NCBI GenBank assembly: GCA_021732785.1
Contig: JAKFUG010000002.1
Location: 62,001-126,000 of the forward strand
DNA from: Planctomycetaceae bacterium
GTDB taxonomy: Bacteria; Planctomycetota; Planctomycetia; Planctomycetales; Planctomycetaceae
DNA: 64,000 nt
Direction: 5' to 3'
Of this stretch, positions 1 to 64,000 are shown piece by piece. A program made the position numbers and the translations under genes. The notes beneath the pieces are model-generated. The model was not told the DNA's origin and searched no databases. It worked only from the letters and a program-made list of their open reading frames with translations. Within the stretch, counting starts at the first letter, position 1. Every line of letters begins with the position of its first letter.

Positions 1-982
1 ACCGGGCTTTTCCGGCTTCCAGACGTTCAAACGCCTCGTTGATCTGGCTCATGGGATAGTGCTCGGTCTGCGGGGTGACATTGTGACGCGCCGCGAATTC
101 CAGCATCGTTTCCATCGCCACCGGCGACCCCGTCGGCGATCCTGAGACCGATTTCTGGCCGAAGATCATTGCAATCGCCGAAATGGGAATCGGCTGCAAG
201 ACGGCACCGACGACGTGCATGCGCCCATTCGGCCCGAGCGTTGCCATCAACACTTCCCAGTCGAGCGGGACATTCGCGGTGATGATCAGCAGATCCAGCG
301 AACCGGCCAACATCTTTATGGCGGCCGAATTGCGGCTGGAAACCACGCGGTGTGCGCCGAAACCACGGGCTTCCTCGAATTTGTTTTCGCTGGATGTGAA
401 CGCCGTCACTTCGCAACCGTACGCCGCGGCGAACTTCACGCCCATGTGACCCAGGCCGCCGATCCCCACGATGCCCACGCGGCTCGTTGGCTTGGCATAC
501 ATCGCCAGGGGATTGAACACCGTGATGCCGCCGCACAGCAGTGGACCGGCCTCGGCGGTGTTGAGTTTTTCGGGCAAGGGAATCGTCCAAGCCCAGTGAG
601 AACGGACCCGTTGGGCAAACCCGCCGCGGTGACCGACAATCGTCGGCTGTGCTTGCGAACAGAGGTGGTGATCCCCCGACTTGCACGGCCGACAGTGCAT
701 GCAACTTCCAGAGTTCCAGCCGATCCCCACATACTGGCCGACCTTCAACCCCTTGGCCGCCGACCCGACTTCCACTACGCGCCCAATGACTTCATGCCCC
801 AACACGGCCGGATACTGCGACATCGCCCATTCGTCATTCAGCACCGACAGGTCGGAATGGCACAGCCCGCAGTGTTCGACCTGCACTTCCACCTCTTCCG
901 GACCCAACGGGCCAAGGTCGATCTGCTTCCGAACCAGCTTCTGCTTCGCCGCCGGGGCGACCCACGCATCAATCACCGACAT
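1..982 (-). CDS. Zn-dependent alcohol dehydrogenase, partial (3' end off the window)
   Basis: Reading leftward from the ATG at 982 gives an uninterrupted frame to the window edge, about 327 codons with no stop, so the C-terminus is missing. The protein is a medium-chain dehydrogenase of the YahK/cinnamyl-alcohol type that would oxidise alcohols or reduce aldehydes with NAD(P)H in the cytoplasm. The catalytic zinc region CGLCHSD lies near residue 38 and is followed by GHEVIGRVVEVG. A four-cysteine structural zinc loop (SCMHCRPCKSGDHHLC) lies near residue 95, GPLLCGG supplies the third catalytic ligand, and the Rossmann motif GIGGLGHMG lies near residue 170. A GGAG sits about ten bases upstream of the start. 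The substrate cannot be told from sequence. The other long frames here are shadows. Confidence 0.9.
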   Translation of the reverse strand, partial: MSVIDAWVAPAAKQKLVRKQIDLGPLGPEEVEVQVEHCGLCHSDLSVLNDEWAMSQYPAVLGHEVIGRVVEVGSAAKGLKVGQYVGIGWNSGSCMHCRPCKSGDHHLCSQAQPTIVGHRGGFAQRVRSHWAWTIPLPEKLNTAEAGPLLCGGITVFNPLAMYAKPTSRVGIVGIGGLGHMGVKFAAAYGCEVTAFTSSENKFEEARGFGAHRVVSSRNSAAIKMLAGSLDLLIITANVPLDWEVLMATLGPNGRMHVVGAVLQPIPISAIAMIFGQKSVSGSPTGSPVAMETMLEFAARHNVTPQTEHYPMSQINEAFERLEAGKAR

Positions 983-1365
983 CACAATGCTCCGGAATAA
1001 GGTTCGTCGTCGACATCCCACTTCACCGAGTCTGCGAGGCGAACCAGATTATAGCAACCGGCAAGAAGAGCGCCTTGGGGGGCTCCGATGCGAAGCCATC
1101 TGAGGCAGCGCAGCGGCAAAGAGGGCATGCAGAAAACGTCGGATGGAGTAGCAGGCTCCAAACATGAGTTGGGCGATGGTCCTCATGACCTCTATGCGGC
1201 GACGCCGCCCCAGATTGCCGGGGGTAATCCGAGCCAACCGTTGCTCTGGGGTAGCCGGGGGAAATCACAAGGGATTTGCGGATGGGGTGACTGGCGCCGG
1301 AGTTCGCGACGCCCCAGATGAAGTGGGCCACCGTTCCCGCGCATAACAAAGCCCACCCTGCGAAG
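983..1365. other. gap without a recognisable gene
   Basis: I see no convincing coding region between the dehydrogenase start and the end of the vapC remnant. Frames that cross it are rich in Arg, Pro and Ser and have no recognisable motifs. The one notable element is a 40-bp stretch at 1272-1311 that recurs in direct orientation at 3380-3419, on the far side of the toxin-antitoxin module. Confidence 0.5.
1272..1311. repeat. 40-bp direct repeat, left copy
   Basis: This stretch matches 3380-3419 at 34 of 40 positions, and all six differences are transitions. The two copies bracket the disrupted vapBC module and the IS inside it. They may be two members of a dispersed genomic repeat, or the scar of how the module arrived. 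Confidence 0.6.
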
Positions 1366-1557
1366 CTACGGTTGTCGCCAATCGACGGTGACAAGTCCGG
1401 GAATCCAGGCGAAGTGACGCAGGTTCCCCGTGACCAACATCCGTTGGTGTGCCACGGCGGTTGCCGCAATCACCAGATCGGCATCATGGTGGGGGGTGGC
1501 CCTTCTGACGGGCGAATGCCCAGAGATCGGAAGCCCGATCCCAAATGACGTCGGTCA

Positions 1558-1567
1558 CCGGAAAAAT
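1558..1567. repeat. target-site duplication, left copy
   Basis: CCGGAAAAAT lies immediately outside the left end of the IS and is repeated exactly at 2849-2858. Ten bases fits the 8-10 bp duplications known for the ISAs1 family. Confidence 0.9.
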
Positions 1568-2848
1568 CAGGGTGATTCAGTTTGTCATCATGCCCAGGAG
1601 GGGCAGGAGGCGTTGGGGATTCCAGGCAAAAGTTCGTCGTGCGGCGGCGAGATTTTGGTGGTTGTTCAGTCGACAGACCGCGATGGCCGTGTTCCGTACG
1701 GTGGCCAGTTGTTGCGGGCCGTGGCCGGTGCGGATCCGGCATGCATCCTCATGAAAGGTGACGTCACGGACGTAGTGCAACTGGTTTTTGATCTTCCAGT
1801 GGGCCCGCACATGCGCGGCGACTTGCTGCGCATCGGCTTGGTCGCGTGACAGCGAAGTGATGCCGTAGACGGTTTCGCGCGTGGTCTTCAGTTCGCCGGT
1901 GACGGAGTCGCGTTGTTGTCGCTGGCGGACGAGACGAAAGACCTGGCGGACACTGGACCAACCGAGTGTCGCCAGGTGCGTCTGGAGCGCGATCGAGCTC
2001 TCGATGACCCGTTGTTCGCGACGACCGTGGCCTTTGTCGGATTGCGTGGACGATTGCCGTTCAGCTCGCCGTTGCCGCTGTTGGTAGGGGGGAAAACGCC
2101 GCGTCCTGCGCCGCGAATTCGCTGGCAATCGCGGCTTGCAATGTCGGCTGGTTCTCTTTCACCGTGAGAACAAAGTGTCCGCCGGAGTCGGTGATGAGCT
2201 GACACGTCTCCTGCTGACAGTGCAATGCATCGGCCGTGATCACGCGCCCGGTCAGCACCAGTTGTTTGAGCAACTCGAGCGCGGTCTTCTGCTCATTGGT
2301 ACCGCTCGGGACGGCCAGTTGTCGCAGCACGGTCCCGGTCTGATGATCGAAGGCGGCGACCAGCATCGTCAGCAGTTGGTCGAGGGACTGCGTTCCCCGC
2401 AGCGACTTCCCGTCGATCGACACGCCGCGAAGGTCCGTCGGTCGCGAGAACGCGCCCCGGAGGGGTTCCAGCCAGGCTTGCAGCCCGTCCTCGAAAGTCC
2501 GTGGGTCGAGGACCATCAGCAGGTTCCGCAGCGCCCCGTGCTGGATGGGCCGCCGCGTGAACCCCAGAAAATGCCAGAAGTCAACGGGCTGCGCGTGCAG
2601 CCATTGGGCGATCGGCTGGTAGCCGTCTGCCCCGCACAAGACCGCACAAATCACCGCCGTCAGAATGGCGGAAAGAGGATGGCGTCGTCCCTTACACCCG
2701 CGTGGATCAGGGACTTGCGCCATGTACTGACGCAGATCCCCCACCGGGGATTTCATCGAGATCGCTCCTTCAACAAGACCAGAACGCTCCGTCGCAAACT
2801 CATCCCCATCCTACCAACCCAGTCAAGTGGGTCTTCTGAATGGCCCTG
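1568..2848 (-). mobile_element. ISAs1-family insertion sequence, 1281 bp, complete ends
   Basis: The ends are imperfect inverted repeats: CAGGGTGATTCAG at 1568-1580 and the complement of CAGGGCCATTCAG at 2836-2848, matching at 11 of 13 positions. A perfect 10-bp duplication flanks the element. It encodes a single leftward transposase of the ISAs1 (H-repeat) type, now frameshifted. The element interrupts the PIN-domain toxin gene on the same strand. The perfect duplication indicates either recent insertion or little decay since. Confidence 0.92.
1577..2756 (-). pseudogene. ISAs1-family DDE transposase, frameshifted
   Basis: The first frame starts at the ATG at 2756 and covers the N-terminal DDE_Tnp_1-associated domain (YMAQVPDPRG, LWAVLCG-like region) and the first two catalytic regions (VSIDGKSLRG and VITADALHCQ). 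It stops near 2061. The rest continues in another frame down to 1577 with the family's C-terminal signature LHYVRDVTFHEDACR. The shift falls at a TTTT/CCCCCC tract (G run 2087-2092 on the plus strand): one base fewer restores one protein of about 390 residues. The usual family signature W.IEN reads WKIKN here, with the Glu codon replaced by Lys at 1787-1789, which may remove a catalytic residue. Programmed frameshifting is possible but is not usual for this family. Confidence 0.85.
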
Positions 2849-2858
2849 CCGGAAAAAT
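2849..2858. repeat. target-site duplication, right copy
   Basis: This is an exact copy of the ten bases at 1558-1567, immediately outside the right end of the IS. It belongs to the N-terminal half of the interrupted vapC reading frame. Confidence 0.9.
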
Positions 2859-3071
2859 GAGGGCGTGTTGGCAGAACACCGCGAAGTTGGCAAGCTGCCG
2901 CACGGCTCCCTGTTGCTTGTAACCGCGCATCACTTCGTACCGCGTGAAGGCCGAAAAGGGGAGCGGACCATGTTGCCGGGTGTAGTCGAGAGCGTGCTGC
3001 CGCACCGTCGCGTCCCGCAGTTTGATGACTTCGGACAGCATGTCGGTGTCGAGAAGCACAACGGACATGCG

Positions 3072-3341
3072 CTACTCGAAATCGCGGGTGAGATTGGCCC
3101 GCTGGCGGAGGACTTGATCGAGTGTCTCGATCTCCTCTTCGCTCAGTCCGTCATAAATCTTCCACAACTCCGGCACATCGGGTTCCAAAGGGGTGATGAT
3201 TGGTGCCGCGGGACTCACATCGACGTCGACCACATTCACGATGATTTGTGTGGTCTCCCGAAGTTGATGTCCCACGATGCGTTCCAGGGCGGAACGCTCG
3301 CTGAGAGGAAGATCGCGAATGTCGCAGGTGACCGTTTTCAT
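3072..3341 (-). CDS. putative antitoxin partner of the disrupted VapC
   Basis: This 89-residue acidic protein is encoded three bases upstream of the vapC start, the arrangement expected of a toxin-antitoxin operon. The N-terminal part (TVTCDIRDLPLSERSALERIVG) looks like a short alpha/beta segment. The C-terminal part is rich in Glu and Leu (LSEEEIETLDQVL) and could wrap a toxin. I do not recognise a named antitoxin family. The role rests on position and size. With the toxin inactivated there should be no selection to keep it except through other functions. Confidence 0.6.
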   Translation of the reverse strand: MKTVTCDIRDLPLSERSALERIVGHQLRETTQIIVNVVDVDVSPAAPIITPLEPDVPELWKIYDGLSEEEIETLDQVLRQRANLTRDFE

Positions 3342-3379
3342 AACACGCGTTTCGGACGGTACGAAGAGGGAGTGACAAT

Positions 3380-3419
3380 GGATTTACGGACGGGGTGGCT
3401 GGTGTCGGAGTCCGCGACG
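3380..3419. repeat. 40-bp direct repeat, right copy
   Basis: This is the partner of 1272-1311, in the same orientation, with 34 of 40 bases identical. It lies just upstream of the antitoxin start and downstream of the small lipoprotein-like gene. Confidence 0.6.
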
Positions 3420-3426
3420 AAATGGT

Positions 3427-3711
3427 TCAGTGATCGTACACACTCTTCACGAATCGTCCGTTCTTATCAAAGTGCACGTAAACGATCGGCCAAGCCATGA
3501 ACCGCGAATAGGCCCAGTGGTTTCCGTAGTCCGCGTTGGGCTTGCCGAGAATTGTCTGAACCTCACCTTGCGACATACCGGGTTGGAGTTGCTGTAACCG
3601 GGCCAATTCGAAAGGCGGTCGATCGAAATTCCAGGCGAACCAGCCAAAAACGACGACGCTGACCAGTATCAGGCATCCAACGAATCGAAGCAGAAAATGA
3701 AAGGCCTTCAT
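3427..3711 (-). CDS. small membrane-anchored SmpA/BamE-like protein
   Basis: This is a 94-residue protein with one hydrophobic segment near residues 7-25 (FLLRFVGCLILVSVVVFGWF) and a short exported domain. The stretch QLQPGMSQGEVQTILGKPNA matches the helix-turn pattern of SmpA/OmlA (BamE)-like domains, in which a conserved Gly-Met and a Gly-Lys-Pro occur. It ends just before the vapB region and shares the strand of transaldolase. The resemblance suggests an envelope role, but BamE proper is an outer-membrane lipoprotein and no clear lipobox is visible here, so the domain name is as far as I go. Confidence 0.65.
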   Translation of the reverse strand: MKAFHFLLRFVGCLILVSVVVFGWFAWNFDRPPFELARLQQLQPGMSQGEVQTILGKPNADYGNHWAYSRFMAWPIVYVHFDKNGRFVKSVYDH

Positions 3712-3750
3712 TAGTGGCCCCGAAATTCCTGTTTGGATTGAAACGAATTC

Positions 3751-4791
3751 TTACCGCTTACTCGCAATCGTCTTCAACAGCGCATTGAACGGATCCGCGA
3801 ATTTCGCCAGGCCTTCGTCCATCAGGACTTGTTCGAGTTTCGCGAAGTCGACTTTGGCGTCGATGTCGGCGAGGACGTTGGGGGGCGGGAGTTGGTCGAC
3901 CTTGCGGGTGAAGACTTTGCCCGGCAGTTTTTGAACGGCGGCGTTGGTGCCGGGGGGGTTGGTCTGGATGTCGGCCCCGGCGAGGGCGGCGACGTATTTG
4001 TCCGGCGAATCGGCCGGGTCTTTGGTGCCGGTGCTGGCGAAGATGAACTCCTGCTTCAGCGGCAGTTTTTTGTCGGCCCAGAACTGGTTGTTTTCCTGCC
4101 AGAGACGCTGGGCGTTGACGATGCCGACTTGTCCCTGAGCTTCCGGAATGAGGGTCGGGACTTCTTTCTTGGTGTAGACATCAATGCGGCTGACGAAGAT
4201 GCTGTAGACCGACTTGAAGCCGGTGAGCGACGGCCGCCGCTGGGCTCCACGCCAGACGTTGTCGCGGGCGATTTGGTACTGCCGCTGGGTGAAGAGGAGC
4301 GTGACATTGAGGGTGATTCCCGCGGCGGCGAGTTCTTCCAGGGCCGCGAGTCCGCCGGGCGTCGCCGGGACTTTGATCATGCGATTGGTATGCCCGGCCG
4401 CGTATTTCTTGCCGAGGGCGACGTATTGCTTGGCCTTATCGGCGACGGAGAGGGTACACGACTTGTCTTCGAGCAGCGGGTCGAGTTCAAAGCTGACGTA
4501 GCCGTCATCGCCGCTGGTCGCCGTGTGGACTTCGGCAAAGACTTCTTGCGCCTGCTTGACGAGCTTATCGGTCATCTCCCAGGCGATCTCGGTATCGCTG
4601 AGACCTTTCTGGACCAGTGCGCGGATCTGGTCATCAAAGCGGCCGGTTTTCAGCAGGTCGGAAATGATGATCGGGTTCGATGTCGCCCCGGTCGCCCCGA
4701 ACTTACGGTTTTCGAGAACGAGATCGGGATCAATGCTGTCGAGCCAGAGTTTGGTGCCGCAGGCAACGAGTGATTCCAGAGGTGTGGGCAT
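3751..4791 (-). CDS. tal: transaldolase
   Basis: Transaldolase moves a three-carbon dihydroxyacetone unit between sugar phosphates in the non-oxidative pentose phosphate pathway. The protein has 346 residues from the ATG at 4791. That start has an AAGGA eight bases upstream and begins the homologous region; an in-frame start at 4827 would only add an unrelated basic leader. Family motifs seen are GATSNPIII near residue 35, the strand RMIKVPAT with the Schiff-base lysine near residue 140, and [10 protein letters not shown] just after it. The length and the C-terminal extension fit the longer bacterial transaldolases rather than the 220-residue TalC group. It stands alone and is divergent from purB. 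Confidence 0.93.
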
Positions 4792-4928
4792 CGAACAATC
4801 CTTGCGCATCGGCGGTGGAGGTGACAATTGGGTCAGATCGGCCCATGATAATGGTTTGGTTGGCGCGATGAAACAATGATGATGTGGGCGTAATCGGTCG
4901 CCTGCAAAGCGCGAGCGAAAGAAAATCT

Positions 4929-6359
4929 GTGTCTCACGATGTTTACGACAACCCGCTGATTGGCCGGTACGCCTCGCGGGAGATGTGTGGGTTGTGGTCG
5001 CCGCAGACGAAACATTCGACCTGGCGGAAGCTGTGGGTGGCGTTGGCGGAAGCGGAGCAGGAACTCGGGCTGCCGATCTCGAACGAGCAGCTTGCTGAAT
5101 TGCGGGCGCACACCGACGACATCGATTTCGCCGCCGCCGCGCGACATGAAAAGCAGTTGCGGCACGACGTGATGGCCCATGTTCACACCTACGGTGAAGT
5201 CGCGCCGCTGGCCCGGCCGATCATTCACCTCGGGGCGACGAGCTGTTACGTCACCGATAACACCGATCTCATTCTGATGCGCCGCGGGCTGGAGATGCTG
5301 CGTCGGCAACTCGTCGGGGTGATCGATCGACTGGCAAAGTTCGCGACGGAATACCGCGCCCTGCCGTGTCTCGGCTTCACGCACATGCAACCCGCGCAGC
5401 CGGTGACCGTCGGCAAGCGGGCCACGCTGTGGTGCTATGATCTCGTGCTCGATCTGGAAGAACTCGAACAACGCATTGCGCGGCTGAAACTCCGCGGCGT
5501 GAAGGGGACCACCGGCACGCAGGCAACGTTCCTCGCGCTCTTTGAAGGGGATCATGCGAAGGTCGAGGAACTCGATCGCCGGGTGACGACAAAGCTCGGC
5601 TTTGACGAGCATTACGCCGTCACCGGGCAGACGTACTCACGGAAGGTCGATGCCCAGGTGCTTGATGTCCTCGGCGGCATTTCCCAATCGGCTCACAAAC
5701 TCGCGACCGATCTGCGGTTGCTGCAGAGTCGCAAGGAAGTCGAGGAGCCGTTCGAGAAGCATCAGATTGGTTCCTCGGCAATGGCCTACAAGCGGAACCC
5801 GATGCGGTCGGAACGCGTGTGCGGTCTCGCGCGGTTCGTGATGAGCCTGCAATCCTCCGCGGCTCAAACAATGGCCACGCAATGGATGGAACGAACGCTC
5901 GACGATAGCGCGAACCGCCGGCTAACGATCCCGCAGGCGTTCCTTGCGACTGATGCGATTCTCATCCTGCTGCGGAATGTGGTTGATGGCCTCGTGGTCT
6001 ACCCGAAGGTCATCGAGAAGCATCTGCAGGAAGAGTTGCCGTTCATGGCGACGGAAGAAATCCTGATGGCGGGGGTGCGGGCCGGTGGCGACCGACAGGA
6101 CTTGCACGAACGCATTCGCGTCCACAGCCAGGACGCGGGCCGTGTGGTGAAAGAAGAAGGCGGGGCGAACGATCTGCTCGAACGACTGCGAACGGACCCG
6201 GCGTTCGCGACGGTTGATCTGTCAAACACGATGGATGCGAAACGATTCATCGGACGTGCCCCCGAACAGGTGGACCGCTTTGTAGCGGATGTGATCGATC
6301 CAATTCGACGACGATACGCGAACGATGTCAACGCCGCCGCGGAAGATGTGCGCGTATAA
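4929..6359 (+). CDS. purB: adenylosuccinate lyase
   Basis: The enzyme cleaves SAICAR and adenylosuccinate with release of fumarate in purine synthesis. From the GTG at 4929 the protein has 476 residues and opens with [15 protein letters not shown], the usual beginning of this subgroup. An in-frame GTG at 4884 would add 15 unrelated residues. The fumarase/lyase superfamily signature [15 protein letters not shown] lies near residue 278, and the conserved [14 protein letters not shown] lies near residue 99. The sequence style is closer to the eukaryotic-type ADSL subgroup than to the E. coli type. It ends just before an inverted repeat that separates it from the next gene. Confidence 0.93.
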
Positions 6360-6366
6360 ATGCGAC

Positions 6367-6457
6367 GTTTAGCCGCGACCCGATAGGGGAGCGCGGTTTC
6401 GATTGACGTTCGTTTTACCGATGACGAAAGCGCTCCCCTACCGGGTCGCGGCTAAAC
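6367..6457. repeat. palindromic intergenic element, 28-bp arms
   Basis: The arms at 6367-6394 and 6430-6457 are almost perfect reverse complements (GTTTAGCCGCGACCCG and its partner). The first arm starts eight bases after the purB stop. The element overlaps the possible TTG start at 6403 of the next frame, which argues that the next gene really begins at 6469. No T tract follows, so a simple terminator is doubtful. A REP-like dispersed element is more likely. Confidence 0.75.
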
Positions 6458-6468
6458 AGATTGCCTCC

Positions 6469-7212
6469 ATGCGGCTCCTCGCCTACAACATCCACAAAGG
6501 CATCGGCGGACGCGATCGGCGGTATCGGCTGGAACGCATTCTGGCGGTGCTCGATCACGAGAAGCCGGACATCGTCTGTTTGCAGGAAGTGGACCGCAAC
6601 GTCAGCCGGACGAAGTTCGACAATCAGCCTGATTTAATCGCCGAACATGTCCGCGCTGTGGGCAAGCTGTTTCAGTTCACGCATCCGGTTCGTGAGGGCG
6701 GCTACGGCAACCTGTTGCTCTCCCGGTGGCCATTTCTGGAACAGCATCAGATTTCGTTAACGTTACGGGGCTGCAAAGTCCGCGGGGCTCAGTGGGCGAT
6801 CATCGCCACGCCATTTGGTGAATTGCGTGTCGTGAACTGGCACCTCGGTTTGCGAGAGCGCGAACGGCACTGGCAAGTGCGGCGGCTGCTCGAACATCAC
6901 CTCTTCCGCGGGTGCGACCACCTGCCGACGATCATCATCGGCGACACCAACGACTGGCGGAACACATTGGCCGCGGGACCGTTCGCCATTCACGGTTATC
7001 AGCACGTCACCGCCCCGCCATCGCGGTTTCGGTCGTTTCCCGCATGGTGGCCGATGGGGTCGCTCGACAAGGCGTTTCTCAAAGGGCCGGTGCGAGTGAC
7101 CAACGCCCATGTGTCGCGACGGCAACCCGCGGTCGATGCGTCCGATCATCTCCCGCTCATTCTCGATTTTGAAATGGAAGCCCCCGCCCCGCACCATTCG
7201 GTGACAAGATGA
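6469..7212 (+). CDS. endonuclease/exonuclease/phosphatase family protein
   Basis: This is a 247-residue cytoplasmic protein with the full EEP metal-dependent fold. MRLLAYNIHKG carries the first Asn, IVCLQEVDRN near residue 38 carries the metal-binding Glu, HLGL near residue 125 and IIIGDTNDW near residue 155 form the active site, and DASDHLPLI at the end supplies the catalytic Asp-His. The start at 6469 is chosen because upstream sequence belongs to an inverted repeat. Families with this signature include DNases, sphingomyelinase-like and inositol phosphatases; the substrate is not predictable here. It follows purB on the same strand but is separated from it by the repeat. Confidence 0.85.
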   Translation: MRLLAYNIHKGIGGRDRRYRLERILAVLDHEKPDIVCLQEVDRNVSRTKFDNQPDLIAEHVRAVGKLFQFTHPVREGGYGNLLLSRWPFLEQHQISLTLRGCKVRGAQWAIIATPFGELRVVNWHLGLRERERHWQVRRLLEHHLFRGCDHLPTIIIGDTNDWRNTLAAGPFAIHGYQHVTAPPSRFRSFPAWWPMGSLDKAFLKGPVRVTNAHVSRRQPAVDASDHLPLILDFEMEAPAPHHSVTR

Positions 7213-7512
7213 TTGATGACGACCGTCCAATCTTGTCGTCGCCCAACGCCCGCGAACGCCTCACCAACGAGACGAAAGACCCGTTCAAAACCAAAGCCAT
7301 CGGCGTACGTCGGCGGCGGTTACGAAGCGACCCATACACGGGTGCAACCCGGTTTCGGCAAATGGCTGGTGGAAGCCGCCAGCGGGCTGCTGTGCGAGTC
7401 CGCAACCGCGTTGGAAACCGCAAAGCCATCACCGGCGAGTTGTCTCCGACACGGTTGGGTGCTACAAATCCGCAGACAATACGATCCGTTTTCTGTGTCC
7501 TGAAAGCTTTCG
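7213..7512. other. 300-bp gap without a recognisable gene
   Basis: Open frames exist on both strands but have no recognisable domain. They overlap the neighbours or are basic, low-complexity translations. The stretch around 7350-7405 shows a weak likeness to the 40-bp repeat found at 1272 and 3380. I find no clear terminator or promoter. Confidence 0.45.
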
Positions 7513-8577
7513 ATGCCGACTGAATTTGGATTGCTGGAACGTCTCCGCCGGTTGAACGACCCGGAAATCGGGCGGTCGCTGGGTGAACTCGACATGTTGA
7601 AGGGAGCGACGATCACCCCCGCCGGGACGACGGTCCGCGTCGAACTCCCGACCCCGGCGTATCCCGGCCGCGAACGGATTACGACCGCGATTCAGCAGGC
7701 GCTCGCCGAAGTCTCCGATGTTGGTCCGGTGTCGGTCGCGTTCACCGCGGTCACCAAGGGGAAAAACACCGGCGGTTCGATCGGGCTGAAAGTGAAGAAT
7801 GTCGTCGCCGTCGGCAGCGGCAAGGGGGGCGTGGGCAAGAGCACCGTCGCCGCGACGCTGGCTTACGGACTGAAAACGTTGGGTGCATCCGTCGGGTTGA
7901 TGGACGCCGATGTGTACGGTCCCAGCATTCCCCACATGGTCGGCGGCGGCGGGTTGCCCGCGGCGGTGAAGCACACATTACCCAACGGCGAGACGATGGA
8001 CCGCATCGTGCCGGTGGAAGTCGATGGGGTCAAAGTCATCTCGATGGGTTATTTCCTGAAACCCGATCAGGCGGTGATCTGGCGCGGGCCGTTGCTGCAC
8101 CGCGCGATCACGCAGTTCCTCAAAGATACGGACTGGGGCGAACTCGATTACCTTATCATCGATCTGCCGCCCGGCACCGGCGATGTGTCGCTGACGATTT
8201 CGCAACTGCTCGGCCTCGCTGGGGCGATTGTCGTCTGCACTCCCCAACAGGTGGCGTTGCTCGATGCGCTGAAGGCGATCAGTATGTACCGGCAGGTGAA
8301 GATTCCGCTGCTCGGCATTGTGGAAAACATGACGGGCGAAATCTTCGGCCGCGGCGGGGCTCAGCAGACGGCGATCACGCAGGGGATTCCGTTCCTCGGC
8401 GAGATTCCCATCGAAGCGCAAATCCGCGTCCGCGGTGACGAAGGCCGGATCGCAAGCCTGTTCAACGACGACAGCCCGGCGCGGCCACATCTGCTGCACA
8501 TGTGCCAGCGCGCGGCGATGGAGATCGCGAAGAGTTTGTTGTCGACGCCAAGTTTGCCGACATTGGAGATTTTGTAG
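7513..8577 (+). CDS. Mrp/NBP35-type P-loop ATPase (iron-sulfur carrier family)
   Basis: The 354-residue protein has an N-terminal MIP18/DUF59 domain (NDPEIGRSLGELDML near residue 15) joined to a deviant Walker A P-loop domain (GSGKGGVGKST near residue 100, LMDADVYGPS, and LIIDLPPGTGD near residue 218). Members of this family (ApbC/Mrp) bind and transfer [4Fe-4S] clusters to apoproteins in the cytoplasm. After the conserved VENMTG the usual metal-binding Cys-x-x-Cys of ApbC is absent: the text reads EIFGRGGAQQTA. The cluster function of this copy is therefore open. It is convergent with the spherulin-like gene across a family A hairpin. Confidence 0.9.
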   Translation: MPTEFGLLERLRRLNDPEIGRSLGELDMLKGATITPAGTTVRVELPTPAYPGRERITTAIQQALAEVSDVGPVSVAFTAVTKGKNTGGSIGLKVKNVVAVGSGKGGVGKSTVAATLAYGLKTLGASVGLMDADVYGPSIPHMVGGGGLPAAVKHTLPNGETMDRIVPVEVDGVKVISMGYFLKPDQAVIWRGPLLHRAITQFLKDTDWGELDYLIIDLPPGTGDVSLTISQLLGLAGAIVVCTPQQVALLDALKAISMYRQVKIPLLGIVENMTGEIFGRGGAQQTAITQGIPFLGEIPIEAQIRVRGDEGRIASLFNDDSPARPHLLHMCQRAAMEIAKSLLSTPSLPTLEIL

Positions 8578-8599
8578 ACGAATCGATGATGAAAATCTC

Positions 8600-8669
8600 C
8601 TCGCTTGCGCTTCGCAGATCTCAAGACTCGCGTAAACGAAAGTCTTGGGATCCGCGAAGCGCAAGCGAG
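8600..8669. repeat. family A palindrome between convergent genes
   Basis: The arms 8600-8628 and 8641-8669 are inverted copies with core CGCTTGCGCTTCGC followed by a GATC/CCAGACT-like tip. They fill the gap between the convergent Mrp and spherulin-like genes. Either strand could fold into a long hairpin that stops transcription from both sides, though no U-run follows. The same core recurs near 9575, 14148, 28832, 38467, 45655 and 63903. Confidence 0.75.
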
Positions 8670-8675
8670 AAATGA

Positions 8676-9539
8676 TTACTTCTCCAGCGCCTCGAACATC
8701 GTTTCGAGGTACTTCGGCAAGCTGTCCCACGGATTGTCTTTCTTCACATCGACAAAGACATCGTCCGTGACATACACCCAGCGGACATATTTCTTGATCC
8801 GCGCGAATTCGGCGGCATCGAACTTCGGGCGGGTGTGGACCAATACGCACCTTGTCCACGGCGGGTAGTCCGCATAACCGCCGAAGTAGTCCCCCTTGAT
8901 CGCGGCTTCGGTGGGATATTCGGCTCCTTCGTGAACCACAATCACGTCGGCGACATCGCCCGCGAAAAACCGTTCCGGCGTGGCGGTACCGGGGTTCGCA
9001 ACCGTCGGCCACATTCCTTTTTGCGTCGCGAACTGCCGATAGGATTTCTGTTGCACGACCGCGGCGGGCGTGTCTTCGTAGAGCATTTCATCGAAAAAGA
9101 CGCCCTGAATTTTCGGATACAGCTTCTGCCACGTGCCGAGATCATCCCGCACCGCCTGTGGCCCGCGCTTGCCGTATTCCGTTGAGACGTACCCCAGCGT
9201 CACGATGCCCGCGCCGTGCAGACGGTCAATCGCTTTCACATAGTTCGCATCGACCTCCTTGCCCGGACCGGAATCGGGATTGACGATCGCCCACACCGGC
9301 ACGCGGGGATGCGATTTCTTCAAGTCGATCAGCCGATTCCATGCCGGATTGGTGTGGATGTTCTCCGGGTAGAGATACAGCGGGACGAGCAACCCCGTCG
9401 GCTGATTCGCGAGTTCGGCAAACCGCTGCGCATCGCGCAGGCGCTTCATCGCATCGAGAGTCTCGCGCGGGCTGGATTCTTGCGCTGTCGCGGAGGCGAT
9501 GAAGAAGAGCACGACCGCAAACGGGCGGATAAAAGACAT
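8676..9539 (-). CDS. spherulation-specific family 4-like secreted protein
   Basis: This is a 287-residue protein from the ATG at 9539. That choice gives an immediate signal peptide (MSFIRPFAVVLFFIASATA). The mature part has the spherulin-4 pattern: a TIM-barrel-like start PTGLLVPLYLYP, then VWAIVNPDSGPG, VTLGYVSTEYGKR, and IQGVFFDEM with its acidic pair. Related proteins include predicted glycoside-hydrolase-like exported enzymes, some active on galactosaminogalactan; the activity here is unproven. The longer frame to 9620 reads through a half copy of repeat family A and is rejected. It lies between two repeat elements and is downstream of pckA on the same strand. Confidence 0.85.
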   Translation of the reverse strand: MSFIRPFAVVLFFIASATAQESSPRETLDAMKRLRDAQRFAELANQPTGLLVPLYLYPENIHTNPAWNRLIDLKKSHPRVPVWAIVNPDSGPGKEVDANYVKAIDRLHGAGIVTLGYVSTEYGKRGPQAVRDDLGTWQKLYPKIQGVFFDEMLYEDTPAAVVQQKSYRQFATQKGMWPTVANPGTATPERFFAGDVADVIVVHEGAEYPTEAAIKGDYFGGYADYPPWTRCVLVHTRPKFDAAEFARIKKYVRWVYVTDDVFVDVKKDNPWDSLPKYLETMFEALEK

Positions 9540-9574
9540 CGCGGTGGTTCTTTCGGATAAGTTGGGCGTCGGTG

Positions 9575-9598
9575 ATCCCGCAAAGCGCAAGCGGGTAG
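9575..9598. repeat. family A half-element
   Basis: CCCGCAAAGCGCAAGCGGG is one arm of the family A palindrome with a small internal inverted repeat. It lies upstream of the spherulin-like gene and downstream of pckA. No second arm is seen. Confidence 0.55.
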
Positions 9599-9615
9599 AG
9601 ACATTTCTTCTGACT

Positions 9616-9636
9616 CTCAACCCTCAACCCTCAACC
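9616..9636. repeat. three tandem CTCAACC heptamers
   Basis: Three exact copies of the heptamer CTCAACC end four bases before the pckA stop codon on the complementary strand. A degenerate continuation follows. This is a short slippage-prone tract with no obvious function. Confidence 0.7.
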
Positions 9637-9640
9637 ACTT

Positions 9641-11218
9641 TCAACCATCCATCGCACCCAACGGTCCGCCCGATTGCATCGCGTCGTAGTTCCGCTGGAA
9701 CGACTCCGCGAGTTTCTTTGCCGTGATGTCGTAGGCGTTCGGATCCATCCACGTGTTGCGGGGAATCAGCATTTCGTCCGGAACACCCGGGCAACGGGTC
9801 ACGATGTTGAAGCCGAAGATGGAATCGGCCTGCGTCGGGGCATCTTTGAGCGAGCCGTTGTGGATCGCATCGACGATGGCCCGCGTGTAGGCGAGTTTCA
9901 TCCGCTGGCCGACGCCGTAGGCTCCGCCGGACCACCCCGTGTTCACGAGCCACACATTCGCATGATGTCGCTGCACCTTCTCGGCCAGCAGCTCGGCATA
10001 CTTGTTCGGATGCCAGACGAGAAACGGCCCCCCAAAGCAGGGTGAGAACGTCGCCTGCGGTTCCGTGACGCCCATCTCCGTCCCGGCGACTTTCGCCGTG
10101 TAACCGTTGACGAAGTGGAACATCGCCTGCTCGGGTGTCAGTCGCGACACCGGGGGCAGCACGCCGAAGGCATCGCAGGTGAGAAAGATGACGTCGGACG
10201 GATGCCCGGCCATGCACGGGAGTTGCGCATTGGGCATGTGCTCGATCGGATATGCCCCGCGCGTGTTCTGCGTGATCGTCGCATTGTCGAAATCGACATG
10301 ATGATGAGCGCTGTCATACACGACGTTTTCGAGGACTGCGCCGAATTTCAAGGCGGCGAAAATTTCCGGCTCACGCTCCCGCGACAGATAGATCGCCTTG
10401 GCGTAGCAACCCCCTTCGACGTTGAAGATGCCGTCGTCGCTCCAGCAATGTTCATCATCACCAATCAGTTTTCGCTTCGGATCCGCCGACAGCGTGGTCT
10501 TGCCGGTTCCCGACAACCCGAACAGCACGCTGCTTTTGCCGGTCGCGGGGTCTGCCGTCGCGGAGCAGTGCATCGAGAGCACGTTCTTCGCGGGCATCAG
10601 ATAATTCATGATCGTGAAGACGCCCTTCTTCATTTCGCCAGCGTATTCGGTGCCGAGAATTACGAGCTCGCCCAACTCGAAGGAGACGTCCACCGTGGTG
10701 CTGGAGGTCATTCCCGTGGTGAAGCGATTCGCGGGAAATTGACCCGCGTTGTAGATCACAAAGTCGGGTGTCCCGAACGATTTGAGTTCCTCGTCGGTCG
10801 GGCGAATGAGCATGTTGTGCATGAACAGCGCGTGATAGGGGCGCGAACAAATCACCCGCACCTTCAGCCGATACTTCGGATCCCAACCGGCAAAAGCGTC
10901 GATCACGTACAACCGATCGCGCGTGTTGAGGTAATCCTTGGCCCGTTCGCGGTTGATCATGAACGTCAACTCGTCGAGCGGGAAGTTGACCGGACCCCAC
11001 CAGACGTTGTCTTCGCTGCCCGTGTGCCGGACAACGCGTTTGTCCTTCGGCGACCGGCCGGTTTTTTCGCCGGAATAGGCAATCAGCGCCCCGCTGTCGG
11101 CGATCGTGGTTCCCGGTTCGTGACGGATCGCTTCTTCGTACAGTCGTGAAGGGGCTGGGTTTCGCAGGACGTTTTTGACAAGAATCCCATGCAGGGAAAG
11201 ATCGATGGCAGCGCTCAT
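9641..11218 (-). CDS. pckA: phosphoenolpyruvate carboxykinase (ATP)
   Basis: The enzyme converts oxaloacetate and ATP to PEP, CO2 and ADP at the entry to gluconeogenesis. From the ATG at 11218 the protein has 525 residues, the normal length; an upstream in-frame start at 11272 adds only a basic leader. Motifs are the kinase-1a loop LFGLSGTGKTTLSADP near residue 232, the metal and ATP loop IGDDEHCWSDDG shortly after, and FRRNY-like and GWSGGAYGVG segments near the C-terminus. It is a single-gene unit. The presence of the ATP-type enzyme fits a heterotroph that makes sugars from organic acids. Confidence 0.95.
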   Translation of the reverse strand: MSAAIDLSLHGILVKNVLRNPAPSRLYEEAIRHEPGTTIADSGALIAYSGEKTGRSPKDKRVVRHTGSEDNVWWGPVNFPLDELTFMINRERAKDYLNTRDRLYVIDAFAGWDPKYRLKVRVICSRPYHALFMHNMLIRPTDEELKSFGTPDFVIYNAGQFPANRFTTGMTSSTTVDVSFELGELVILGTEYAGEMKKGVFTIMNYLMPAKNVLSMHCSATADPATGKSSVLFGLSGTGKTTLSADPKRKLIGDDEHCWSDDGIFNVEGGCYAKAIYLSREREPEIFAALKFGAVLENVVYDSAHHHVDFDNATITQNTRGAYPIEHMPNAQLPCMAGHPSDVIFLTCDAFGVLPPVSRLTPEQAMFHFVNGYTAKVAGTEMGVTEPQATFSPCFGGPFLVWHPNKYAELLAEKVQRHHANVWLVNTGWSGGAYGVGQRMKLAYTRAIVDAIHNGSLKDAPTQADSIFGFNIVTRCPGVPDEMLIPRNTWMDPNAYDITAKKLAESFQRNYDAMQSGGPLGAMDG

Positions 11219-11357
11219 GATGAGACTCGAAGTGGAAAGGCGGCTCCGTCCAGACCGACGCGCTTCGGCCACGGCGGATATCGTGACAGAACGGTATTAG
11301 CACGTCCACGCTATTCGGTGTGCATCCCAGATTGGGGAAAGCCTGAACCATCAGGGC

Positions 11358-11654
11358 TTATTGACGCGACCGCCAGGTTGATGGATCGCGTGAGGTGTGA
11401 AACACGGAAAGAATATCGATCTGAAGGGGATTGACCTGAAAATAGACGGCGTAGGGAAACCTTTGAAGGATCGCCTCACGGATTCCGTCTTCGACAATGG
11501 GATAGCGATCGGGTTGGCTGGCGATCAATCCCAGCACTCGACGGACCTCGTGAATGAATTCCGTCCCCAGTCCCGATTGCTCTTTGTCATACCAATCGGC
11601 CGCAGAATCGAACTCGACTTGGGCGATGCGACGAAAGAGGATCGGTCGGCTCAT
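11358..11654 (-). CDS. ParE/RelE-type toxin
   Basis: The 98-residue basic protein begins at the ATG at 11654, which overlaps the antitoxin stop in the arrangement ATGA. Features of the ParE/RelE superfamily are visible: a long helical pair at the start (VEFDSAADWYDKEQSGLGTEF), then ILQRFPYAVYFQV and a final strand with ISVFHTSRDPSTW. Such toxins act on DNA gyrase (ParE) or on ribosome-bound mRNA (RelE); which one applies cannot be decided by eye. An upstream start at 11699 would overlap the antitoxin heavily and is not needed. Confidence 0.85.
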   Translation of the reverse strand: MSRPILFRRIAQVEFDSAADWYDKEQSGLGTEFIHEVRRVLGLIASQPDRYPIVEDGIREAILQRFPYAVYFQVNPLQIDILSVFHTSRDPSTWRSRQ

Positions 11655-11884
11655 CGCTTCTGCATTCGTGCCAGAGCCTCCCGCTCGACCTGCTCCCAAG
11701 GGACACCGTCATGGGGATTGGCGTCTGCGTCCTCACGACGGCGACGTAACTCTTGCCGTTGTTCATCGCTTAGTCGCATGGCCGAATTTTCCGCAGTAAT
11801 GCTTTCCCAGATTTCATGTACCAATTCGAGCCGCTCTTCAATCGACAGCCGGTCGATGCCGAGGGATTCCATCGTGACGGGCAT
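11651..11884 (-). CDS. antitoxin of addiction module (CHP02574-like)
   Basis: This 77-residue acidic, helical protein is translated just ahead of the ParE-type toxin and shares four bases with it. The N-terminal stretch LGIDRLSIEERLELVHEIWESI is typical of the small addiction-module proteins that pair with ParE-type toxins. The C-terminal half is strongly charged (DEQRQELRRRREDADANPHDGVPWEQV) and would be the toxin-wrapping tail. It probably autoregulates this two-gene operon. The sequence is intact, unlike the vapC module at the left end. Confidence 0.85.
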   Translation of the reverse strand: MPVTMESLGIDRLSIEERLELVHEIWESITAENSAMRLSDEQRQELRRRREDADANPHDGVPWEQVEREALARMQKR

Positions 11885-12293
11885 GGGTGACCTCCCAAGG
11901 AGAAACAGATGACCTCCAGAATATCAAAAACTTCGTCCGAGGGGCATCTTTTTCCGGCAGCGGAGAACTGCTCGTTTCTGGTACCGCGGGGATTCTTTGC
12001 CGTTTCCACGAAGTTTACGGATTGTTCGGATTGCAGGGGCACCGAATTGCGTCCGGCGGGAATCCGTGCTTGACCGGCGTTTCCCGGCAGGCCTATCATC
12101 TTATTGCAGGATCACGCTTTACGCTGTGGTGCCGGGCATGCAGCCGTGGTGGTCGTTGAGGGCGTTGTAAACCTCGACGGCCCTACGATCGGCCGGAACT
12201 CTCGACTGTTTCATTGTTTGCTGCGACCACCATCAGGTTGTCGCCGTCCGCAACCGATATCAGCCGACAGCGCATACGGTGAGGAGCAGGCAG
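11885..12293. other. 409-bp gap without a recognisable gene
   Basis: The gap lies between divergent genes (the antitoxin leftward, the coiled-coil protein rightward), so it must hold both promoters, but I cannot place them with confidence. The frames across it have no recognisable domain. A GAGGAG ribosome-binding site lies near 12282, ahead of the ATG at 12294. Confidence 0.5.
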
Positions 12294-13163
12294 ATGAATG
12301 TTTGGGGCAAGGTTCTCGCGGTGATGGTGGTGGCCGCCGGTTTGGCGAGCATGGTCCTCACGGCCAAGTTCATCACGGTGCGCAATAGCTGGACGGCGAA
12401 GACGCAGGCGTTCGCCAAGAATTACGCCGATGCGGCCAAGCAGACGCGGGAAGCGGCCGAGCAGCGTCAACTGGTGCTGCATGAACTCGAACGGATGAAC
12501 CGCGAATGGGGCTCCGACTTCCGGGCCGCGGGCGGGGTCCCGACGCAAGTCCTCAATCCGGCCGACGGTAAACTCGAAGTCCAGCTCGGCATGGGTGCGG
12601 GACTGCAAGAGAAACAACTCGTCCACGGTTTTGAGATCAAGGCCGATGGAACGTCGATTTATCGCGGTCCGTATTTCGTCTTCGGTCCGCCGCAGGCCGA
12701 GCGATCCGCAATGACCCCCTCGTGGCGAATTCGTCCCGGTGAAACGGCCGAATGGCAAGCCGGTCGGTGGCGGTGGCGCAGCAGCATTCCGTCCGGCTAC
12801 TCCCAGCAATTCGATAAGCTGATGGGCGACTTCACGCGATCGGACGAAGCCTTCGCCGACCGGAATGCGAGCATTGTCATTCAGGACAAACTGATCGCCG
12901 ACGCCACGCTGGCATTGCAACGACGCCAAGCGGAACTCGTGGGCGGGGAAGAACTTCCCAAGGACGAAGCCATCCCGGCCGAATTCCGCCTGGGGCTGGT
13001 GTCGACACTGGAAGCCACCGAAGAAGAACGGAACAGTGTGCTGTTGGAGATCGATGCCCTCCGGCGGCAGGTTCGTGCTGCTCGCGACGCCGTCGTCCAA
13101 TTGCAGCAGGAGAACGTCGTCCTGACGCAGAAACTCCCCGCGGGAACGCCGTACGAAAAGTAA
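12294..13163 (+). CDS. membrane-anchored coiled-coil protein of unknown function
   Basis: The 289-residue protein has a single N-terminal membrane segment (VLAVMVVAAGLASMVLTA, residues 5-22), then a helical region rich in Ala, Gln and Glu up to about residue 65, a beta-rich middle (QVLNPADGKLEVQLGMG, GTSIYRGPYFVFG), and a C-terminal coiled coil (EIDALRRQVRAARDAVVQLQQENVVL). I do not recognise a named family; the layout is common for planctomycete envelope proteins. The start at 12294 is preferred over the GTG at 12279 because GAGGAG lies directly ahead of it. It is followed 79 bases later by the rhomboid gene on the same strand and may be cotranscribed with it. Confidence 0.75.
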   Translation: MNVWGKVLAVMVVAAGLASMVLTAKFITVRNSWTAKTQAFAKNYADAAKQTREAAEQRQLVLHELERMNREWGSDFRAAGGVPTQVLNPADGKLEVQLGMGAGLQEKQLVHGFEIKADGTSIYRGPYFVFGPPQAERSAMTPSWRIRPGETAEWQAGRWRWRSSIPSGYSQQFDKLMGDFTRSDEAFADRNASIVIQDKLIADATLALQRRQAELVGGEELPKDEAIPAEFRLGLVSTLEATEEERNSVLLEIDALRRQVRAARDAVVQLQQENVVLTQKLPAGTPYEK

Positions 13164-13242
13164 GCTCCTCTGTTGACGAAGAAACTCAGGGGCCACATGC
13201 TCTGAGTTGTGTGTCTTTGCCCCACGGAGGAGCAGGCCCGGC

Positions 13243-14145
13243 ATGGGGCTCGCCAATCGCGATTATTTCCGCGACGAAGAACGGCGCTATGGCGGCGGCG
13301 GGGGCGATTTCCTCGCCGACACGCCGACCGTGCGGTTGATGATCGTGCTTACGGTCGTCGTCTTCTTTTTGCAATTGTTGATCACGCGCCCGGCGAGTGC
13401 ATTCGGGGGGGGCATGCGTGAGTCCCTCATTGACGAGTGGTTCGCCCTCAGGGTCGATGCCGTTTTGCACGGTCAGGTCTGGCGGCTGGTGACCTATGCC
13501 TTTCTGCACTCGCGGTACGACATCTGGCACCTCTTGTGGAACATGCTGGGGGTCTGGTTTTTCGGCACTACGCTCGAACGGATGTACGGCAGCCGCGAAT
13601 TCCTTTGGTTCTATCTCACGGCAGCCGCGTTTGGTGGCGTCGCGCATGTCCTGTGGGGAATCGCGTTTCCGGGCGGGCCGGTCATCGGTGCCTCCGGGGT
13701 CGATATGGCCATCGCCATGTTATATGCGATCCATTATCCCCGGCAGCAGATCTGGTTCTTCGGTCTCATTCCCATCGAGATGCGCTTTCTGGTGGCGTTC
13801 TACGTCATCATTGATTTGCACCCGGTGATGCTGGCGCTCGGTGGCGAGGACATGATGAGCCACATTGCCCACGTCGTGCATCTCGCGGGGTTGCTCTACG
13901 GCTGGCTGTACTACCACTACAACATCCGCTGGGAACGTTTGGGCGATACGCTTGCTGGCCGCTGGACGAACATGCGCGCCCGGCGAAAGTTCAAGGTGTA
14001 TCGCCCCGAACCGGAACCGGACAACCTGGAAGCGGAACTCGATCGCATCCTCGCGAAAATCAGCGAGCAAGGAACCGGCAGCCTCACCCCGCGCGAACAA
14101 GCCACCCTCGCAAAAGCCAGCGAAGCGTATAAAAAGAAACTCTGA
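13243..14145 (+). CDS. rhomboid-family intramembrane serine protease
   Basis: The 300-residue protein has about six membrane segments. The catalytic serine lies in VIGASGVDMA near residue 150 (the GxSG motif), and the partner histidine is in HVVHLAGLLYGW near residue 215. HLLWNMLGVWFFG near residue 95 is the conserved HxxxN-type loop. A cytoplasmic tail of about 70 residues ends with a short domain (LDRILAKISEQGTGSLTPREQ) seen on many rhomboids of this group. A GGAGGA precedes the start at 13243. The upstream in-frame ATG at 13207 is less likely. It is convergent with the LeuA-like gene across a family A hairpin. Confidence 0.9.
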   Translation: MGLANRDYFRDEERRYGGGGGDFLADTPTVRLMIVLTVVVFFLQLLITRPASAFGGGMRESLIDEWFALRVDAVLHGQVWRLVTYAFLHSRYDIWHLLWNMLGVWFFGTTLERMYGSREFLWFYLTAAAFGGVAHVLWGIAFPGGPVIGASGVDMAIAMLYAIHYPRQQIWFFGLIPIEMRFLVAFYVIIDLHPVMLALGGEDMMSHIAHVVHLAGLLYGWLYYHYNIRWERLGDTLAGRWTNMRARRKFKVYRPEPEPDNLEAELDRILAKISEQGTGSLTPREQATLAKASEAYKKKL

Positions 14146-14147
14146 CG

Positions 14148-14217
14148 CGCTTGCGCTTTGCAGGATCCCAGGACTCCCTATCCACCATGAGTCCTGGGAC
14201 CCTGCAAAGCGCAAACG
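14148..14217. repeat. family A palindrome between convergent genes
   Basis: The arms 14148-14175 and 14190-14217 are inverted copies of the CGCTTGCGCTTTGCAGGATC core with a CCAGGACT tip. The element begins three bases after the rhomboid stop and ends ten bases before the stop of the opposing gene. It could act as a bidirectional terminator, but no T tract is present. Confidence 0.75.
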
Positions 14218-14226
14218 CCAAGGCAA

Positions 14227-15450
14227 TCAACCACCTGTTGCGAGTTCCCGCACCAAGGTGTCGTCCAGAATCACGCCCTTCGGCAGTTGCTTGATCCGTT
14301 CGAGCAGCACGCCAACATGCGTGTCATCGCTCGGCAACCCCAACTCGGCAAGCCGGTTCGAGACCGCCCGGCGACCGCTGTGGCGGCCGAGCACGAGTTC
14401 AATCTTCTCGGCCCCGACACGTTCCGGGCGAAACGGGAGATACGTGTCCGGGTTCTTGAGCAATCCATCCTGATGAATGCCCGCCTCGGTGGCGAAGATC
14501 GTTTGACCACAGACGGGTTTATTCGGCGCGGGTTTGATACCGGTGAGTCGTTGCACCAGATGACATAACGGCACTAGTTGCGTGGTATCGATCTTCGCTT
14601 TGCGGCCGTACTGATCGAAGTTGAGATCGAGGGCCATCGCGACTTCTTCGAGCGAGGCGTTGCCCGCCCGTTCGCCGATGCCGTTGACTGTACACTGCAC
14701 GACGTGGGCTCCCTCGGCAATGCACGCCAGCGTGTTCGCGACGGCAAGACCGAGGTCGTTATGAAAGTGGACGGCGACCAGCACGCGGTCGATATTCGGC
14801 ACGCCGTCCTGAATCCGCCGCAGAAAATCGCGGGCTTTTTCCGGGGTCAGCACACCGACGGTATCCGGGAACCCAATCGTGGTCGCCCCGGCGGCAATCG
14901 CCGTGCGGTACGCTTCGCATAGATACGGCAGTTCCGTGCGACTAGCGTCTTCCGGGCTGAAAGCGACGATCTCGAATTTCGACGCGGCATAACCGACGTT
15001 GTCTTCGATGATCCGCAGAATTTCGGTTTCGGTCTTTTGCAGTTTGAACTGCCGATGCAGCGGGCTGGTACCGACGAACAGCGACACCCCGCGCTTGTGG
15101 GCCGGTTGCCCGGCGAGAGCGCGGTCGGCGGCATCGACATCGCTTTTGACCGTGCGGCACAGCGCCGTAAGGACCGGGCGCTTCACCTTGCCAATCATCA
15201 TCCGAATGGCTTCGGCGTCCTGTTCGCTGGAAGCGGGGAAACCGGCGTCGAGCGAATGCACGCCCGCTTTTTCCAGCGCGAGCGCGATCTCCAATTTATC
15301 CGCCGGTTCGAGCGTCGCCCCGGGCATCTGCTCGCCGTCGCGCAAGGTCGTGTCGCTGAACAACACGGCCCCGGAGCGCTGGTGATGCTGCACGATCGCC
15401 CGCTTGATGGCCCCCTTCGCGCTCTTCGCCAGCCTCGCCAGAAACGACAT
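14227..15450 (-). CDS. 2-isopropylmalate synthase-like HMGL-family enzyme, short form
   Basis: The protein of 407 residues is a DRE-TIM metallolyase. [15 protein letters not shown] near residue 30 carries the divalent-metal Asp and catalytic Arg, [17 protein letters not shown] near residue 215 carries the metal-binding His-x-His, and [16 protein letters not shown] near residue 250 completes the signature. Family members condense acetyl-CoA with a 2-oxo acid. It lacks the C-terminal LeuA regulatory domain, so homocitrate, citramalate or isopropylmalate synthase are all possible. The start at 15450 has GAGG six bases upstream and begins at MSFLARL; an upstream in-frame start at 15504 would read into a repeat. 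Confidence 0.88.
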
Positions 15451-15471
15451 TGGGTCCTCAAACATCTCTTG

Positions 15472-15538
15472 TGAGCGGCACGGCGCTAGCCGCCGGTTCT
15501 TCAATTCGATACACCGGCGGCTAGCGCCGTGCCGCTCA
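15472..15538. repeat. palindromic element with 26-bp perfect arms
   Basis: The arms 15472-15497 and 15513-15538 are exact reverse complements built on GGCTAGCGCCGTGCCGCTCA. The element starts 22 bases upstream of the LeuA-like start and ends eight bases before the stop of the upstream thioredoxin-fold gene, both on the minus strand. It could terminate that gene. Its sequence is unrelated to family A. Confidence 0.8.
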
Positions 15539-15545
15539 GGAGATT

Positions 15546-17462
15546 CTACTTCTTATCCAACAACTGCGGCAGCACCGTTTTTAATTCGGTCACGGACGAG
15601 TTGCGGCTGAGAACTTCGCCTTTGTCGCTCACCAGAATCATGGTCGGCAACGAGAAGACACCGTACTGCACGGCCGGGGGGCTGTCCAAGCCTGCGGTTT
15701 CGATGATCTGCGGCCACGCCATTTTGTACGTGGTCATGAAGTCCTGAATCTGTTTGCTGTGCGCCGCCGGGGGGCCGAACGGGACATCTAGACACACCCC
15801 GACAATTTCGAAGCCGCGGCTTTGATACTGTTGATGCAGCGCCCGCAGTTGGGGCAGATCGGCTTTGAAGGGATCGCACCAGGTGGCCCAGAAGACGACA
15901 AGGGTCGGACCCTTTCCGCGATAAGCCGCCGTGCTGACCGGGCTGCCCCGCAGATCTTTTCCGGAAATCTCGAACGGCTTACCCTTCAGTTGCAACCGCC
16001 GTAACGCCCCGGCGGCTTTCGCAACAGCGGGGGCCCCGGACGTGTTCCGGGCCAGCTTCTGATACCACTCGGTCGCTTCCTTCATGCGATTGCTGAACTC
16101 TTCTGCTGTGGCGATGGTCCACATGGCGTCCGGAGTGTCTTCCGCTTGCGGATATTTTTCGGTGAACTCTTCCAGCGATGTCATGAAGTCTTTTTGAATC
16201 TTGTCGCGACTGCCTTCCGCGGCGGTGTTCATATCGACGCTGTATTTGGCCTGCATTCGCCGATAGACAATGTAGGGGACCGCGGCGGCGGGGCCGGTGC
16301 GGCGGACATCGGTTTCCAGCTTGGTGAGCCGGTCCAGCCCCTGCGGAAACGACGCGGTCTGCACGGCCGACGCAATGCCGTCAGCGCACTGCTTGAGGAA
16401 CTGTTCTTTCTCATCCTTGCCCTGGGCGAGATTCGCCAATTCCAGCAGCATGTCGGCTCGGCGGTTATTGTAGGCGGCCAGTTCTTCCGGCTTGGCAACG
16501 CCGAGTTGGGGTTGTTTCTGGTCGAGTTCCTGCAGGGCTTTCACCAGCTTTTCGACTTCCGGTGACGCGGGCAGCGACGCATCCGTCGTTCCCGCGAGCA
16601 GCGGTTGCATCAGCACCCCGCCGGCGACGGTCAATTTGCCCTCTTCAACCGGCATCGGGACTTGCGTGAGCTTCCAGACCTCACCCACGCGAATCATTTC
16701 CCCAATTTGCACGAGCGCCGGACCGGGTTCCACGACCACCATCGCATTCTCGTAGACCTGTAAATCCGTCGTCGCTTTGCCGTCGTCGGCAGGAATCGAA
16801 CCGGGCATCTGCGCATCAAACCGGATCCAGTTCGACTTCGCGTTGAAAACCTTGGATTTGGTGATCACCGACTTCATCGTCAGGCCGAGATTTGCCGATC
16901 CTTCCAGCACTTTCGCAGCGACCGACGAGGTCACGCCGAGTTCGCGCAGGTCTTCCTGTGTGATCATCAGCGACTGCATCGTGGCGACATCGCCATCGGT
17001 GAGTGCCTGAATGGCGACGCGCGAGGCTTCCGACGCCGACAGCGATTTCCATTCGTCAATGCGATAATCGTTGTTTTTGTCGATGCCCCAGCGCGAACCG
17101 CCCATATTAAGCCAGCGGAACTGGTCGGGCTTGTCGTCTTTATTGGTGTCGATGTCGCGGTAGACTTCGATGCCGTGCTGGAAGTACCGCCATTGATCGA
17201 CGCGGTTGTCGCTATCGGTGTCATAGAACCGGCGGAGCACCGTCCCTTGCGGCCCGATCACCACCCAGCCGACATACTTGCCGACGCGTTCGACTTCCAC
17301 TTTGCACTTGGCGATTTCGTCGGGCTTGGGGATTTCGTAGTCGACGTCTTTCTGTTTCGGGGTGAACTTCAGCGTCGTCGCCAAGTCATTCGCGGCGGCA
17401 TTTCCGGCGCGGCTTGCCAACAGAATTAACGCCGTCCCAATGATGAACCGTGTCCGTTCCAT
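15546..17462 (-). CDS. secreted protein with C-terminal TlpA/ResA-like thioredoxin domain
   Basis: The 638-residue protein starts at the ATG at 17462, directly behind a strong AAGGAG, and has a signal peptide ([19 protein letters not shown]). A calcium-dockerin-like or VCBS-like stretch follows near residues 75-120 ([30 protein letters not shown]). The middle is helical and TPR-like, and the last 150 residues form a thioredoxin fold ([22 protein letters not shown]). The usual Cys-x-x-Cys is Cys-Asp-Pro-Phe, so it cannot form the normal disulfide; a peroxiredoxin-like or structural role is possible. It would act outside the cytoplasmic membrane. The in-frame extension to 17786 is not credible because tRNA-Gln lies there. 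Confidence 0.85.
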
Positions 17463-17671
17463 TCCCCCAACTCCTTCCATGAACAGGCCGATTCGCTGCG
17501 GACCACAGGCCCGGAAGGATCGGCATTTCTGAAATCGACGCGCGGATTCTAGGTCAATCGGGGAAACAGGTTGAGACCAATTTGCCCATTTTTTGACTGT
17601 CCCGCAGGCAGAATCGACATTCCGACAGGCTGAGAAGGCTTTGCCGACTGGAAAAACCCCGCGAGTCGGGT

Positions 17672-17699
17672 TTGGCAATCGCGACCTAAACGGTATACT
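17672..17699 (+). promoter_or_regulatory. sigma70-like promoter of tRNA-Gln
   Basis: TTGGCA (17672-17677) and TATACT (17694-17699) are separated by 16 bases. The expected start of transcription, near 17706, is 40 bases ahead of the mature tRNA. Confidence 0.65.
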
Positions 17700-17745
17700 T
17701 TGCCGACCGAATGGGCGCTTCCCTGCGTTGTCCCGTCGGTATAAC

Positions 17746-17815
17746 TGCCTGGTAGTGTAACGGTAGCACGAGTGACTCTGACTCACTTAGTTTAGGTTCG
17801 AATCCTAACCGGGCA
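17746..17815 (+). tRNA. tRNA-Gln (CTG)
   Basis: The sequence folds as a full cloverleaf: acceptor stem TGCCTGG with CCGGGCA, a four-pair D stem, anticodon stem AGTGA/TCACT with loop CTCTGAC and anticodon CTG, and T arm TTAGG TTCGAAT CCTAA. The anticodon reads CAG, hence glutamine. The CCA end is not encoded. Confidence 0.93.
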
Positions 17816-17828
17816 ATTCATTTCGCTG

Positions 17829-17854
17829 GAAACCCCTTGACAAAAAGGGGTTTC
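17829..17854 (+). terminator. terminator-like hairpin after tRNA-Gln
   Basis: The ten-base arms GAAACCCCTT (17829-17838) and AAGGGGTTTC (17845-17854) are perfect complements, 13 bases after the tRNA. No long T run follows, but position and stability fit tRNA termination. Confidence 0.65.
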
Positions 17855-18004
17855 TGCATTTGCTGACAACGGCGAGTCGAAATGATTTTGCCATCATTCG
17901 TGCCCCCGGCAACGCATCAACGGCTGGCGAATTGTCCGGGCGTCTGGTAGAATTCTATAGAATTTGAACCCGCCCGGAATTCCCTCCTGCGACGAGTCCA
18001 CGGC

Positions 18005-21000
18005 ATGCGTTGGTTCTTGCTCTTTCTGTCGGCGTGTCTCTTCGTGGTCGTTGTCGATTTGTCTGCGACCGCAGCGGCCGAACCGAAACGGACCGTCGAT
18101 TTCAATCGCGAAGTCCGGCCGATTCTCTCGAACAGTTGCTACAAGTGTCACGGCCCGGATGAGAAGGAACGCAAAGGGGGAACCGACGGTCTCCGTCTGG
18201 ACACGCTCGCCGGAGCGACGGTCGATTTGGGCGGTCACAAACCGATCCAGCCGGGGCAGCCGGAAGCGAGCCTGGTCATTAAACGGATCACGTCGACTAA
18301 TCCCGACGAGGTCATGCCGCCGCGAGGTCATGGGAAACCGCTGAGCGCCGCGGAAATCGCCACGCTGACGGAATGGATTCGGCAGGGGGCGACCTATGCC
18401 GCGCACTGGTCGTATGTGAAACCGACACGTCCGGCGTTGCTGGAAGTGAAAACCGCCTGGGGACAAACACCGGTCGATCGGTTCATTCTCGTTCGGCTCG
18501 AAAAAGAAGGCTTGAAACCGCAAGCCGCCGCGGATGACCGAACGATGATCCGTCGGGTCGCGCTCGATCTCACCGGATTGCCGCCCACCTCTGCCGAAGT
18601 GGATGCCTTTCTGAAAGACACGTCGGCGAACCGTTACGAACAGATGGTCGATCGCTTCCTGAAGAACGAAACCTACGGTGAACATTGGGCGCGATTGTGG
18701 CTCGACCTCGCCCGGTATGCGGACTCCGCGGGGTATGCCGACGACCCGGCCCGCACGATCTGGGCCTACCGTGATTACGTCATCCGCTCGTTCCAGCAGA
18801 ACAAGCCGTTCGATCAATTTACGATTGAGCAGATCGCCGGGGACTTGCTGCCCGAACCGAACGATGAGCAACTCATCGCCACGGCGTTTCAACGGAACAC
18901 GCTGACCAACAGCGAAGGGGGCACCAACGACGAAGAGTTCCGCAACGTGGCGATTGTCGACCGCGTGAACACCACGATGGCCGTGTGGATGGGAACCACG
19001 ATTGCCTGTGCCCAGTGCCATTCGCACAAGTACGACCCGTTGACGCAGGAAGAATTTTTCAAGCTGTTCGCGTTCTACAACCAGTCGCAGGATGCCGACC
19101 GCCGGGACGAATCGCCGCTGCTCGAATTGTGGTCTGCAGAACAACGGCAACAGAAGCAGGCATGGCAGGACGAACTCGCGCAGCTCGAAACCACGTTGAA
19201 AACACCGACACTCGAATTGCTCGCCGCGCAGCAGAAATGGGAAGCGTCCTTGCCGAAATCGCTGGCCTGGAATGCACTCGTTCCCGCTGCGGTAACGCGG
19301 CAAAGTGAAAAGCCCGCGACGGTCTCCGACACCGGCATCGTCATGGTGACAGACGTGACGCCGAAGGATCAGTACACGGTTTCGATCCCGATCAAGGAGA
19401 CGACGGCGCTCACCGCGTTGCGTCTAGAAACATTGCCCAGCGCGGGGCTCGCCGGGGGTAACTTCGTGTTGAACCGCGTGCAGGCCACGATTGATCCTCC
19501 CGCGGGGCAAGCGCTCAAGGGGCGGTTTGTTCGCATTGAGATTCCCGGCCCGCAAAAGATCCTGTCGCTGGCCGAAGTGCAGGTGTTTCAAGGGACGGAG
19601 AACATCGCACACGGCGGCAAGGCCACGCAGATTTCCACCGACTACGCCGGGCCGCCGGAACTCGCGATCGATGGCAACACCGATGGCCGCTATAAGGAAG
19701 CGAAGTCTACCACGCACACCGCGATGTCCGACAACCCGTGGTGGGAAGTCGAACTGAAGTCCGCGACGCCAATCGATCGCCTCGTCATTTGGAACCGAAC
19801 CGACGCCGGTGTAGGGGCGCGGCTCGCCCAATTCCGTGTGGCGATTCTGGATGACAACCGGCAAACCCTGTGGGAGCAGACTGTCGCCGAGCCGCCGAAC
19901 CCGAGCCAGGAATTATCGCTGTCAGGATCGCGTGCCATCACCTTTGCCGCGGCGTTTGCCGATTACTCGCAGCCCGGTTTTGACCCCGCGGACGTGCTGC
20001 TCGACAAAGCCCCGGCGGGCAAGAAGCTCACCGGTTGGGCCATCGGCGGACAGATTCCGCAAGCCCATCAACTCACGTTACTGCCGAGCGCCGCGGTCGA
20101 ACTTCCCGCGGGGAGCGTGCTGAAAGTGACGCTCGGGCAGGAATCGGAACACGCGAATCATCTGCTCGGTCAGTTTCGTCTCGTCATGACCACCGAACCG
20201 CAAGCCGCAACGCTGGCCCGCATTCCGGCGACCATTCTCAATCTCTTGCCCAAAGCCGCGACCGAACGGAACGCCGCCGAGCAACAAACGCTCGCCGATT
20301 ACTACCGCGGGATCGCCCCGGAACTGCAAGCCGCGCGCGATCGCAAAATCGCCGTGCAGAAATCGCTGACCGATCAGAAGCCGTATACCACGGTGCCTGT
20401 CATGCGCGATCTCGCCGTGGCTCAACGCCGGAAGACGCAGTTGCAGCATCGCGGGAATTTCATGGATCTCGGCCAGGAAGTGAGCGAGGGCATCCCCGCG
20501 GTGTTTCCTGCGCTGCCGAGCGATCTGCCGCCGACTCGGATGGCACTCGCCCGGTGGTTGATTGATCGCGAGAACCCGCTAACGGCACGCGTGACCGTGA
20601 ACCGGTTGTGGGAGCAACTCTTCGGCATCGGCATCGTCGCCAGCAGCGAGGACTTCGGTTCGCAAGGGGAACTGCCGTCGCATCCGGAGTTGCTCGATTG
20701 GCTTGCCGTCGAGTTCATGGACAGCGGCTGGAACATGCAGCACATGCTCAAGCTGCTCGTGATGTCGGCCGCGTACCGGCAATCGTCCGCGGTCACCGAC
20801 GAGGCTTACCAGCACGATCCCGACAACCGTCTGCTCGCCCGGGGGCCACGCTTCCGCATGTCCGCCGAGATGATCCGCGATCAAGCCCTTGCCGTGAGTG
20901 GCTTGCTCAGCAAGAAGCAATTCGGCCCCCCGGTGAATCCCCCGCAACCCAAGTTGGGCGTCAATGCGGCCTTCGGCAGCGCGGTCGATTGGCAAACGAG

Positions 21001-21475
21001 CATGGGTGAAGACAAATACCGTCGGGCGCTCTACACCTCCTGGCGGCGTTCCAACCCGTATCCGTCGATGTCGACGTTCGATGCCCCGAATCGTGAAGTC
21101 TGCACGCTGCGACGTTCTCGCACCAATACCCCGTTGCAAGCGCTCGTCACCCTCAACGACCCGGTTTACATCGAAGCCGCCCAAGCCCTTGCGCGAAAGG
21201 CTTTGAAAGACGGCGGCGCGACCGTGGAAGACCAGGCAAAATGGGTCTGGGAAACGTGTCTGTCGCGGCCGCCGACAGCAGCGGAGCAGCAATCGGTTCT
21301 CGCGCTGTTCCAACGGACTAAAGAACGGTTGTCCGCACAGCCCGAGAATGCCCAAAAACTCGCCACGAATCCGCTCGGCCCCGCACCGGAAGGGACCGAC
21401 ATCGTGGCGCTCGCCGCGTGGTCGGTCACCACCAACGCGATTTTGAACCTCGACGAAATGTTCATGCGGCGGTGA
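18005..21475 (+). CDS. planctomycete-type cytochrome protein PSCyt1/DUF1549/DUF1553 with discoidin-like insert
   Basis: This is a 1156-residue exported protein. After a signal peptide (FLLFLSACLFVVVVDLSATAAA) comes the PSCyt1 domain with one c-type heme site, CYKCH near residue 46, and the planctomycete motif ILSNSCYKCHGPD. DUF1549 (PSCyt2) follows, with WSYVKPTRP, PVDRFIL and HWARLWLDLARYADS. A discoidin (F5/8C)-like domain lies near residues 515-640 (LSLAEVQVFQG, PPELAIDGNTDG, WWEVELKSATPIDRL), and DUF1553 closes the protein. Members of this group are thought to act in the periplasm or exoplasm on polysaccharides, but the reaction is not established. Its usual partner, a DUF1501 gene, lies downstream beyond a RAYT. 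Confidence 0.92.
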   Translation: MRWFLLFLSACLFVVVVDLSATAAAEPKRTVDFNREVRPILSNSCYKCHGPDEKERKGGTDGLRLDTLAGATVDLGGHKPIQPGQPEASLVIKRITSTNPDEVMPPRGHGKPLSAAEIATLTEWIRQGATYAAHWSYVKPTRPALLEVKTAWGQTPVDRFILVRLEKEGLKPQAAADDRTMIRRVALDLTGLPPTSAEVDAFLKDTSANRYEQMVDRFLKNETYGEHWARLWLDLARYADSAGYADDPARTIWAYRDYVIRSFQQNKPFDQFTIEQIAGDLLPEPNDEQLIATAFQRNTLTNSEGGTNDEEFRNVAIVDRVNTTMAVWMGTTIACAQCHSHKYDPLTQEEFFKLFAFYNQSQDADRRDESPLLELWSAEQRQQKQAWQDELAQLETTLKTPTLELLAAQQKWEASLPKSLAWNALVPAAVTRQSEKPATVSDTGIVMVTDVTPKDQYTVSIPIKETTALTALRLETLPSAGLAGGNFVLNRVQATIDPPAGQALKGRFVRIEIPGPQKILSLAEVQVFQGTENIAHGGKATQISTDYAGPPELAIDGNTDGRYKEAKSTTHTAMSDNPWWEVELKSATPIDRLVIWNRTDAGVGARLAQFRVAILDDNRQTLWEQTVAEPPNPSQELSLSGSRAITFAAAFADYSQPGFDPADVLLDKAPAGKKLTGWAIGGQIPQAHQLTLLPSAAVELPAGSVLKVTLGQESEHANHLLGQFRLVMTTEPQAATLARIPATILNLLPKAATERNAAEQQTLADYYRGIAPELQAARDRKIAVQKSLTDQKPYTTVPVMRDLAVAQRRKTQLQHRGNFMDLGQEVSEGIPAVFPALPSDLPPTRMALARWLIDRENPLTARVTVNRLWEQLFGIGIVASSEDFGSQGELPSHPELLDWLAVEFMDSGWNMQHMLKLLVMSAAYRQSSAVTDEAYQHDPDNRLLARGPRFRMSAEMIRDQALAVSGLLSKKQFGPPVNPPQPKLGVNAAFGSAVDWQTSMGEDKYRRALYTSWRRSNPYPSMSTFDAPNREVCTLRRSRTNTPLQALVTLNDPVYIEAAQALARKALKDGGATVEDQAKWVWETCLSRPPTAAEQQSVLALFQRTKERLSAQPENAQKLATNPLGPAPEGTDIVALAAWSVTTNAILNLDEMFMRR

Positions 21476-21490
21476 TGTATTTCGCACTTG

Positions 21491-21583
21491 ATCCCGAAGG
21501 GATCGCAGACGGTAGCCGGGGGTCGCAGTGCAACGAAGACCCCCGGAAAACGAGCCAACGGAAACGCACCCCGGAGGGGTGCC
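21491..21583. repeat. REP-like unit, left flank of the RAYT
   Basis: Three short palindromes occur in order: ATCCCGAAGGGAT, a hairpin built on CCGGGGGTC with GACCCCCGG, and CACCCCGGAGGGGTG. The same string of palindromes occurs at 22079-22188 in the opposite orientation. The two copies enclose the transposase gene. Confidence 0.8.
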
Positions 21584-21628
21584 AGAGAGCGATGATCAGT
21601 AACCCAAACGCTAATACAACATTGCAAC

Positions 21629-22072
21629 ATGGGATCCACGTTCTACAGTCTGCACTATCATCTGGTCTTCGCGACCAAAGAGCGGCGGCCGTGGATCACA
21701 CCCTCGTGGCGAGCGGCATTACACAAGTATCTCGGAGGAACCGTTCGTGGGCTCGAAGGCATCCCATTGGAAATTGGAGGAATCGAAGACCACGTGCATC
21801 TGCTGATCGGTCTGAAACCCACGCATACGATTTCCGATTTCGTCCGCGAGTTGAAGAAGGCGTCGTCGGTCTGGGCGGTGAAAGAACATGTGTTGTTGTT
21901 CGAGTGGCAGGTCGGCTATGCCATCTTTACGGTGAGCCAATCGCAGATAGAAAATGTCCGCGAGTATGTACGGAAGCAGGAAGAGCACCATCGGCAACGG
22001 GATTTTCGTGAAGAACTGATGATGCTCCTGGAGAAACACGGGATTCGATTTGAACCGCAGTATTTGGAATGA
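21629..22072 (+). CDS. REP-associated tyrosine transposase (RAYT, IS200-like Y1 family)
   Basis: The 147-residue protein begins MGSTFYSLHYHLVFATKER, the usual start of Y1 transposases. The metal-binding HUH motif is EDHVHLLIG near residue 52, and the catalytic tyrosine is in NVREYVRKQEEHH near residue 113, so the active site appears whole. RAYTs nick single-stranded REP hairpins and are believed to spread REP elements. REP-like units flank the gene in inverted orientation (21491-21583 and 22079-22188), which makes a plausible self-contained unit. The insertion separates a DUF1553 gene from its DUF1501 partner. Confidence 0.93.
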   Translation: MGSTFYSLHYHLVFATKERRPWITPSWRAALHKYLGGTVRGLEGIPLEIGGIEDHVHLLIGLKPTHTISDFVRELKKASSVWAVKEHVLLFEWQVGYAIFTVSQSQIENVREYVRKQEEHHRQRDFREELMMLLEKHGIRFEPQYLE

Positions 22073-22078
22073 AGGACG

Positions 22079-22188
22079 TCTGCGACCCCTCCGGGGTCGA
22101 TTCTGGACATGATTGCATTCCGGGGGTCTTCGCTTCGCTGCGACCCCCGGCTACCGTCTGGCATCCCGTTGGGATGCGATACAATTCG
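22079..22188. repeat. REP-like unit, right flank of the RAYT
   Basis: On the minus strand this reads the same series of palindromes as the left unit: GGATGCCAGACGGTAGCCGG, then the GACCCCCGG hairpin, then ACCCCGGAGGGGT. It ends about 12 bases before the start codon of the DUF1501 gene, so it may replace or contain that gene's upstream region. Confidence 0.8.
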
Positions 22189-22199
22189 GAGCTTCCCTG

Positions 22200-23651
22200 A
22201 TGTCAATAAAACTGAATCATCTCGTCCATCAAACACGTCGCCATTTTCTGCACCAATCTGGCGTGGGACTGGGGGCGATGGCGCTCTCGGCGATGCCGGG
22301 TGGGAGCGCACTCGGGGCAACGACGGCGATTGCGAATCCGCTCGCGCCCCATCAGCCGCACTTTGCCCCCAAAGCGAAGCGGGTCATTTATCTGCACATG
22401 ACGGGGTCGCCGCCGCATCTCGATCTGTTCGATTACAAGCCGGAACTCGTCGCGCGGACGGGGCAGGATTGTCCCGATTCGTATCTGAAAGGCCGACGGT
22501 TCGCCTTCACCTCTGGAGTGCCGAAGCTGCTGGGAACGCCGCGCACATTCAAGCAGCACGGCAACGGCGGCGTGTGGATGTCGGATGCGATTCCGAACCT
22601 GCACGGCGTCGCGGATGACATGTGCGTCATTCGGTCGATGTTCACCGAACAGTTCAATCACGCCCCGGCGGAATTGTTGCTTTACACCGGGTCCGCGCGT
22701 TCGGGCCGACCGTCGATGGGTGCCTGGGTGACGTACGGCCTCGGCACCGAGAACGAAAATCTGCCGGGGTTTGTGGTTCTGATTTCCAGCGGCGTGCAAC
22801 CCAACGGCGGGAAGAATTCATTTGGCAGCGGGTTCCTGCCGTCGGTGTATCAGGGGGTGCAATGCCGGTCGCAAGGGGACCCCGTGCTGTATGCCTCCGA
22901 TCCGGAAGGAATGGATCGCGATCTGCGGCGATTGAGCCTCGACACCTTGCGGGATCTCAATGCTCAGCAGGCAAACGAACTCGGCCATCCGGAAACGCTC
23001 ACGCGCATCGCGCAGTACGAGTTGGCGTTCCGCATGCAGATGTCGGTTCCCGAGGTAATGGACATCACCAAGGAATCCAAGCACACGATTGAAGCCTATG
23101 GTGCGCAGCCCGGTGCAGCGAGTTTCGCGAATAACTGCCTGCTCGCGCGGCGGTTGCTCGAACAGGGCGTGCGGTATGTGCAACTGTTTGATTGGGGCTG
23201 GGACTTCCACGGCACCGGCCCGAACGAAGACATTCGCGATGGCCTCACACGAAAATGTGCGACGATGGACAAGCCGATTGCCGCGCTGATTCACGATCTC
23301 CGTCAGCGCGGGCTGCTCGAAGACACGCTGATCGTCTGGGGAGGCGAGTTCGGCCGCACGCCGTTCCGCGAAGGTCGGACTGCCGGGGGAAGCCTTCTCG
23401 GCCGCGATCATTATCCCGATTGTTACTGCATGTTCCTCGCGGGGGGCGGTGTGAAGGGGGGCATGATGCACGGCGAGACCGACGAACTCGGCTTTGGCGT
23501 TGCGAAAGACAAAGTGCATGTGCATGACCTGCAAGCCACGATCATGCACCTCCTCGGCTTCGATCACGAACGCCTGACGTATCGCTTCCAGGGACGCGAC
23601 TATCGATTAACGGACGTGCATGGCCAGGTCGTGAAAGAGATTCTCGCGTAA
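22200..23651 (+). CDS. DUF1501 family protein with Tat-like signal
   Basis: The 483-residue protein begins at the ATG at 22200 with a twin-arginine-like export signal (QTRRHFLHQSGVGLGAMALSAM). The core resembles the alkaline-phosphatase/sulfatase superfamily as found in DUF1501: VIYLHMTGSPPHLDLFDYKP near residue 62, LIVWGGEFGRTPF near residue 377, and AGGGVKGGMMHGETDE near residue 415. It would fold in the cytoplasm and be exported. DUF1501 genes regularly pair with PSCyt/DUF1553 genes in planctomycetes, and this one would be the partner of the gene ending at 21475. The upstream frame to 22113 reads the REP unit and is not used. Confidence 0.9.
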   Translation: MSIKLNHLVHQTRRHFLHQSGVGLGAMALSAMPGGSALGATTAIANPLAPHQPHFAPKAKRVIYLHMTGSPPHLDLFDYKPELVARTGQDCPDSYLKGRRFAFTSGVPKLLGTPRTFKQHGNGGVWMSDAIPNLHGVADDMCVIRSMFTEQFNHAPAELLLYTGSARSGRPSMGAWVTYGLGTENENLPGFVVLISSGVQPNGGKNSFGSGFLPSVYQGVQCRSQGDPVLYASDPEGMDRDLRRLSLDTLRDLNAQQANELGHPETLTRIAQYELAFRMQMSVPEVMDITKESKHTIEAYGAQPGAASFANNCLLARRLLEQGVRYVQLFDWGWDFHGTGPNEDIRDGLTRKCATMDKPIAALIHDLRQRGLLEDTLIVWGGEFGRTPFREGRTAGGSLLGRDHYPDCYCMFLAGGGVKGGMMHGETDELGFGVAKDKVHVHDLQATIMHLLGFDHERLTYRFQGRDYRLTDVHGQVVKEILA

Positions 23652-23830
23652 TCCCCTTTTGGACCGCCACCTTGCCAGGAATCGCCGCTCCGCTTTCACC
23701 GCAACTTTCAGTGACGAGACCGGCGACCCAAGTCTGCGGAGGGATGCCTTTGCCGAGTTCCGCCCGTGCGGATCAGGCCATCCCGAGGGAGAGAGCGCTG
23801 GTTGTGCATACATGGCATGACTTCGGCCAA

Positions 23831-23872
23831 CAAAAAACCGACCAGCCTTCAGCATCAGAAGGCCGGTCGGTT
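23831..23872 (-). terminator. rho-independent terminator of the leftward nuo block
   Basis: On the minus strand the 14-base arm at 23858-23871 pairs with the one at 23837-23850 around a 7-base loop, with one mismatched pair, and is followed by six T. It lies about 80 bases beyond the nuoD stop at 23951 and probably ends that transcript. Confidence 0.85.
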
Positions 23873-23950
23873 GAGGGTCCGTTTTCGATCGCGCGATACA
23901 CCGCATCTTCGGCACATTATCAGAGATTTTCGCTTCTGTATGCCGCTAAG

Positions 23951-25183
23951 TCACCTATCTATTTCGCCCATCACGATGTCGAGCGAACCGACGATGGCGG
24001 GGATGTCGGCGATTAACACGCCCTGGCAGAGCGGGCCGGTGACCGAGAGGTTGCAGAAGCACGAACTCTTGGCGCGGGCGCGGAACGGTTCGGCGTCGCC
24101 GTCACCCACGACATAGAAGCCCATCTGCCCGCGCGGGCATTCGGTTTCGAGGTACGTTTCGTCGTTGGGAAGTTTCGTCCCCATGCGGAACGGCACGCGA
24201 TAATCGCCCTTCGCCGCAGGATATTTGGCCATCGCCTGACGGATCAGCTTAATCGCCTGCACAACTTCCATCATGCGAACATAGAAGCGGCACCAGTTGT
24301 CGCCGAGGATCGCTTCACTCGGGGCGTCTTTGAACGGGGCAACCGGAACTTCGTAGTCGTAGCCCTGATACATCCGCGTGTAGATTGGTTCGCCGTCACG
24401 ACGCAGGTCGTGATCGACGCCGCTGCCGCGAAGAACCGGACCGGTGCAACCGTAGTTGATCGCCATATCGCGCGGCATCACACCGATGCCCGCCGTCCGC
24501 TTGATGAAGATGGCATTGCGGGTGAGGAGCGTGTGGTACTCCTTGATCCGCGGCGTCATCCAGTCGAGGAACATGGTGCAGGCTTCCATCCACGACAGCG
24601 TCATGTCGGCTTTGCGGCCGGTGAGCTGCGCGAGACCGGGTGGAATTGTGATCTTCTCGGGAAGATCGTGCGTCGCGCCGCCGGGGGTGAAATAGCTATA
24701 GGTAAGCCGGGCACCGCAGACTTCCTCGAACAGATCGAGAATGATTTCGCGTTCGCGGAAGGCATACAGGAACGGGCTGAAGCTGCCGAGGTCGAGACCG
24801 TAAGCGCCCATGCCGACGAGGTGGCTGGCGACGCGGCCGAGTTCGGCGATGATCACCCGCAGAACCATCGCCTTTTCGGGGACTTCAATCCCCATCAGCT
24901 TTTCGATGGTGAGCGCGAAGCCGAGATTCATGTTCATCCCGGCCAGATAATCCATCCGGTCGGTGTAGGGAATCCACTGCGGCGGCGAGAGGTTTTCGCC
25001 GATCTTTTCCGCGCAGCGATGCAGGTACCCGATGTACGGTGTGACTTCGTGAATCACTTCGCCGTCGGTTCGCAGCAAAAGCCGCAACACACCGTGCGTG
25101 CTGGGGTGCTGCGGTCCCATGTTGACGAGCATCTCGTCCGTGCGGACGTCGAATTCAATGATGCGCGGGTCTTCGAGTTGCAT
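23951..25183 (-). CDS. nuoD: NADH-quinone oxidoreductase subunit D, second copy
   Basis: The 410-residue protein is the 49-kDa subunit of complex I and forms the quinone-reaction chamber together with NuoB. It starts at the ATG at 25183 (MQLEDPRIIEF). The conserved MGPQHPSTHGVLRLLL near residue 20 and PYIGYLHRC near residue 48 are intact, as are YTDRMDYLAG with the quinone-site tyrosine and the C-terminal DIVMGEIDR. The sequence differs strongly from the copy at 48204, which reads HPATHTT at the same place, so the two are old paralogs. The frame above 25183 reads into the nuoC region and is spurious. Confidence 0.93.
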   Translation of the reverse strand: MQLEDPRIIEFDVRTDEMLVNMGPQHPSTHGVLRLLLRTDGEVIHEVTPYIGYLHRCAEKIGENLSPPQWIPYTDRMDYLAGMNMNLGFALTIEKLMGIEVPEKAMVLRVIIAELGRVASHLVGMGAYGLDLGSFSPFLYAFREREIILDLFEEVCGARLTYSYFTPGGATHDLPEKITIPPGLAQLTGRKADMTLSWMEACTMFLDWMTPRIKEYHTLLTRNAIFIKRTAGIGVMPRDMAINYGCTGPVLRGSGVDHDLRRDGEPIYTRMYQGYDYEVPVAPFKDAPSEAILGDNWCRFYVRMMEVVQAIKLIRQAMAKYPAAKGDYRVPFRMGTKLPNDETYLETECPRGQMGFYVVGDGDAEPFRARAKSSCFCNLSVTGPLCQGVLIADIPAIVGSLDIVMGEIDR

Positions 25184-25263
25184 GGACGGGGTCCGTGGAG
25201 CAGTTGTCAGTTGTCGGTGGATAGTTGTCAGTGGCGACACAATCGGAGGCGGACCGACTGAGG

Positions 25264-25791
25264 TTACTTTCCGCGGATGCCGTGGTATTCGAGGGGGAAC
25301 GCGTAATCTTTCCGCAGCGGATGCCCTTCCCAGTCTTCGGGACAGAGGATGCGGCGGAGATTCGGATGGCCGGTGAAGGTGATGCCGACGAGATCGAAGG
25401 CTTCTCGCTCGTGCCAGTCGGCGATGGCCCACACATGGGAGACCGAAGGAACTTCGGGCAGTTCGCCGGTCATGTCGCCCTGCCAGCGCGGCACTTTCAC
25501 CTTGAGCTTGGCCCAGTGCTTGTGCGTGTAACTGTAGAGGTGATACACGACCTCCACATGCGGCGCACACGGATTCTTTTTCTTCGCATCCGTTTCGAGA
25601 TAATCGGCCCCGCAAAGATCGTTCAACGCATCGAATTCGGTGCGGGGATCGTCGTGCAGGAATTGGCAGACATCGGCGATGTTGCTTGCGGCGACTTCGA
25701 TCCACGGATCTTTGGTGGCTTCCTGCAACGCCACGATGGCGGACGCACCGAAGCGTTCGAGCAGCAAGGCGTGGACTTCAGAAACCTTCAT
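25264..25791 (-). CDS. nuoC: NADH-quinone oxidoreductase subunit C, second copy
   Basis: The 175-residue protein is the 30-kDa peripheral subunit of complex I. It starts at the ATG at 25791 ([15 protein letters not shown]); the extension to 25884 reads through a palindromic repeat and is rejected. The family signature lies near residue 120: [19 protein letters not shown], followed by [23 protein letters not shown]. It lies between nuoA and nuoD in the leftward block and would dock NuoD to the membrane arm. Confidence 0.92.
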
Positions 25792-25810
25792 GACACTCTC
25801 GATTTGTATT

Positions 25811-25879
25811 GTGTGCCACTGGCTCTGCCAGTGTGATCTTGGAAAACGTTGGAGGACACTGGCAGAGCCAGTGGCACAC
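25811..25879. repeat. palindromic element inside the nuoA-nuoC gap
   Basis: The 24-base arms 25811-25834 and 25856-25879 are perfect reverse complements (GTGTGCCACTGGCTCTGCCA and partner). The element fills nearly all of the 96-base space between the nuoA stop and the nuoC start of the leftward block, so any transcript through it must carry a stable hairpin. Confidence 0.8.
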
Positions 25880-25887
25880 GCCATCGA

Positions 25888-26469
25888 TTAACTGGCAGTA
25901 ACGGTGACCGGGGGCGGGGCTGCGCGACCCGAGGGAGCCAGCGGGGCTCGCGGACGAGCAATCTTCGCTTGTTGGGTCACGGCCCGGACCCAATCCAAGT
26001 CGCCGCGTTTCCAGACGTAGGCAAAGCCCACCAGCAGAATCGCGAAGAAGAACAGCACATCGGTCAACGCGACCCAACCCAGCGTCAGCGCGGCATCCGG
26101 CGAGATGGCATTCGCGGCGGTCATCGTTCCTTCGGGAGCCGACAACAATCGCTCGGAAAGAACAATGCGATCGGTTTCCGCCAAACGGGTGTCGGCCAGT
26201 TGCATCGCCCCCCCGAAAATCACGGTCCACGGGAAGAAGAAGACGAGCTCCACATCGAAAACAATGAACAGCAAGGCGACGACATAGAACCGCAGATCGA
26301 ACTGGATGTAGCTGGAACCGATTGTCGGCTCACCACATTCGTAGGCGGCATCTTTCTCCACACTGGGAGCACCGGTGGGACGCACCAGCCAACCGAGGAG
26401 CAGCGGTGCCAGCAGAAAGCCGACACTCACCGCGGTGAAGATGAAAATGTGACCAACCAAATCTGTCAT
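25888..26469 (-). CDS. nuoA: NADH-quinone oxidoreductase subunit A, second copy
   Basis: The 193-residue membrane protein has three transmembrane segments. It starts at the ATG at 26469 (MTDLVGHIFIF). The family core YECGEPTIGSSYIQFDLRFYVVALLFIVFDVE occupies residues 44-75. An insertion of about 35 residues (around RLAETDRIVLSERLLSAPEG) between the second and third segments and a Pro-rich C-terminal tail make it much longer than the 125-residue copy at 46091. It is an early gene of the leftward block, after nuoI and the DUF2203 gene. Confidence 0.92.
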   Translation of the reverse strand: MTDLVGHIFIFTAVSVGFLLAPLLLGWLVRPTGAPSVEKDAAYECGEPTIGSSYIQFDLRFYVVALLFIVFDVELVFFFPWTVIFGGAMQLADTRLAETDRIVLSERLLSAPEGTMTAANAISPDAALTLGWVALTDVLFFFAILLVGFAYVWKRGDLDWVRAVTQQAKIARPRAPLAPSGRAAPPPVTVTAS

Positions 26470-26526
26470 GACGGCTCCGGGCAACAATCATCCGGCTTCG
26501 ATCAGCCGGTCATAATTTCAACGACT

Positions 26527-26985
26527 TTAGACAGCGTGATCTGTGGGACGCCCACTTCCTGGCGGCAACGGCTGACGGTTGGTCACCGCGGCGTCGGGCC
26601 GATGCCAGAACGCGACCTCCGGTTCGCCGAGCTTCCAGCAGAGGAATGCGGGGGCACCATCCATGACCGTGGGGAAATCGACGAGGCCATCCGACGGATC
26701 TTTCAGGGCGATCCCCAACTCGGAAAGTTCATCGACGAAGCTTTGCAGACGCTCGACGTCTTTTTCGAGTCCCTGGCGAATCTGATCGACTTCTTCGCGA
26801 TACGGGTCATCGCTCCGCTTGGCCGGCTTGGAGCGCCGCTTCCGCAGCGATTCGAGCCGTTCCTTGCGCTCGCTGACATCGCGATAGAGGGCGACGATAT
26901 CGGTGACGATCACTTTCACCAGCGGCAGCGTCCGATTCGCTCCCGCGACGGTGAATTCCTGCGGACGCGCGACCTGAGTTTTCAT
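26527..26985 (-). CDS. DUF2203 family protein
   Basis: The 152-residue soluble protein starts at the ATG at 26985 (MKTQVARPQEFTVAGANRTLP). A long charged helix or coiled coil follows (IVTDIVALYRDVSERKERLESLRKRR), then LQSFVDELSELGIALKDPSDGLVDFP and the end motif APAFLCWKLGEPEVAFWH that marks DUF2203. The function of this family is not known. Its place between nuoI and nuoA of the partial nuo set, on the same strand with gaps of 79 and 57 bases, suggests cotranscription and possibly a link to that complex. Confidence 0.85.
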   Translation of the reverse strand: MKTQVARPQEFTVAGANRTLPLVKVIVTDIVALYRDVSERKERLESLRKRRSKPAKRSDDPYREEVDQIRQGLEKDVERLQSFVDELSELGIALKDPSDGLVDFPTVMDGAPAFLCWKLGEPEVAFWHRPDAAVTNRQPLPPGSGRPTDHAV

Positions 26986-27064
26986 GACCGACTTTCCGCG
27001 AACGCGAAAACGACTTCCGACCTCAGACAGCGACCGATCCCGTGGAGTCCATCCACTTCGGGAA

Positions 27065-27619
27065 TCAGTGTTCTTCGCTGCCCGCAAACTGGAACGGGCT
27101 CGGTTCGCCCTTCACCCACACTGGCTCGTACAACACTTTCGATTCTGCGACCACGGTCGGGTTCAACGTCGCCTGGCCCCACGCCACTTCCAGCGGCAAC
27201 TTCGAGTAGTCCACAATGCACCCGTCGCGGCTGTAGCAGCTCAGGTCATGGTTGGAACCCATGAAGATGCAATCCACCGGACACGGCTCCACACACAACG
27301 CGCAGAACATGCACTTCGTGTAATCGATCGTGAATCCGTTCACGCGGAAGCCCTTGCCGACGGGGCTCTTTTCTTTTTCGATATAAATACAGTCGACCGG
27401 ACAGGCGACGGCACACTTTTCACAGCCGATGCACGTCGTCAGATCGAATCGATGGAACCCGCGATACCGGGCTTTTACCGGGACCGGGACTTCCGGGTAT
27501 TCGTAGACTTCCGTAAACGTCTTGCGGCGATACGTCCACAACATCGTCCGCATCGTGATCCACATTCCGTAGATCAACGTGGACACCGCCAGCCACACAT
27601 TCCGAATCCAGGCGATCAT
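27065..27619 (-). CDS. nuoI: NADH-quinone oxidoreductase subunit I, second copy
   Basis: The 184-residue protein carries two [4Fe-4S] clusters that pass electrons toward NuoB in complex I. The binding motifs are [12 protein letters not shown] near residue 63 and [12 protein letters not shown] near residue 103, with all eight cysteines present. The N-terminus has a membrane-associating helical stretch ([20 protein letters not shown]). It is the first gene of the leftward set nuoI, DUF2203, nuoA, nuoC, nuoD. It differs clearly from the copy at 56337. Confidence 0.92.
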
Positions 27620-27752
27620 CAGAACTCTCGGTGAGAACGGACAGCACGACTATCGCACACAGGAAGAGACCGGACGGCGACGCGCCCATTTTCTCCCCTG
27701 TGGCGATTATAGGACCCGCCTCCCGCGACGCAAGCGAGCCGAGCGTGCGGAC

Positions 27753-28793
27753 TCATGGCATTCTCGAAAGTGAGTCTGTCTTCGCGGCGAATCGCTCGAG
27801 CAAGGCCGCGACGTCACCGGAGTCGATCACCTGCGCGGCCAGCGCCACCCCGTCACGCGGTGTGGCCACTTTCTCGGCGGCGATCAACGCGGCCGCGGCG
27901 TTGGCCAGCACGATGTCACGCGCGGGACCAGTTGAACCCGCAAAGACACGGCGAATAACCGCCGCACTTTCCTGCGGCCCGTCCACACGCAGTGCGGCAA
28001 CATCCACGACCGGCAAACCGAGCAGCGTGGGCGTCCACGTTTGCCGGGTGACAGAACCATTGCGGATGTCAAAGATCGCCGTTTCACCCCACAGGGAAAC
28101 CTCGTCGAGTTCGTTGTTGCCACAGACGACCAGGGCGTGCTGGACTCTGAGTTCCGCGAGTGCCCCGGCGAGCAATTCCGCCATCGCCGTGCGACTCGCC
28201 CCCACCACCTGAAAGGCAGCCCCCGCGGGATTGGTCAACGGGCCCAACAGGTTGAAAATCGTCCGAAACCCGAGCTTTTGCCGAATCGGCGCGGCGTGCT
28301 TCATGGCACCGTGCAGCCGCTGGGCAAAGCAGAAGCCGATGTCCAGTTCGTCGATACACGCGCCGACCTGCTGCGGAGTGATAGCGAGTGACACACCGAG
28401 GGCTTCGAGCACATCTGCCGATCCGCTTTTGCTCGATGCGGACCGATTGCCATGTTTCGCCACCGGCACCCCCGCCGCGGCGGCCACAAACGCGGTCGCC
28501 GTACTGATGTTGAAGGTGTGCAGCGCATCACCGCCAGTGCCGCAGGTGTCGAGCAGTCCCGTCCGGCCGCACGAAATTGGTTCGGCCTTCGCCCGCATGG
28601 CCCGCGCCGCACCGACCAGCATCGGCACCGTTTCGGGACGACAGCGTAACGCCGTGAGAAAACTCGCGATCTCCGCCGGATCGCAGCGGCCATCCATGAT
28701 CGCCGTGACTGCCCGCTCCATCCCCGCGGCCGTCACGGTCTGGCCATCGAGCACCGGCAACACGATTTCGCGCAGTTCATCGATCACGGTCAC
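27753..28793 (-). CDS. trpD: anthranilate phosphoribosyltransferase
   Basis: The enzyme joins anthranilate to PRPP in tryptophan synthesis. The protein has 346 residues, a normal length. The PRPP-binding loop is LDTCGTGGDALHTFNISTATA near residue 80. KHGNRSASSKSGSADVLEALG near residue 112 carries the conserved SSxSGxxDV motif, and FNLLGPLTNPA near residue 180 completes the signature. No other trp gene is nearby, so tryptophan genes seem scattered in this genome. A half copy of repeat family A and a hairpin separate it from tRNA-Thr. Confidence 0.95.
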   Translation of the reverse strand: MTVIDELREIVLPVLDGQTVTAAGMERAVTAIMDGRCDPAEIASFLTALRCRPETVPMLVGAARAMRAKAEPISCGRTGLLDTCGTGGDALHTFNISTATAFVAAAAGVPVAKHGNRSASSKSGSADVLEALGVSLAITPQQVGACIDELDIGFCFAQRLHGAMKHAAPIRQKLGFRTIFNLLGPLTNPAGAAFQVVGASRTAMAELLAGALAELRVQHALVVCGNNELDEVSLWGETAIFDIRNGSVTRQTWTPTLLGLPVVDVAALRVDGPQESAAVIRRVFAGSTGPARDIVLANAAAALIAAEKVATPRDGVALAAQVIDSGDVAALLERFAAKTDSLSRMP

Positions 28794-28831
28794 AGATCCT
28801 CAGGAACATCCCGCACACGATGGACATCATC

Positions 28832-28868
28832 CAACATTCGCTTGCGCTTTGCACGATCACCAAGTCCG
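28832..28868. repeat. family A half-element
   Basis: CGCTTGCGCTTTGCACGATC with a degenerate tip is one arm of the family A palindrome, upstream of trpD. No matching second arm is visible. Confidence 0.5.
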
Positions 28869-28899
28869 CAACATCGTAAAAACTCCCCCCGCCAAAAGC

Positions 28900-28929
28900 G
28901 AAACGCCACGGCGTGAGCCGTGGCGTTTC
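28900..28929 (-). terminator. hairpin after tRNA-Thr
   Basis: GAAACGCCACGGC (28900-28912) and GCCGTGGCGTTTC (28917-28929) are perfect 13-base complements around a 4-base loop. On the minus strand the hairpin lies 26 bases past the tRNA and a short T-rich stretch follows. Confidence 0.7.
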
Positions 28930-28954
28930 AACGTGTGGAGATGTTGCGAAGAGG

Positions 28955-29027
28955 AGCCACCGGTCGGATTCGAACCGACGACCTACGCTTTACGAAAGCG
29001 TCGCTCTACCAACTGAGCTACGGCGGC
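28955..29027 (-). tRNA. tRNA-Thr (CGT)
   Basis: The complementary strand folds perfectly: acceptor GCCGCCG/CGGTGGC, D stem GCTC/GAGC, anticodon stem ACGCT/AGCGT with loop TTCGTAA and anticodon CGT, and T arm GTCGG TTCGAAT CCGAC. The CCA end is not encoded. Confidence 0.95.
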
Positions 29028-29202
29028 AAGTTGCGGAAATGATAACGAAAACGCCGGTTGCAACAAGGTCATCCCTCGCCGCCACCCGACCGTTCGATCC
29101 ATTCCGCCCGTCAGGCAATCCGTCCCGCTTCGCTCGGCGCAAGGACGGCCCGAAGATTGACAAGCCTGCCGAACGGTGAAATCCGCTCGCCAGACAGAGG
29201 CA

Positions 29203-29481
29203 CTAATTGTTCTCGACAGCCGCCACTTCGACGATTTCGACCGGGGTGACGTTGATGCGTCGGCCTTCCTGATCGAAGTAGACGTGCCCTTCGACGAGGG
29301 AGAAGAGCGTGTAGTCGCGGCCCATGCCGACGTTGCGACCAGGGCGCCACTTCGTGCCACGCTGGCGGATCAGGATGTTGCCGCCGATGACGTGCTCGCC
29401 ACCGAACTTCTTGACACCTAACCGCTTACCGATGGAATCCCGACCGTTACGGCTGGAACCCTGTCCCTTCTTATGAGCCAT
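29203..29481 (-). CDS. rpmA: 50S ribosomal protein bL27
   Basis: The 92-residue protein begins [15 protein letters not shown] right after the initiator, which is the tail that reaches the peptidyl-transferase centre. The conserved [22 protein letters not shown] and [15 protein letters not shown] follow. The usual partner gene for bL21 (rplU) does not lie next to it, since the next genes on this strand are a secreted protein and a kinase. Confidence 0.97.
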
Positions 29482-29584
29482 CTTCCGCCCCAGGCAATCT
29501 CAAGTGTACGTGGTCCGCCCGGCATCAAGCCACTCGGGCGGGCCCCACATCATGGTCGAAAACCGGGCCCGGTTCAAGGGTAAG

Positions 29585-30346
29585 CTACCGATAGATCCAC
29601 TGCGGCTGGTTCGCGGCGTCGCTTTCGAGCCGAATTTCCGGTTCCCGCTGGTTGAGATTGTCGCCGGGACGCCAGTATTTCATCCGGATCGTCTTCCATT
29701 GAACGACTTCCTCCCCGTCGGGCCCCGGCACCTTGCGGAAACCGTTCGAAAAGCCGGTGAGGTAGACCGTATAGCGGTCCGCTTCCGCGTCGACTCCAGT
29801 CCAGGTCGCGACACCCTGGATTACCTGCTCGTCCGGCGATCCCTTGTCGGCGGCGGGAGGCAGATCGGTCACCACACTGACGGAGCTCTTGAACGATTTC
29901 TTTTCCCGCTGATTGATCGCGGCGAGGGCTTCGGGAAGAATCTGGTCCTGATACAGCTTCGGAATATCGGTATCCGTCGTCTGTAATGTGAAAACCGGAA
30001 TGAACTGCGGGGGAATCACCGGCGTGTCGAGTTCATTGACCGGAGTTTCGGCCACCGCGCGATTGGCCAGCTTGCGGTTGATCGCCCGATACGCGATGTA
30101 CCACACATATTGCGGCTTTTTCTGGCCGGTTTGCGGATCGGTTAACTCCACCACAATTTGCCGCATCGGCTTGAAGTTGACTTCCATCACCCAGAGTTCG
30201 GGCTGACCGGAGAGTTCTTCGCCGGAGGCCACCGCCGCGACCGCGACTTCACCATATCGAGTGGATTGCGCGGACGACTCGCCTGGAAATGCCAGCGCGA
30301 TGGCGGCCACGAACGGGAGAACGGACAAGCATCGCAATGGATTCAT
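29585..30346 (-). CDS. secreted protein of unknown function
   Basis: The 253-residue protein starts at the ATG at 30346 and has a signal peptide (LSVLPFVAAIALAFPGESSAQ). The mature part is beta-rich, with PELWVMEVNFKPMRQIVVEL, YVWYIAYRAINRK and IPPQFIPVFTLQTTD, and ends MKYWRPGDNLNQREPEI. I do not recognise a domain. The paired mention of an economy of strands and a conserved YVWY fits exported planctomycete proteins with no assigned role. The frame above 30346 adds only basic residues. Confidence 0.7.
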   Translation of the reverse strand: MNPLRCLSVLPFVAAIALAFPGESSAQSTRYGEVAVAAVASGEELSGQPELWVMEVNFKPMRQIVVELTDPQTGQKKPQYVWYIAYRAINRKLANRAVAETPVNELDTPVIPPQFIPVFTLQTTDTDIPKLYQDQILPEALAAINQREKKSFKSSVSVVTDLPPAADKGSPDEQVIQGVATWTGVDAEADRYTVYLTGFSNGFRKVPGPDGEEVVQWKTIRMKYWRPGDNLNQREPEIRLESDAANQPQWIYR

Positions 30347-30557
30347 GGACGCACTTTTCAGAGAAAATCGCGGACGACCGTTAAATCGCCGATCGGAAAC
30401 AATTCCACCGTAGGCCCTGCGACCGTCCGGCGTCAAGAAAAATCTGCGTAACTCACCGCACATGAACATGTTACGGGACGAACTTACCGTCCGTCCCGAT
30501 TCTGCCCGAGATTCGCTATTCGCGCCTAATCTGTTTCACAACAATCGTTTACAGCAT

Positions 30558-31979
30558 TCAGTTCAGATCGAGTTGCGTCAGCAATAACTCCACAGCATCG
30601 GCGCGCTGAGCGACTTCCAACACACTCCGACGAATTTCTTCGGCATCCACGGTCGCTCGGGGATAGCTGTCAACCATCACAAATACTGCTTCTCCATTGA
30701 TTTCCTGGATGGAGAGCGCCCCATGCAAGATTTCCGCGTTGAGCCGCAGAGCCGTTTCATAGTACGCCGCTTCCGCTTTCGCGCAAACACTCCGAATCCA
30801 TAGCAATCGTTCCGCGACGGCGTGATCGCTGTTTTCGACAAACACCGTTTGTTTGCGGCCGTTCGAAAACGCGAGATTGATCCGGAAGCCCTTGCTGGAC
30901 CGCTGCCAGGTCACCCCCGAGTGCCGGGCAAACGCCGACTGGAGCAGCGTTTCGAGATCTTCCGATTGTCCGAGCACCGCTTGCAGCAGATGGGCGGCAT
31001 CCATCGCCGTCGCGGGGCGGTTGCCGGGGGCCTTGTCCAAAAGCGTGTAGAGGCACTCGGACATTTCGAGCGGGAGTTTCTGACACCATTGCCGCGGGCT
31101 GGGAACACGGTCGTGTGTTGCCGCGCGAATGACGTCACTCACGACGGCTTGCGGAAACGGCAAATGGCCGGTGAGCATCTGGTAATAGCTCACCCCGAGA
31201 GAATAGACATCGCTCACCGGCGCGGCGGGAATCCCCTGAAACAGTTCCGGAGCCATGAACGCCGGCGTCCCCACTAAATCGGAGACGGCCTCCGCTCCGT
31301 GCAGATGAACCCGATTGGCTAAACCAAAGTCGGCGACTTTGGGAATTCCCTGATGCGTCATCAACACGTTGTCTGGCTTCAAATCGCGGTGCAGAATTCC
31401 GCACGCATGCGCCGCGGCAAGCCCCTCGGCAATCCGAATCGCAATCGACGTGGCCCGCTCCGGGGACAACGGCCCGGAATCACGCAACAGTTGTCCGAGC
31501 GATTGCCCCGCAATGAATTCCGTTTCGAGAAAATGAAACCCCTGCGCTTCGCCAATCCGGTGAACCGTGATGATATTGGGATGGTTCAGCGCCGCCGCGG
31601 CACGGCCTTCGTTCGTGAACCGAATGACAAAATCGGGATCGCTGACGGCGAGCCTTGGCGGAAGAATCTTCAGCGCGATCGATCGATGCAATCCCCGATG
31701 TCGGGCCAGGTAAACCCGGCCCATCGCCCCCGCGCCGAGCAGTTTCTCAATATGATATTCGTCGAAATCGGTGCCGATGAGGTCGTCGACTTCTTGCGCA
31801 TCGGCCGCCGAGAGCGGCGGGGCTTTCGAGACCGCAGGCTCGTGGCCAAATTCCGTCGTCATGCCACATTCGGGACATTCGGTCAAATTGGACTGCGGCG
31901 CGAGGGAAACACCGCAGCTCGGGCAGAATACCGCCGCTAATAATTGCGTTCTTTGACCGGGCCCGTGATCGGTGGACAT
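30558..31979 (-). CDS. Ser/Thr protein kinase with zinc-ribbon N-terminus
   Basis: The 473-residue protein opens with a short zinc ribbon (CPSCGVSLAPQSNLTECPEC, residues 19-38). The Hanks-type kinase domain follows: LLGAGAMGRVYLA near residue 80, the lysine in ALKIL, HRDLKPDNVL near residue 197 and the DFG in VADFGLAN, then GTPAFMAPEL. No membrane segment is visible, so it is cytoplasmic. The last 120 residues form an alpha/beta domain (GFRINLAFSNGRKQTVFVE) that recalls YbjN-like or secretion-chaperone folds. Targets cannot be inferred. It is divergent from the CPBP protease gene. Confidence 0.9.
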   Translation of the reverse strand: MSTDHGPGQRTQLLAAVFCPSCGVSLAPQSNLTECPECGMTTEFGHEPAVSKAPPLSAADAQEVDDLIGTDFDEYHIEKLLGAGAMGRVYLARHRGLHRSIALKILPPRLAVSDPDFVIRFTNEGRAAAALNHPNIITVHRIGEAQGFHFLETEFIAGQSLGQLLRDSGPLSPERATSIAIRIAEGLAAAHACGILHRDLKPDNVLMTHQGIPKVADFGLANRVHLHGAEAVSDLVGTPAFMAPELFQGIPAAPVSDVYSLGVSYYQMLTGHLPFPQAVVSDVIRAATHDRVPSPRQWCQKLPLEMSECLYTLLDKAPGNRPATAMDAAHLLQAVLGQSEDLETLLQSAFARHSGVTWQRSSKGFRINLAFSNGRKQTVFVENSDHAVAERLLWIRSVCAKAEAAYYETALRLNAEILHGALSIQEINGEAVFVMVDSYPRATVDAEEIRRSVLEVAQRADAVELLLTQLDLN

Positions 31980-32146
31980 GAATCCGTCTCGAATGGGGAA
32001 TTCGCAAATTGACCAGCGTTCCCGCGCTGTCTACAGTGGAACGTGACCATGCCGACACCGTCAATCCCGATGGGTCGACTTGTCGCGGAAAATCTTGCGG
32101 GTGGCGTCTCGGTGCGGGAGACGTGGCCCTCTCTGTGAGGCGATCC

Positions 32147-33286
32147 ATGCACGACGACGCCCCTGTTTCGGTGTCCTTGCCGGTAACCGAAGCCACTCCG
32201 TTGGAAATCACGGAGTTTCTCGATGATTCTCCCGCGGCCGCGAAATTGCCGCCGGGACCGGGTCTTCCCGAAGCGTTCTGCTGGATGGCCGGTGTGTTCA
32301 CGGCTCACCTGGCGGCCGGTGTGGTTTGCCTGATTGCCATTCTCGTTCTGATGGCACTCGCCGGTGAAAACATCCAGCAGATGGCGAACCTGGACCAACT
32401 CGCCCCCAATTATCTGCTGTTGATGATGGGCGGCGATCAATGGCTCGTGTTGCTCGCGACCTTCATCGCGATTCGCTTACGGTGGGGGCAACGCATCGGA
32501 CAGAACCTGAATCTCACGCCGCTGCGGCCGTTGCATGCCGCGGTGGTGATCGGCTTAGTCCTGCCCCTCAGCATCCTCTCCGGCGAAACGTATCGGTTGC
32601 TCAGTCTGGTTTGGAAGCCGCTGGTGGAACAGCTTCCCATCCTGCACTTGCTCGACGAATCGAATGCGGTGGAATTGCTGAGCACACTCTCGAAAACCGG
32701 TTCTTTGCCGATGATGCTGATGATCATCGCGGTGGCCCCGGCGATTGGTGAAGAGTTGGTTTTTCGCGGGATGATCGGTCGCGGATTGGTGGCCCGCTGG
32801 GGGTTCGTGGGGGGCGTGGCGATCAGTTCGCTGATGTTCGCCGCGGTCCATTTTCACCCGGTACATGCCGCCGCGGTGTTACCGATCGGTATCGCGTTGC
32901 ACTGCATCTATCTTGCCACCCGCAGTTTCTGGGCACCGGTGCTGCTGCATTTTCTGAACAACGCGTGGGCGACCGTCGCTTCCCGCATGGCGACAGAAGA
33001 GTCGCTGCCGGTGGTCGAAGAAGCCGCCAGCCCGGTGCTGATTTGGGCGTCTGTGACGGCGATGGTTGTGCTCGGCGCGGTCCTGTATCGCACGCGGACC
33101 CGGTATATCTTGCCCGATGGGAACGAATGGACGCCGGGGTATCTCACCGCCGAGCGGCCGCCTGCGGAACTCGGGGCCCGCATCGCCGGGGGAACCGATA
33201 CCGGACGCAATCTCCTGATGGCCGGGACCGCGTGGGCATCGTTCACCGTGGCGTTTGTCGCGGAAATTGTGGCGCACGCGAGATAG
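32147..33286 (+). CDS. CPBP-family intramembrane glutamic protease
   Basis: The 379-residue protein has about eight membrane segments. The active-site motifs of the CPBP (Rce1/ABI) family are present: GEELVFRGMIGRGL near residue 204 with the paired glutamates and Arg, FAAVHFHPVH near residue 230, and LLHFLNNAWA near residue 266. Such proteins cleave prenylated or small membrane peptides, and some confer bacteriocin immunity. A GAGG precedes the ATG at 32147. The extension to 32009 is a low-quality leader. It is divergent from the kinase gene, with 167 bases between. Confidence 0.9.
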   Translation: MHDDAPVSVSLPVTEATPLEITEFLDDSPAAAKLPPGPGLPEAFCWMAGVFTAHLAAGVVCLIAILVLMALAGENIQQMANLDQLAPNYLLLMMGGDQWLVLLATFIAIRLRWGQRIGQNLNLTPLRPLHAAVVIGLVLPLSILSGETYRLLSLVWKPLVEQLPILHLLDESNAVELLSTLSKTGSLPMMLMIIAVAPAIGEELVFRGMIGRGLVARWGFVGGVAISSLMFAAVHFHPVHAAAVLPIGIALHCIYLATRSFWAPVLLHFLNNAWATVASRMATEESLPVVEEAASPVLIWASVTAMVVLGAVLYRTRTRYILPDGNEWTPGYLTAERPPAELGARIAGGTDTGRNLLMAGTAWASFTVAFVAEIVAHAR

Positions 33287-33510
33287 TGGATTGTTGTCAG
33301 TGGGTGAAGAGGGACGGAAACGGTCGCCGACTCCGCTTGCGGTTTCGCGCCCCGCGCTGATTCCACTCCGTACTCTCCCCCCGGCAAACTTTCACCAACC
33401 GCGCTGATGTTGCCCGTTATCCCGAAATCGTGCGACTTCGTGTCGATCCCAACGGCGCGCGATCCCGCCGCGCAGTAGAGTTCCCCATGAACCTGCGCGA
33501 GGGATCTGGT

Positions 33511-34620
33511 ATGGACGCGAAACGGCAACTCACGGTCATCGTCTGGGCGGCATGCACGGTCGTCACAGTTTCCCATGTTGCGGTTGCTGCGTCGCCGACG
33601 AAGATGCTCGAGGTGGAATTCGATGGCCGCAAACACGTCGGCGCCGTGATCGCACATAACCCGGCCCGGGCGTGGTTTCTGGAGCGTGATGGACGCTTGG
33701 CCGCGCTCGATGTCGCCAAGGTCCGGCAGTTTCGGGAAGCCGGACGGTTCCGAGCGCTGACGACGATGGAACTGCGTGAGCAGCTATCGAAGGAATTGGG
33801 ACGCGAGTTTCAAATCTCGATCGCCGGTCAATACGTGGTGGCCGGGCCGCCGCAATCGGTCGATCGGCTGGCCCCGTTGTTCGATAATCTGTACCGCGAT
33901 TTCTTCGTCACTTTTACGGCGCGCGGGTTCAAAATCCGGCCGCCGGAAACACCGTTGATCGCCGTGATTTATCCTGACCGCGCGGGTTTCGAACAGTATT
34001 GCCAATCGGAAGGAATCCATCCTCAAGTCGGACTGCGCGGGTTCTACCTGCCGATCTCCAATCGCGTGGTGATGTACGACACGACCAAAACCGGAAAGGA
34101 AACGACGGCCGCGCTGGATGCCACCGTCTTGCACGAAGCGACGCATCAAGTCGCGTTCAACGTGGGCATTCACTCCCGCATCGGCGCGACCCCGAAGTGG
34201 GTGGTCGAAGGCCTGGCGACCGCGTTTGAACGAGAAGCCATGCGAACCAACGATCATCGCGGCACGCCAATGACGCGGATCAATCCCGAGCGGTATGCGT
34301 GGTTCCAAAAGTTCCGGCAAGAACGTCGCACGCCCCGGTCGCTCGCCGAATTCGTGCAAAGCGACGCCAGTTTCGAGGGAGCCATCCTTGATGCCTACAG
34401 CCAGTCCTGGGCGCTCACGTTCTTCCTGCTGGAAACGCGGCCGTCGGAGTATGCGAAGTATCTGCACACGCTGGCCCAGCGCGATCCGATGAAAGAGTAT
34501 TCGAACGAAGAGCGAGTAAACGATTTTCAGGCCGCGTTCGGTCGCGATCTCGTGATGCTCGAAGCCCACTTGCTGAGCTTCTATCAGGACCTGGCCAAGA
34601 GCAGTGCTTCGGTTCGTTGA
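33511..34620 (+). CDS. DUF1570 family secreted metallopeptidase-like protein
   Basis: The 369-residue protein starts at the ATG at 33511, with GAGG nine bases upstream, and has a signal peptide (QLTVIVWAACTVVTVSHVAVA). A gluzincin-like zinc site is visible: TVLHEATHQVAFNVG near residue 207, followed by PKWVVEGLATAFE about 20 residues later, which supplies the third zinc ligand. DUF1570 proteins are common in planctomycetes and are predicted extracytoplasmic peptidases; no substrate is known. It stands alone, with repeats on its right. Confidence 0.85.
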   Translation: MDAKRQLTVIVWAACTVVTVSHVAVAASPTKMLEVEFDGRKHVGAVIAHNPARAWFLERDGRLAALDVAKVRQFREAGRFRALTTMELREQLSKELGREFQISIAGQYVVAGPPQSVDRLAPLFDNLYRDFFVTFTARGFKIRPPETPLIAVIYPDRAGFEQYCQSEGIHPQVGLRGFYLPISNRVVMYDTTKTGKETTAALDATVLHEATHQVAFNVGIHSRIGATPKWVVEGLATAFEREAMRTNDHRGTPMTRINPERYAWFQKFRQERRTPRSLAEFVQSDASFEGAILDAYSQSWALTFFLLETRPSEYAKYLHTLAQRDPMKEYSNEERVNDFQAAFGRDLVMLEAHLLSFYQDLAKSSASVR

Positions 34621-34642
34621 TGCGTCAGATTGAATTCATAAA

Positions 34643-34717
34643 GAGTCGGGGCAGGGGCCCCGACCTATGAACGTGAGAACAACTTGAAACCATAGGTCGG
34701 GGCCCCCGCCCCGACTC
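34643..34717. repeat. palindromic element, GAGTCGGGGC family, copy 1
   Basis: The arms 34643-34669 and 34691-34717 are inverted copies of GAGTCGGGGCAGGGGCCCCG followed by ACCTATG. A second copy occurs at 36506-36580. This one lies downstream of the DUF1570 gene. Confidence 0.8.
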
Positions 34718-34886
34718 GACTCTTCCAACGGACACGCGACCAATGCGATTGTGTCAAGAGCGATTTGTCGGCGTTGCGATTCGATGCGGGGAATTGCTCT
34801 CCAATCGGTGTGGTTCGGTGTGATAACGTACGGCACTTCTGTATGAGGCGGCACCGCGACAGACTCAAACCTGAAGGAGTGCGGTC

Positions 34887-35216
34887 ATGAGCAGCGTCGG
34901 TTTTGGAGCCGGCGGAATCAATCCGCTGGTGAGTTCCACCGCGGGGGCCGCCGGTCAGCAGCGCATTGCCAACGCGGGACAGCAGTCGGCGGATGCGGCC
35001 CAACGGAAGTTTTCCGTCGATCAGCAAGCGTTGACCGCCAAAGCGGTCGGCGATGTGTCGGACCTCAGCGAGACCGACGATCGCGATGCCGATGGTCGCC
35101 AACCGTGGTCGTTTCAGCGGCATCCGCAGGGCCAAGGCGGGAACGGACATCCCCCCGTGCCGCGCGTTCCCGATCCCGACGGCGAACGCGGTGGGACGTT
35201 GGATTTCGATGTGTAG
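34887..35216 (+). CDS. small Gly/Gln/Asp-rich protein of unknown function
   Basis: The 109-residue protein has a clear GAAGGAG ribosome-binding site 8-10 bases ahead of its ATG. It is low in hydrophobic residues, with a Gly/Ala/Ser-rich start (SVGFGAGGINPLVSSTAGAAG), a helical Gln/Ala middle, and a Pro/Gly/Asp-rich tail. It has no membrane segment, no cysteine and no recognised domain. It is probably intrinsically disordered. It is convergent with ispG across a palindromic repeat. Confidence 0.6.
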   Translation: MSSVGFGAGGINPLVSSTAGAAGQQRIANAGQQSADAAQRKFSVDQQALTAKAVGDVSDLSETDDRDADGRQPWSFQRHPQGQGGNGHPPVPRVPDPDGERGGTLDFDV

Positions 35217-35230
35217 CGCAGCGTCACACA

Positions 35231-35295
35231 AGCCCGAAGCGCGAGCGCCGGGTGTATTGAATCGCAGAAGCCACCCGGCGCTCGCGCTTCGGGCT
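35231..35295. repeat. palindromic element between convergent genes
   Basis: The arms 35231-35254 and 35272-35295 are perfect 24-base complements built on AGCCCGAAGCGCGAGCGCCG. They sit between the 109-residue gene and the ispG stop at 35310. Confidence 0.8.
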
Positions 35296-35309
35296 CGTAG
35301 AGAGTCGCG

Positions 35310-36455
35310 CTACGCGGTCGTTTTGCGTTCCGCGATGACCTGATCCAGCTCCGCTTTGAGTTTGGACAGAATCGTGTCGTACGGATACGCACCGAGTTCG
35401 CGCGGGCCTTTCTTCAGGTTCACGAAGTTCGGCCCGCACCACAGCCCCAGGTCGGCGTCATCGGTTTCACCGGGGCCATTCACACGGCAACCCATCACGG
35501 CAATAGTGATCGCGTGGTCCCTGGCGTACGCCGTCATCTCTTTGACCTGCTGCGCCAACTCGATGAACGCCTGATTCTCGACGCGCGAACAGCTCGGGCA
35601 ACTGATGATGTTGAGCGTGTTCAGCCCGAAATCGACGACCGAACGCACGCGGCCGGCGGCAATGTCCGCGAGAATTTTCTTCCCCGCGACGATCTCTTCC
35701 GACTTCTTTGAATTGGGGACCGTCAGCGACACACGAATGGTATCCCCCACGCCGCGGCCGATAAGTTGCTCGAACGCAATCCGCGTTTTGATGATGCCGT
35801 CGGGTGGCAGCCCCGCTTCGGTCACGCCGAGGTGCAACGGGACATCGGGGCGTTTGTCCGCAAAGAGCTTGTTGACTTCAATCACCTTCGCCGGATCGGA
35901 ATCTTTCAGCGAGACGCAGTACCGCGTGTAACCGAGGGAATCGAGCAGATCGCAGTGTTCCCACGCGCTTTCCAGCATGGGGGTGATCGAATCGCTGGCG
36001 TCGTATTTGTCTTTCTTCGCAGGGTCCACTGAACCGCAATTCACGCCGACGCGCATGGCGAGATCATGATCCATCGCCACCTTGGCAAGATACTTGACCT
36101 TTTCCTGCCACGGCTTTTCGGGTTCGTGGTGATAGAGATGGCCGGGGTTGTACCGCAGCTTGTCGACATACGGCGCGACGAGTTCCGACAGGCGATAATT
36201 TTCCTGCAGGTCGACGACGAGATTGGCTTTCGTCTGCTTGCGAATCTCGGCGAGGGCTTCGACGTCTTTCTTGCTGTCAACGGCAACGCGGACGACATCG
36301 GCCCCGGCGGCGTAGAGATCGTTGACCTGCTCGACGGTGCCGTCGATGTCCTGGGTGTGCGTCGCCGTCATACTCTGCACGGCAATGGGGGCACCGTTGC
36401 CGATGGTGACGCTGCCAATCCGGACCGACCGTGTGGGATTCCGCCGCAATTCCAC
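35310..36455 (-). CDS. ispG: 4-hydroxy-3-methylbut-2-en-1-yl diphosphate synthase
   Basis: The enzyme makes HMBPP from MEcPP in the non-mevalonate isoprenoid pathway, using a [4Fe-4S] cluster. The 381-residue protein has the bacterial short form: the TIM-barrel start [20 protein letters not shown], the middle LRYNPGH, and the cluster ligands in [12 protein letters not shown] near residue 278 plus [11 protein letters not shown] near residue 320. It stands alone on its strand, divergent from the gamma-glutamyltransferase gene. Confidence 0.95.
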
Positions 36456-36505
36456 GAAACCATCCTTGTCGAAAGTGTGGTCGTAAGCCAGTTTGAATCC
36501 AAAGG

Positions 36506-36580
36506 CATCGGGGCGGGGGCCCCGACCTATGATTTTCGGTGGATTCTGTCATCCATAGGTCGAGGCCCCTGCCCCGACTC
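36506..36580. repeat. palindromic element, GAGTCGGGGC family, copy 2
   Basis: The arms 36506-36531 and 36554-36580 repeat the sequence of the element at 34643 with a few changes. This copy lies between the divergent ispG and ggt genes, where a terminator has no use. Confidence 0.8.
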
Positions 36581-36721
36581 TTCAAACTGGCCGTTGACCG
36601 AAAGTGCCCATCTGCCGTTGCCGGCGCCCAAAAACGTCCTCGCCGAAGTATAGTCGCGGAACCCCGTTTGCACCAACCGCATCCTTCACGGGGGAATGCA
36701 GAGTGAAACGGAGATTGTGAA

Positions 36722-38452
36722 ATGCGTCACACCCTTGCCACGGTTATTGCGGCGGCGACCTTCCTTTTCGGTACCAACCCTACTGTGCAATCCGCAGAAA
36801 ACGAGCCGGCTTCACCGACTTTTTATCAGCACGGAGTCGTTGCGGCGGATCATGCGGAGGCGAGTGCCGCCGGTGTTGAGATGTTGAAGCGGGGCGGCAA
36901 CGTCATCGACGCCGCGGTCGCCACGGCGTTTGCCCTCTCGGTGGTGCGACCGGCGAGTTCGGGGCTGGGCGGCGGTGGCTTTCTGTTGTACTGGGATGCC
37001 GAACGGAAAGAGGCGACGGCGTTCGATTACCGCGAACGCGCTCCGCTGGCGGCGACCGCGGACATGTTCAGCAAGTTGTCCGCCGCGGAACGGGGTCGCG
37101 CCAGTGAGGACGGAATTCTCGCCGCCGGAGTGCCGGGAGAAATCGCGGGGTTATGCACGATTCTCGCCAAGCACGGCCGCTTGCCGCTCGCGACAGTCCT
37201 CGCCCCGGCATTGCGACTGGCCAAAGAAGGCGTCGCGATTGATGAAACCGATCTTTCCACGCAGCGCAGTGAACTCGCCGAGTGGAAACTGCACCCCGAA
37301 CGAGCGAAACAATTCCCGCTGCTGTGGGAACGCTATCTCAACAACGGCAAACCGTGGAAACTCGGGGACCGATTTTTCTCGCCGCAACTTCCCGCGTTGG
37401 AATCACTGGCGAAGCACGGCATGGCATCGGCGAAAAGCGGCGAAATCGCGCAGGCGATTCTCGAAGAAAGCCGTCGCCGCGGCGGCATTATGACCGGCGA
37501 CGATTTGCAGCACATGGCCCCGGTCGCGCGAACACCGTTGCGATCGACTTACCGCGGCTACGAAATCCTGACGATGCCGCCGCCGTCGAGTGGCGGGATC
37601 GCGCTGCTGCAAACATTGCACACGCTGGAAGCCTGGGAACAGCGACCCGATCACAAACAGTGGAAAGACCTGTCTGATGCCGATCGGTTGCAGGTTCTCA
37701 GCGAAGCCCAGAAGCATGCGTTCGCCGACCGGGCGGAATCCCTCGGCGACGCGGACTTCGTGACGGTACCCACGGAGCAATTGCTCAGCCGTTCTTACGC
37801 TGCACGGTTGGCGGCGAAGATCGACCTCGGCCGCACGTTGGACGCCGACGCTTACGGCCGGTCATTCACACCCGATGATGCCGGGACAACACACTTTTGT
37901 GTCATGGATGAACACGGCAATGCGGTCGCCTGCACGGAAACGATCAATACGACCTACGGCAGCCTTGTCGTCGAGCCGAAGTTTGGGATTGTGCTCAATA
38001 ATGAGATGGACGATTTCACCGCGATACCGGGGCAAGCGAATGCGTTCGGCTTGCGGCAGAGTGCAGCGAACTTGATCGCGCCGGGAAAGAAGCCGCTGTC
38101 GAGCATGACGCCGACAATCGTGCTGAAAGACGGCCGCCCGCATTTCATCGTCGGGGCCTCCGGCGGGCCGAAGATCATTACCGCGACCACGCAGGTGCTG
38201 TTGCAGATGCTGGAATTCGACCGCCCCGCTGCCACCGCGGTCGCCCTGCCGCGGAGCCATCACCAATGGCAGCCACACGAATTGTTGCTGGAACCGAAGT
38301 TGTACAGCGAGCTGCAAACCGCGATGGAACAGCGCGGCCATGCCGTGAAGAAAGCGAACTCGCTCGCGGCAACGCAAGCGATTCGCTGGACCCCCGCGGG
38401 AATGGACGGTGGCAGCGATCCGCGGAAGCATGGTGAACCGCGCGGCTGGTGA
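36722..38452 (+). CDS. ggt: gamma-glutamyltransferase
   Basis: The 576-residue protein begins with a signal peptide (TLATVIAAATFLFGTNPTVQSA) and acts outside the cytoplasm, where it hydrolyses or transfers the gamma-glutamyl group of glutathione. It is made as a precursor that cuts itself before a threonine: here DDAGTTHFCVMDEHGNA near residue 382 holds the nucleophile at the start of the small subunit. Other family marks are RPASSGLGGGGFLLYWD near residue 76, and PLSSMTPTIVLKDG and GASGGPKIITATTQVL in the small subunit. It starts with a GGAG eight to nine bases upstream. Confidence 0.95.
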   Translation: MRHTLATVIAAATFLFGTNPTVQSAENEPASPTFYQHGVVAADHAEASAAGVEMLKRGGNVIDAAVATAFALSVVRPASSGLGGGGFLLYWDAERKEATAFDYRERAPLAATADMFSKLSAAERGRASEDGILAAGVPGEIAGLCTILAKHGRLPLATVLAPALRLAKEGVAIDETDLSTQRSELAEWKLHPERAKQFPLLWERYLNNGKPWKLGDRFFSPQLPALESLAKHGMASAKSGEIAQAILEESRRRGGIMTGDDLQHMAPVARTPLRSTYRGYEILTMPPPSSGGIALLQTLHTLEAWEQRPDHKQWKDLSDADRLQVLSEAQKHAFADRAESLGDADFVTVPTEQLLSRSYAARLAAKIDLGRTLDADAYGRSFTPDDAGTTHFCVMDEHGNAVACTETINTTYGSLVVEPKFGIVLNNEMDDFTAIPGQANAFGLRQSAANLIAPGKKPLSSMTPTIVLKDGRPHFIVGASGGPKIITATTQVLLQMLEFDRPAATAVALPRSHHQWQPHELLLEPKLYSELQTAMEQRGHAVKKANSLAATQAIRWTPAGMDGGSDPRKHGEPRGW

Positions 38453-38466
38453 TGACGATTACCATT

Positions 38467-38563
38467 CCCCGCTTGCGCTTCGCAGGATGCCAGCGCTCGC
38501 ATTCTCGAAGGGATGGAATCGAACGGCGCGGGCGCTGGTGTCTGCGAAGCGCCAGCGAAATTT
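38467..38563. repeat. family A palindrome, long-spaced copy
   Basis: The arm CGCTTGCGCTTCGCAGGATG (about 38465-38493) and its inverted partner near 38531-38563 (GTGTCTGCGAAGCGCCAGCG) are separated by about 40 bases. They lie between ggt and the DUF11 gene. The 240 bases after them hold no further gene up to the start at 38804. Confidence 0.65.
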
Positions 38564-38803
38564 GCATTCGCCCCATTCACCCCAAACCAACAGTCGTCGC
38601 GGCCCTACAACCCGCAATCTCGCGTAAATCGTCGTAATCGGACGAAAACGCTTTTTGCGCACAGGTCGTACAGCCGATACGACATGCGAAGTCCTCCGTC
38701 GTCGCGCATTCGTGTCGACGTTGTGAGGAAGGGTTGCAGACCAGAGCACACGTCGACAAATCCGCTCGGAGAGCGGCCTGGACAATCCAGGAAGGAGTTG
38801 AAT

Positions 38804-40657
38804 ATGCGTCGCGGGACATGGATTCTTGCCCTGTCAAGTGCGATGGCGCTGCAAACCGCGGGTGCCTTCGCTGCGGACCCATCCCCTTCGGCGACCCGCC
38901 GGCCGGGAGTGACCACTCGCACCGAACGGTTCCCGGCCACCCCGGCGTCGGCGGCTCCAACAACGGGCCCGTCCGGCAGCAAAAATTACTACGAAGAACT
39001 CTTCGGCGAAACCCCGCCGCTGACCCCGTCCACCAAGCCAAGCCGTGGCCCCGCCATCGGCCCGATGTCCGAAACGAAGCGGCCCGCGTCCGCTCCCCCG
39101 ACGAAAGCGATTCCGCTCGACGACAAAGCCAAAGACTTCCCCGCGGAAGGAGCAACCGGCCGCGTCCAGCAGGCGGGCTATGAAAAGGGCAGCGCCGCCG
39201 ACAAGACCTACATTCAACAGGTCAGCGTGAATAAAGACGGCTCTCCGAATAAACCTGCCCCTGCGGTCTCGATGATCGGTTCGCCCTCCGCGGGTGCTCC
39301 GATGGTGACCGTCGAATGGGCCAAGAAGACCGATATCAACGTCGGTCAGGAATGCCAGATCGAACTCGTGGTGAAGAACACGGGCACGGTCCCCGCCACC
39401 AACGTGAATGTGGACGCCACGTTCCCGAATTCGGTCCGGCTCACGAGTGTCGAACCGAAACCGGCGCAAGCCGCAGAAAAACTGTCGTGGACCTTCGACG
39501 TTCTGGCCCCGAACGCCGAACGCCGCCTGGCCATCAAGCTGATCCCCAGCCGTCGCGGCGATCTCGGCACCAGCGCCGAAGTCCGCTTCACGGGTCAATC
39601 GGCCAATCTCTTCAAAGTCGAAGAACCGCTGCTGAAAGTGGCGATCAAGGGTCCGAGCGAAGTCCTCCTTGGTGATCCCGCATCACAACTCATCACCATC
39701 ACCAACCCCGGCACCGGGATCGCCCACGATGTGAAACTGGAAGCCCGGTTGAGTGACGGTCTCGAACATCCGAAGGGCGAACGAATCGAAATCGAAGTCG
39801 GTTCGATCAACCCCGGCGATTCGCAGCACGTCCGGTTGGGTCTGTCGGCCATCAAGGGTGGCACGCACACCTTGACCGTCGCAGCGACTTCGCTGTCCGA
39901 TGCCAGTGCCACCGCGGTCTGGAAAGTCAACGTCATCGCCCCGAGCCTGAAGATCGCCGCGGATGGCCCGGGCCTGCGGTACAAAGGCCGCAATGCCAAG
40001 TACACTCTCACCGTCACCAATGACGGCAGCGTGCCGAATAACAACGTCCGCGTGACGCAAGCGGTGCCGGAAGGCTTCCAGTTCGTGTCAGCCGACCGCG
40101 GCGGCAAGTACGATGCCTCGCAACGGACAGTGCAGTGGTTCCTCGGCCGGATTGACGCCGGCCAAGTGCAGAACATGTCGTGCGAACTGACGGCGGTGGC
40201 ACTGGGCGACTTCAAGCATCAGATCATCGTCGGCTCCGATGCCGGTGTGCGTGCGGAAACGATGGCCGAAACCCGCGTTGATGGGACCGCCTCGCTGTCG
40301 ACGGAAATCGTTGACCTCGCCGATCCGATCGAAGTCGGTTCGGAAACGGCATGGGAAGTCCGCGTGCGGAACGATGGTTCCAAGGCTGCGACCAACATTG
40401 CCATCGCCTGCGAATTGCCGATGGGTGTCGACCTGATGCACGCCAAGGGAGCCACGACCGCGATTGCGGATAACCGCTCGGTGATCTTCAAGCCACTCGC
40501 TCAACTGGCTCCGGGACAACAAGCGGTCTTCCGCATCCATGTCCGCGGCACCACGGAAGGGTCACACCGTCTGCGAGCCCGCATCACCAGCGATTCGCTC
40601 GAAGAATCGATCACGCTGGAAGAAGCGACGAAGTTCTACTCGGACGCAAAGAAGTAG
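38804..40657 (+). CDS. secreted DUF11/CARDB repeat protein
   Basis: The 617-residue protein starts at the ATG at 38804, behind AGGAAGGAG, with a signal peptide (WILALSSAMALQTAGAFAA). A Pro/Ser/Thr-rich linker follows to about residue 145. At least four tandem Ig-like beta domains of the DUF11/CARDB type follow, each with a core such as IELVVKNTGTVPATNVNVDATF, ITITNPGTGIAHDVKLEARL, YTLTVTNDGSVPNNNVRV and WEVRVRNDGSKAATNIAIA. Such proteins are structural surface or cell-wall components; planctomycetes carry several. It ends with a strong terminator at 40688. Confidence 0.9.
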   Translation: MRRGTWILALSSAMALQTAGAFAADPSPSATRRPGVTTRTERFPATPASAAPTTGPSGSKNYYEELFGETPPLTPSTKPSRGPAIGPMSETKRPASAPPTKAIPLDDKAKDFPAEGATGRVQQAGYEKGSAADKTYIQQVSVNKDGSPNKPAPAVSMIGSPSAGAPMVTVEWAKKTDINVGQECQIELVVKNTGTVPATNVNVDATFPNSVRLTSVEPKPAQAAEKLSWTFDVLAPNAERRLAIKLIPSRRGDLGTSAEVRFTGQSANLFKVEEPLLKVAIKGPSEVLLGDPASQLITITNPGTGIAHDVKLEARLSDGLEHPKGERIEIEVGSINPGDSQHVRLGLSAIKGGTHTLTVAATSLSDASATAVWKVNVIAPSLKIAADGPGLRYKGRNAKYTLTVTNDGSVPNNNVRVTQAVPEGFQFVSADRGGKYDASQRTVQWFLGRIDAGQVQNMSCELTAVALGDFKHQIIVGSDAGVRAETMAETRVDGTASLSTEIVDLADPIEVGSETAWEVRVRNDGSKAATNIAIACELPMGVDLMHAKGATTAIADNRSVIFKPLAQLAPGQQAVFRIHVRGTTEGSHRLRARITSDSLEESITLEEATKFYSDAKK

Positions 40658-40687
40658 ACCGCTCGCTGACAATTTCATTCTCAACGA

Positions 40688-40720
40688 GCCCGGCGTCTAA
40701 CCAAGACGCCGGGCTTTTTT
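40688..40720 (+). terminator. strong rho-independent terminator after the DUF11 gene
   Basis: GCCCGGCGTCT (40688-40698) pairs perfectly with AGACGCCGGGC (40704-40714) around AACCA and is followed by six T. It lies 30 bases after the stop codon. Confidence 0.92.
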
Positions 40721-40731
40721 GTGCGATTGCT

Positions 40732-41028
40732 TCACACCTTCAACCGGTTTTTAGCGATGTATTGGGCGACGCGTGCATGAGCCGACGAATCGGGTGTCGA
40801 TTCCCGCTCCCATCGCGACGGGTCATCAACATGGGCCACGCTCAGCCAAAAAATGGTGGGACATAAATCCTCAATGGCGTGAAACAATGACTCGACAGGA
40901 AGAGCGGTTCCCAGGTTCTGAACGTGAAACCGCGCGGATCTCAACACCGCCTCGGACAGCCAAATCCTCTCGCGGCAGCACCGTTTTTTCGCTAGGATTG
41001 GGGTGCCTTTCGTTTTCAGCGAAATCAC
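40732..41028 (-). pseudogene. possible remnant of a MerR-type regulator with B12-binding domain
   Basis: The 98-codon frame ends with a stretch that resembles the cobalamin-binding half of MerR-like regulators: VLRSARFHVQNLGTALPVES, then HAIEDLCPTIFWLSVAHVDDP. No DNA-binding N-terminus is present; the sequence upstream belongs to the next gene, on the opposite strand. The first 18 residues look unrelated. I treat it as a truncated fragment. The likeness is from memory of the family pattern and is not strong. Confidence 0.35.
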
Positions 41029-41052
41029 TCCTCGCGCTCCTGGGGAATCGAG

Positions 41053-43500
41053 ATGACGCCGTCCGCGGCCTGTCGTTGGTGCCTGCTCTTTTGGCTCGTG
41101 GTGGGCAGCAACCTGACGGCTGCTGAACCCGAACCGGCGGGAGATGCCGCCGCGCGCGAGTTCTTTGAATCAAAGATCCGTCCGGTGCTGGTCGAACAGT
41201 GCTACCGGTGCCATTCGGCAGCGACGGGCAAAGCCGAAGGGGGCTTACAACTCGATTCGCGCCCGCTGACACGCAAGGGGGGCGATCGCGGTCCGGCGGT
41301 GGTCCCCGGCGATCCCGCTGCCAGCCTCCTGCTAACGGCCATGGCTCACACCGACTCCGATTTGAAAATGCCGCCGAAGAAGGATCGCCTCCCGGACGCG
41401 GTCATTAACGATTTTCGATCCTGGATCGCGAAAGGGGCGATCGATCCGCGCGACAAGGCCGCCAGCACCGCACTCGCGCCGGTGAGCATCGAAACGGGAC
41501 GACAGTTCTGGTCGTTTCAGAAACCCGTGGCTCACACGCCGCTCAAGACATCCCATGCGGCGTGGGCCCAGCGCGATCTTGATCACTTCATCCTCGCCAA
41601 ATTGGATGCCGCCGGATTGAAGCCGTCTGCCGATGCAGAGCCCGCCACGCTGTTACGCCGGCTGCACTTCGATCTGGTGGGACTGCCTCCGAAACCGGAG
41701 GGTCGGGAACAATTCCTGAGGGCCGTCCAGCAAGGCAGTCTGGATGTCGCGCTCGCGACGGAAGTCGACCAATTGCTGGCGTCACCGCAATTCGGTGAGC
41801 GTTGGGGGCGACATTGGCTCGATGTCGCGCGGTATGCGGAATCGAGCGGCAAGGAAGCCAACGTCTCCTTCCCCTATGCTTTCCGCTATCGGGATTATGT
41901 CGTTGATGCGGTCAATGCGGACATCCCCTTTGATCGGTTTCTCGTCGAACAGATCGCGGGGGATTTACTGCCGTACGACAACGACAAAGAGCGGGCGCGG
42001 TTGCTGATCGCCACCGGGTTTCTCGCCGTGGGGCCAAAAAATCTCGACGAAGGCAATGCCAAACAGTTTGCCGCCGATGTGATCGATGAGCAGATCGACG
42101 CCGTGACCCGCGCGGTGCTCGGCAATTCGGTGGCTTGTGCCCGCTGTCACAATCACAAGTTCGATCCGTTCTTCATGGACGATTACTACGCCTTGGCGGG
42201 GGTCTTCGCGAGCACCAGGACGTTCTTCGGCACGTTTGTGTCACCAACCAACCGCATCGGCGGCGATCCGCTCGTCCTGCCGCGCGGGGCAGGCGAACAG
42301 ATTCTGCATGCCTCGGTGACACGAGCGCATGTGGAGATGCTCAAGCAGCAACTGGTCGACTTGAAGGCCGAGAAGATCGTCACCCTCACCGATGCTCTTC
42401 GAGTCTTTTGGCGGTCCGGCGGAATTGAGGGAGAATTGGAGCGTGTCGATGAAGACGGCCGCGCACTGCCGCTGGCGATGGGTGTCCTCGAAGCCGAAAA
42501 GCTGACGGACGCGCCGCTGCTGGAGCGGGGCGAAGTGGATCGGGTGGGAAAGACGATCCCGCGCGGGTTTCCGCGCGTCATTGAGTTGCCCGATTTGACC
42601 ACCATCCCCGCAGATCACAGTGGCCGTCTGGAGTTCGCGCAATGGCTCACGCATCCCGATCAGCCACTGACGGCGCGGGTGATCACCAACCGCGTGTGGC
42701 GGCATCTGTTCGGTGCGGGACTCGTCCGCACGATGGATAATTTCGGTTTCAGCGGTGAACGACCGAGTCACCCCGAATTGATGGACGACCTCGCAGTGAA
42801 GTTTGTGGCGAACGGCTGGTCGTTGAAGAAGTCCATCCGCGACATCGTCCTCTCACGCACTTACCGTCAAGCGTCCACTTACCGGGAGGATGCGTTCCGG
42901 ACCGATCCGGATAACCGCCTGCTGTGGCGCGCATCGAAGCGACGGCTCGAAGCGGAAGCCATTCGGGACGCCATGCTGAGCGCTTCCGGCGAACTCGATT
43001 TCACGCGCCCGGTTGGCTCGTTGATTGCCAGTACCATCGGCGACCGGCCGATCTCTTTGATTGGTCTGGATACCCGGCTGCCAACCGACTTGGATGGTTC
43101 ACGACAGCGCTCGATTTATTTGCCGGTCATTCGGGATCGCCTGCCCGATGTGCTGGACCTCTTCGATTTTGCCGAACCGAGTCTGGTGACCGGCGACCGC
43201 GAAACGACCAATGTCCCCGTGCAGGCGTTGTACCTGATGAACAGCGGCTTCGTGCAAGCGCGAGCGGCGGCACTCGCGGACCGGTTGATGCGCGAAACGG
43301 ACGACGACGAACACCGCATCCGTCGCGGATATCAGTTGTGCTTGAGTCGCGATCCGGATGAAGACGAACGGCGCGCTGTTGCCGAGTTCTTCCGGCAGAA
43401 AATGTTGCTTCCCGGAAACGAGGAACAACGGCGTCGCCAGTTGTTGCAGACCTATTGCCAGGTGCTGTTTCTGACCGCCGAGTTCCGCAACATCGATTGA
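41053..43500 (+). CDS. planctomycete-type cytochrome protein PSCyt1/DUF1549/DUF1553
   Basis: The 815-residue exported protein has a signal peptide (CLLFWLVVGSNLTAAEPEP) and the PSCyt1 domain with one heme c site, CYRCH near residue 50. DUF1549 follows (DLDHFILAKLDAAGLKPSAD, RWGRHWLDVARYAES, and the motif ARCHNHKFDPF, which offers a second Cys-His arrangement near residue 360), then DUF1553 (ARVITNRVWRHLFGAGLV, NFGFSGERPSHPEL, TNVPVQALYLMNSGFV). It lacks the discoidin-like insert of its relative at 18005. The DUF1501 gene 29 bases downstream is its partner, probably in one operon. Confidence 0.93.
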   Translation: MTPSAACRWCLLFWLVVGSNLTAAEPEPAGDAAAREFFESKIRPVLVEQCYRCHSAATGKAEGGLQLDSRPLTRKGGDRGPAVVPGDPAASLLLTAMAHTDSDLKMPPKKDRLPDAVINDFRSWIAKGAIDPRDKAASTALAPVSIETGRQFWSFQKPVAHTPLKTSHAAWAQRDLDHFILAKLDAAGLKPSADAEPATLLRRLHFDLVGLPPKPEGREQFLRAVQQGSLDVALATEVDQLLASPQFGERWGRHWLDVARYAESSGKEANVSFPYAFRYRDYVVDAVNADIPFDRFLVEQIAGDLLPYDNDKERARLLIATGFLAVGPKNLDEGNAKQFAADVIDEQIDAVTRAVLGNSVACARCHNHKFDPFFMDDYYALAGVFASTRTFFGTFVSPTNRIGGDPLVLPRGAGEQILHASVTRAHVEMLKQQLVDLKAEKIVTLTDALRVFWRSGGIEGELERVDEDGRALPLAMGVLEAEKLTDAPLLERGEVDRVGKTIPRGFPRVIELPDLTTIPADHSGRLEFAQWLTHPDQPLTARVITNRVWRHLFGAGLVRTMDNFGFSGERPSHPELMDDLAVKFVANGWSLKKSIRDIVLSRTYRQASTYREDAFRTDPDNRLLWRASKRRLEAEAIRDAMLSASGELDFTRPVGSLIASTIGDRPISLIGLDTRLPTDLDGSRQRSIYLPVIRDRLPDVLDLFDFAEPSLVTGDRETTNVPVQALYLMNSGFVQARAAALADRLMRETDDDEHRIRRGYQLCLSRDPDEDERRAVAEFFRQKMLLPGNEEQRRRQLLQTYCQVLFLTAEFRNID

Positions 43501-43529
43501 GATGATCGCCTTCGTTCAGGAAACATCGC

Positions 43530-44957
43530 ATGTTTCAGCTTCCCCTTTCGCGGCGCCGTGCCCTCCAGTCGCTGTCGTCCGGGTTCGGATATCTGGCGTT
43601 CGCCGGTCTGGCACAGGAAGCTGCCGCGAAAGAGGCCGCGGCGAGTGCGGCACTGGATACCAGGGCACCGCAATTTCCGGCGCGAGCCAAGCGGGTAATC
43701 TTCCTGTGCATGAACGGCGGACCGTCGCATGTCGATCTGCTCGATTACAAGCCGGCGCTCAACCGCAACTCGGGGAAGTCGTCTCCGGTGGGGCGCGACC
43801 GCGGCGGCGCTCACTTGCTGGGATCGCCGTTTCAGTTCGCGCAGCATGGCGAGTCGGGCCTGTGGTTTTCGGAAGTGCTGCCCGAACTCGCCAAACACGC
43901 CGACGACCTCTGCGTGATTCGCAGCATGCACACCGATCTGCCGAATCACTCGCAGGCCTTCATGCAGTTGCACACCGGCAGCTTTCAGTTCACGCGGCCG
44001 TCAGTCGGAGCGTGGACGCTCTATGGGCTCGGCAGCGAAAACGCCCGGCTGCCGGGATTCATCACGCTCAATCCCCCTTCCGATAACGGCGGCGCGAGAA
44101 ACTACGGCAGCGGCTTCCTGCCGGCGATGTGCCAGGGAACCAAGATCGGCGGCAACCAGATCCCCGGTTTCTATGCCGCCTTGCTCGGCAAGAACGAAGA
44201 ACCGGGGCCGCCGTTGAAAAACCTCGACCGCGGCGATTTGCCGCTCGCCATGCAGCGGGCGCAACTCGATCTCGTGCGGAATCTCAACCGCCACAAACTG
44301 CAAACCGACGTCTATCATCCGGAAATCGAAGGCGCGATTGAATCGTTCGAGCTGGCCTTTCGGATGCAGGAAGAAGTCCCCGACGTGCTCGACATGCGCA
44401 CCGAGCCCGAATCGATTCTCAAGATGTACGGCGTCGGCCCGGGACTCCCCACCGACCGTTTCGGCCGACAGTGCATTCTCGCCCGCCGCCTCGCGGAAGC
44501 CGGGGTGCGGTTCATCGAAGTGACGGCTCCCGTGGGCTGGGACCACCACTTCCGATTGCAGGAAGAACTGACCAAAAGCGGCATGGCAACCGATCGTCCG
44601 ATGGCGGCGTTGCTCACCGATTTGGCACAACGCGGACTGCTGCACGACACGCTCGTCGTCTGGGGCGGTGAGTTCGGACGCACTCCCTACGGTCAAAGTA
44701 TTACCGGCCGCGATCACAACAACAAAGGCTTCACGTTCTGGATGGCCGGCGGCGGCGTAAAAGGGGGTATGGCCTACGGCGAAACCGACGAGTTCGGCTA
44801 CGAAGCCGTCAACAAACCCGTCCACATCCACGACTGGCATGCCACCGTGCTGCACCTCCTCGGTCTCGATCACGAGCGGCTCACCTTCAACTACGGCGGC
44901 CGCAACTTCCGCCTGACCGACATCTACGGCGATGTCGTCCACGAGATCATGATTTGA
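43530..44957 (+). CDS. DUF1501 family protein
   Basis: The 475-residue protein begins with a short twin-arginine-like leader (LPLSRRRALQSLSSGFGYLAF). The sulfatase-like core is conserved with the copy at 22200: VIFLCMNGGPSHVDLLDYKP near residue 55, LVVWGGEFGRTPYGQ near residue 375, and AGGGVKGGMAYGETDEFGY near residue 407. It lies 29 bases after the PSCyt/DUF1553 gene on the same strand. The pair presumably acts together outside the cytoplasm; the reaction is not established. Confidence 0.92.
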   Translation: MFQLPLSRRRALQSLSSGFGYLAFAGLAQEAAAKEAAASAALDTRAPQFPARAKRVIFLCMNGGPSHVDLLDYKPALNRNSGKSSPVGRDRGGAHLLGSPFQFAQHGESGLWFSEVLPELAKHADDLCVIRSMHTDLPNHSQAFMQLHTGSFQFTRPSVGAWTLYGLGSENARLPGFITLNPPSDNGGARNYGSGFLPAMCQGTKIGGNQIPGFYAALLGKNEEPGPPLKNLDRGDLPLAMQRAQLDLVRNLNRHKLQTDVYHPEIEGAIESFELAFRMQEEVPDVLDMRTEPESILKMYGVGPGLPTDRFGRQCILARRLAEAGVRFIEVTAPVGWDHHFRLQEELTKSGMATDRPMAALLTDLAQRGLLHDTLVVWGGEFGRTPYGQSITGRDHNNKGFTFWMAGGGVKGGMAYGETDEFGYEAVNKPVHIHDWHATVLHLLGLDHERLTFNYGGRNFRLTDIYGDVVHEIMI

Positions 44958-45334
44958 GTCCGATCGGGGGTGTTCGCCGGTATGACGCCGTAATCTTTCC
45001 ATCGACGTCCTTCTTCATCGCAGCTTTGGTAACAGCACCCACCGGAGGGAACACGGTCCCGTCCAGTCCCACCGCACGAGATCAGCAGACTTCGAGACGG
45101 TGTCCGCCCGACAGTTCCGCCCCGATGACTCGTCCGCCACTTCAAGCGATTGAAGGTCACGCCTGCCTCCGCCGCAACGACGGGTTTTGAAGACATACGG
45201 AGCAGACACCGCTCGCAACCATGTCCTGCGCGACCGGTCGAGCGCTCGCAACGGCCGTTAGCCGGGCCGAGACGGAGACTTCGAGACTCAACCTGGTGCT
45301 CGAAGTGGTTGCCCGAACTGGCGATAGAACGCGA
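44958..45334. other. gap without a recognisable gene
   Basis: Frames across this stretch are short and have no recognisable motif. It lies between the DUF1501 stop and a hairpin at 45335, and nothing else stands out. Confidence 0.5.
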
Positions 45335-45364
45335 AAAGGCCGCCATCCAAAGATGGCGGCCTTT
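45335..45364 (-). terminator. terminator after the tRNA-fMet gene, possibly two-way
   Basis: AAAGGCCGCCATC (45335-45347) pairs perfectly with GATGGCGGCCTTT (45352-45364). On the minus strand four T follow. It lies about 70 bases past the tRNA-fMet gene and could also stop readthrough from the plus strand. Confidence 0.75.
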
Positions 45365-45432
45365 CGTGTAACCCGACGATAGGCGAGTTTCGCTATCGTC
45401 CCAAATTCGTTCGTTCGCCAACGGCGAACAAG

Positions 45433-45506
<74 letters not shown>

Positions 45507-45647
45507 ACACGTTACCAGCCACACGCAGAGTTTAAATCCTGCGGGTGTCGGTAAGAGAAGTATATCGGTCTAGCCCCCGAAAGATAGTGAGGGGCTTTCT
45601 GTTTTCCGTGCGAAGTGTGAATTCGGATGGGTCAATTCATCGTAAAT

Positions 45648-45722
45648 GTCGCTGCATCCTGCGATTGCGCTTCGCAGGCACCAAAGTACGCGATCCTTGG
45701 TACCTGCGAAACGCAAGTGTAG
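45648..45722. repeat. family A palindrome between two tRNAs
   Basis: The arm GATTGCGCTTCGCAGGCACC (from about 45661) and its inverted partner, ending near 45722 (CCTTGGTACCTGCGAAACGC), form a long hairpin between the tRNA-Leu and tRNA-fMet genes. It shares the family A core. Confidence 0.65.
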
Positions 45723-45725
45723 GAA

Positions 45726-45809
45726 TGCCGAAGGTGGGACTCGAACCCACACGATATTGCTATCACTGGATTTTGAGTCCAGCGCGTCTGCCAGTTCCGC
45801 CACTTCGGC
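45726..45809 (-). tRNA. tRNA-Leu (CAA)
   Basis: A class II tRNA on the complementary strand: acceptor GCCGAAG/CTTCGGC, anticodon stem CTGGA/TCCAG with loop CTCAAAA and anticodon CAA, a long variable arm (TGATAGCAATATCG region), and T arm GTGGG TTCGAGT CCCAC. The CCA end is not encoded. Confidence 0.94.
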
Positions 45810-45827
45810 TTGAGGGGGGAACTCCAC

Positions 45828-45857
45828 ATGATGAGGAGGATTGGGCTTCTTCGTCAA
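45828..45857 (-). promoter_or_regulatory. weak candidate promoter of tRNA-Leu
   Basis: On the minus strand TTGACG (45857-45852) is followed after 18 bases by CATCAT (45833-45828). The -10 box is poor, but the distance to the tRNA is right. Confidence 0.35.
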
Positions 45858-45960
45858 GCGCAGGGCTGCGATTTCATTCGGCTTGATCCACCAAACAAGA
45901 GACCGATCGGATTCGCGTGACTAATGACGGTTTCGAGAGGTCGGGACTGTGCGGGTTGTG

Positions 45961-45989
45961 TTGAACTTCATGGGGCAGGTGTCTAGAAT
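45961..45989 (+). promoter_or_regulatory. sigma70-like promoter of the main nuo operon
   Basis: TTGAAC (45961-45966), a spacer of exactly 17 bases, and TAGAAT (45984-45989) give a near-consensus promoter. The start of transcription would fall near 45996, giving a leader of about 95 bases before nuoA. Confidence 0.6.
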
Positions 45990-46090
45990 CCCAGCGCTCG
46001 CCGGATGTTACGGAACGGATTTCGTCGTTTTCATGCGGGTAGCCTGCATGGGGCGGGCTTGTCGTACAAACCCAAGATGGTGCATTGGTT

Positions 46091-46468
46091 ATGGCGTCCT
46101 ATGACGCAATTCTGCTGTATGCCGCGGTCTTGGTGGGTTTCGCGGCGACGAATCTCATCCTGACGCACCTGCTCGGCCCGAAAAAGAAAACGGCCGTCAA
46201 GCAGATGCCTTACGAATCGGGCATGGACCCGGTCGGTGATGCACGGCAGCCGTTCGATGTCAAATTCTATCTCGTCGCGATTCTGTTCCTCGTGTTCGAC
46301 GTGGAACTCCTCTTTCTCTACCCCTGGTCGGTGAGCGCTTATCTCGGAACGGGGGGGGTGCCCCTTGCGTTGCGGAGCACCGTCTTCGGCGTGATGCTCG
46401 TTTTCATGGGGACGCTGGCGATTGCCTACGTCTACGCCTGGCGCAAAGGAGTCTTCCGATGGCGGTAA
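46091..46468 (+). CDS. nuoA: NADH-quinone oxidoreductase subunit A
   Basis: This 125-residue membrane subunit of complex I has three transmembrane segments and the family core [20 protein letters not shown] near residue 40, followed by [21 protein letters not shown]. It starts at the ATG at 46091; the TTG at 46085 would add two residues. It opens the main nuo operon, and its stop overlaps the nuoB start by ten bases. It has normal length, unlike the 193-residue copy at 25888. Confidence 0.95.
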
Positions 46469-47034
46469 AAGACATTCCCGACAATATCTTCATGACGACG
46501 CTCGACGCCGCGGCGAACTGGTCGCGGGCCAATAGTCTGTGGCCGATGCCGTTTGCGACGGCGTGCTGTGGGATCGAATTGATGGCGACGGCGTCGTCGC
46601 GGTTCGATTTGTCACGCTTCGGTGCGGAAGTGATGCGATTTTCGCCGCGGCAATGCGATTTAATGATCGTCGCGGGCCGCGTGGCCATGAAAATGCTGCC
46701 GGTGTTGCAGCGGATTTGGTTGCAAATGCCCGAGCCGAAGTGGTGCATCTCGATGGGAGCGTGTGCCTGCACCGGTGGTGTGTTCGACACGTACGCCGTC
46801 GTGCAAGGGGTGGACCGCTTCATCCCGGTCGATATGTACGTCCCGGGGTGTCCGCCGCGGCCGGAACAATTGATCGCCGGGATCATCGCGTTACAAGATA
46901 AAGTCATCAAGACGGGGACGATCAACGGTCGCGAGTTCGCCAAGCGGACTCTGCCAACCGGTCCGGCTCCGTTTGACGCCGACGAATTGATCCGCATCCG
47001 CGAAGGCAATGAACTGCTACCGGTGCTCAACTAA
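46459..47034 (+). CDS. nuoB: NADH-quinone oxidoreductase subunit B
   Basis: The 191-residue subunit binds the terminal [4Fe-4S] cluster N2 that reduces quinone. Ligands seen are the tandem cysteines in [12 protein letters not shown] near residue 34, the cysteine in [15 protein letters not shown] near residue 100, and that of [13 protein letters not shown] near residue 130. This is the only nuoB in the window; the leftward partial set has none. It overlaps nuoA by ten bases. Confidence 0.95.
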
Positions 47035-47081
47035 GTTGGTTGCCCGCGGGTAAAATTTCGCGATTCGACTTTGAGGCCAAT

Positions 47082-47576
47082 ATGTCCCACCAAGAACTTC
47101 TCCAAACGCGGTTTCCGGCGGCGGGGCTGGTCTTCAGTGATTTTCGGGACAATCATCGCGTCCATGTGCCGAAAGAACGGCTCGTCGAAGTGCTCACCTG
47201 CCTGAAGACCGAAGGCGGGTTCGACATGCTGGTCGACATCACCGCGGTCGATTACCTCGAATACGAAAATGCCGATGATCGTTTCGGTGTGGTTTATGTG
47301 CTGCTTAACACGTCAACCGGCGAACGGACCATCGTCAAAACGTTCGTGAACGATCCCGATCCGACGCTGCCTTCGATGTACCCGCTCTGGAAGTCCGCCG
47401 ACTGGACGGAACGCGAAGTCTACGATATGTACGGCATCAAGTTTGAAGGCCATCCCGACTTGCGCCGCATCCTGATGCCCGACGAATTTACCGCTTTCCC
47501 GCTGCGAAAAGACTACCCGCTCAAAGGCCGCGGCGAACGCCACAATTTCCCTGTTATCACGCGATCGGAGAGCTAA
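47082..47576 (+). CDS. nuoC: NADH-quinone oxidoreductase subunit C
   Basis: The 164-residue peripheral subunit starts at the ATG at 47082, with TTGAGG seven bases ahead; the frame upstream to 47040 adds an unrelated leader. The family signature WTEREVYDMYGIKFEGHPDL near residue 105, then RRILMPDEFTAFPLRKDYP, is complete. It is shorter and clearly diverged from the copy at 25264. The Uma2 gene begins six bases after its stop. Confidence 0.94.
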   Translation: MSHQELLQTRFPAAGLVFSDFRDNHRVHVPKERLVEVLTCLKTEGGFDMLVDITAVDYLEYENADDRFGVVYVLLNTSTGERTIVKTFVNDPDPTLPSMYPLWKSADWTEREVYDMYGIKFEGHPDLRRILMPDEFTAFPLRKDYPLKGRGERHNFPVITRSES

Positions 47577-47582
47577 CGGCCC

Positions 47583-48161
47583 ATGTCTCCCGTCACGGCT
47601 CCCGCCGCACCGATTACCCCCGAGCAGTTCCTCGAACTGCCCGACCAGGAGCGGTACGAATTGGTGGGCGGCGAGCTAGTGGAGTTGCCCGCCATGAGTA
47701 TGGAAGGATCGGCAATCGCGGCTTTGCTTGCGTGGATGTTGAACAACTTTGCCTTGCCATCGAAACTGGGAGTGGTTTACGACAGCGAAGCCTCGTATTG
47801 CTGCTTTCCAAACGATGCCGATCAGGTACGCCGTCCCGATGTCAGTTTTATCGCCCGGGGACGACTGTCGCAGGATCAGTTCAAGCGTGGTCATTGCGTC
47901 ATCGCGCCTGATTTGGCAGTAGAAATTGTCTCGCCGAACGATTCTCTCGCCGAAATGGGCGTGAAAATAGAACAGTATCTGGAAGCAGGCGTGCGTCTTG
48001 TCTGGTTGATTAATCCTCTGTCTCGGACGGCCGAAGAGTATCGTCCGGATGGTCCCACCGCGCATGTCCGACGTGGGGGCACATTGTCAGCCGAGCCAGT
48101 ATTGCCTGGGCTGTCAATTCCATTGAGCTCATTGTTTCAAGACCCGGATCACGTGCTGTAA
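47583..48161 (+). CDS. Uma2-family PD-(D/E)xK endonuclease
   Basis: The 192-residue protein belongs to the Uma2 (DUF820) restriction-like nuclease family. YELVGGELVELP near residue 24 starts the fold, RRPDVSFIARG near residue 82 carries the catalytic Asp, and LAVEIVSPNDS near residue 107 supplies the Glu of the Glu-x-(Val/Ser) motif. The biological role of this large family is unsettled. It sits inside the complex I operon, between nuoC (six bases) and nuoD (42 bases), on the same strand. No partner methylase or antitoxin is adjacent. Confidence 0.88.
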   Translation: MSPVTAPAAPITPEQFLELPDQERYELVGGELVELPAMSMEGSAIAALLAWMLNNFALPSKLGVVYDSEASYCCFPNDADQVRRPDVSFIARGRLSQDQFKRGHCVIAPDLAVEIVSPNDSLAEMGVKIEQYLEAGVRLVWLINPLSRTAEEYRPDGPTAHVRRGGTLSAEPVLPGLSIPLSSLFQDPDHVL

Positions 48162-48203
48162 CTTTGCGACCAACCGAGACCGCTTCACGCTGCGGAAAGA
48201 TTC

Positions 48204-49424
48204 ATGCCTTTTCAAGTTTCTGATCTCGCCGAACTCGATGCCCCGGAGAAGGAATATCTCTGGACGCTCAACTTCGGTCCGCAGCATCCTGCCACGCACA
48301 CGACGTTGCGGCTGGTGCTCACGCTGGACGGCGAACGGGTTGTCAAAGCGGTGCCGTACATTGGGTACCTGCACAGCGGCTTTGAAAAGCTGGGTGAAGA
48401 CCTCGACTTCAACCAGTACGTGACCATCGTCGACCGGATGAACTACATCTCGCCGCTGGCGAATGAGATCGCCTGGCATCATGCGGTCGAGAAGTTGCTC
48501 GACATTGAACTGACGCCGCGGTGCAAATACATTCGCACGATTCTCGCGGAAATCATGCGAATTCAGGACCACCTGCTCAACGTCGGCACGTGTGCTCTCG
48601 ACCTCGGCGGCTTCACGGCGTTCCTCTACTTCTTCACGCTGCGGGAACAGATTTACGACATCGTCGAATCGGCATCCGGCCAGCGGTTTCACACGAGCTA
48701 CACCCGTGTCGGCGGCGTGATGTTCGATGTGGACAATGCCTGGGTCGACAAGATCCGCACGTTCTGCAAGGGTTTCCGGCCAGTCCACGAAGAAGTCCAC
48801 AAACTGTTGACCCGCAACCGCATCTTTATCGAGCGCGTGCAGGGCGTCGGCTACCTCAGCAAAGAAGACGCGATCAACAAAGGCGTTACCGGGCCGTTGG
48901 CACGGGCGTCGGGCGTGCTCCGCGATATTCGCAAAGATGAGCCATATCTGGCGTATCCCGACTTCGACTTCAAAGTGGTCGCCGCGAAGAGTGGCGACTG
49001 TTATGGCCGGTATCTCGTCCGCATGGCCGAGATGATGGAAAGCCTGAAGATCATCGAACAGGCGATGGAGAATATCCCCGCGGGGCCGATCAATGTCGAC
49101 CCGGAAACCAAAGCGGTGATCCCCGCCAAGCCCGCGGTCTATCGCAGCATCGAAGGCTTGATCCAGCACTTTGAAGTGATCATGCCCAACCGGCAGGCAG
49201 GCAGCCCGCGCGAAGAAATTTATGCGGCGACGGAATCGCCCAATGGTGAACTCGGGTTTTACATCGCCGGCGATGGTAGCTGGAAAGCGTATCGCGCCCG
49301 CTGTCGGCCGCCGTCGTACATTCACTTTGCCACATTCCCGGACATGATCAAAGATCACATGCTCAGTGATGTGGTCGCCGTGCTTGGCAGCATTAATATC
49401 ATCGCCGCGGAATTGGATCGGTAA
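48204..49424 (+). CDS. nuoD: NADH-quinone oxidoreductase subunit D
   Basis: The 406-residue quinone-site subunit carries NFGPQHPATHTTLRLVL near residue 27, PYIGYLHSGFEKLGEDL near residue 52, and VDRMNYISP with the quinone-site Tyr. The family end IIAAELDR closes the protein. It differs from the 23951 copy through most of its length, including HPATHTT against HPSTHGV. It follows the Uma2 gene and precedes nuoE by 34 bases. Confidence 0.95.
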   Translation: MPFQVSDLAELDAPEKEYLWTLNFGPQHPATHTTLRLVLTLDGERVVKAVPYIGYLHSGFEKLGEDLDFNQYVTIVDRMNYISPLANEIAWHHAVEKLLDIELTPRCKYIRTILAEIMRIQDHLLNVGTCALDLGGFTAFLYFFTLREQIYDIVESASGQRFHTSYTRVGGVMFDVDNAWVDKIRTFCKGFRPVHEEVHKLLTRNRIFIERVQGVGYLSKEDAINKGVTGPLARASGVLRDIRKDEPYLAYPDFDFKVVAAKSGDCYGRYLVRMAEMMESLKIIEQAMENIPAGPINVDPETKAVIPAKPAVYRSIEGLIQHFEVIMPNRQAGSPREEIYAATESPNGELGFYIAGDGSWKAYRARCRPPSYIHFATFPDMIKDHMLSDVVAVLGSINIIAAELDR

Positions 49425-49458
49425 TCGCATCGCCCGTTGAGAACAGCAGGAAGTTTCG

Positions 49459-49932
49459 ATGGCCGTTTTGACTGACTCGATGCGGGAACGCATCCGAGAC
49501 CTGTGTACCAAATACCCGCAAAAGCAGGCGGTGACGCTCCCCGCACTGCACATGGTGCAGGACGAGTTCCGGCACGTCTCGCTCGAAGCGATCAAGGAAA
49601 TTGCGGCGCTGCTGGAACTTCACCCGGCGGAAGTCCACGACACCATGTCGTTCTACGGCTTCTACCGCGACGAAGATCACAAACTCGGCAAGCACCGCGT
49701 ATGGGTCTGCCGCAGCATCAGTTGCATGCTCCACGGTGGCGAAGAACTGCTGGCGAGCTTGTGCGAAAAGTATCACGTCAAGCCGGGTGAAACGACCGCC
49801 GACGGCAAGATCACGCTCGAGTTCGCCGAGTGCCTGGGTGCCTGCGAAGGAGCCCCGTGCATTCTGGTGGACGACAATTGTGAAATGAACATGACAACGG
49901 AAAAGGTGTCGACTTTAGTCTCGAAGATGTGA
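49459..49932 (+). CDS. nuoE: NADH-quinone oxidoreductase subunit E
   Basis: The 157-residue protein is the 24-kDa subunit with a thioredoxin-like [2Fe-2S] domain. The ligands are the two cysteines of VWVCRSISCMLHGG near residue 84 and those of FAECLGACEGAPCILVDD near residue 125. LHMVQDEFRHVSLEAIKEIA is the usual N-terminal helical part. Its stop is nine bases ahead of the zeta-type kinase gene, so the two are likely cotranscribed. Confidence 0.95.
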   Translation: MAVLTDSMRERIRDLCTKYPQKQAVTLPALHMVQDEFRHVSLEAIKEIAALLELHPAEVHDTMSFYGFYRDEDHKLGKHRVWVCRSISCMLHGGEELLASLCEKYHVKPGETTADGKITLEFAECLGACEGAPCILVDDNCEMNMTTEKVSTLVSKM

Positions 49933-49941
49933 GACACAGGA

Positions 49942-50544
49942 ATGGAATCGCGGCCGAGTGTGATCGTTCTCGGCGGGCCAAACGGTTCGGGAAAGAGCAC
50001 GGCCGCCGTTCGATTGCTCCACGAGACGTTGAGAATTATGGAGTTCGTCAATGCGGACGAGATCGCGAAAGGCTTGTCGCCTTTTAATCCCGACGGTGTC
50101 GCCGTGCAAGCCGGCCGAATTATGCTGACACGATTGGATGAGCTGGCGGCTCGGGGAGAGAGCTTCGCATTTGAATCCACCTTGGCATCGCGATCGTTCG
50201 CGCGATGGATCGAGAACCTGCAACGTGAGAAGAGCTACTTTTTTCGATTAGTTTATGTTTGGTTGAGAGACCCGCTGCTCAATATGGATCGCGTCAAATT
50301 GCGAGTGGAATCGGGTGGTCACAATGTTCCCGCAAGCACGATTCTTCGCCGTTACTATCGAAGTGTTCGTAATCTAATGGACTTGTATCTTCCGCTAGCA
50401 GACGCCTGGGAAATCTACGACAATTCGGTTTCTCGCGATTTTCAGATGGTGGCGAGCGGAAATGCCGGAAGTTCTCCGATTGTGGTTGATCCTGAAGCCT
50501 GGTCTTTATTGAGGTCACAATATGACTCCGCAGGAGACGAATGA
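49942..50544 (+). CDS. zeta-toxin family P-loop kinase
   Basis: The 200-residue protein has the Walker A loop VIVLGGPNGSGKSTAA at residues 7-22, the conserved NADEIAKGLSPF near residue 38, and FAFESTLAS near residue 75, the pattern of zeta toxins. Known members phosphorylate UDP-GlcNAc or related sugars and block cell-wall synthesis; the substrate here is unknown. Planctomycetes have thin peptidoglycan, so another target is possible. The gene lies inside the nuo operon and overlaps the next small gene by 23 bases. It looks AT-richer than nuoE and nuoF and contains TTTTTTCG runs unlike its neighbours. Confidence 0.88.
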   Translation: MESRPSVIVLGGPNGSGKSTAAVRLLHETLRIMEFVNADEIAKGLSPFNPDGVAVQAGRIMLTRLDELAARGESFAFESTLASRSFARWIENLQREKSYFFRLVYVWLRDPLLNMDRVKLRVESGGHNVPASTILRRYYRSVRNLMDLYLPLADAWEIYDNSVSRDFQMVASGNAGSSPIVVDPEAWSLLRSQYDSAGDE

Positions 50545-50743
50545 CCTGGTCGATCGCGCTTTTCGTGATCCCATGGTCATCAAAGCGGCGATTGAGCGGG
50601 GAATTGACGACGCCATAAAGCAGCATGCACAAGCCGGTCGCCTCCTCCCTTCCTGGAGAGACAACCGGGTTGTATTTCTGGACCCCGTAACGCTTCAGGA
50701 AGTCCCCGCCCCCACTTTGGCAACCACGACCACTCCGCAGTAG
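50522..50743 (+). CDS. small partner gene of the zeta-like kinase (possible antitoxin)
   Basis: The 73-residue protein begins inside the zeta gene, in another frame, which points to translational coupling. The N-terminal part is helical (NDLVDRAFRDPMVIKAAIERG), and a short beta part follows (RLLPSWRDNRVVFLDPVTLQ). Size and place fit an antitoxin or regulator, but the order toxin-then-antitoxin is reversed from the epsilon-zeta system, and no epsilon likeness is seen. It ends 42 bases before nuoF. Confidence 0.6.
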   Translation: MTPQETNDLVDRAFRDPMVIKAAIERGIDDAIKQHAQAGRLLPSWRDNRVVFLDPVTLQEVPAPTLATTTTPQ

Positions 50744-50785
50744 ACTGTCGATTCTCTCCCCGGTCACAATGGTCGCGGGAGCTCA

Positions 50786-52132
50786 ATGGAAAATGATCGC
50801 ATGGCGAAGTTTGAACCGGTTTTGTTGGCTCGCGTCGGTAAGCCCGACTCCGCCAAGCTGGAAACCTATCAGCGTGACGGCGGTTACTCCGCGCTCAAAA
50901 AAGCCCTGGCGATGGCTCCCGAAGATGTCATCAACACGGTGAAAGATTCCGGGCTGCGCGGCCGCGGCGGCGCGGGCTTTCCCACCGGTCTCAAGTGGAC
51001 GTTTCTGCCGAAGGGGCATCCGGGACCGATTTACCTTGCGATCAACGCCGACGAATCCGAACCCGGCACGTTCAACAACCGCATTCTCATGGAAGACGAT
51101 CCCCATCAAATTATCGAAGGGATCATCATCTCGTGCTTTGCGATCAAGTCGAACAAGTCGTTCCTCTATCTTCGCTACGAATACGGCAAAAGTTTCCGGG
51201 CACTCGAGAACGCCGTCAACGAATGTTATGCCGCGGGGATTCTCGGCGATAACGTAATGGGCTCGGGGTTCAAGTGCGATATCGTGCTCCATCGCGGCGC
51301 GGCGGCGTACATCTGCGGCGAAGAAACCGGGCTGATCGAAAGCCTCGAAGGGAAACGCGCCTGGCCCCGAATCAAGCCGCCGTTTCCCGCGATTGAAGGG
51401 GCATTCCGCAAGCCGACGATCGTCAATAACATCGAGACGATGGCCTGCGTCGTCCACATCGTGAACAAGGGCGTCGAGTGGTTCAAATCGATGGGCGTCC
51501 CCGCCGATCCGAATAACCCACGCGATGCCGGCAGCTATGGGCCGAAGCTGTATTGCCTCAGTGGGCATGTGAATAAACCGGGTTGCTATGAAGTCCCGCT
51601 GGGGATCACCGCCCGGCAACTCATCGAAGAATACGGCGGCGGCGTGCCGAATGGACATGGGATCAAAGCCGTTGTCCCCGGCGGCATCAGCATGGGTTTT
51701 CTGTCGCCGAGCGAACTCGATACCCCGCTCGATTTCAACGGCCCGGGCAAAGTCGGTTGCCTCGGTCTCGGCACCGCCGCGGTGGTGGTGATCGACGATC
51801 AGACGAGCATGGTCGATGTCCTCTACAACTGCTGCCGGTTCTTCTCGCATGAGTCGTGCGGCCAATGCACGCCCTGCCGGGAAGGAACCGCGTGGATGAC
51901 CAAGATCATGCACCGCATCCGCAGTGGCGAAGGGGAAATGCGGGACCTCGACCTCCTCGCGGAAGTCGCCGGGTCCATCGGCATCATCCCCGGCACCACT
52001 ATCTGCGGCCTGTCCGATGGGGCCGCGTGGCCGGTGAAGAACGCGATCAAGAAGTTCCGACCTGAGTTCGAGGAATACATCCAAAGCAAACGGTCAACAA
52101 TCAAACCCGCGGAGTTGCTGGCGGCACACTGA
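50786..52132 (+). CDS. nuoF: NADH-quinone oxidoreductase subunit F
   Basis: The 448-residue protein is the 51-kDa subunit that binds FMN, NADH and a [4Fe-4S] cluster. GLRGRGGAGFPTGLKW near residue 54 is the NADH-binding glycine-rich loop, YICGEETGLIESLEG near residue 174 belongs to the FMN site, and SCGQCTPCREGT near residue 358 supplies the iron-sulfur ligands. An alternative start at the next ATG (codon 5) is possible. It is preceded and followed by accessory gene pairs that are not respiratory. Confidence 0.95.
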   Translation: MENDRMAKFEPVLLARVGKPDSAKLETYQRDGGYSALKKALAMAPEDVINTVKDSGLRGRGGAGFPTGLKWTFLPKGHPGPIYLAINADESEPGTFNNRILMEDDPHQIIEGIIISCFAIKSNKSFLYLRYEYGKSFRALENAVNECYAAGILGDNVMGSGFKCDIVLHRGAAAYICGEETGLIESLEGKRAWPRIKPPFPAIEGAFRKPTIVNNIETMACVVHIVNKGVEWFKSMGVPADPNNPRDAGSYGPKLYCLSGHVNKPGCYEVPLGITARQLIEEYGGGVPNGHGIKAVVPGGISMGFLSPSELDTPLDFNGPGKVGCLGLGTAAVVVIDDQTSMVDVLYNCCRFFSHESCGQCTPCREGTAWMTKIMHRIRSGEGEMRDLDLLAEVAGSIGIIPGTTICGLSDGAAWPVKNAIKKFRPEFEEYIQSKRSTIKPAELLAAH

Positions 52133-52176
52133 CCGATTTCGGAAGGCCCAGTTCTATCCAGGAAGGATGATTCTCG

Positions 52177-52428
52177 ATGACGACAACATGGTTGAATTGC
52201 CAAGTCCACAAGGGAATGTTTAGTGATGAGCGTGCAGTCGCGTTTGTCTTGAGCAGCGGAAAGGCATACTCCGCCTTCGTTCCTCAACAATTGGTCCGTG
52301 GAGAAATCAATCACGCAGGACAAGTTCTAGTTAGCGCCTTTCAGGATGGGGACGCATGGTGGGCGGTTGTCCCGAATGAGTATCGCGATGTTGTTGCGGT
52401 GAAGTCGACAGAGTTGGTGAGCGCATGA
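52177..52428 (+). CDS. 83-residue protein of unknown function coupled to the dCTP-deaminase-like gene
   Basis: The protein follows a strong AGGAAGGA ribosome-binding site and looks like a small all-beta domain (AVAFVLSSGKAYSAFVPQQL, then HAGQVLVSAFQDGDAWWAVV, ending VAVKSTELVSA). This could be an SH3-like or OB-like barrel. I do not recognise a family. Its stop overlaps the next start as ATGA, so the two are translationally coupled. The gene looks AT-richer than nuoF and nuoG. It may bind or regulate the deaminase-like protein, which would fit an antitoxin or sensor role, but this is inferred from position only. Confidence 0.65.
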   Translation: MTTTWLNCQVHKGMFSDERAVAFVLSSGKAYSAFVPQQLVRGEINHAGQVLVSAFQDGDAWWAVVPNEYRDVVAVKSTELVSA

Positions 52429-53021
52429 TTCTTTCCAATGTGGAAATCCAATTGGCTTTGGATTCAGGACGGTTAGTCATTGAGCCGCGACCGAAACCCT
52501 TTCATCCGGCAGCAGGTAGCGATGAATTTTGCCCGTACCAAACCACATCGGTTGACTTGCGGCTCGGAAATGAGATCGCCTTTTTTCGCGAAGGGCTGGC
52601 GGTCAACATCGATTTGAGGCGCGGTAAGTTTTCTGATCTTTTTGGCCCCTATTCAGAATCAAGACAAATTACGGACGATCAGCCGTTTTCGCTTGCTCCC
52701 GGAAAGTTTGTGCTTGGTAAAACACTAGAACGAGTGACGTTACCGTTGGTTGGCGTTGACGGAAATGTTCTTGCAGCTCGCGTTGAAGGGAAGAGTTCCT
52801 ACGCTCGGTGCGGACTACTGGTCCATTTTACAGCACCCACAATCCATGCCGGATTTGATGGGACGATTACTTTGGAACTCATCAATCTCGGGTCGATTCC
52901 AGTCATGTTGTATCCCGGCGCGCCAATTTGCCAATTGATCTTTGAAGAAGTAAAGGGTGTGCCGTTTCGTAACGATAGTCAGTTTCAAAACCAGATTCGT
53001 GCTGGGGGTCGATCGACTTAG
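52425..53021 (+). CDS. dCTP deaminase-like protein
   Basis: The 198-residue protein is of the Dcd/dUTPase superfamily, which acts on dCTP or dUTP. SVDLRLGNEIAFF near residue 43, RVEGKSSYARCGLLVHFTAP near residue 120 with the conserved Ser and Arg, and HAGFDGTITLELINLG with the catalytic Glu near residue 150 make up the site, followed by the QLIFEEV strand. Housekeeping Dcd supplies dUMP for thymidylate, but related enzymes also act as phage-defence proteins by draining dCTP. Insertion between nuoF and nuoG, AT-rich composition and coupling to a small gene make the second role worth testing. Confidence 0.82.
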   Translation: MILSNVEIQLALDSGRLVIEPRPKPFHPAAGSDEFCPYQTTSVDLRLGNEIAFFREGLAVNIDLRRGKFSDLFGPYSESRQITDDQPFSLAPGKFVLGKTLERVTLPLVGVDGNVLAARVEGKSSYARCGLLVHFTAPTIHAGFDGTITLELINLGSIPVMLYPGAPICQLIFEEVKGVPFRNDSQFQNQIRAGGRST

Positions 53022-53076
53022 GTGCCACGAAGGTGTGCCTCGGCGAACGATCTCACTTCGGACAACGCGAGCAATT

Positions 53077-54756
53077 ATGCCCACCGTTTACATTGACGAC
53101 AAATCGATCGAACTCGCTCCCGGCGAGAAGCTCAACTGCATTCAGGCGGCGGAGCGGGCGGGGATTGAGATTCCGTCGTATTGCTATCACCCCGCGCTGT
53201 CGGTTGTCGCCAGTTGCCGGATGTGCCTGGTGGAAGTCGGCGAAAAGAAGCCCGACGGCACCGTGAGCATCCCGCCGAAGGTCTTCCCCGGCTGTCAGAC
53301 GCCGGTGAAAGACGGCACGGTCATCGTCACCAACAGCAAGCGCGTGCTCGATGCCCAGAAGGCGACGCTCGAGTATCTGCTGCTGAATCATCCGCTCGAT
53401 TGCCCCGTGTGCGATCAGGCGGGTGAATGTGGCTTGCAGGACTTCAGCTACAAGTACGGCCGTGGTTACAGCCGGTTGAACGAACCGAAGAACATCAAGC
53501 CCGATAAAGATTACATCGGCGAGCAGATCACGCTCTTCACCGACCGCTGCATCATGTGTACGCGGTGTGTGCGGTTCACACGGGAATACAGCGGCACCGG
53601 TGAATTGCAGGTCATCAACCGCGGGTCGCACGAAGAAATCGACATCTTCCCCGGCCAGCCGTGCGATAACAAACTCGCGGGGAACGTGGTGGATCTCTGC
53701 CCGGTCGGGGCGCTGTGCAGCAAAGATTTTCTGTACGAACAGCGCGTCTGGTGGCTCAAAGGGAAAGACAGCGTCTGCCCCGGTTGCAGCACGGGTTGCA
53801 GCATTCGGGTCGACCAGAACAATGACGTGCTCTATCGCCTGAAGCCGCGGTACAACCCGCAGGCGCAGGGCCACTTCATGTGCGACGAAGGCCGCTTCGG
53901 CTGGAAGTACATCTCGTCGGAAAAGCGTCTGCGGCAACCGTATCAGAAACAAGGGGCCGGCCTCGCTCCGTCGAACTGGAATACGGTAATGCCCGCCGTG
54001 AAGACGGCCATCGCTACGCAGGTTAAAGCTGCACCGAGCAAGTTCGCGGCGATCATTTCCCCGTGGTCGACCGTCGAAGAAGCTTATCTGCTGGCAAAGT
54101 TGCTGAAAGGGATGTCTTCCGACATCACGCTGGCACTCGGACCGGTGCGCCATGTCGGTGACGACGATCACTATCCGAAGACAGTGACCGGCGCGCCGCC
54201 GAAGGACGTGAAGTTCACGATCCGCGCCGAAAAGTGTCCGAACCGCCGCGGTGTCGAAGGAGTGCTGCAACACTTCCAGGGAAGTGTCATCTCCTTTGAA
54301 ACCATCGAATCGCAACTGAAATCCGGTGCGCTGGAAGGGCTGTTTGTCCTCAATGCCGATCCCGAAGCCACGTTCACGGCGGACTTCGTGCAGGCGGCGA
54401 AGGGACTGAAACTGCTTGTCGTGCAGGATTTGCTCGAATCCCCATTGGCGAACGAAGCCCACTTCGTGCTTGCCGGCGCCGCCTGGGCGGAAAAGGAAGG
54501 CACGTTCGTGAATCACAACGGTCTTGCCCAAGGCATTTTCCGCGGTGTGCGCGGACCGGGTGAAGCCCGACCCGATGGCCGGATTCTGTGGGAACTCAAC
54601 GACCGCAAGGGACTTTTCCGAGCGTCGACAGTGCGGCAGGAAATCGCCAACGAAATCAACGCTTTCGCCCCGCTCATCCTGGGCGATCTCGGAGAACACG
54701 GCGTGATGCTCAACAGCAGCACCATTCCCGCCACAAAAGAATTGCAACCGGTGTGA
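53077..54756 (+). CDS. nuoG: NADH-quinone oxidoreductase subunit G, short form
   Basis: The 559-residue subunit carries several iron-sulfur clusters of the electron chain. Sites seen are the [2Fe-2S] group (CYHPALSVVASCRMC near residue 34), the His-Cys group HPLDCPVCDQAGECGLQDF near residue 105, two [4Fe-4S] groups starting CIMCTRCVRFTREY near residue 155, and a molybdopterin-type CPGCSTGCSI near residue 230 with a fourth Cys in MCDEG. The C-terminal molybdopterin region is shortened against the 750-900 residues usual elsewhere. The start at 53077 (MPTVYIDDKSI) follows homology. The upstream frame overlaps dcd. Confidence 0.93.
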   Translation: MPTVYIDDKSIELAPGEKLNCIQAAERAGIEIPSYCYHPALSVVASCRMCLVEVGEKKPDGTVSIPPKVFPGCQTPVKDGTVIVTNSKRVLDAQKATLEYLLLNHPLDCPVCDQAGECGLQDFSYKYGRGYSRLNEPKNIKPDKDYIGEQITLFTDRCIMCTRCVRFTREYSGTGELQVINRGSHEEIDIFPGQPCDNKLAGNVVDLCPVGALCSKDFLYEQRVWWLKGKDSVCPGCSTGCSIRVDQNNDVLYRLKPRYNPQAQGHFMCDEGRFGWKYISSEKRLRQPYQKQGAGLAPSNWNTVMPAVKTAIATQVKAAPSKFAAIISPWSTVEEAYLLAKLLKGMSSDITLALGPVRHVGDDDHYPKTVTGAPPKDVKFTIRAEKCPNRRGVEGVLQHFQGSVISFETIESQLKSGALEGLFVLNADPEATFTADFVQAAKGLKLLVVQDLLESPLANEAHFVLAGAAWAEKEGTFVNHNGLAQGIFRGVRGPGEARPDGRILWELNDRKGLFRASTVRQEIANEINAFAPLILGDLGEHGVMLNSSTIPATKELQPV

Positions 54757-54771
54757 ACGCCAGAGAAGAGT

Positions 54772-54918
54772 TTTGGCCACGAAAAAGCACAGAAGACACA
54801 AAAAGGAAGGAAGAGAAAGTCGGCGAAAAGACTTATTCAAAGATCACCTGAGGGTAACCGTATTGGAGCATTTTTTTCTCCCTCCCTTTTGCGTCTTTTG
54901 TGCCTTTTCGCGGCTAAA
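54772..54918. repeat. inverted repeat in the nuoG-nuoH gap
   Basis: The left arm (54772-54810, TTTGGCCACGAAAAAGCACA and on) and the right arm (54881-54918, ending TTTTCGCGGCTAAA) are inverted copies of an A/G-rich stretch with about a 70-base centre. It lies between nuoG and nuoH and does not seem to break the operon. Confidence 0.7.
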
Positions 54919-54957
54919 TCTCCTCGCCTTTGAATTTCGATAGAGGACAGTTTCGTG

Positions 54958-56136
54958 ATGGAGTGGTTACAAAATCCGTTGATCATGGCCGGCGTGGCGA
55001 TTGGGATCGCGCTCGGCGGCATCCTCACGACGTGTGCCTACCTCATCCTGCTGGAACGAAAACTCTCCGCGTGGATGCAGGACCGGTTGGGGCCGAATCG
55101 CGTCGGTCCGATGGGGTTGCTGCAACCTCTCGCTGACGGCGCCAAGTTGATGCTCAAGGAAGACGTGATCCCCGGTCACGTCAACAAATTTCTGTTCGTG
55201 CTCGGTCCGGCGATCTCCGTCTTCACGACGATGCTCGCATTCGCCGTCGTGCCGTTCGGGCCGGTCTCCCATGAGAAGGGACAATTCCCGTTCGTCATCG
55301 CTCCCGGTGTCGATCTGGGCATCGTCTTCATCTTTGCCGTCACCAGTCTCGCGGTCTACTCGATCATCCTCGGTGGCTGGGCGTCGAACAACAAATACAG
55401 TGCCCTTGGTTCACTGCGGGCTTCCGCTCAAGTCGTGAGCTATGAAATCCCGCTCGGGATGTCGGTCGTGGGCTTGGCACTGCTGCATTCCTCGATGAGC
55501 CTTGAGAAGATCCTGATCAATCAGGCCGAAATGGGTTTCCTCGGCTGGAATATCTGGTATCAACCGGTCGCGTGTCTGATCTTCTTCACGGCGGCACTGG
55601 CGGAATCGAACCGCTTGCCGTTCGACCTGACGGAATGCGAGCAGGAACTCGTCGGCGGTTTCCATACCGAATACTCGGCGATGAAGTGGGCGATGTTCTT
55701 CCTCGGCGAATACACGCACGTCATCACCATCAGCTTCCTCACCAGTGTGCTGTTCTTCGGTGGCTGGCACTTCCCATTCATTGCCGAAGCCGCGAGTGCG
55801 TACCCCGGCGCGTGGGTGGTGAAGGTGGGCGTGCTGTTGTTCAAAGTGTCGTGCATGATCGTGTTGATCCAGATGCTGCGGTGGACGATTCCACGGTTCC
55901 GGTTCGATCAATTGATGAGCCTGGCGTGGAAGGGCTTGATCCCGATGGCCACGGTGAATGTGCTGATCGTGATGTGCGTGCTGGAGTTTAATCTGCCGCG
56001 GTTGTGGTTGTTGCCGTTGTCGTTGTTGCTGTTCGTCGGTGTCGGGTTGATCGGCACGCAGGCGTCCCTGCCCGCGAGTGGAGCCGTGCGGCGGAAGAAA
56101 CCTGTGGGGCCGATCGTCGCGGCGGCGCATCATTAG
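54958..56136 (+). CDS. nuoH: NADH-quinone oxidoreductase subunit H
   Basis: The 392-residue membrane subunit links the quinone chamber to the proton channels and has eight transmembrane segments. Conserved loops are [19 protein letters not shown] near residue 40, [10 protein letters not shown] after it, and [20 protein letters not shown] near residue 217 with the acidic residues of the quinone path. The ATG at 54958 has AGAGGA about ten bases ahead; a GTG at 54955 is the alternative. Confidence 0.94.
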
Positions 56137-56141
56137 AAGAA

Positions 56142-56289
56142 AATTCCAAGCTCCAAAATCCAAGTTCCAAACAATTTTCAAGGAAGACAGAAATTCCAAA
56201 CGAAGAGAAGATGGCCTGCACCCTGTGTCTTCGTTTGGAATTTGGAATTTGAAGCTTGTTCGGAATTTGGCCCTTGGAATTTGGTATTT
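56142..56289. repeat. inverted repeat in the nuoH-nuoI gap
   Basis: The left part reads ATTCCAAGCTCCAAAATCCA with continued TTCCAAAC motifs. The right part is an inverted version (GTTTGGAATTTGGAATTTGA and on). It fills most of the 200-base gap before nuoI, yet the genes on both sides belong to one operon. Confidence 0.7.
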
Positions 56290-56336
56290 CGTAACTGTCG
56301 AAGTCCTCGGTTGTTTGGTTCGATTGAGAGAGTGTC

Positions 56337-56987
56337 ATGCCGATTTGTGCGGATGATGTGGAGTGGGTGGAAGAGCCCACGATGAACTTCTGGGAATCGA
56401 CGTTTCTGCCCGCGATTTTCGGCGGCTTGCAGATCACGGGTTCTCATGTCGTCGACGGAAAGACCGTCACCCACCAGTATCCGGAAGAGAAACCGGTGCT
56501 GCCGGCGCATTACCGCGGCGTGCATCGGCTCAACAAGGACGAAGCCGGTCGCGTGAAGTGCGTCGCCTGCATGATGTGTGCGACCGCGTGTCCCGCCCAC
56601 TGCATCAGCATCGTCGCCACCGAAGCCCCGAAAGACGATCCGCTGTGGAATGGCCGCGATAAGTTCCCGCTCAGTTTTGAACTCGACGAACTCAAGTGCA
56701 TCTACTGCGGCATGTGCGAAGAAGCCTGCCCGTGCGATGCCATCGAGCTCACCCACATTTACGATTTGGTGGGGACGACACGGCAGGAGTTGCTGTTCGA
56801 CAAGAACAAACTTCTCAGCGTGTACGACCAGACCAAAGATTGTGGCCTCGATCCGGTCCGGACGAAGCGCGGTGCGCTCAGCGGTTGTTCGGAGTTCGCC
56901 AACTTGCCTACGCTGGGCCCCGCAACCAGTGTGAAGGCCGATGACCGGGCCGCTAAAGCCGCATCACCGGGGGTGATTCACGACTAG
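56337..56987 (+). CDS. nuoI: NADH-quinone oxidoreductase subunit I
   Basis: The 216-residue protein binds two [4Fe-4S] clusters near CVACMMCATACPAHCI (residue 76) and CIYCGMCEEACPCDAI (residue 121), with all ligand cysteines present. The start may be the ATG at 56337 or the ATG at 56382, which has GGAAGAG ahead of it. The protein differs clearly from the copy at 27065. A repeat-rich gap of about 360 bases follows before nuoJ. Confidence 0.93.
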   Translation: MPICADDVEWVEEPTMNFWESTFLPAIFGGLQITGSHVVDGKTVTHQYPEEKPVLPAHYRGVHRLNKDEAGRVKCVACMMCATACPAHCISIVATEAPKDDPLWNGRDKFPLSFELDELKCIYCGMCEEACPCDAIELTHIYDLVGTTRQELLFDKNKLLSVYDQTKDCGLDPVRTKRGALSGCSEFANLPTLGPATSVKADDRAAKAASPGVIHD

Positions 56988-57077
56988 CGTCCCCTTTTTT
57001 TCGTAGCCGGTTGAGATTGAGCTGCCCCGACGTCATGGTGAGAACTTTCCGATTTACAGAATCAGCATGGAAGCGGT

Positions 57078-57189
57078 CCCTTCTCCCGCGTCTGCGGGGG
57101 AGAAGGTGGCCGATAGGCCGGATGAGGGGGTGTGCGTTTCAAGAAGCCCCCTCACCCTAACCCTCTCCCCCGAGTACGGGGGCGAGGGG
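57078..57189. repeat. inverted pair of C/T-rich repeats in the nuoI-nuoJ gap
   Basis: The plus strand carries CCCTCACCCTAACCCTCTCC and on (57148-57189). A related unit, in inverted form, is at 57078-57130 (CCCTTCTCCCGCGTCTGCGG with GGATGAGGGGG). Each unit contains a small GAGTACGGGGG or TCTGCGGGGG hairpin. The remaining 160 bases to nuoJ hold nothing I recognise. Confidence 0.7.
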
Positions 57190-57349
57190 ACCGGAACCCT
57201 TCCCTCCACAGAAGGATTCATCTGACTTGTTTTCCTAAATGTGAGCATTGCCCGCGATCAACGCTGCCACCTTTGACGACCGGCGGCGCAACAAGGTACA
57301 ACCTCGTCACTTCGGATCGTGAATTTCGTCTCGAAGGCCTGCTGGTTTC

Positions 57350-58129
57350 ATGAACAGTTTGCTCGAACAAATCCACCTGCTGGCTCCTCTCGCGCTGGGC
57401 ATCATCGCGGTGTGGATGCTGCTGCCGCGCGAAGGCGCGCGGCCGTGGATCCTGGCCAGCCTGTGCGGTTTGTCAGCCGTGCTATGGCTGACGAAGAACT
57501 TCCTGCCGCCGGCGGAAGACTGGGTGCAGACCGGGATGTTCTACGCCTTCGCCGCCGGGGCGGTTCTCAGCGGCGTGATGATGATCACCGAAAGTAACCC
57601 GGTTTACGCGGCCCTGTGGTTTGCGATGGTGACGCTGAGCGTGTGCGGATTGTTCCTCATCAATGCGGCTCCCTTCCTCGCGGCGGCCACCGTGGTGGTC
57701 TACGCCGGGGCAATTGTCGTGACTTTCCTGTTCGTGATCATGCTGGCTCAACAGGGGGGCGCGACGGGCTACGATCGCAAGGCGTTCCAGCCGACACTCG
57801 CCAGCATTGCCGGGTTCATGCTGCTGGCCTGTTTGCTCTTCACATTGCAGGAATGGGGCGGGAAAGCGGTTGTGGTTGAGGGCGAAGAACCGAAAACTCC
57901 GCGACCGCAGTTCGTGTTGCCGCCGGCCCATATGGTGACCAATCCGCTCAGTCATCCGATGCCGCGATCCGACCGTCCCGATCAGAACGATCTGGGGACG
58001 CTGCAAGGGGTCGGCCGGTCGTTGTTTGGTGATTATTTGTTCGCGGTGGAACTCGCCGGGACTGTGCTGTTGATCGCGACCATTGGCGCAATTGCCCTAT
58101 CGCCGCGCCGGTCGCAGGGGACGTTATGA
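57350..58129 (+). CDS. nuoJ: NADH-quinone oxidoreductase subunit J
   Basis: The 259-residue membrane subunit has the usual five transmembrane segments, with NPVYAALWFAMVTLSVCGLF near residue 83 and VVVYAGAIVVTFLFVIMLAQ near residue 121 marking the family. A long hydrophilic loop of about 75 residues follows segment four (GEEPKTPRPQFVLPPAHMV). Its stop overlaps the nuoK start as ATGA. Confidence 0.93.
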   Translation: MNSLLEQIHLLAPLALGIIAVWMLLPREGARPWILASLCGLSAVLWLTKNFLPPAEDWVQTGMFYAFAAGAVLSGVMMITESNPVYAALWFAMVTLSVCGLFLINAAPFLAAATVVVYAGAIVVTFLFVIMLAQQGGATGYDRKAFQPTLASIAGFMLLACLLFTLQEWGGKAVVVEGEEPKTPRPQFVLPPAHMVTNPLSHPMPRSDRPDQNDLGTLQGVGRSLFGDYLFAVELAGTVLLIATIGAIALSPRRSQGTL

Positions 58130-58560
58130 CCGCCCAACTTGAGAGCCAACTGGTTGTCGGAGCGATTCTGTTCGTGCTGGGCGCGATCGGCTTCCTCACG
58201 CGCCGCAATCTGATTCTGATGATGCTGTCCGCCGAATTGATGCTGCACGGAGTCGCGGTGAATCTGACGGCGTTCGGTCGCTATCACGGGAATGCGTCGG
58301 GGCAAGTCTTCACCATCTTCGTGCTGACGATTGCCGCGTGTGAAGCCGGCTTATCGTTGGCATTGATTCTCGGACTGTATCAACGACGAAAGTCGCTGGA
58401 TGTGCATTTGTGGGGCAACTTGGGCGAACCCAATTTGCCGCAGATGTCGGTCGATGACGGCATGCGGATGGAACCGCAGCATCCGCAAGGGATGCCGGTC
58501 CTCACGCCCGCAGGCGCGATGCCGACTTCCGCTTCGGCGGCAGCGAGCAACAAGATTTAG
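58126..58560 (+). CDS. nuoK: NADH-quinone oxidoreductase subunit K, C-terminally extended
   Basis: The 144-residue protein has three membrane segments with the two conserved glutamates of the proton path, LSAELMLHGVAVN near residue 38 and ACEAGLSLALIL near residue 73. The usual length is near 100. The last 40 residues form a hydrophilic tail (EPNLPQMSVDDGMRMEPQHP). It overlaps nuoJ by four bases. Confidence 0.93.
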   Translation: MTAQLESQLVVGAILFVLGAIGFLTRRNLILMMLSAELMLHGVAVNLTAFGRYHGNASGQVFTIFVLTIAACEAGLSLALILGLYQRRKSLDVHLWGNLGEPNLPQMSVDDGMRMEPQHPQGMPVLTPAGAMPTSASAAASNKI

Positions 58561-58626
58561 TCGATCGAGAGAATCGCAGTTGGGCGTTTGGCTTGACGGT
58601 GTGAAACGTGAGTCGCGGAGAGCGAT

Positions 58627-60717
58627 GTGGTGTCCTGGTTGAATGAGAATGTCCTGTGGTTGATTCCCGCCGCGCCGCTGCTGGCGTGTCTGTGGATCGT
58701 CGTCGCCGGACAATTCATCCGTCGCGAAAAAGCCCATCAGCCGGTCGTCCTCGGTTTGATTATCGCGTGGCTGTGCGCGTTGTATCTACTCTTCTCGGTG
58801 GTTCCGTCCACGTTCGAACACGCGGGTGAGCACGCTGCGGAAGCGCATGACGATCATGCTGCCGACAGCCATGCCGCCGTAGGTGGGGCGGTGAAGTATT
58901 TCATTTACGACTGGTTCCACGTCGGTGATGGTGGTGTGCAGCCCACATCGATGTCGGATGACCTGGCGCGGGCCGATGCGGGGGGCATCAGCGCCCGCGT
59001 CGAACTTCGCGCCGATGCCATGTCGGCCCTGATGCTGGTGATGGTCACCACGGTCAGCCTGCTGGTCGCCATCTTCGCGTCCGGTTACATGCAGGGCGAT
59101 CCCGGATACCCGCGGTTCTTCGGGGCACTCAGCCTGTTCGTCTTCTCGATGTGCATGCTGGTGCTGGCGTCCAACTTCCTGTTGCTGTTCGTCTTCTGGG
59201 AAGCGGTCGGCCTGTGCAGTTACCTGCTCATCGGCTTCTGGTTCCACAAACCATCCGCCGCCGCCGCTGCGAAGAAAGCCTTCGTCGTCAACCGCATCGG
59301 CGACTTCGGCCTGATCCTCGGTATCTTCCTGCTGTGGACAACCTTTGGGACGCTGGAATTTGATCGCATCCTGGCCGATCCCTCGTTGATCCGGCAGGTC
59401 GTGCTCACTCAGCCGGAAATCTTCACGACGATCTGTCTGCTACTCTTCATTGGCGCGGTCGGGAAATCGGCGCAGTTCCCCTTGCACGTCTGGTTGCCGG
59501 ACGCGATGGAAGGCCCGACGCCCGTGTCGGCACTGATTCACGCGGCGACAATGGTGACGGCGGGCGTGTACCTCGTCGCCCGGTGTGCGCCGCTGTTTAT
59601 GCACTCGCCGTTTGCGTTGCAGATTGTCGCGGGAGTGGGTGCCGCAACGGCCCTCATTGCCGCGATCACGGCCCTCACGCAGAACGACCTGAAGCGCGTG
59701 CTGGCGTACTCGACGGTGAGCCAGCTCGGCTACATGTTCATGTCGCTGGGAGCCGCCGGGGCCGATCCCGAGCACCTGATGCAACCGGCGGTCACCTACG
59801 CCATGTTCCACATGTTTACCCACGCCTTCTTCAAAGCGGTGCTGTTCCTTTCCGCCGGGAGTGTGATGCACGCGATGGGCGATGTGATCGACATGCGGCG
59901 GTTCAGCGGATTGCGGACGGCGCTGCCGATCACGTGGATTACGTTCCTCGCGGGGGCATTGGCGCTCGCCGGGGTGCCGCTCTTGTCGGGCTTCTGGAGC
60001 AAGGACGAAATCCTCGCGGTGCTGCACATGGCGGCCCAATCCGAGACACATGGGACCTACTACACCGTCATTCTGTGCATTGCGTTGCTCACCGCACTGA
60101 TGACCGCGTTCTACACCTTCCGCGCGTACTTTCTCACGTTCCATGGTCCGGAAGTCTTCCCGCCGGAAGCCGGTCACCATCCGCATGACGCCCCGCCGGC
60201 AATGGCGATTCCGCTCTATATTCTCGGTGCAGCCGCATTGCTGATTGGCCTCGCGACCGGACCGACGCACCTCTATGGACACTATCTGCATCACACGCCG
60301 AATATGCCCGCGGCCCCGGCTCACGGCCCGGACTGGCTGATGATGATGATGAGCACCATTCTCGCGCTGGGCGGTATTGCCGGAGCGTATCTCGTTTATG
60401 GCTCGCATCGCGGTGCCGCCGGGGTGAAAGACAACGCCAGTCCGCTGGTCAAGTTCTCCCTGAACGGGCTGTATCTCGACGAGTTGTACTTGGCGCTGGT
60501 GGTGAAACCGCTGCGCAGCCTGGCGGAAGTCTCCGAGATTTTTGACCGGATGATCATCGACAAGATCGTGGATGGTGTTGCACTCATCCCTGGCGTGGTG
60601 GGGTCGATCTTGCGGCCGATTCAGAATGGACTGGTTCAGCACTATGCTTTCGTCATGCTGTTGGGTCTGGCGGCGGGCATGGTGTGGATGTTGCAATCCT
60701 TGACGGGATCCAATTGA
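58627..60717 (+). CDS. nuoL: NADH-quinone oxidoreductase subunit L
   Basis: The 696-residue antiporter-like subunit has 14-16 membrane segments. NFLLLFVFWEAVGLCSYLL near residue 185, VGKSAQFPLHVWLPDAMEGP near residue 280 with its lysine, and TPVSALIHAATMV close by carry the residues of the proton channel. The C-terminal lateral helix region is present. It starts at GTG (58627 or 58630) with the ATG just ahead out of frame. A His/Asp-rich loop (HAGEHAAEAHDDHAADSHAA) near residue 66 is unusual. Confidence 0.94.
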   Translation: MVSWLNENVLWLIPAAPLLACLWIVVAGQFIRREKAHQPVVLGLIIAWLCALYLLFSVVPSTFEHAGEHAAEAHDDHAADSHAAVGGAVKYFIYDWFHVGDGGVQPTSMSDDLARADAGGISARVELRADAMSALMLVMVTTVSLLVAIFASGYMQGDPGYPRFFGALSLFVFSMCMLVLASNFLLLFVFWEAVGLCSYLLIGFWFHKPSAAAAAKKAFVVNRIGDFGLILGIFLLWTTFGTLEFDRILADPSLIRQVVLTQPEIFTTICLLLFIGAVGKSAQFPLHVWLPDAMEGPTPVSALIHAATMVTAGVYLVARCAPLFMHSPFALQIVAGVGAATALIAAITALTQNDLKRVLAYSTVSQLGYMFMSLGAAGADPEHLMQPAVTYAMFHMFTHAFFKAVLFLSAGSVMHAMGDVIDMRRFSGLRTALPITWITFLAGALALAGVPLLSGFWSKDEILAVLHMAAQSETHGTYYTVILCIALLTALMTAFYTFRAYFLTFHGPEVFPPEAGHHPHDAPPAMAIPLYILGAAALLIGLATGPTHLYGHYLHHTPNMPAAPAHGPDWLMMMMSTILALGGIAGAYLVYGSHRGAAGVKDNASPLVKFSLNGLYLDELYLALVVKPLRSLAEVSEIFDRMIIDKIVDGVALIPGVVGSILRPIQNGLVQHYAFVMLLGLAAGMVWMLQSLTGSN

Positions 60718-60771
60718 ACGCCGTCCGCGCGGCGTGACCTGCGAACGGGGCGGAACCCGGGAAGTGTAAGC

Positions 60772-62385
60772 ATGAGTGTGTTGGTTGTGTTGATTCTGCT
60801 GCCGCTAGTTGCGGCGGTGTTGATGCTGCTGCTGGATGCCCAGGCAACGCCCGTCCGCGCCCGATGGTCGGCACTGCTGGCAACGTTGGCGACTGTCGGC
60901 GTCTCACTGGCTGTGGCCTCGCAATATACCGCTCTTCCGAAAATCAATGCGAAAGATCACGGCAAACCGATCTCGCCGCGGATGGAACTCCGGCACGATT
61001 GGTTGACGCTGGCCCCTTCGACGCCCGCAGGTGTCCCCACGAAGTTCGAGTTTTATCTCGGCGTCGATGGCATCAGCGTGGCAATGATTCTGCTGACGAC
61101 GGTGTTGTGCGTCTCGGCGGTGCTGGTCTCGTGGACCGCCATCACCGATCGGGCGGCCGAGTTCTATGCGGCGCTCCTCATTCTGGAAACCGGCCTGCTC
61201 GGCGTATTCTGCTCTTTCGATCTGCTGCTGTTCTACGTCTTCTTCGAGTTCACGCTGATCCCGCTCTTCTTCCTCGTGGGCATCTGGGGGGGACCGCTGC
61301 GGAAATATGCGGCGGGCAAGTTCTTCATCTACACCCTGGGGGGCAGCCTGATCACGCTGCTGGGGTTGATTTCGTTGTCGCTGATGGTGCATCAGGAAAC
61401 GGGGCTCGCGACGCCATTTTCGATTCCCGATCTGGCACAGACGCTGCTGCATCACCGGTTGCCGCTCGTCGTGCAAACCACGTTGTTTCTGATGATCGCG
61501 GCCGGGTTCATGGTGAAGGTGCCGTTGTTTCCGTTTCATACGTGGTTGCCGCTGGCGCACGTGGAAGCTCCGACCGCGGGCTCGGTCTTGCTGGCCGGTG
61601 TGCTGTTGAAACTCGGTTCCTACGGCTTCCTGCGACTACTGTTGCCGATGCTGCCGGATGCCTGCCGCACCATTGGGACGCCCCTGATCGCGACGCTCTC
61701 GGTGATCGGCATTATCTACGGCTCATTGTGTGCGCTCGCGCAGAACGATATCAAAAAGCTCGTGGCCTACAGTTCGGTGGCGCACCTCGGCTTCTGCATG
61801 CTGGGGTTGTTCGCCCTCAACGTCGAAGGGATCACCGGCGGCGTGTTGCAGATGATCAATCACGGCTTGTCGACCGGGGCGCTCTTCTGTCTCGTGGGGA
61901 TGTTCTACGAACGTTATCACACCCGCCAGCTTTCCGAACTCGGCGGTTTGGCGACACGGTTGCCGCGGTTGGGCGTGCTGATGGTCTTCACCGTCTTCGC
62001 CAGCATCGGCCTGCCGGGACTCAACGGCTTTGTGGGGGAAGTCCTCGCACTCGCCGGGATGTTCAAGGTCGACATGTTGTACTCCGCGCTCGGTGCCCTC
62101 GGCGTGGTCCTCGGGGCGTGGTACCTTCTGGGCGTCTTGCAGAAGGCATTTTTTGGTCCGGTGCAGTTGCCGCATTCGCACGATGGACACGATGAAGACG
62201 TTCCCGACTTGAATGCCCGCGAAGTGCTCGCACTCGCTCCGCTCCTGGCGTTGTGCCTGTATCTCGGACTGTTTCCGCAGACGCTGATTGAATTGATTCG
62301 ACCCGATGTCGAAGGGGTGGCTTACGTCTATCAAGTGACGTCCCATCATGACGTGAAGGTCGTAGTGGGTGAGATGCAACCGTGA
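60772..62385 (+). CDS. nuoM: NADH-quinone oxidoreductase subunit M
   Basis: The 537-residue antiporter-like subunit carries FFEFTLIPLFFLVGIWGG near residue 162 with the conserved Glu, KVPLFPFHTWLPLAHVEAPT near residue 250 with the Lys-His set, and AYSSVAHLGFCMLGLF near residue 330. The ATG at 60772 follows GGAAGTG. The stop overlaps the nuoN start as GTGA. Confidence 0.94.
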   Translation: MSVLVVLILLPLVAAVLMLLLDAQATPVRARWSALLATLATVGVSLAVASQYTALPKINAKDHGKPISPRMELRHDWLTLAPSTPAGVPTKFEFYLGVDGISVAMILLTTVLCVSAVLVSWTAITDRAAEFYAALLILETGLLGVFCSFDLLLFYVFFEFTLIPLFFLVGIWGGPLRKYAAGKFFIYTLGGSLITLLGLISLSLMVHQETGLATPFSIPDLAQTLLHHRLPLVVQTTLFLMIAAGFMVKVPLFPFHTWLPLAHVEAPTAGSVLLAGVLLKLGSYGFLRLLLPMLPDACRTIGTPLIATLSVIGIIYGSLCALAQNDIKKLVAYSSVAHLGFCMLGLFALNVEGITGGVLQMINHGLSTGALFCLVGMFYERYHTRQLSELGGLATRLPRLGVLMVFTVFASIGLPGLNGFVGEVLALAGMFKVDMLYSALGALGVVLGAWYLLGVLQKAFFGPVQLPHSHDGHDEDVPDLNAREVLALAPLLALCLYLGLFPQTLIELIRPDVEGVAYVYQVTSHHDVKVVVGEMQP

Positions 62386-63896
62386 ATGATTTGGTGATCT
62401 CGGACGCCGTCCAACAACTCAATCGGGCCGTCGGCCTGATCGTGCCCGACGTCATCGTCCTGGCCACGGTCTGTCTGATGTTCTTCGCGGCACCGTTTCT
62501 CGTTTCCGAACGGGGTGAAGCCCCCGCGGGATTGCGCCACCGCTGGGGTTGGTTGTCGCTGCTGTCATTGCTCGTCGCGGGCTACGTCTGGTGGGGCACA
62601 TCCCCGCAACCTGTGACGACCGGTCCGTTCCGACTCGACGAACTGACGTGGTTCATTCGCGGCGTCAGCTTAGCCTTTGGTGCCGTATTGGTCCTGCTGA
62701 CGTGGAATCAGGCCGACGATGCCCGCTCCGCGGAAACTCAGGCGTGCCTGCTGTCGATCATCGCCGGAGTGAATCTCGTGGCCGCGGCGAACGATCTGGT
62801 CGGTATTTTTATCGCCCTCGAATTGATCAGCGTGCCGACCTATTTATTCCTGTTGCTGCCGCGGCGTGACGCCCCCGCACAGGAAGCCACGATGAAGTAT
62901 TTTCTGCTGAGCATCTTCTCATCGGGCATGCTGCTGTTCGGCATGAGCTATCTGTATGGTTCGGTCGGTTCCACGAATCTCGAAGCGATTTATGCGGCGT
63001 TGACCGCGGGACGCGCACATCCGATGCCGATTCTGCTTGTCGTCGCCGTGATGATGATGGTGGCCGGGTTAGCCTTCCGGTTGACCGCGGTGCCGTTCCA
63101 CTTCTACGCGCCGGATGTGTTCCAGGGGGCTCCGAACGCTGCGGCGGCGATGTTGTCGTTCGTCCCGAAAGTCGCGGGCTTTGTGGCACTTTACCGCGTG
63201 CTGGCTGTGCCGGTGGAAGCCCTGGATCATTGGTCGCTGGCTCAATTTTCCGAGCCGTTGCTGTGGTGGCTGGCGGTCCTGTCGATGTTCGTGGGCAATC
63301 TGCTGGCATTATTGCAGACCGACATCCGCCGGATGCTGGCGTTTTCCAGCGTGTCCCACGCGGGGTACATGCTCGTCGGCTTCGTCGTGGGAACGGCGAC
63401 CACCGGCGGACCAACGGGCTTTGAGGCACTGTTGTTCTATCTGGTCGTGTATGGCGCGATGACGCTGGGGGCCTTCGCGGTGCTGGGCGTGCTGCAACGG
63501 CCGGATCGACGCATGGAATCGATCGAGGATCTGTCCGGTCTCAGCCGCAACCAACCCGCGATCGCGCTGCTGCTGACGCTGTTTCTGTTCAGCCTGACGG
63601 GCTTGCCTCCCACGGCGGGCTTTCTCGGCAAACTGAATCTGTTCCTCGCCGCGTGGGGAACGGGAAGCGAATCGGGCCATTGGCTCGCGATCTGGCTGGC
63701 CGTGAACGCAACCATCGGAGCGTGGTACTACCTGCGGGTCATCGGCACGATGTATCTGCAACCCGCACCAATGGCGGTCACGGCCACGGACAGTAACGCC
63801 ACGCCGTCGTATCTCGCGATGGGACTCTGTGCGATTGCCACGCTCGGGCTGTTTGCGGTCCCCGGCTGGCTGTGGGCGCTCATTCAGCACGTGTGA
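62382..63896 (+). CDS. nuoN: NADH-quinone oxidoreductase subunit N
   Basis: The 504-residue antiporter-like subunit starts at the GTG at 62382 inside the nuoM stop. IFIALELISVPTYLFLLLPR near residue 142 holds the conserved Glu, VPFHFYAPDVFQGAPNAA near residue 232 the channel motif, and AFSSVSHAGYMLVGF near residue 314 the lysine-side loop. It ends the complex I operon; only a repeat half-element and a short hairpin follow. Confidence 0.94.
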   Translation: MNDLVISDAVQQLNRAVGLIVPDVIVLATVCLMFFAAPFLVSERGEAPAGLRHRWGWLSLLSLLVAGYVWWGTSPQPVTTGPFRLDELTWFIRGVSLAFGAVLVLLTWNQADDARSAETQACLLSIIAGVNLVAAANDLVGIFIALELISVPTYLFLLLPRRDAPAQEATMKYFLLSIFSSGMLLFGMSYLYGSVGSTNLEAIYAALTAGRAHPMPILLVVAVMMMVAGLAFRLTAVPFHFYAPDVFQGAPNAAAAMLSFVPKVAGFVALYRVLAVPVEALDHWSLAQFSEPLLWWLAVLSMFVGNLLALLQTDIRRMLAFSSVSHAGYMLVGFVVGTATTGGPTGFEALLFYLVVYGAMTLGAFAVLGVLQRPDRRMESIEDLSGLSRNQPAIALLLTLFLFSLTGLPPTAGFLGKLNLFLAAWGTGSESGHWLAIWLAVNATIGAWYYLRVIGTMYLQPAPMAVTATDSNATPSYLAMGLCAIATLGLFAVPGWLWALIQHV

Positions 63897-63902
63897 TCGT
63901 CC

Positions 63903-63935
63903 GCCGCTTGCGCTTTGCGGATCGCAGGACTCGCG
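63903..63935. repeat. family A half-element at the end of the nuo operon
   Basis: CCGCTTGCGCTTTGCGGATC followed by GCAGGACTCGCG matches one arm of the family A palindrome, starting seven bases after the nuoN stop. No matching second arm is seen before the window ends. A small hairpin (CCCAAGGAT with ATCCCTGGG, about 63952-63972) follows. Confidence 0.55.
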
Positions 63936-64000
63936 CCGCGCAAAAAGAGACCCAAGGATCGGAATCCCTGGGCTTCTGTGGGCATCGATTTACCGCAGTG

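What the first reader, a model, noticed from the sequence alone, without database searches (positions are those of the whole stretch)
52177..53021. Coupled 83-residue gene and dCTP-deaminase-like gene inserted between nuoF and nuoG
The two genes overlap as ATGA, have their own strong ribosome-binding site, look AT-richer than the genes on both sides and break the nuoF-nuoG order. Dcd-family proteins include enzymes that deplete dCTP during phage infection. A small all-beta partner of unknown family could be a sensor, inhibitor or antitoxin. This could be an undescribed two-gene nucleotide-depletion module, or simply a relocated housekeeping dcd.
Basis: partly seen in the sequence, partly recalled or inferred. 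Interest (0 to 1): 0.72.

Follow-up and report, generated by a model that had tools for sequence, protein, structure and literature searches.

The report
Mobile dCTP deaminase–small partner gene pair
A tiny, previously unnamed barrel-shaped protein and a distinctive branch of the dCTP-deaminase enzyme family travel together as a two-gene cassette through about a dozen bacterial phyla, here inserted into a respiratory-enzyme operon, and phages sometimes carry the small gene without a working enzyme gene, so the pair may be an undescribed switch for draining a DNA building block, although that function is untested.

Summary
Window 52177-52428 (83 aa) and 52425-53021 (198 aa, DCD family) overlap by ATGA, have GC3 0.54/0.46 against 0.75-0.80 for the nuo genes, and split nuoF from nuoG. 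A same-genus genome with 97% identical NuoF has the empty site.

The enzyme is not the relocated housekeeping dcd: the genome has another, which groups with its relatives' dcd. The window enzyme belongs to a separate clade with motif H-[FV]-T-A-P-T-I-H in place of H-x-T-A-[GH]-x-[IV]-D; the catalytic Glu is kept. The 83-aa gene is the clade's companion: 77 of 80 loci from many phyla carry it beside the enzyme gene, and none of about 66 other DCD loci does. It matches no Pfam, NCBIfam or PADLOC family; AlphaFold gives a confident all-beta barrel (pLDDT 97) without a clear fold match.

The pair is rare and patchy, sits on conjugative rhizobial plasmids, and occupies a gap that holds HicAB or HicB in relatives. 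Some phage contigs carry the small gene with a truncated DCD or none. Best reading: a mobile toxin-antitoxin-like nucleotide-depletion module, the small protein restraining the deaminase. Linkage and mobility are shown; binding, direction of control, toxicity and anti-phage activity are inferred.

The parts
52137..53070 (+). Segment absent from the sister genome G002 (empty site of 28 bp between nuoF and nuoG)
   Evidence: blastn: window 50791-52136 and 53071-54714 match L198 4352-5699 and 5728-7371; alignment coordinates
52160..52167 (+). Shine-Dalgarno-like AGGAAGGA, 9 nt before the start of the small gene
   Evidence: sequence
52177..52428 (+). Small partner gene, 83 aa, all-beta barrel, member of an unnamed family
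   Evidence: no family over threshold; family of 86 copies; 78 members: no consistent Pfam/NCBIfam match; pLDDT 97.3
52425..53021 (+). dCTP-deaminase homologue of the TAPTIH clade, 198 aa, overlapping the small gene by ATGA
52836..52847 (+). Codons of P138-T139-I140-H141: clade signature after the H-x-T-A allosteric loop; His replaces the motif-3 Asp (E. coli D128 by alignment)
52875..52877 (+). Codon of E151, equivalent of the catalytic Glu (E. coli E138 by alignment)
50786..52132 (+). nuoF, left flank of the insertion
53077..54756 (+). nuoG, right flank of the insertion

Best explanation
The two genes form a horizontally mobile cassette. The second gene encodes a dCTP deaminase of a distinct clade that keeps the deamination residues but has a Pro next to the dTTP-sensing loop and a His in place of the motif-3 Asp. 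It is therefore predicted to turn dCTP into dUTP, with weakened dTTP feedback and no dUTP hydrolysis of its own. The first gene encodes a small beta-barrel protein, made from the same transcript just before the enzyme, that binds the deaminase and restrains it. When the partner is lost or titrated, for instance on phage infection, the enzyme would drain dCTP and raise dUTP, as AvcD does. Phages that carry the small gene without a working DCD would be supplying the antidote. SHOWN: clade, linkage, insertion, mobility, catalytic residues, predicted fold class of the partner, small genes in phage contigs without an intact DCD beside them. INFERRED: enzyme activity, co-transcription, binding, direction of control (restraint rather than activation), toxicity, anti-phage role.
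For: Linkage: 77 of 80 genome loci carry the small gene beside the DCD, 39 with the same ATGA overlap; 50 of 52 copies in 50 genomes are adjacent to a clade DCD; 10 of 12 copies among 392 planctomycete genomes, found through the small gene alone, are adjacent. The two proteins share their history (Mantel r 0.77, 0 of 2000 permutations). The DCD clade is one side of a branch, support 90. Catalytic Glu, Ser111, Arg115 and His121 equivalents are invariant in 77. Mobility: empty site in G002, low GC3, conjugative plasmid copies, rare and patchy. TA-like slot: the same nuoF-nuoG gap holds HicA/HicB in G001 and a HicB-like ORF in G003. Phage copies: L037 (portal, prohead protease, capsid neighbours) and L213 (terminase) have an intact small gene and a DCD cut at about 120 and 37 residues; L217 (terminase, portal) and prophage-like L208 (TerL) have none beside it. 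Precedents: AvcID (PMC10511110) and protein inhibition of a dUTPase-superfamily enzyme by Stl (PMC5593958, PMC5847570).
Against: No activity, toxicity or binding data. DCD without partner exists: L126 (no copy found in that genome) and L087 (only copies elsewhere in the genome). Immediate neighbours are mostly housekeeping genes, with only a few restriction-modification genes, so there is no clear defence-island signal (no baseline was run). About a third of the 50 genomes show no other full-length DCD (my reading), which would also fit a metabolic role. AlphaFold of a read-through fusion gave pTM 0.72, which does not show docking. Phage numbers are small and the contigs are metagenomic.
Confidence: 0.42

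Rival explanations
1. Accessory nucleotide-metabolism enzyme: a horizontally spread dCTP deaminase whose small subunit stabilises, activates or tunes it, replacing dTTP feedback. It supplies dUTP/dTTP or cleans up modified dC nucleotides and has no conflict role.
For: Full catalytic set conserved; neighbours mostly housekeeping; in roughly a third of carrier genomes no other full-length DCD was found; partnerless DCD occurs.
Against: Most carriers, including this genome, have another DCD; presence is rare and patchy at 10 of 392 planctomycetes and 1 clear case in 398 of a second phylum; phage contigs keep the small gene without an intact enzyme gene.
Confidence: 0.3
2. Sensor-effector defence pair: the small protein is not an inhibitor but recognises a phage component and switches on the deaminase. 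Solo phage copies would then be decoys.
For: Same linkage and mobility evidence; strong divergence of the small protein (identity to the window often 20-40%); phage copies.
Against: No trigger known; no clear defence-island signal; the TA-like gene order and the HicAB-occupied slot favour an antidote-first cassette.
Confidence: 0.17
3. Relocated housekeeping dcd with an unrelated small ORF in front.
For: The protein passes the dCTP deaminase equivalog cut-off.
Against: A second dcd at G000 C2 groups with the relatives' dcd; the small gene is conserved in 77 of 80 loci.
Confidence: 0.02

Closest known systems
dCTP deaminase (Dcd; TIGR02274, PF22769; E. coli and M. tuberculosis enzymes, PDB 1xs1, 2qxx)
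   Same: Sequence family, catalytic Glu/Ser/Arg/His positions, over the equivalog cut-off
   Different: Separate clade with TAPTIH instead of TA[GH]x[IV]D, and an adjacent dedicated small partner
AvcID, type III toxin-antitoxin, deoxycytidylate deaminase (PMC10511110)
   Same: Proposed outcome: dC nucleotide depletion by a deaminase held in check by a neighbouring antitoxin
   Different: AvcI is an RNA; AvcD is, to my knowledge, of another superfamily; no PADLOC model hits the window DCD
Staphylococcal Stl-dUTPase pair (PMC5593958, PMC5847570)
   Same: A protein partner that binds and inhibits a trimeric dUTPase-superfamily enzyme in a phage/mobile-element conflict
   Different: Stl is a DNA-binding repressor encoded apart from the enzyme; here an 83-aa barrel is encoded next to it, and binding is only proposed
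Type II toxin-antitoxin cassettes such as HicAB
   Same: Two small overlapping or adjacent genes, mobile, mostly single copy; HicAB occupies the same nuoF-nuoG gap in a sister genome
   Different: The proposed toxin is a nucleotide deaminase, not an RNase; antitoxin function untested

Membership tests
dCTP deaminase (TIGR02274 / PF22769) | Profile score over the curated cut-off | tested here: met
   133.2 bits against 92.8; 119.8 against 27
dCTP deaminase (TIGR02274 / PF22769) | Catalytic Glu (E138 E. coli) and Ser111, Arg115, His121 equivalents | tested here: met
   Invariant in 77 sequences
dCTP deaminase (TIGR02274 / PF22769) | Motif-3 Asp (D128 E. coli) | tested here: not met
   His in 77 of 77; part of the set was found with a pattern containing this His, but the motif is also His in the DCDs read beside copies found through the small gene alone. 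The claim of deaminase activity is therefore held as likely, not certain
dCTP deaminase (TIGR02274 / PF22769) | Deaminates dCTP to dUTP | not testable with these tools
   Needs purified enzyme or complementation of an E. coli dcd deletion
Type II toxin-antitoxin | Two adjacent genes inherited together | tested here: met
   ATGA overlap in 39 loci, 77 of 80 adjacent; Mantel r 0.77
Type II toxin-antitoxin | Toxic enzyme neutralised by protein-protein contact | not testable with these tools
   No expression data; fusion model pTM 0.72 is inconclusive
Known anti-phage defence systems (PADLOC-DB 2.0.0) | Match of either protein to a defence model | tested here: not met
   0 families at E up to 1 for both proteins
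AvcID | RNA antitoxin and AvcD-type deaminase | tested here: not met
   Partner is a conserved protein family; no PADLOC match of the DCD
SH3/Tudor/KOW-like small barrels | Structural match of the 83-aa model | tested here: inconclusive
   Best VIA Z 4.2; best Foldseek E 0.16 in the PDB

The most novel reading that the evidence does not exclude
A previously undescribed, phylum-hopping toxin-antitoxin or anti-phage system in which a dCTP deaminase freed from dTTP feedback is gated by a new beta-barrel protein family, and phages answer by carrying the barrel gene alone as an antidote.
Probability: 0.33. Interest if true: 0.86.

Novelty: new variant of a known kind. Interest (0 to 1): 0.66.

Why it matters
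If true, it adds a protein-regulated branch to the nucleotide-depletion defences, in an enzyme superfamily normally treated as housekeeping, so some genes annotated simply as 'dcd' would be mislabelled. It gives a sequence test (TAPTIH plus a small upstream ORF) that separates the two. Even if metabolic, a dedicated protein partner for a dCTP deaminase would be new as far as I found.

Tried and rejected
Relocated housekeeping dcd: rejected. Single-sequence homology for the small protein in phages, plasmids and same-class genomes: nothing significant; the family shows only through iteration and context. Recurrent neighbour genes: none of note; defence islands: a few restriction-modification neighbours only, no baseline run. 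Most viral DCDs are of the canonical TAGxID type without the partner. Fold search: no convincing relative; weak SH3/Tudor/KOW/IF1-type matches and one uncharacterised Microbacterium phage Armstrong protein (TM 0.61, E 0.04). Small genes in annotated phage genomes: none found. Docking by AlphaFold of a natural read-through frame (L123): pLDDT 89.7, pTM 0.72, inconclusive. A weak hit in G664 is probably a chance match: the local re-check found no small-family match among the ORFs called there. Mixed alignment A7 was discarded because small-only rows were misaligned.

Full report
OBSERVATION. The two ORFs are at the stated coordinates, overlap by ATGA, and follow an AGGAAGGA 9 nt before the first ATG. 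They are compositionally foreign: GC3 0.54 and 0.46 against 0.75-0.80 for the nuo genes. The flanks are NuoF and NuoG. In G002 (same genus, NuoF 97% identical) the two nuo genes are adjacent: 934 bp of the window are replaced by 28 bp. The insertion is real.

NOT THE HOUSEKEEPING GENE. The genome has a second DCD at C2:305796-306221. It sits with the dcd genes of its relatives and is only about 36% identical to the window protein over 116 residues. In a quick ML tree of 151 DCD proteins the window protein lies in a group of 88 that forms one side of a branch (support 90), apart from the housekeeping clade (the careful tree did not finish, so this support is provisional). The group has the motif H[FV]TAPT[IV]H, where other DCDs have HxTA[GH]x[IV]D. 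The catalytic Glu and the Ser, Arg and His equivalents are invariant in the 77 sequences checked. Part of this set was found with a pattern containing the motif, so its uniformity is biased; but the DCDs beside copies found through the small gene alone show it too wherever the motif was read.

THE SMALL GENE IS A CONSERVED COMPANION. By single-sequence search the 83-aa protein looks like an orphan, with no Pfam, NCBIfam or PADLOC match and only an insignificant PHROG match. An HMM started from it alone and iterated over six-frame translations of the held loci converged on 93 matches, 86 after removing duplicate loci. They lie beside DCDs of the same clade; none lies beside about 66 other DCD loci. 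Of 80 genome loci, 77 have it (one downstream instead of upstream), 39 loci with exactly the ATGA overlap. Exceptions are L087, L126 and L149; L149 has a similar but more divergent upstream ORF. In 50 carrier genomes there are 52 copies, 50 adjacent to a clade DCD. Across 392 planctomycete genomes searched with the small family only, 10 genomes carry 12 copies, 10 of them adjacent. Distances in the two proteins correlate (r 0.77, 0 of 2000 permutations), as expected of genes inherited together. AlphaFold gives a confident beta barrel (pLDDT 97.3) without a significant fold match. Seventy-eight members have no consistent Pfam or NCBIfam match.

MOBILITY AND SETTING. The pair is rare (about 2.5% of planctomycetes; one clear case, the centre genome itself, in 398 genomes of a second phylum) but spread over Planctomycetota, Proteobacteria, Myxococcota, Chloroflexi, Cyanobacteria, Bacteroidetes, Elusimicrobia, Omnitrophota, Nitrospirae, Spirochaetes and others (record titles, many of them MAGs, so single assignments may be wrong). 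It is on conjugative Sinorhizobium plasmids and on large Mesorhizobium plasmids. Neighbours do not recur and are mostly housekeeping. The nuoF-nuoG gap is a recurrent cargo site: the pair here, HicA/HicB in G001, a HicB-like ORF in G003, nothing in G002.

PHAGES. L037/L050 carries the small gene between prohead protease and capsid genes with a DCD that ends after about 120 residues. L213, next to a terminase, has an intact small gene and a 37-residue DCD stub. L217, with terminase and portal, has the small gene and no DCD beside it. In Thalassoglobus neptunius (G072/G297), whose clade DCD is partnerless, two small-family copies lie elsewhere: one (L208) near a TerL, the other (L211) in a less certain context. 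L152 and L156 are viral-collection contigs with an intact pair.

MECHANISM (inferred). In DCDs the HVTA loop moves when thymine nucleotide is bound and carries the dTTP control; in some dUTPases a conserved Pro restricts the loop, and Asp-to-Asn in motif 3 abolishes dUTP hydrolysis in human dUTPase (PMC4827122). The clade has Pro just after HxTA and His at the motif-3 Asp. I infer a deaminase with weakened dTTP control and no dUTP hydrolysis, for which a protein partner supplies the control. A partner encoded first, a mobile cassette, an insertion slot shared with HicAB, and phages keeping only the small gene favour restraint (antitoxin-like) over activation, but no experiment shows it. Against: partnerless DCDs, housekeeping neighbourhoods, and genomes where this is the only full-length DCD found. 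AvcD overexpression is also not lethal (PMC10511110), so tolerance of a lone DCD would not exclude the model.

KNOWN OR NEW. I found no description of the pair in the papers searched; the library is open-access only, so this is weak evidence. The enzyme is a member of the DCD family by profile and catalytic residues but departs at the motif-3 Asp. It is not an AvcID (RNA antitoxin). I rate it a new variant of a known kind: deaminase-based nucleotide control, with a new partner family.

Noticed in passing
window 49942-50544 and 50522-50743: Zeta-toxin/AAA_33-like gene (PF06414 33.5 bits) overlapped by a 73-aa gene, inserted between nuoE and nuoF; absent in G002, present in G003 (50% and 33% identical). 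Looks like another two-gene cassette in the same operon.
   Followed up: partly
window 47583-48161: Uma2-family gene (PF05685) upstream of nuoD, not found at this place in G002, present in G003: a third cargo gene in the nuo operon.
   Followed up: partly
L199 5444-5952 (G001) and L200 about 5346-5552 (G003): HicA/HicB pair and a lone HicB-like ORF in the same nuoF-nuoG gap of related genomes.
   Followed up: yes
L208 3590-4216 and L211 3028-3345 (Thalassoglobus neptunius): Two small-family copies away from any DCD, one near a TerL, in a genome whose clade DCD (L087) has no adjacent partner.
   Followed up: partly
Carrier genomes G069, G070, G073, G074, G104, G107: Open frames of about 370-410 aa with two DCD matches each (tandem DCD proteins) elsewhere in the genome.
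   Followed up: no
G081 contig C119 9942-11910 (L100): Three DCD/dUTPase-family matches within 2 kb in an Elusimicrobia genome, one of them the paired DCD.
   Followed up: no
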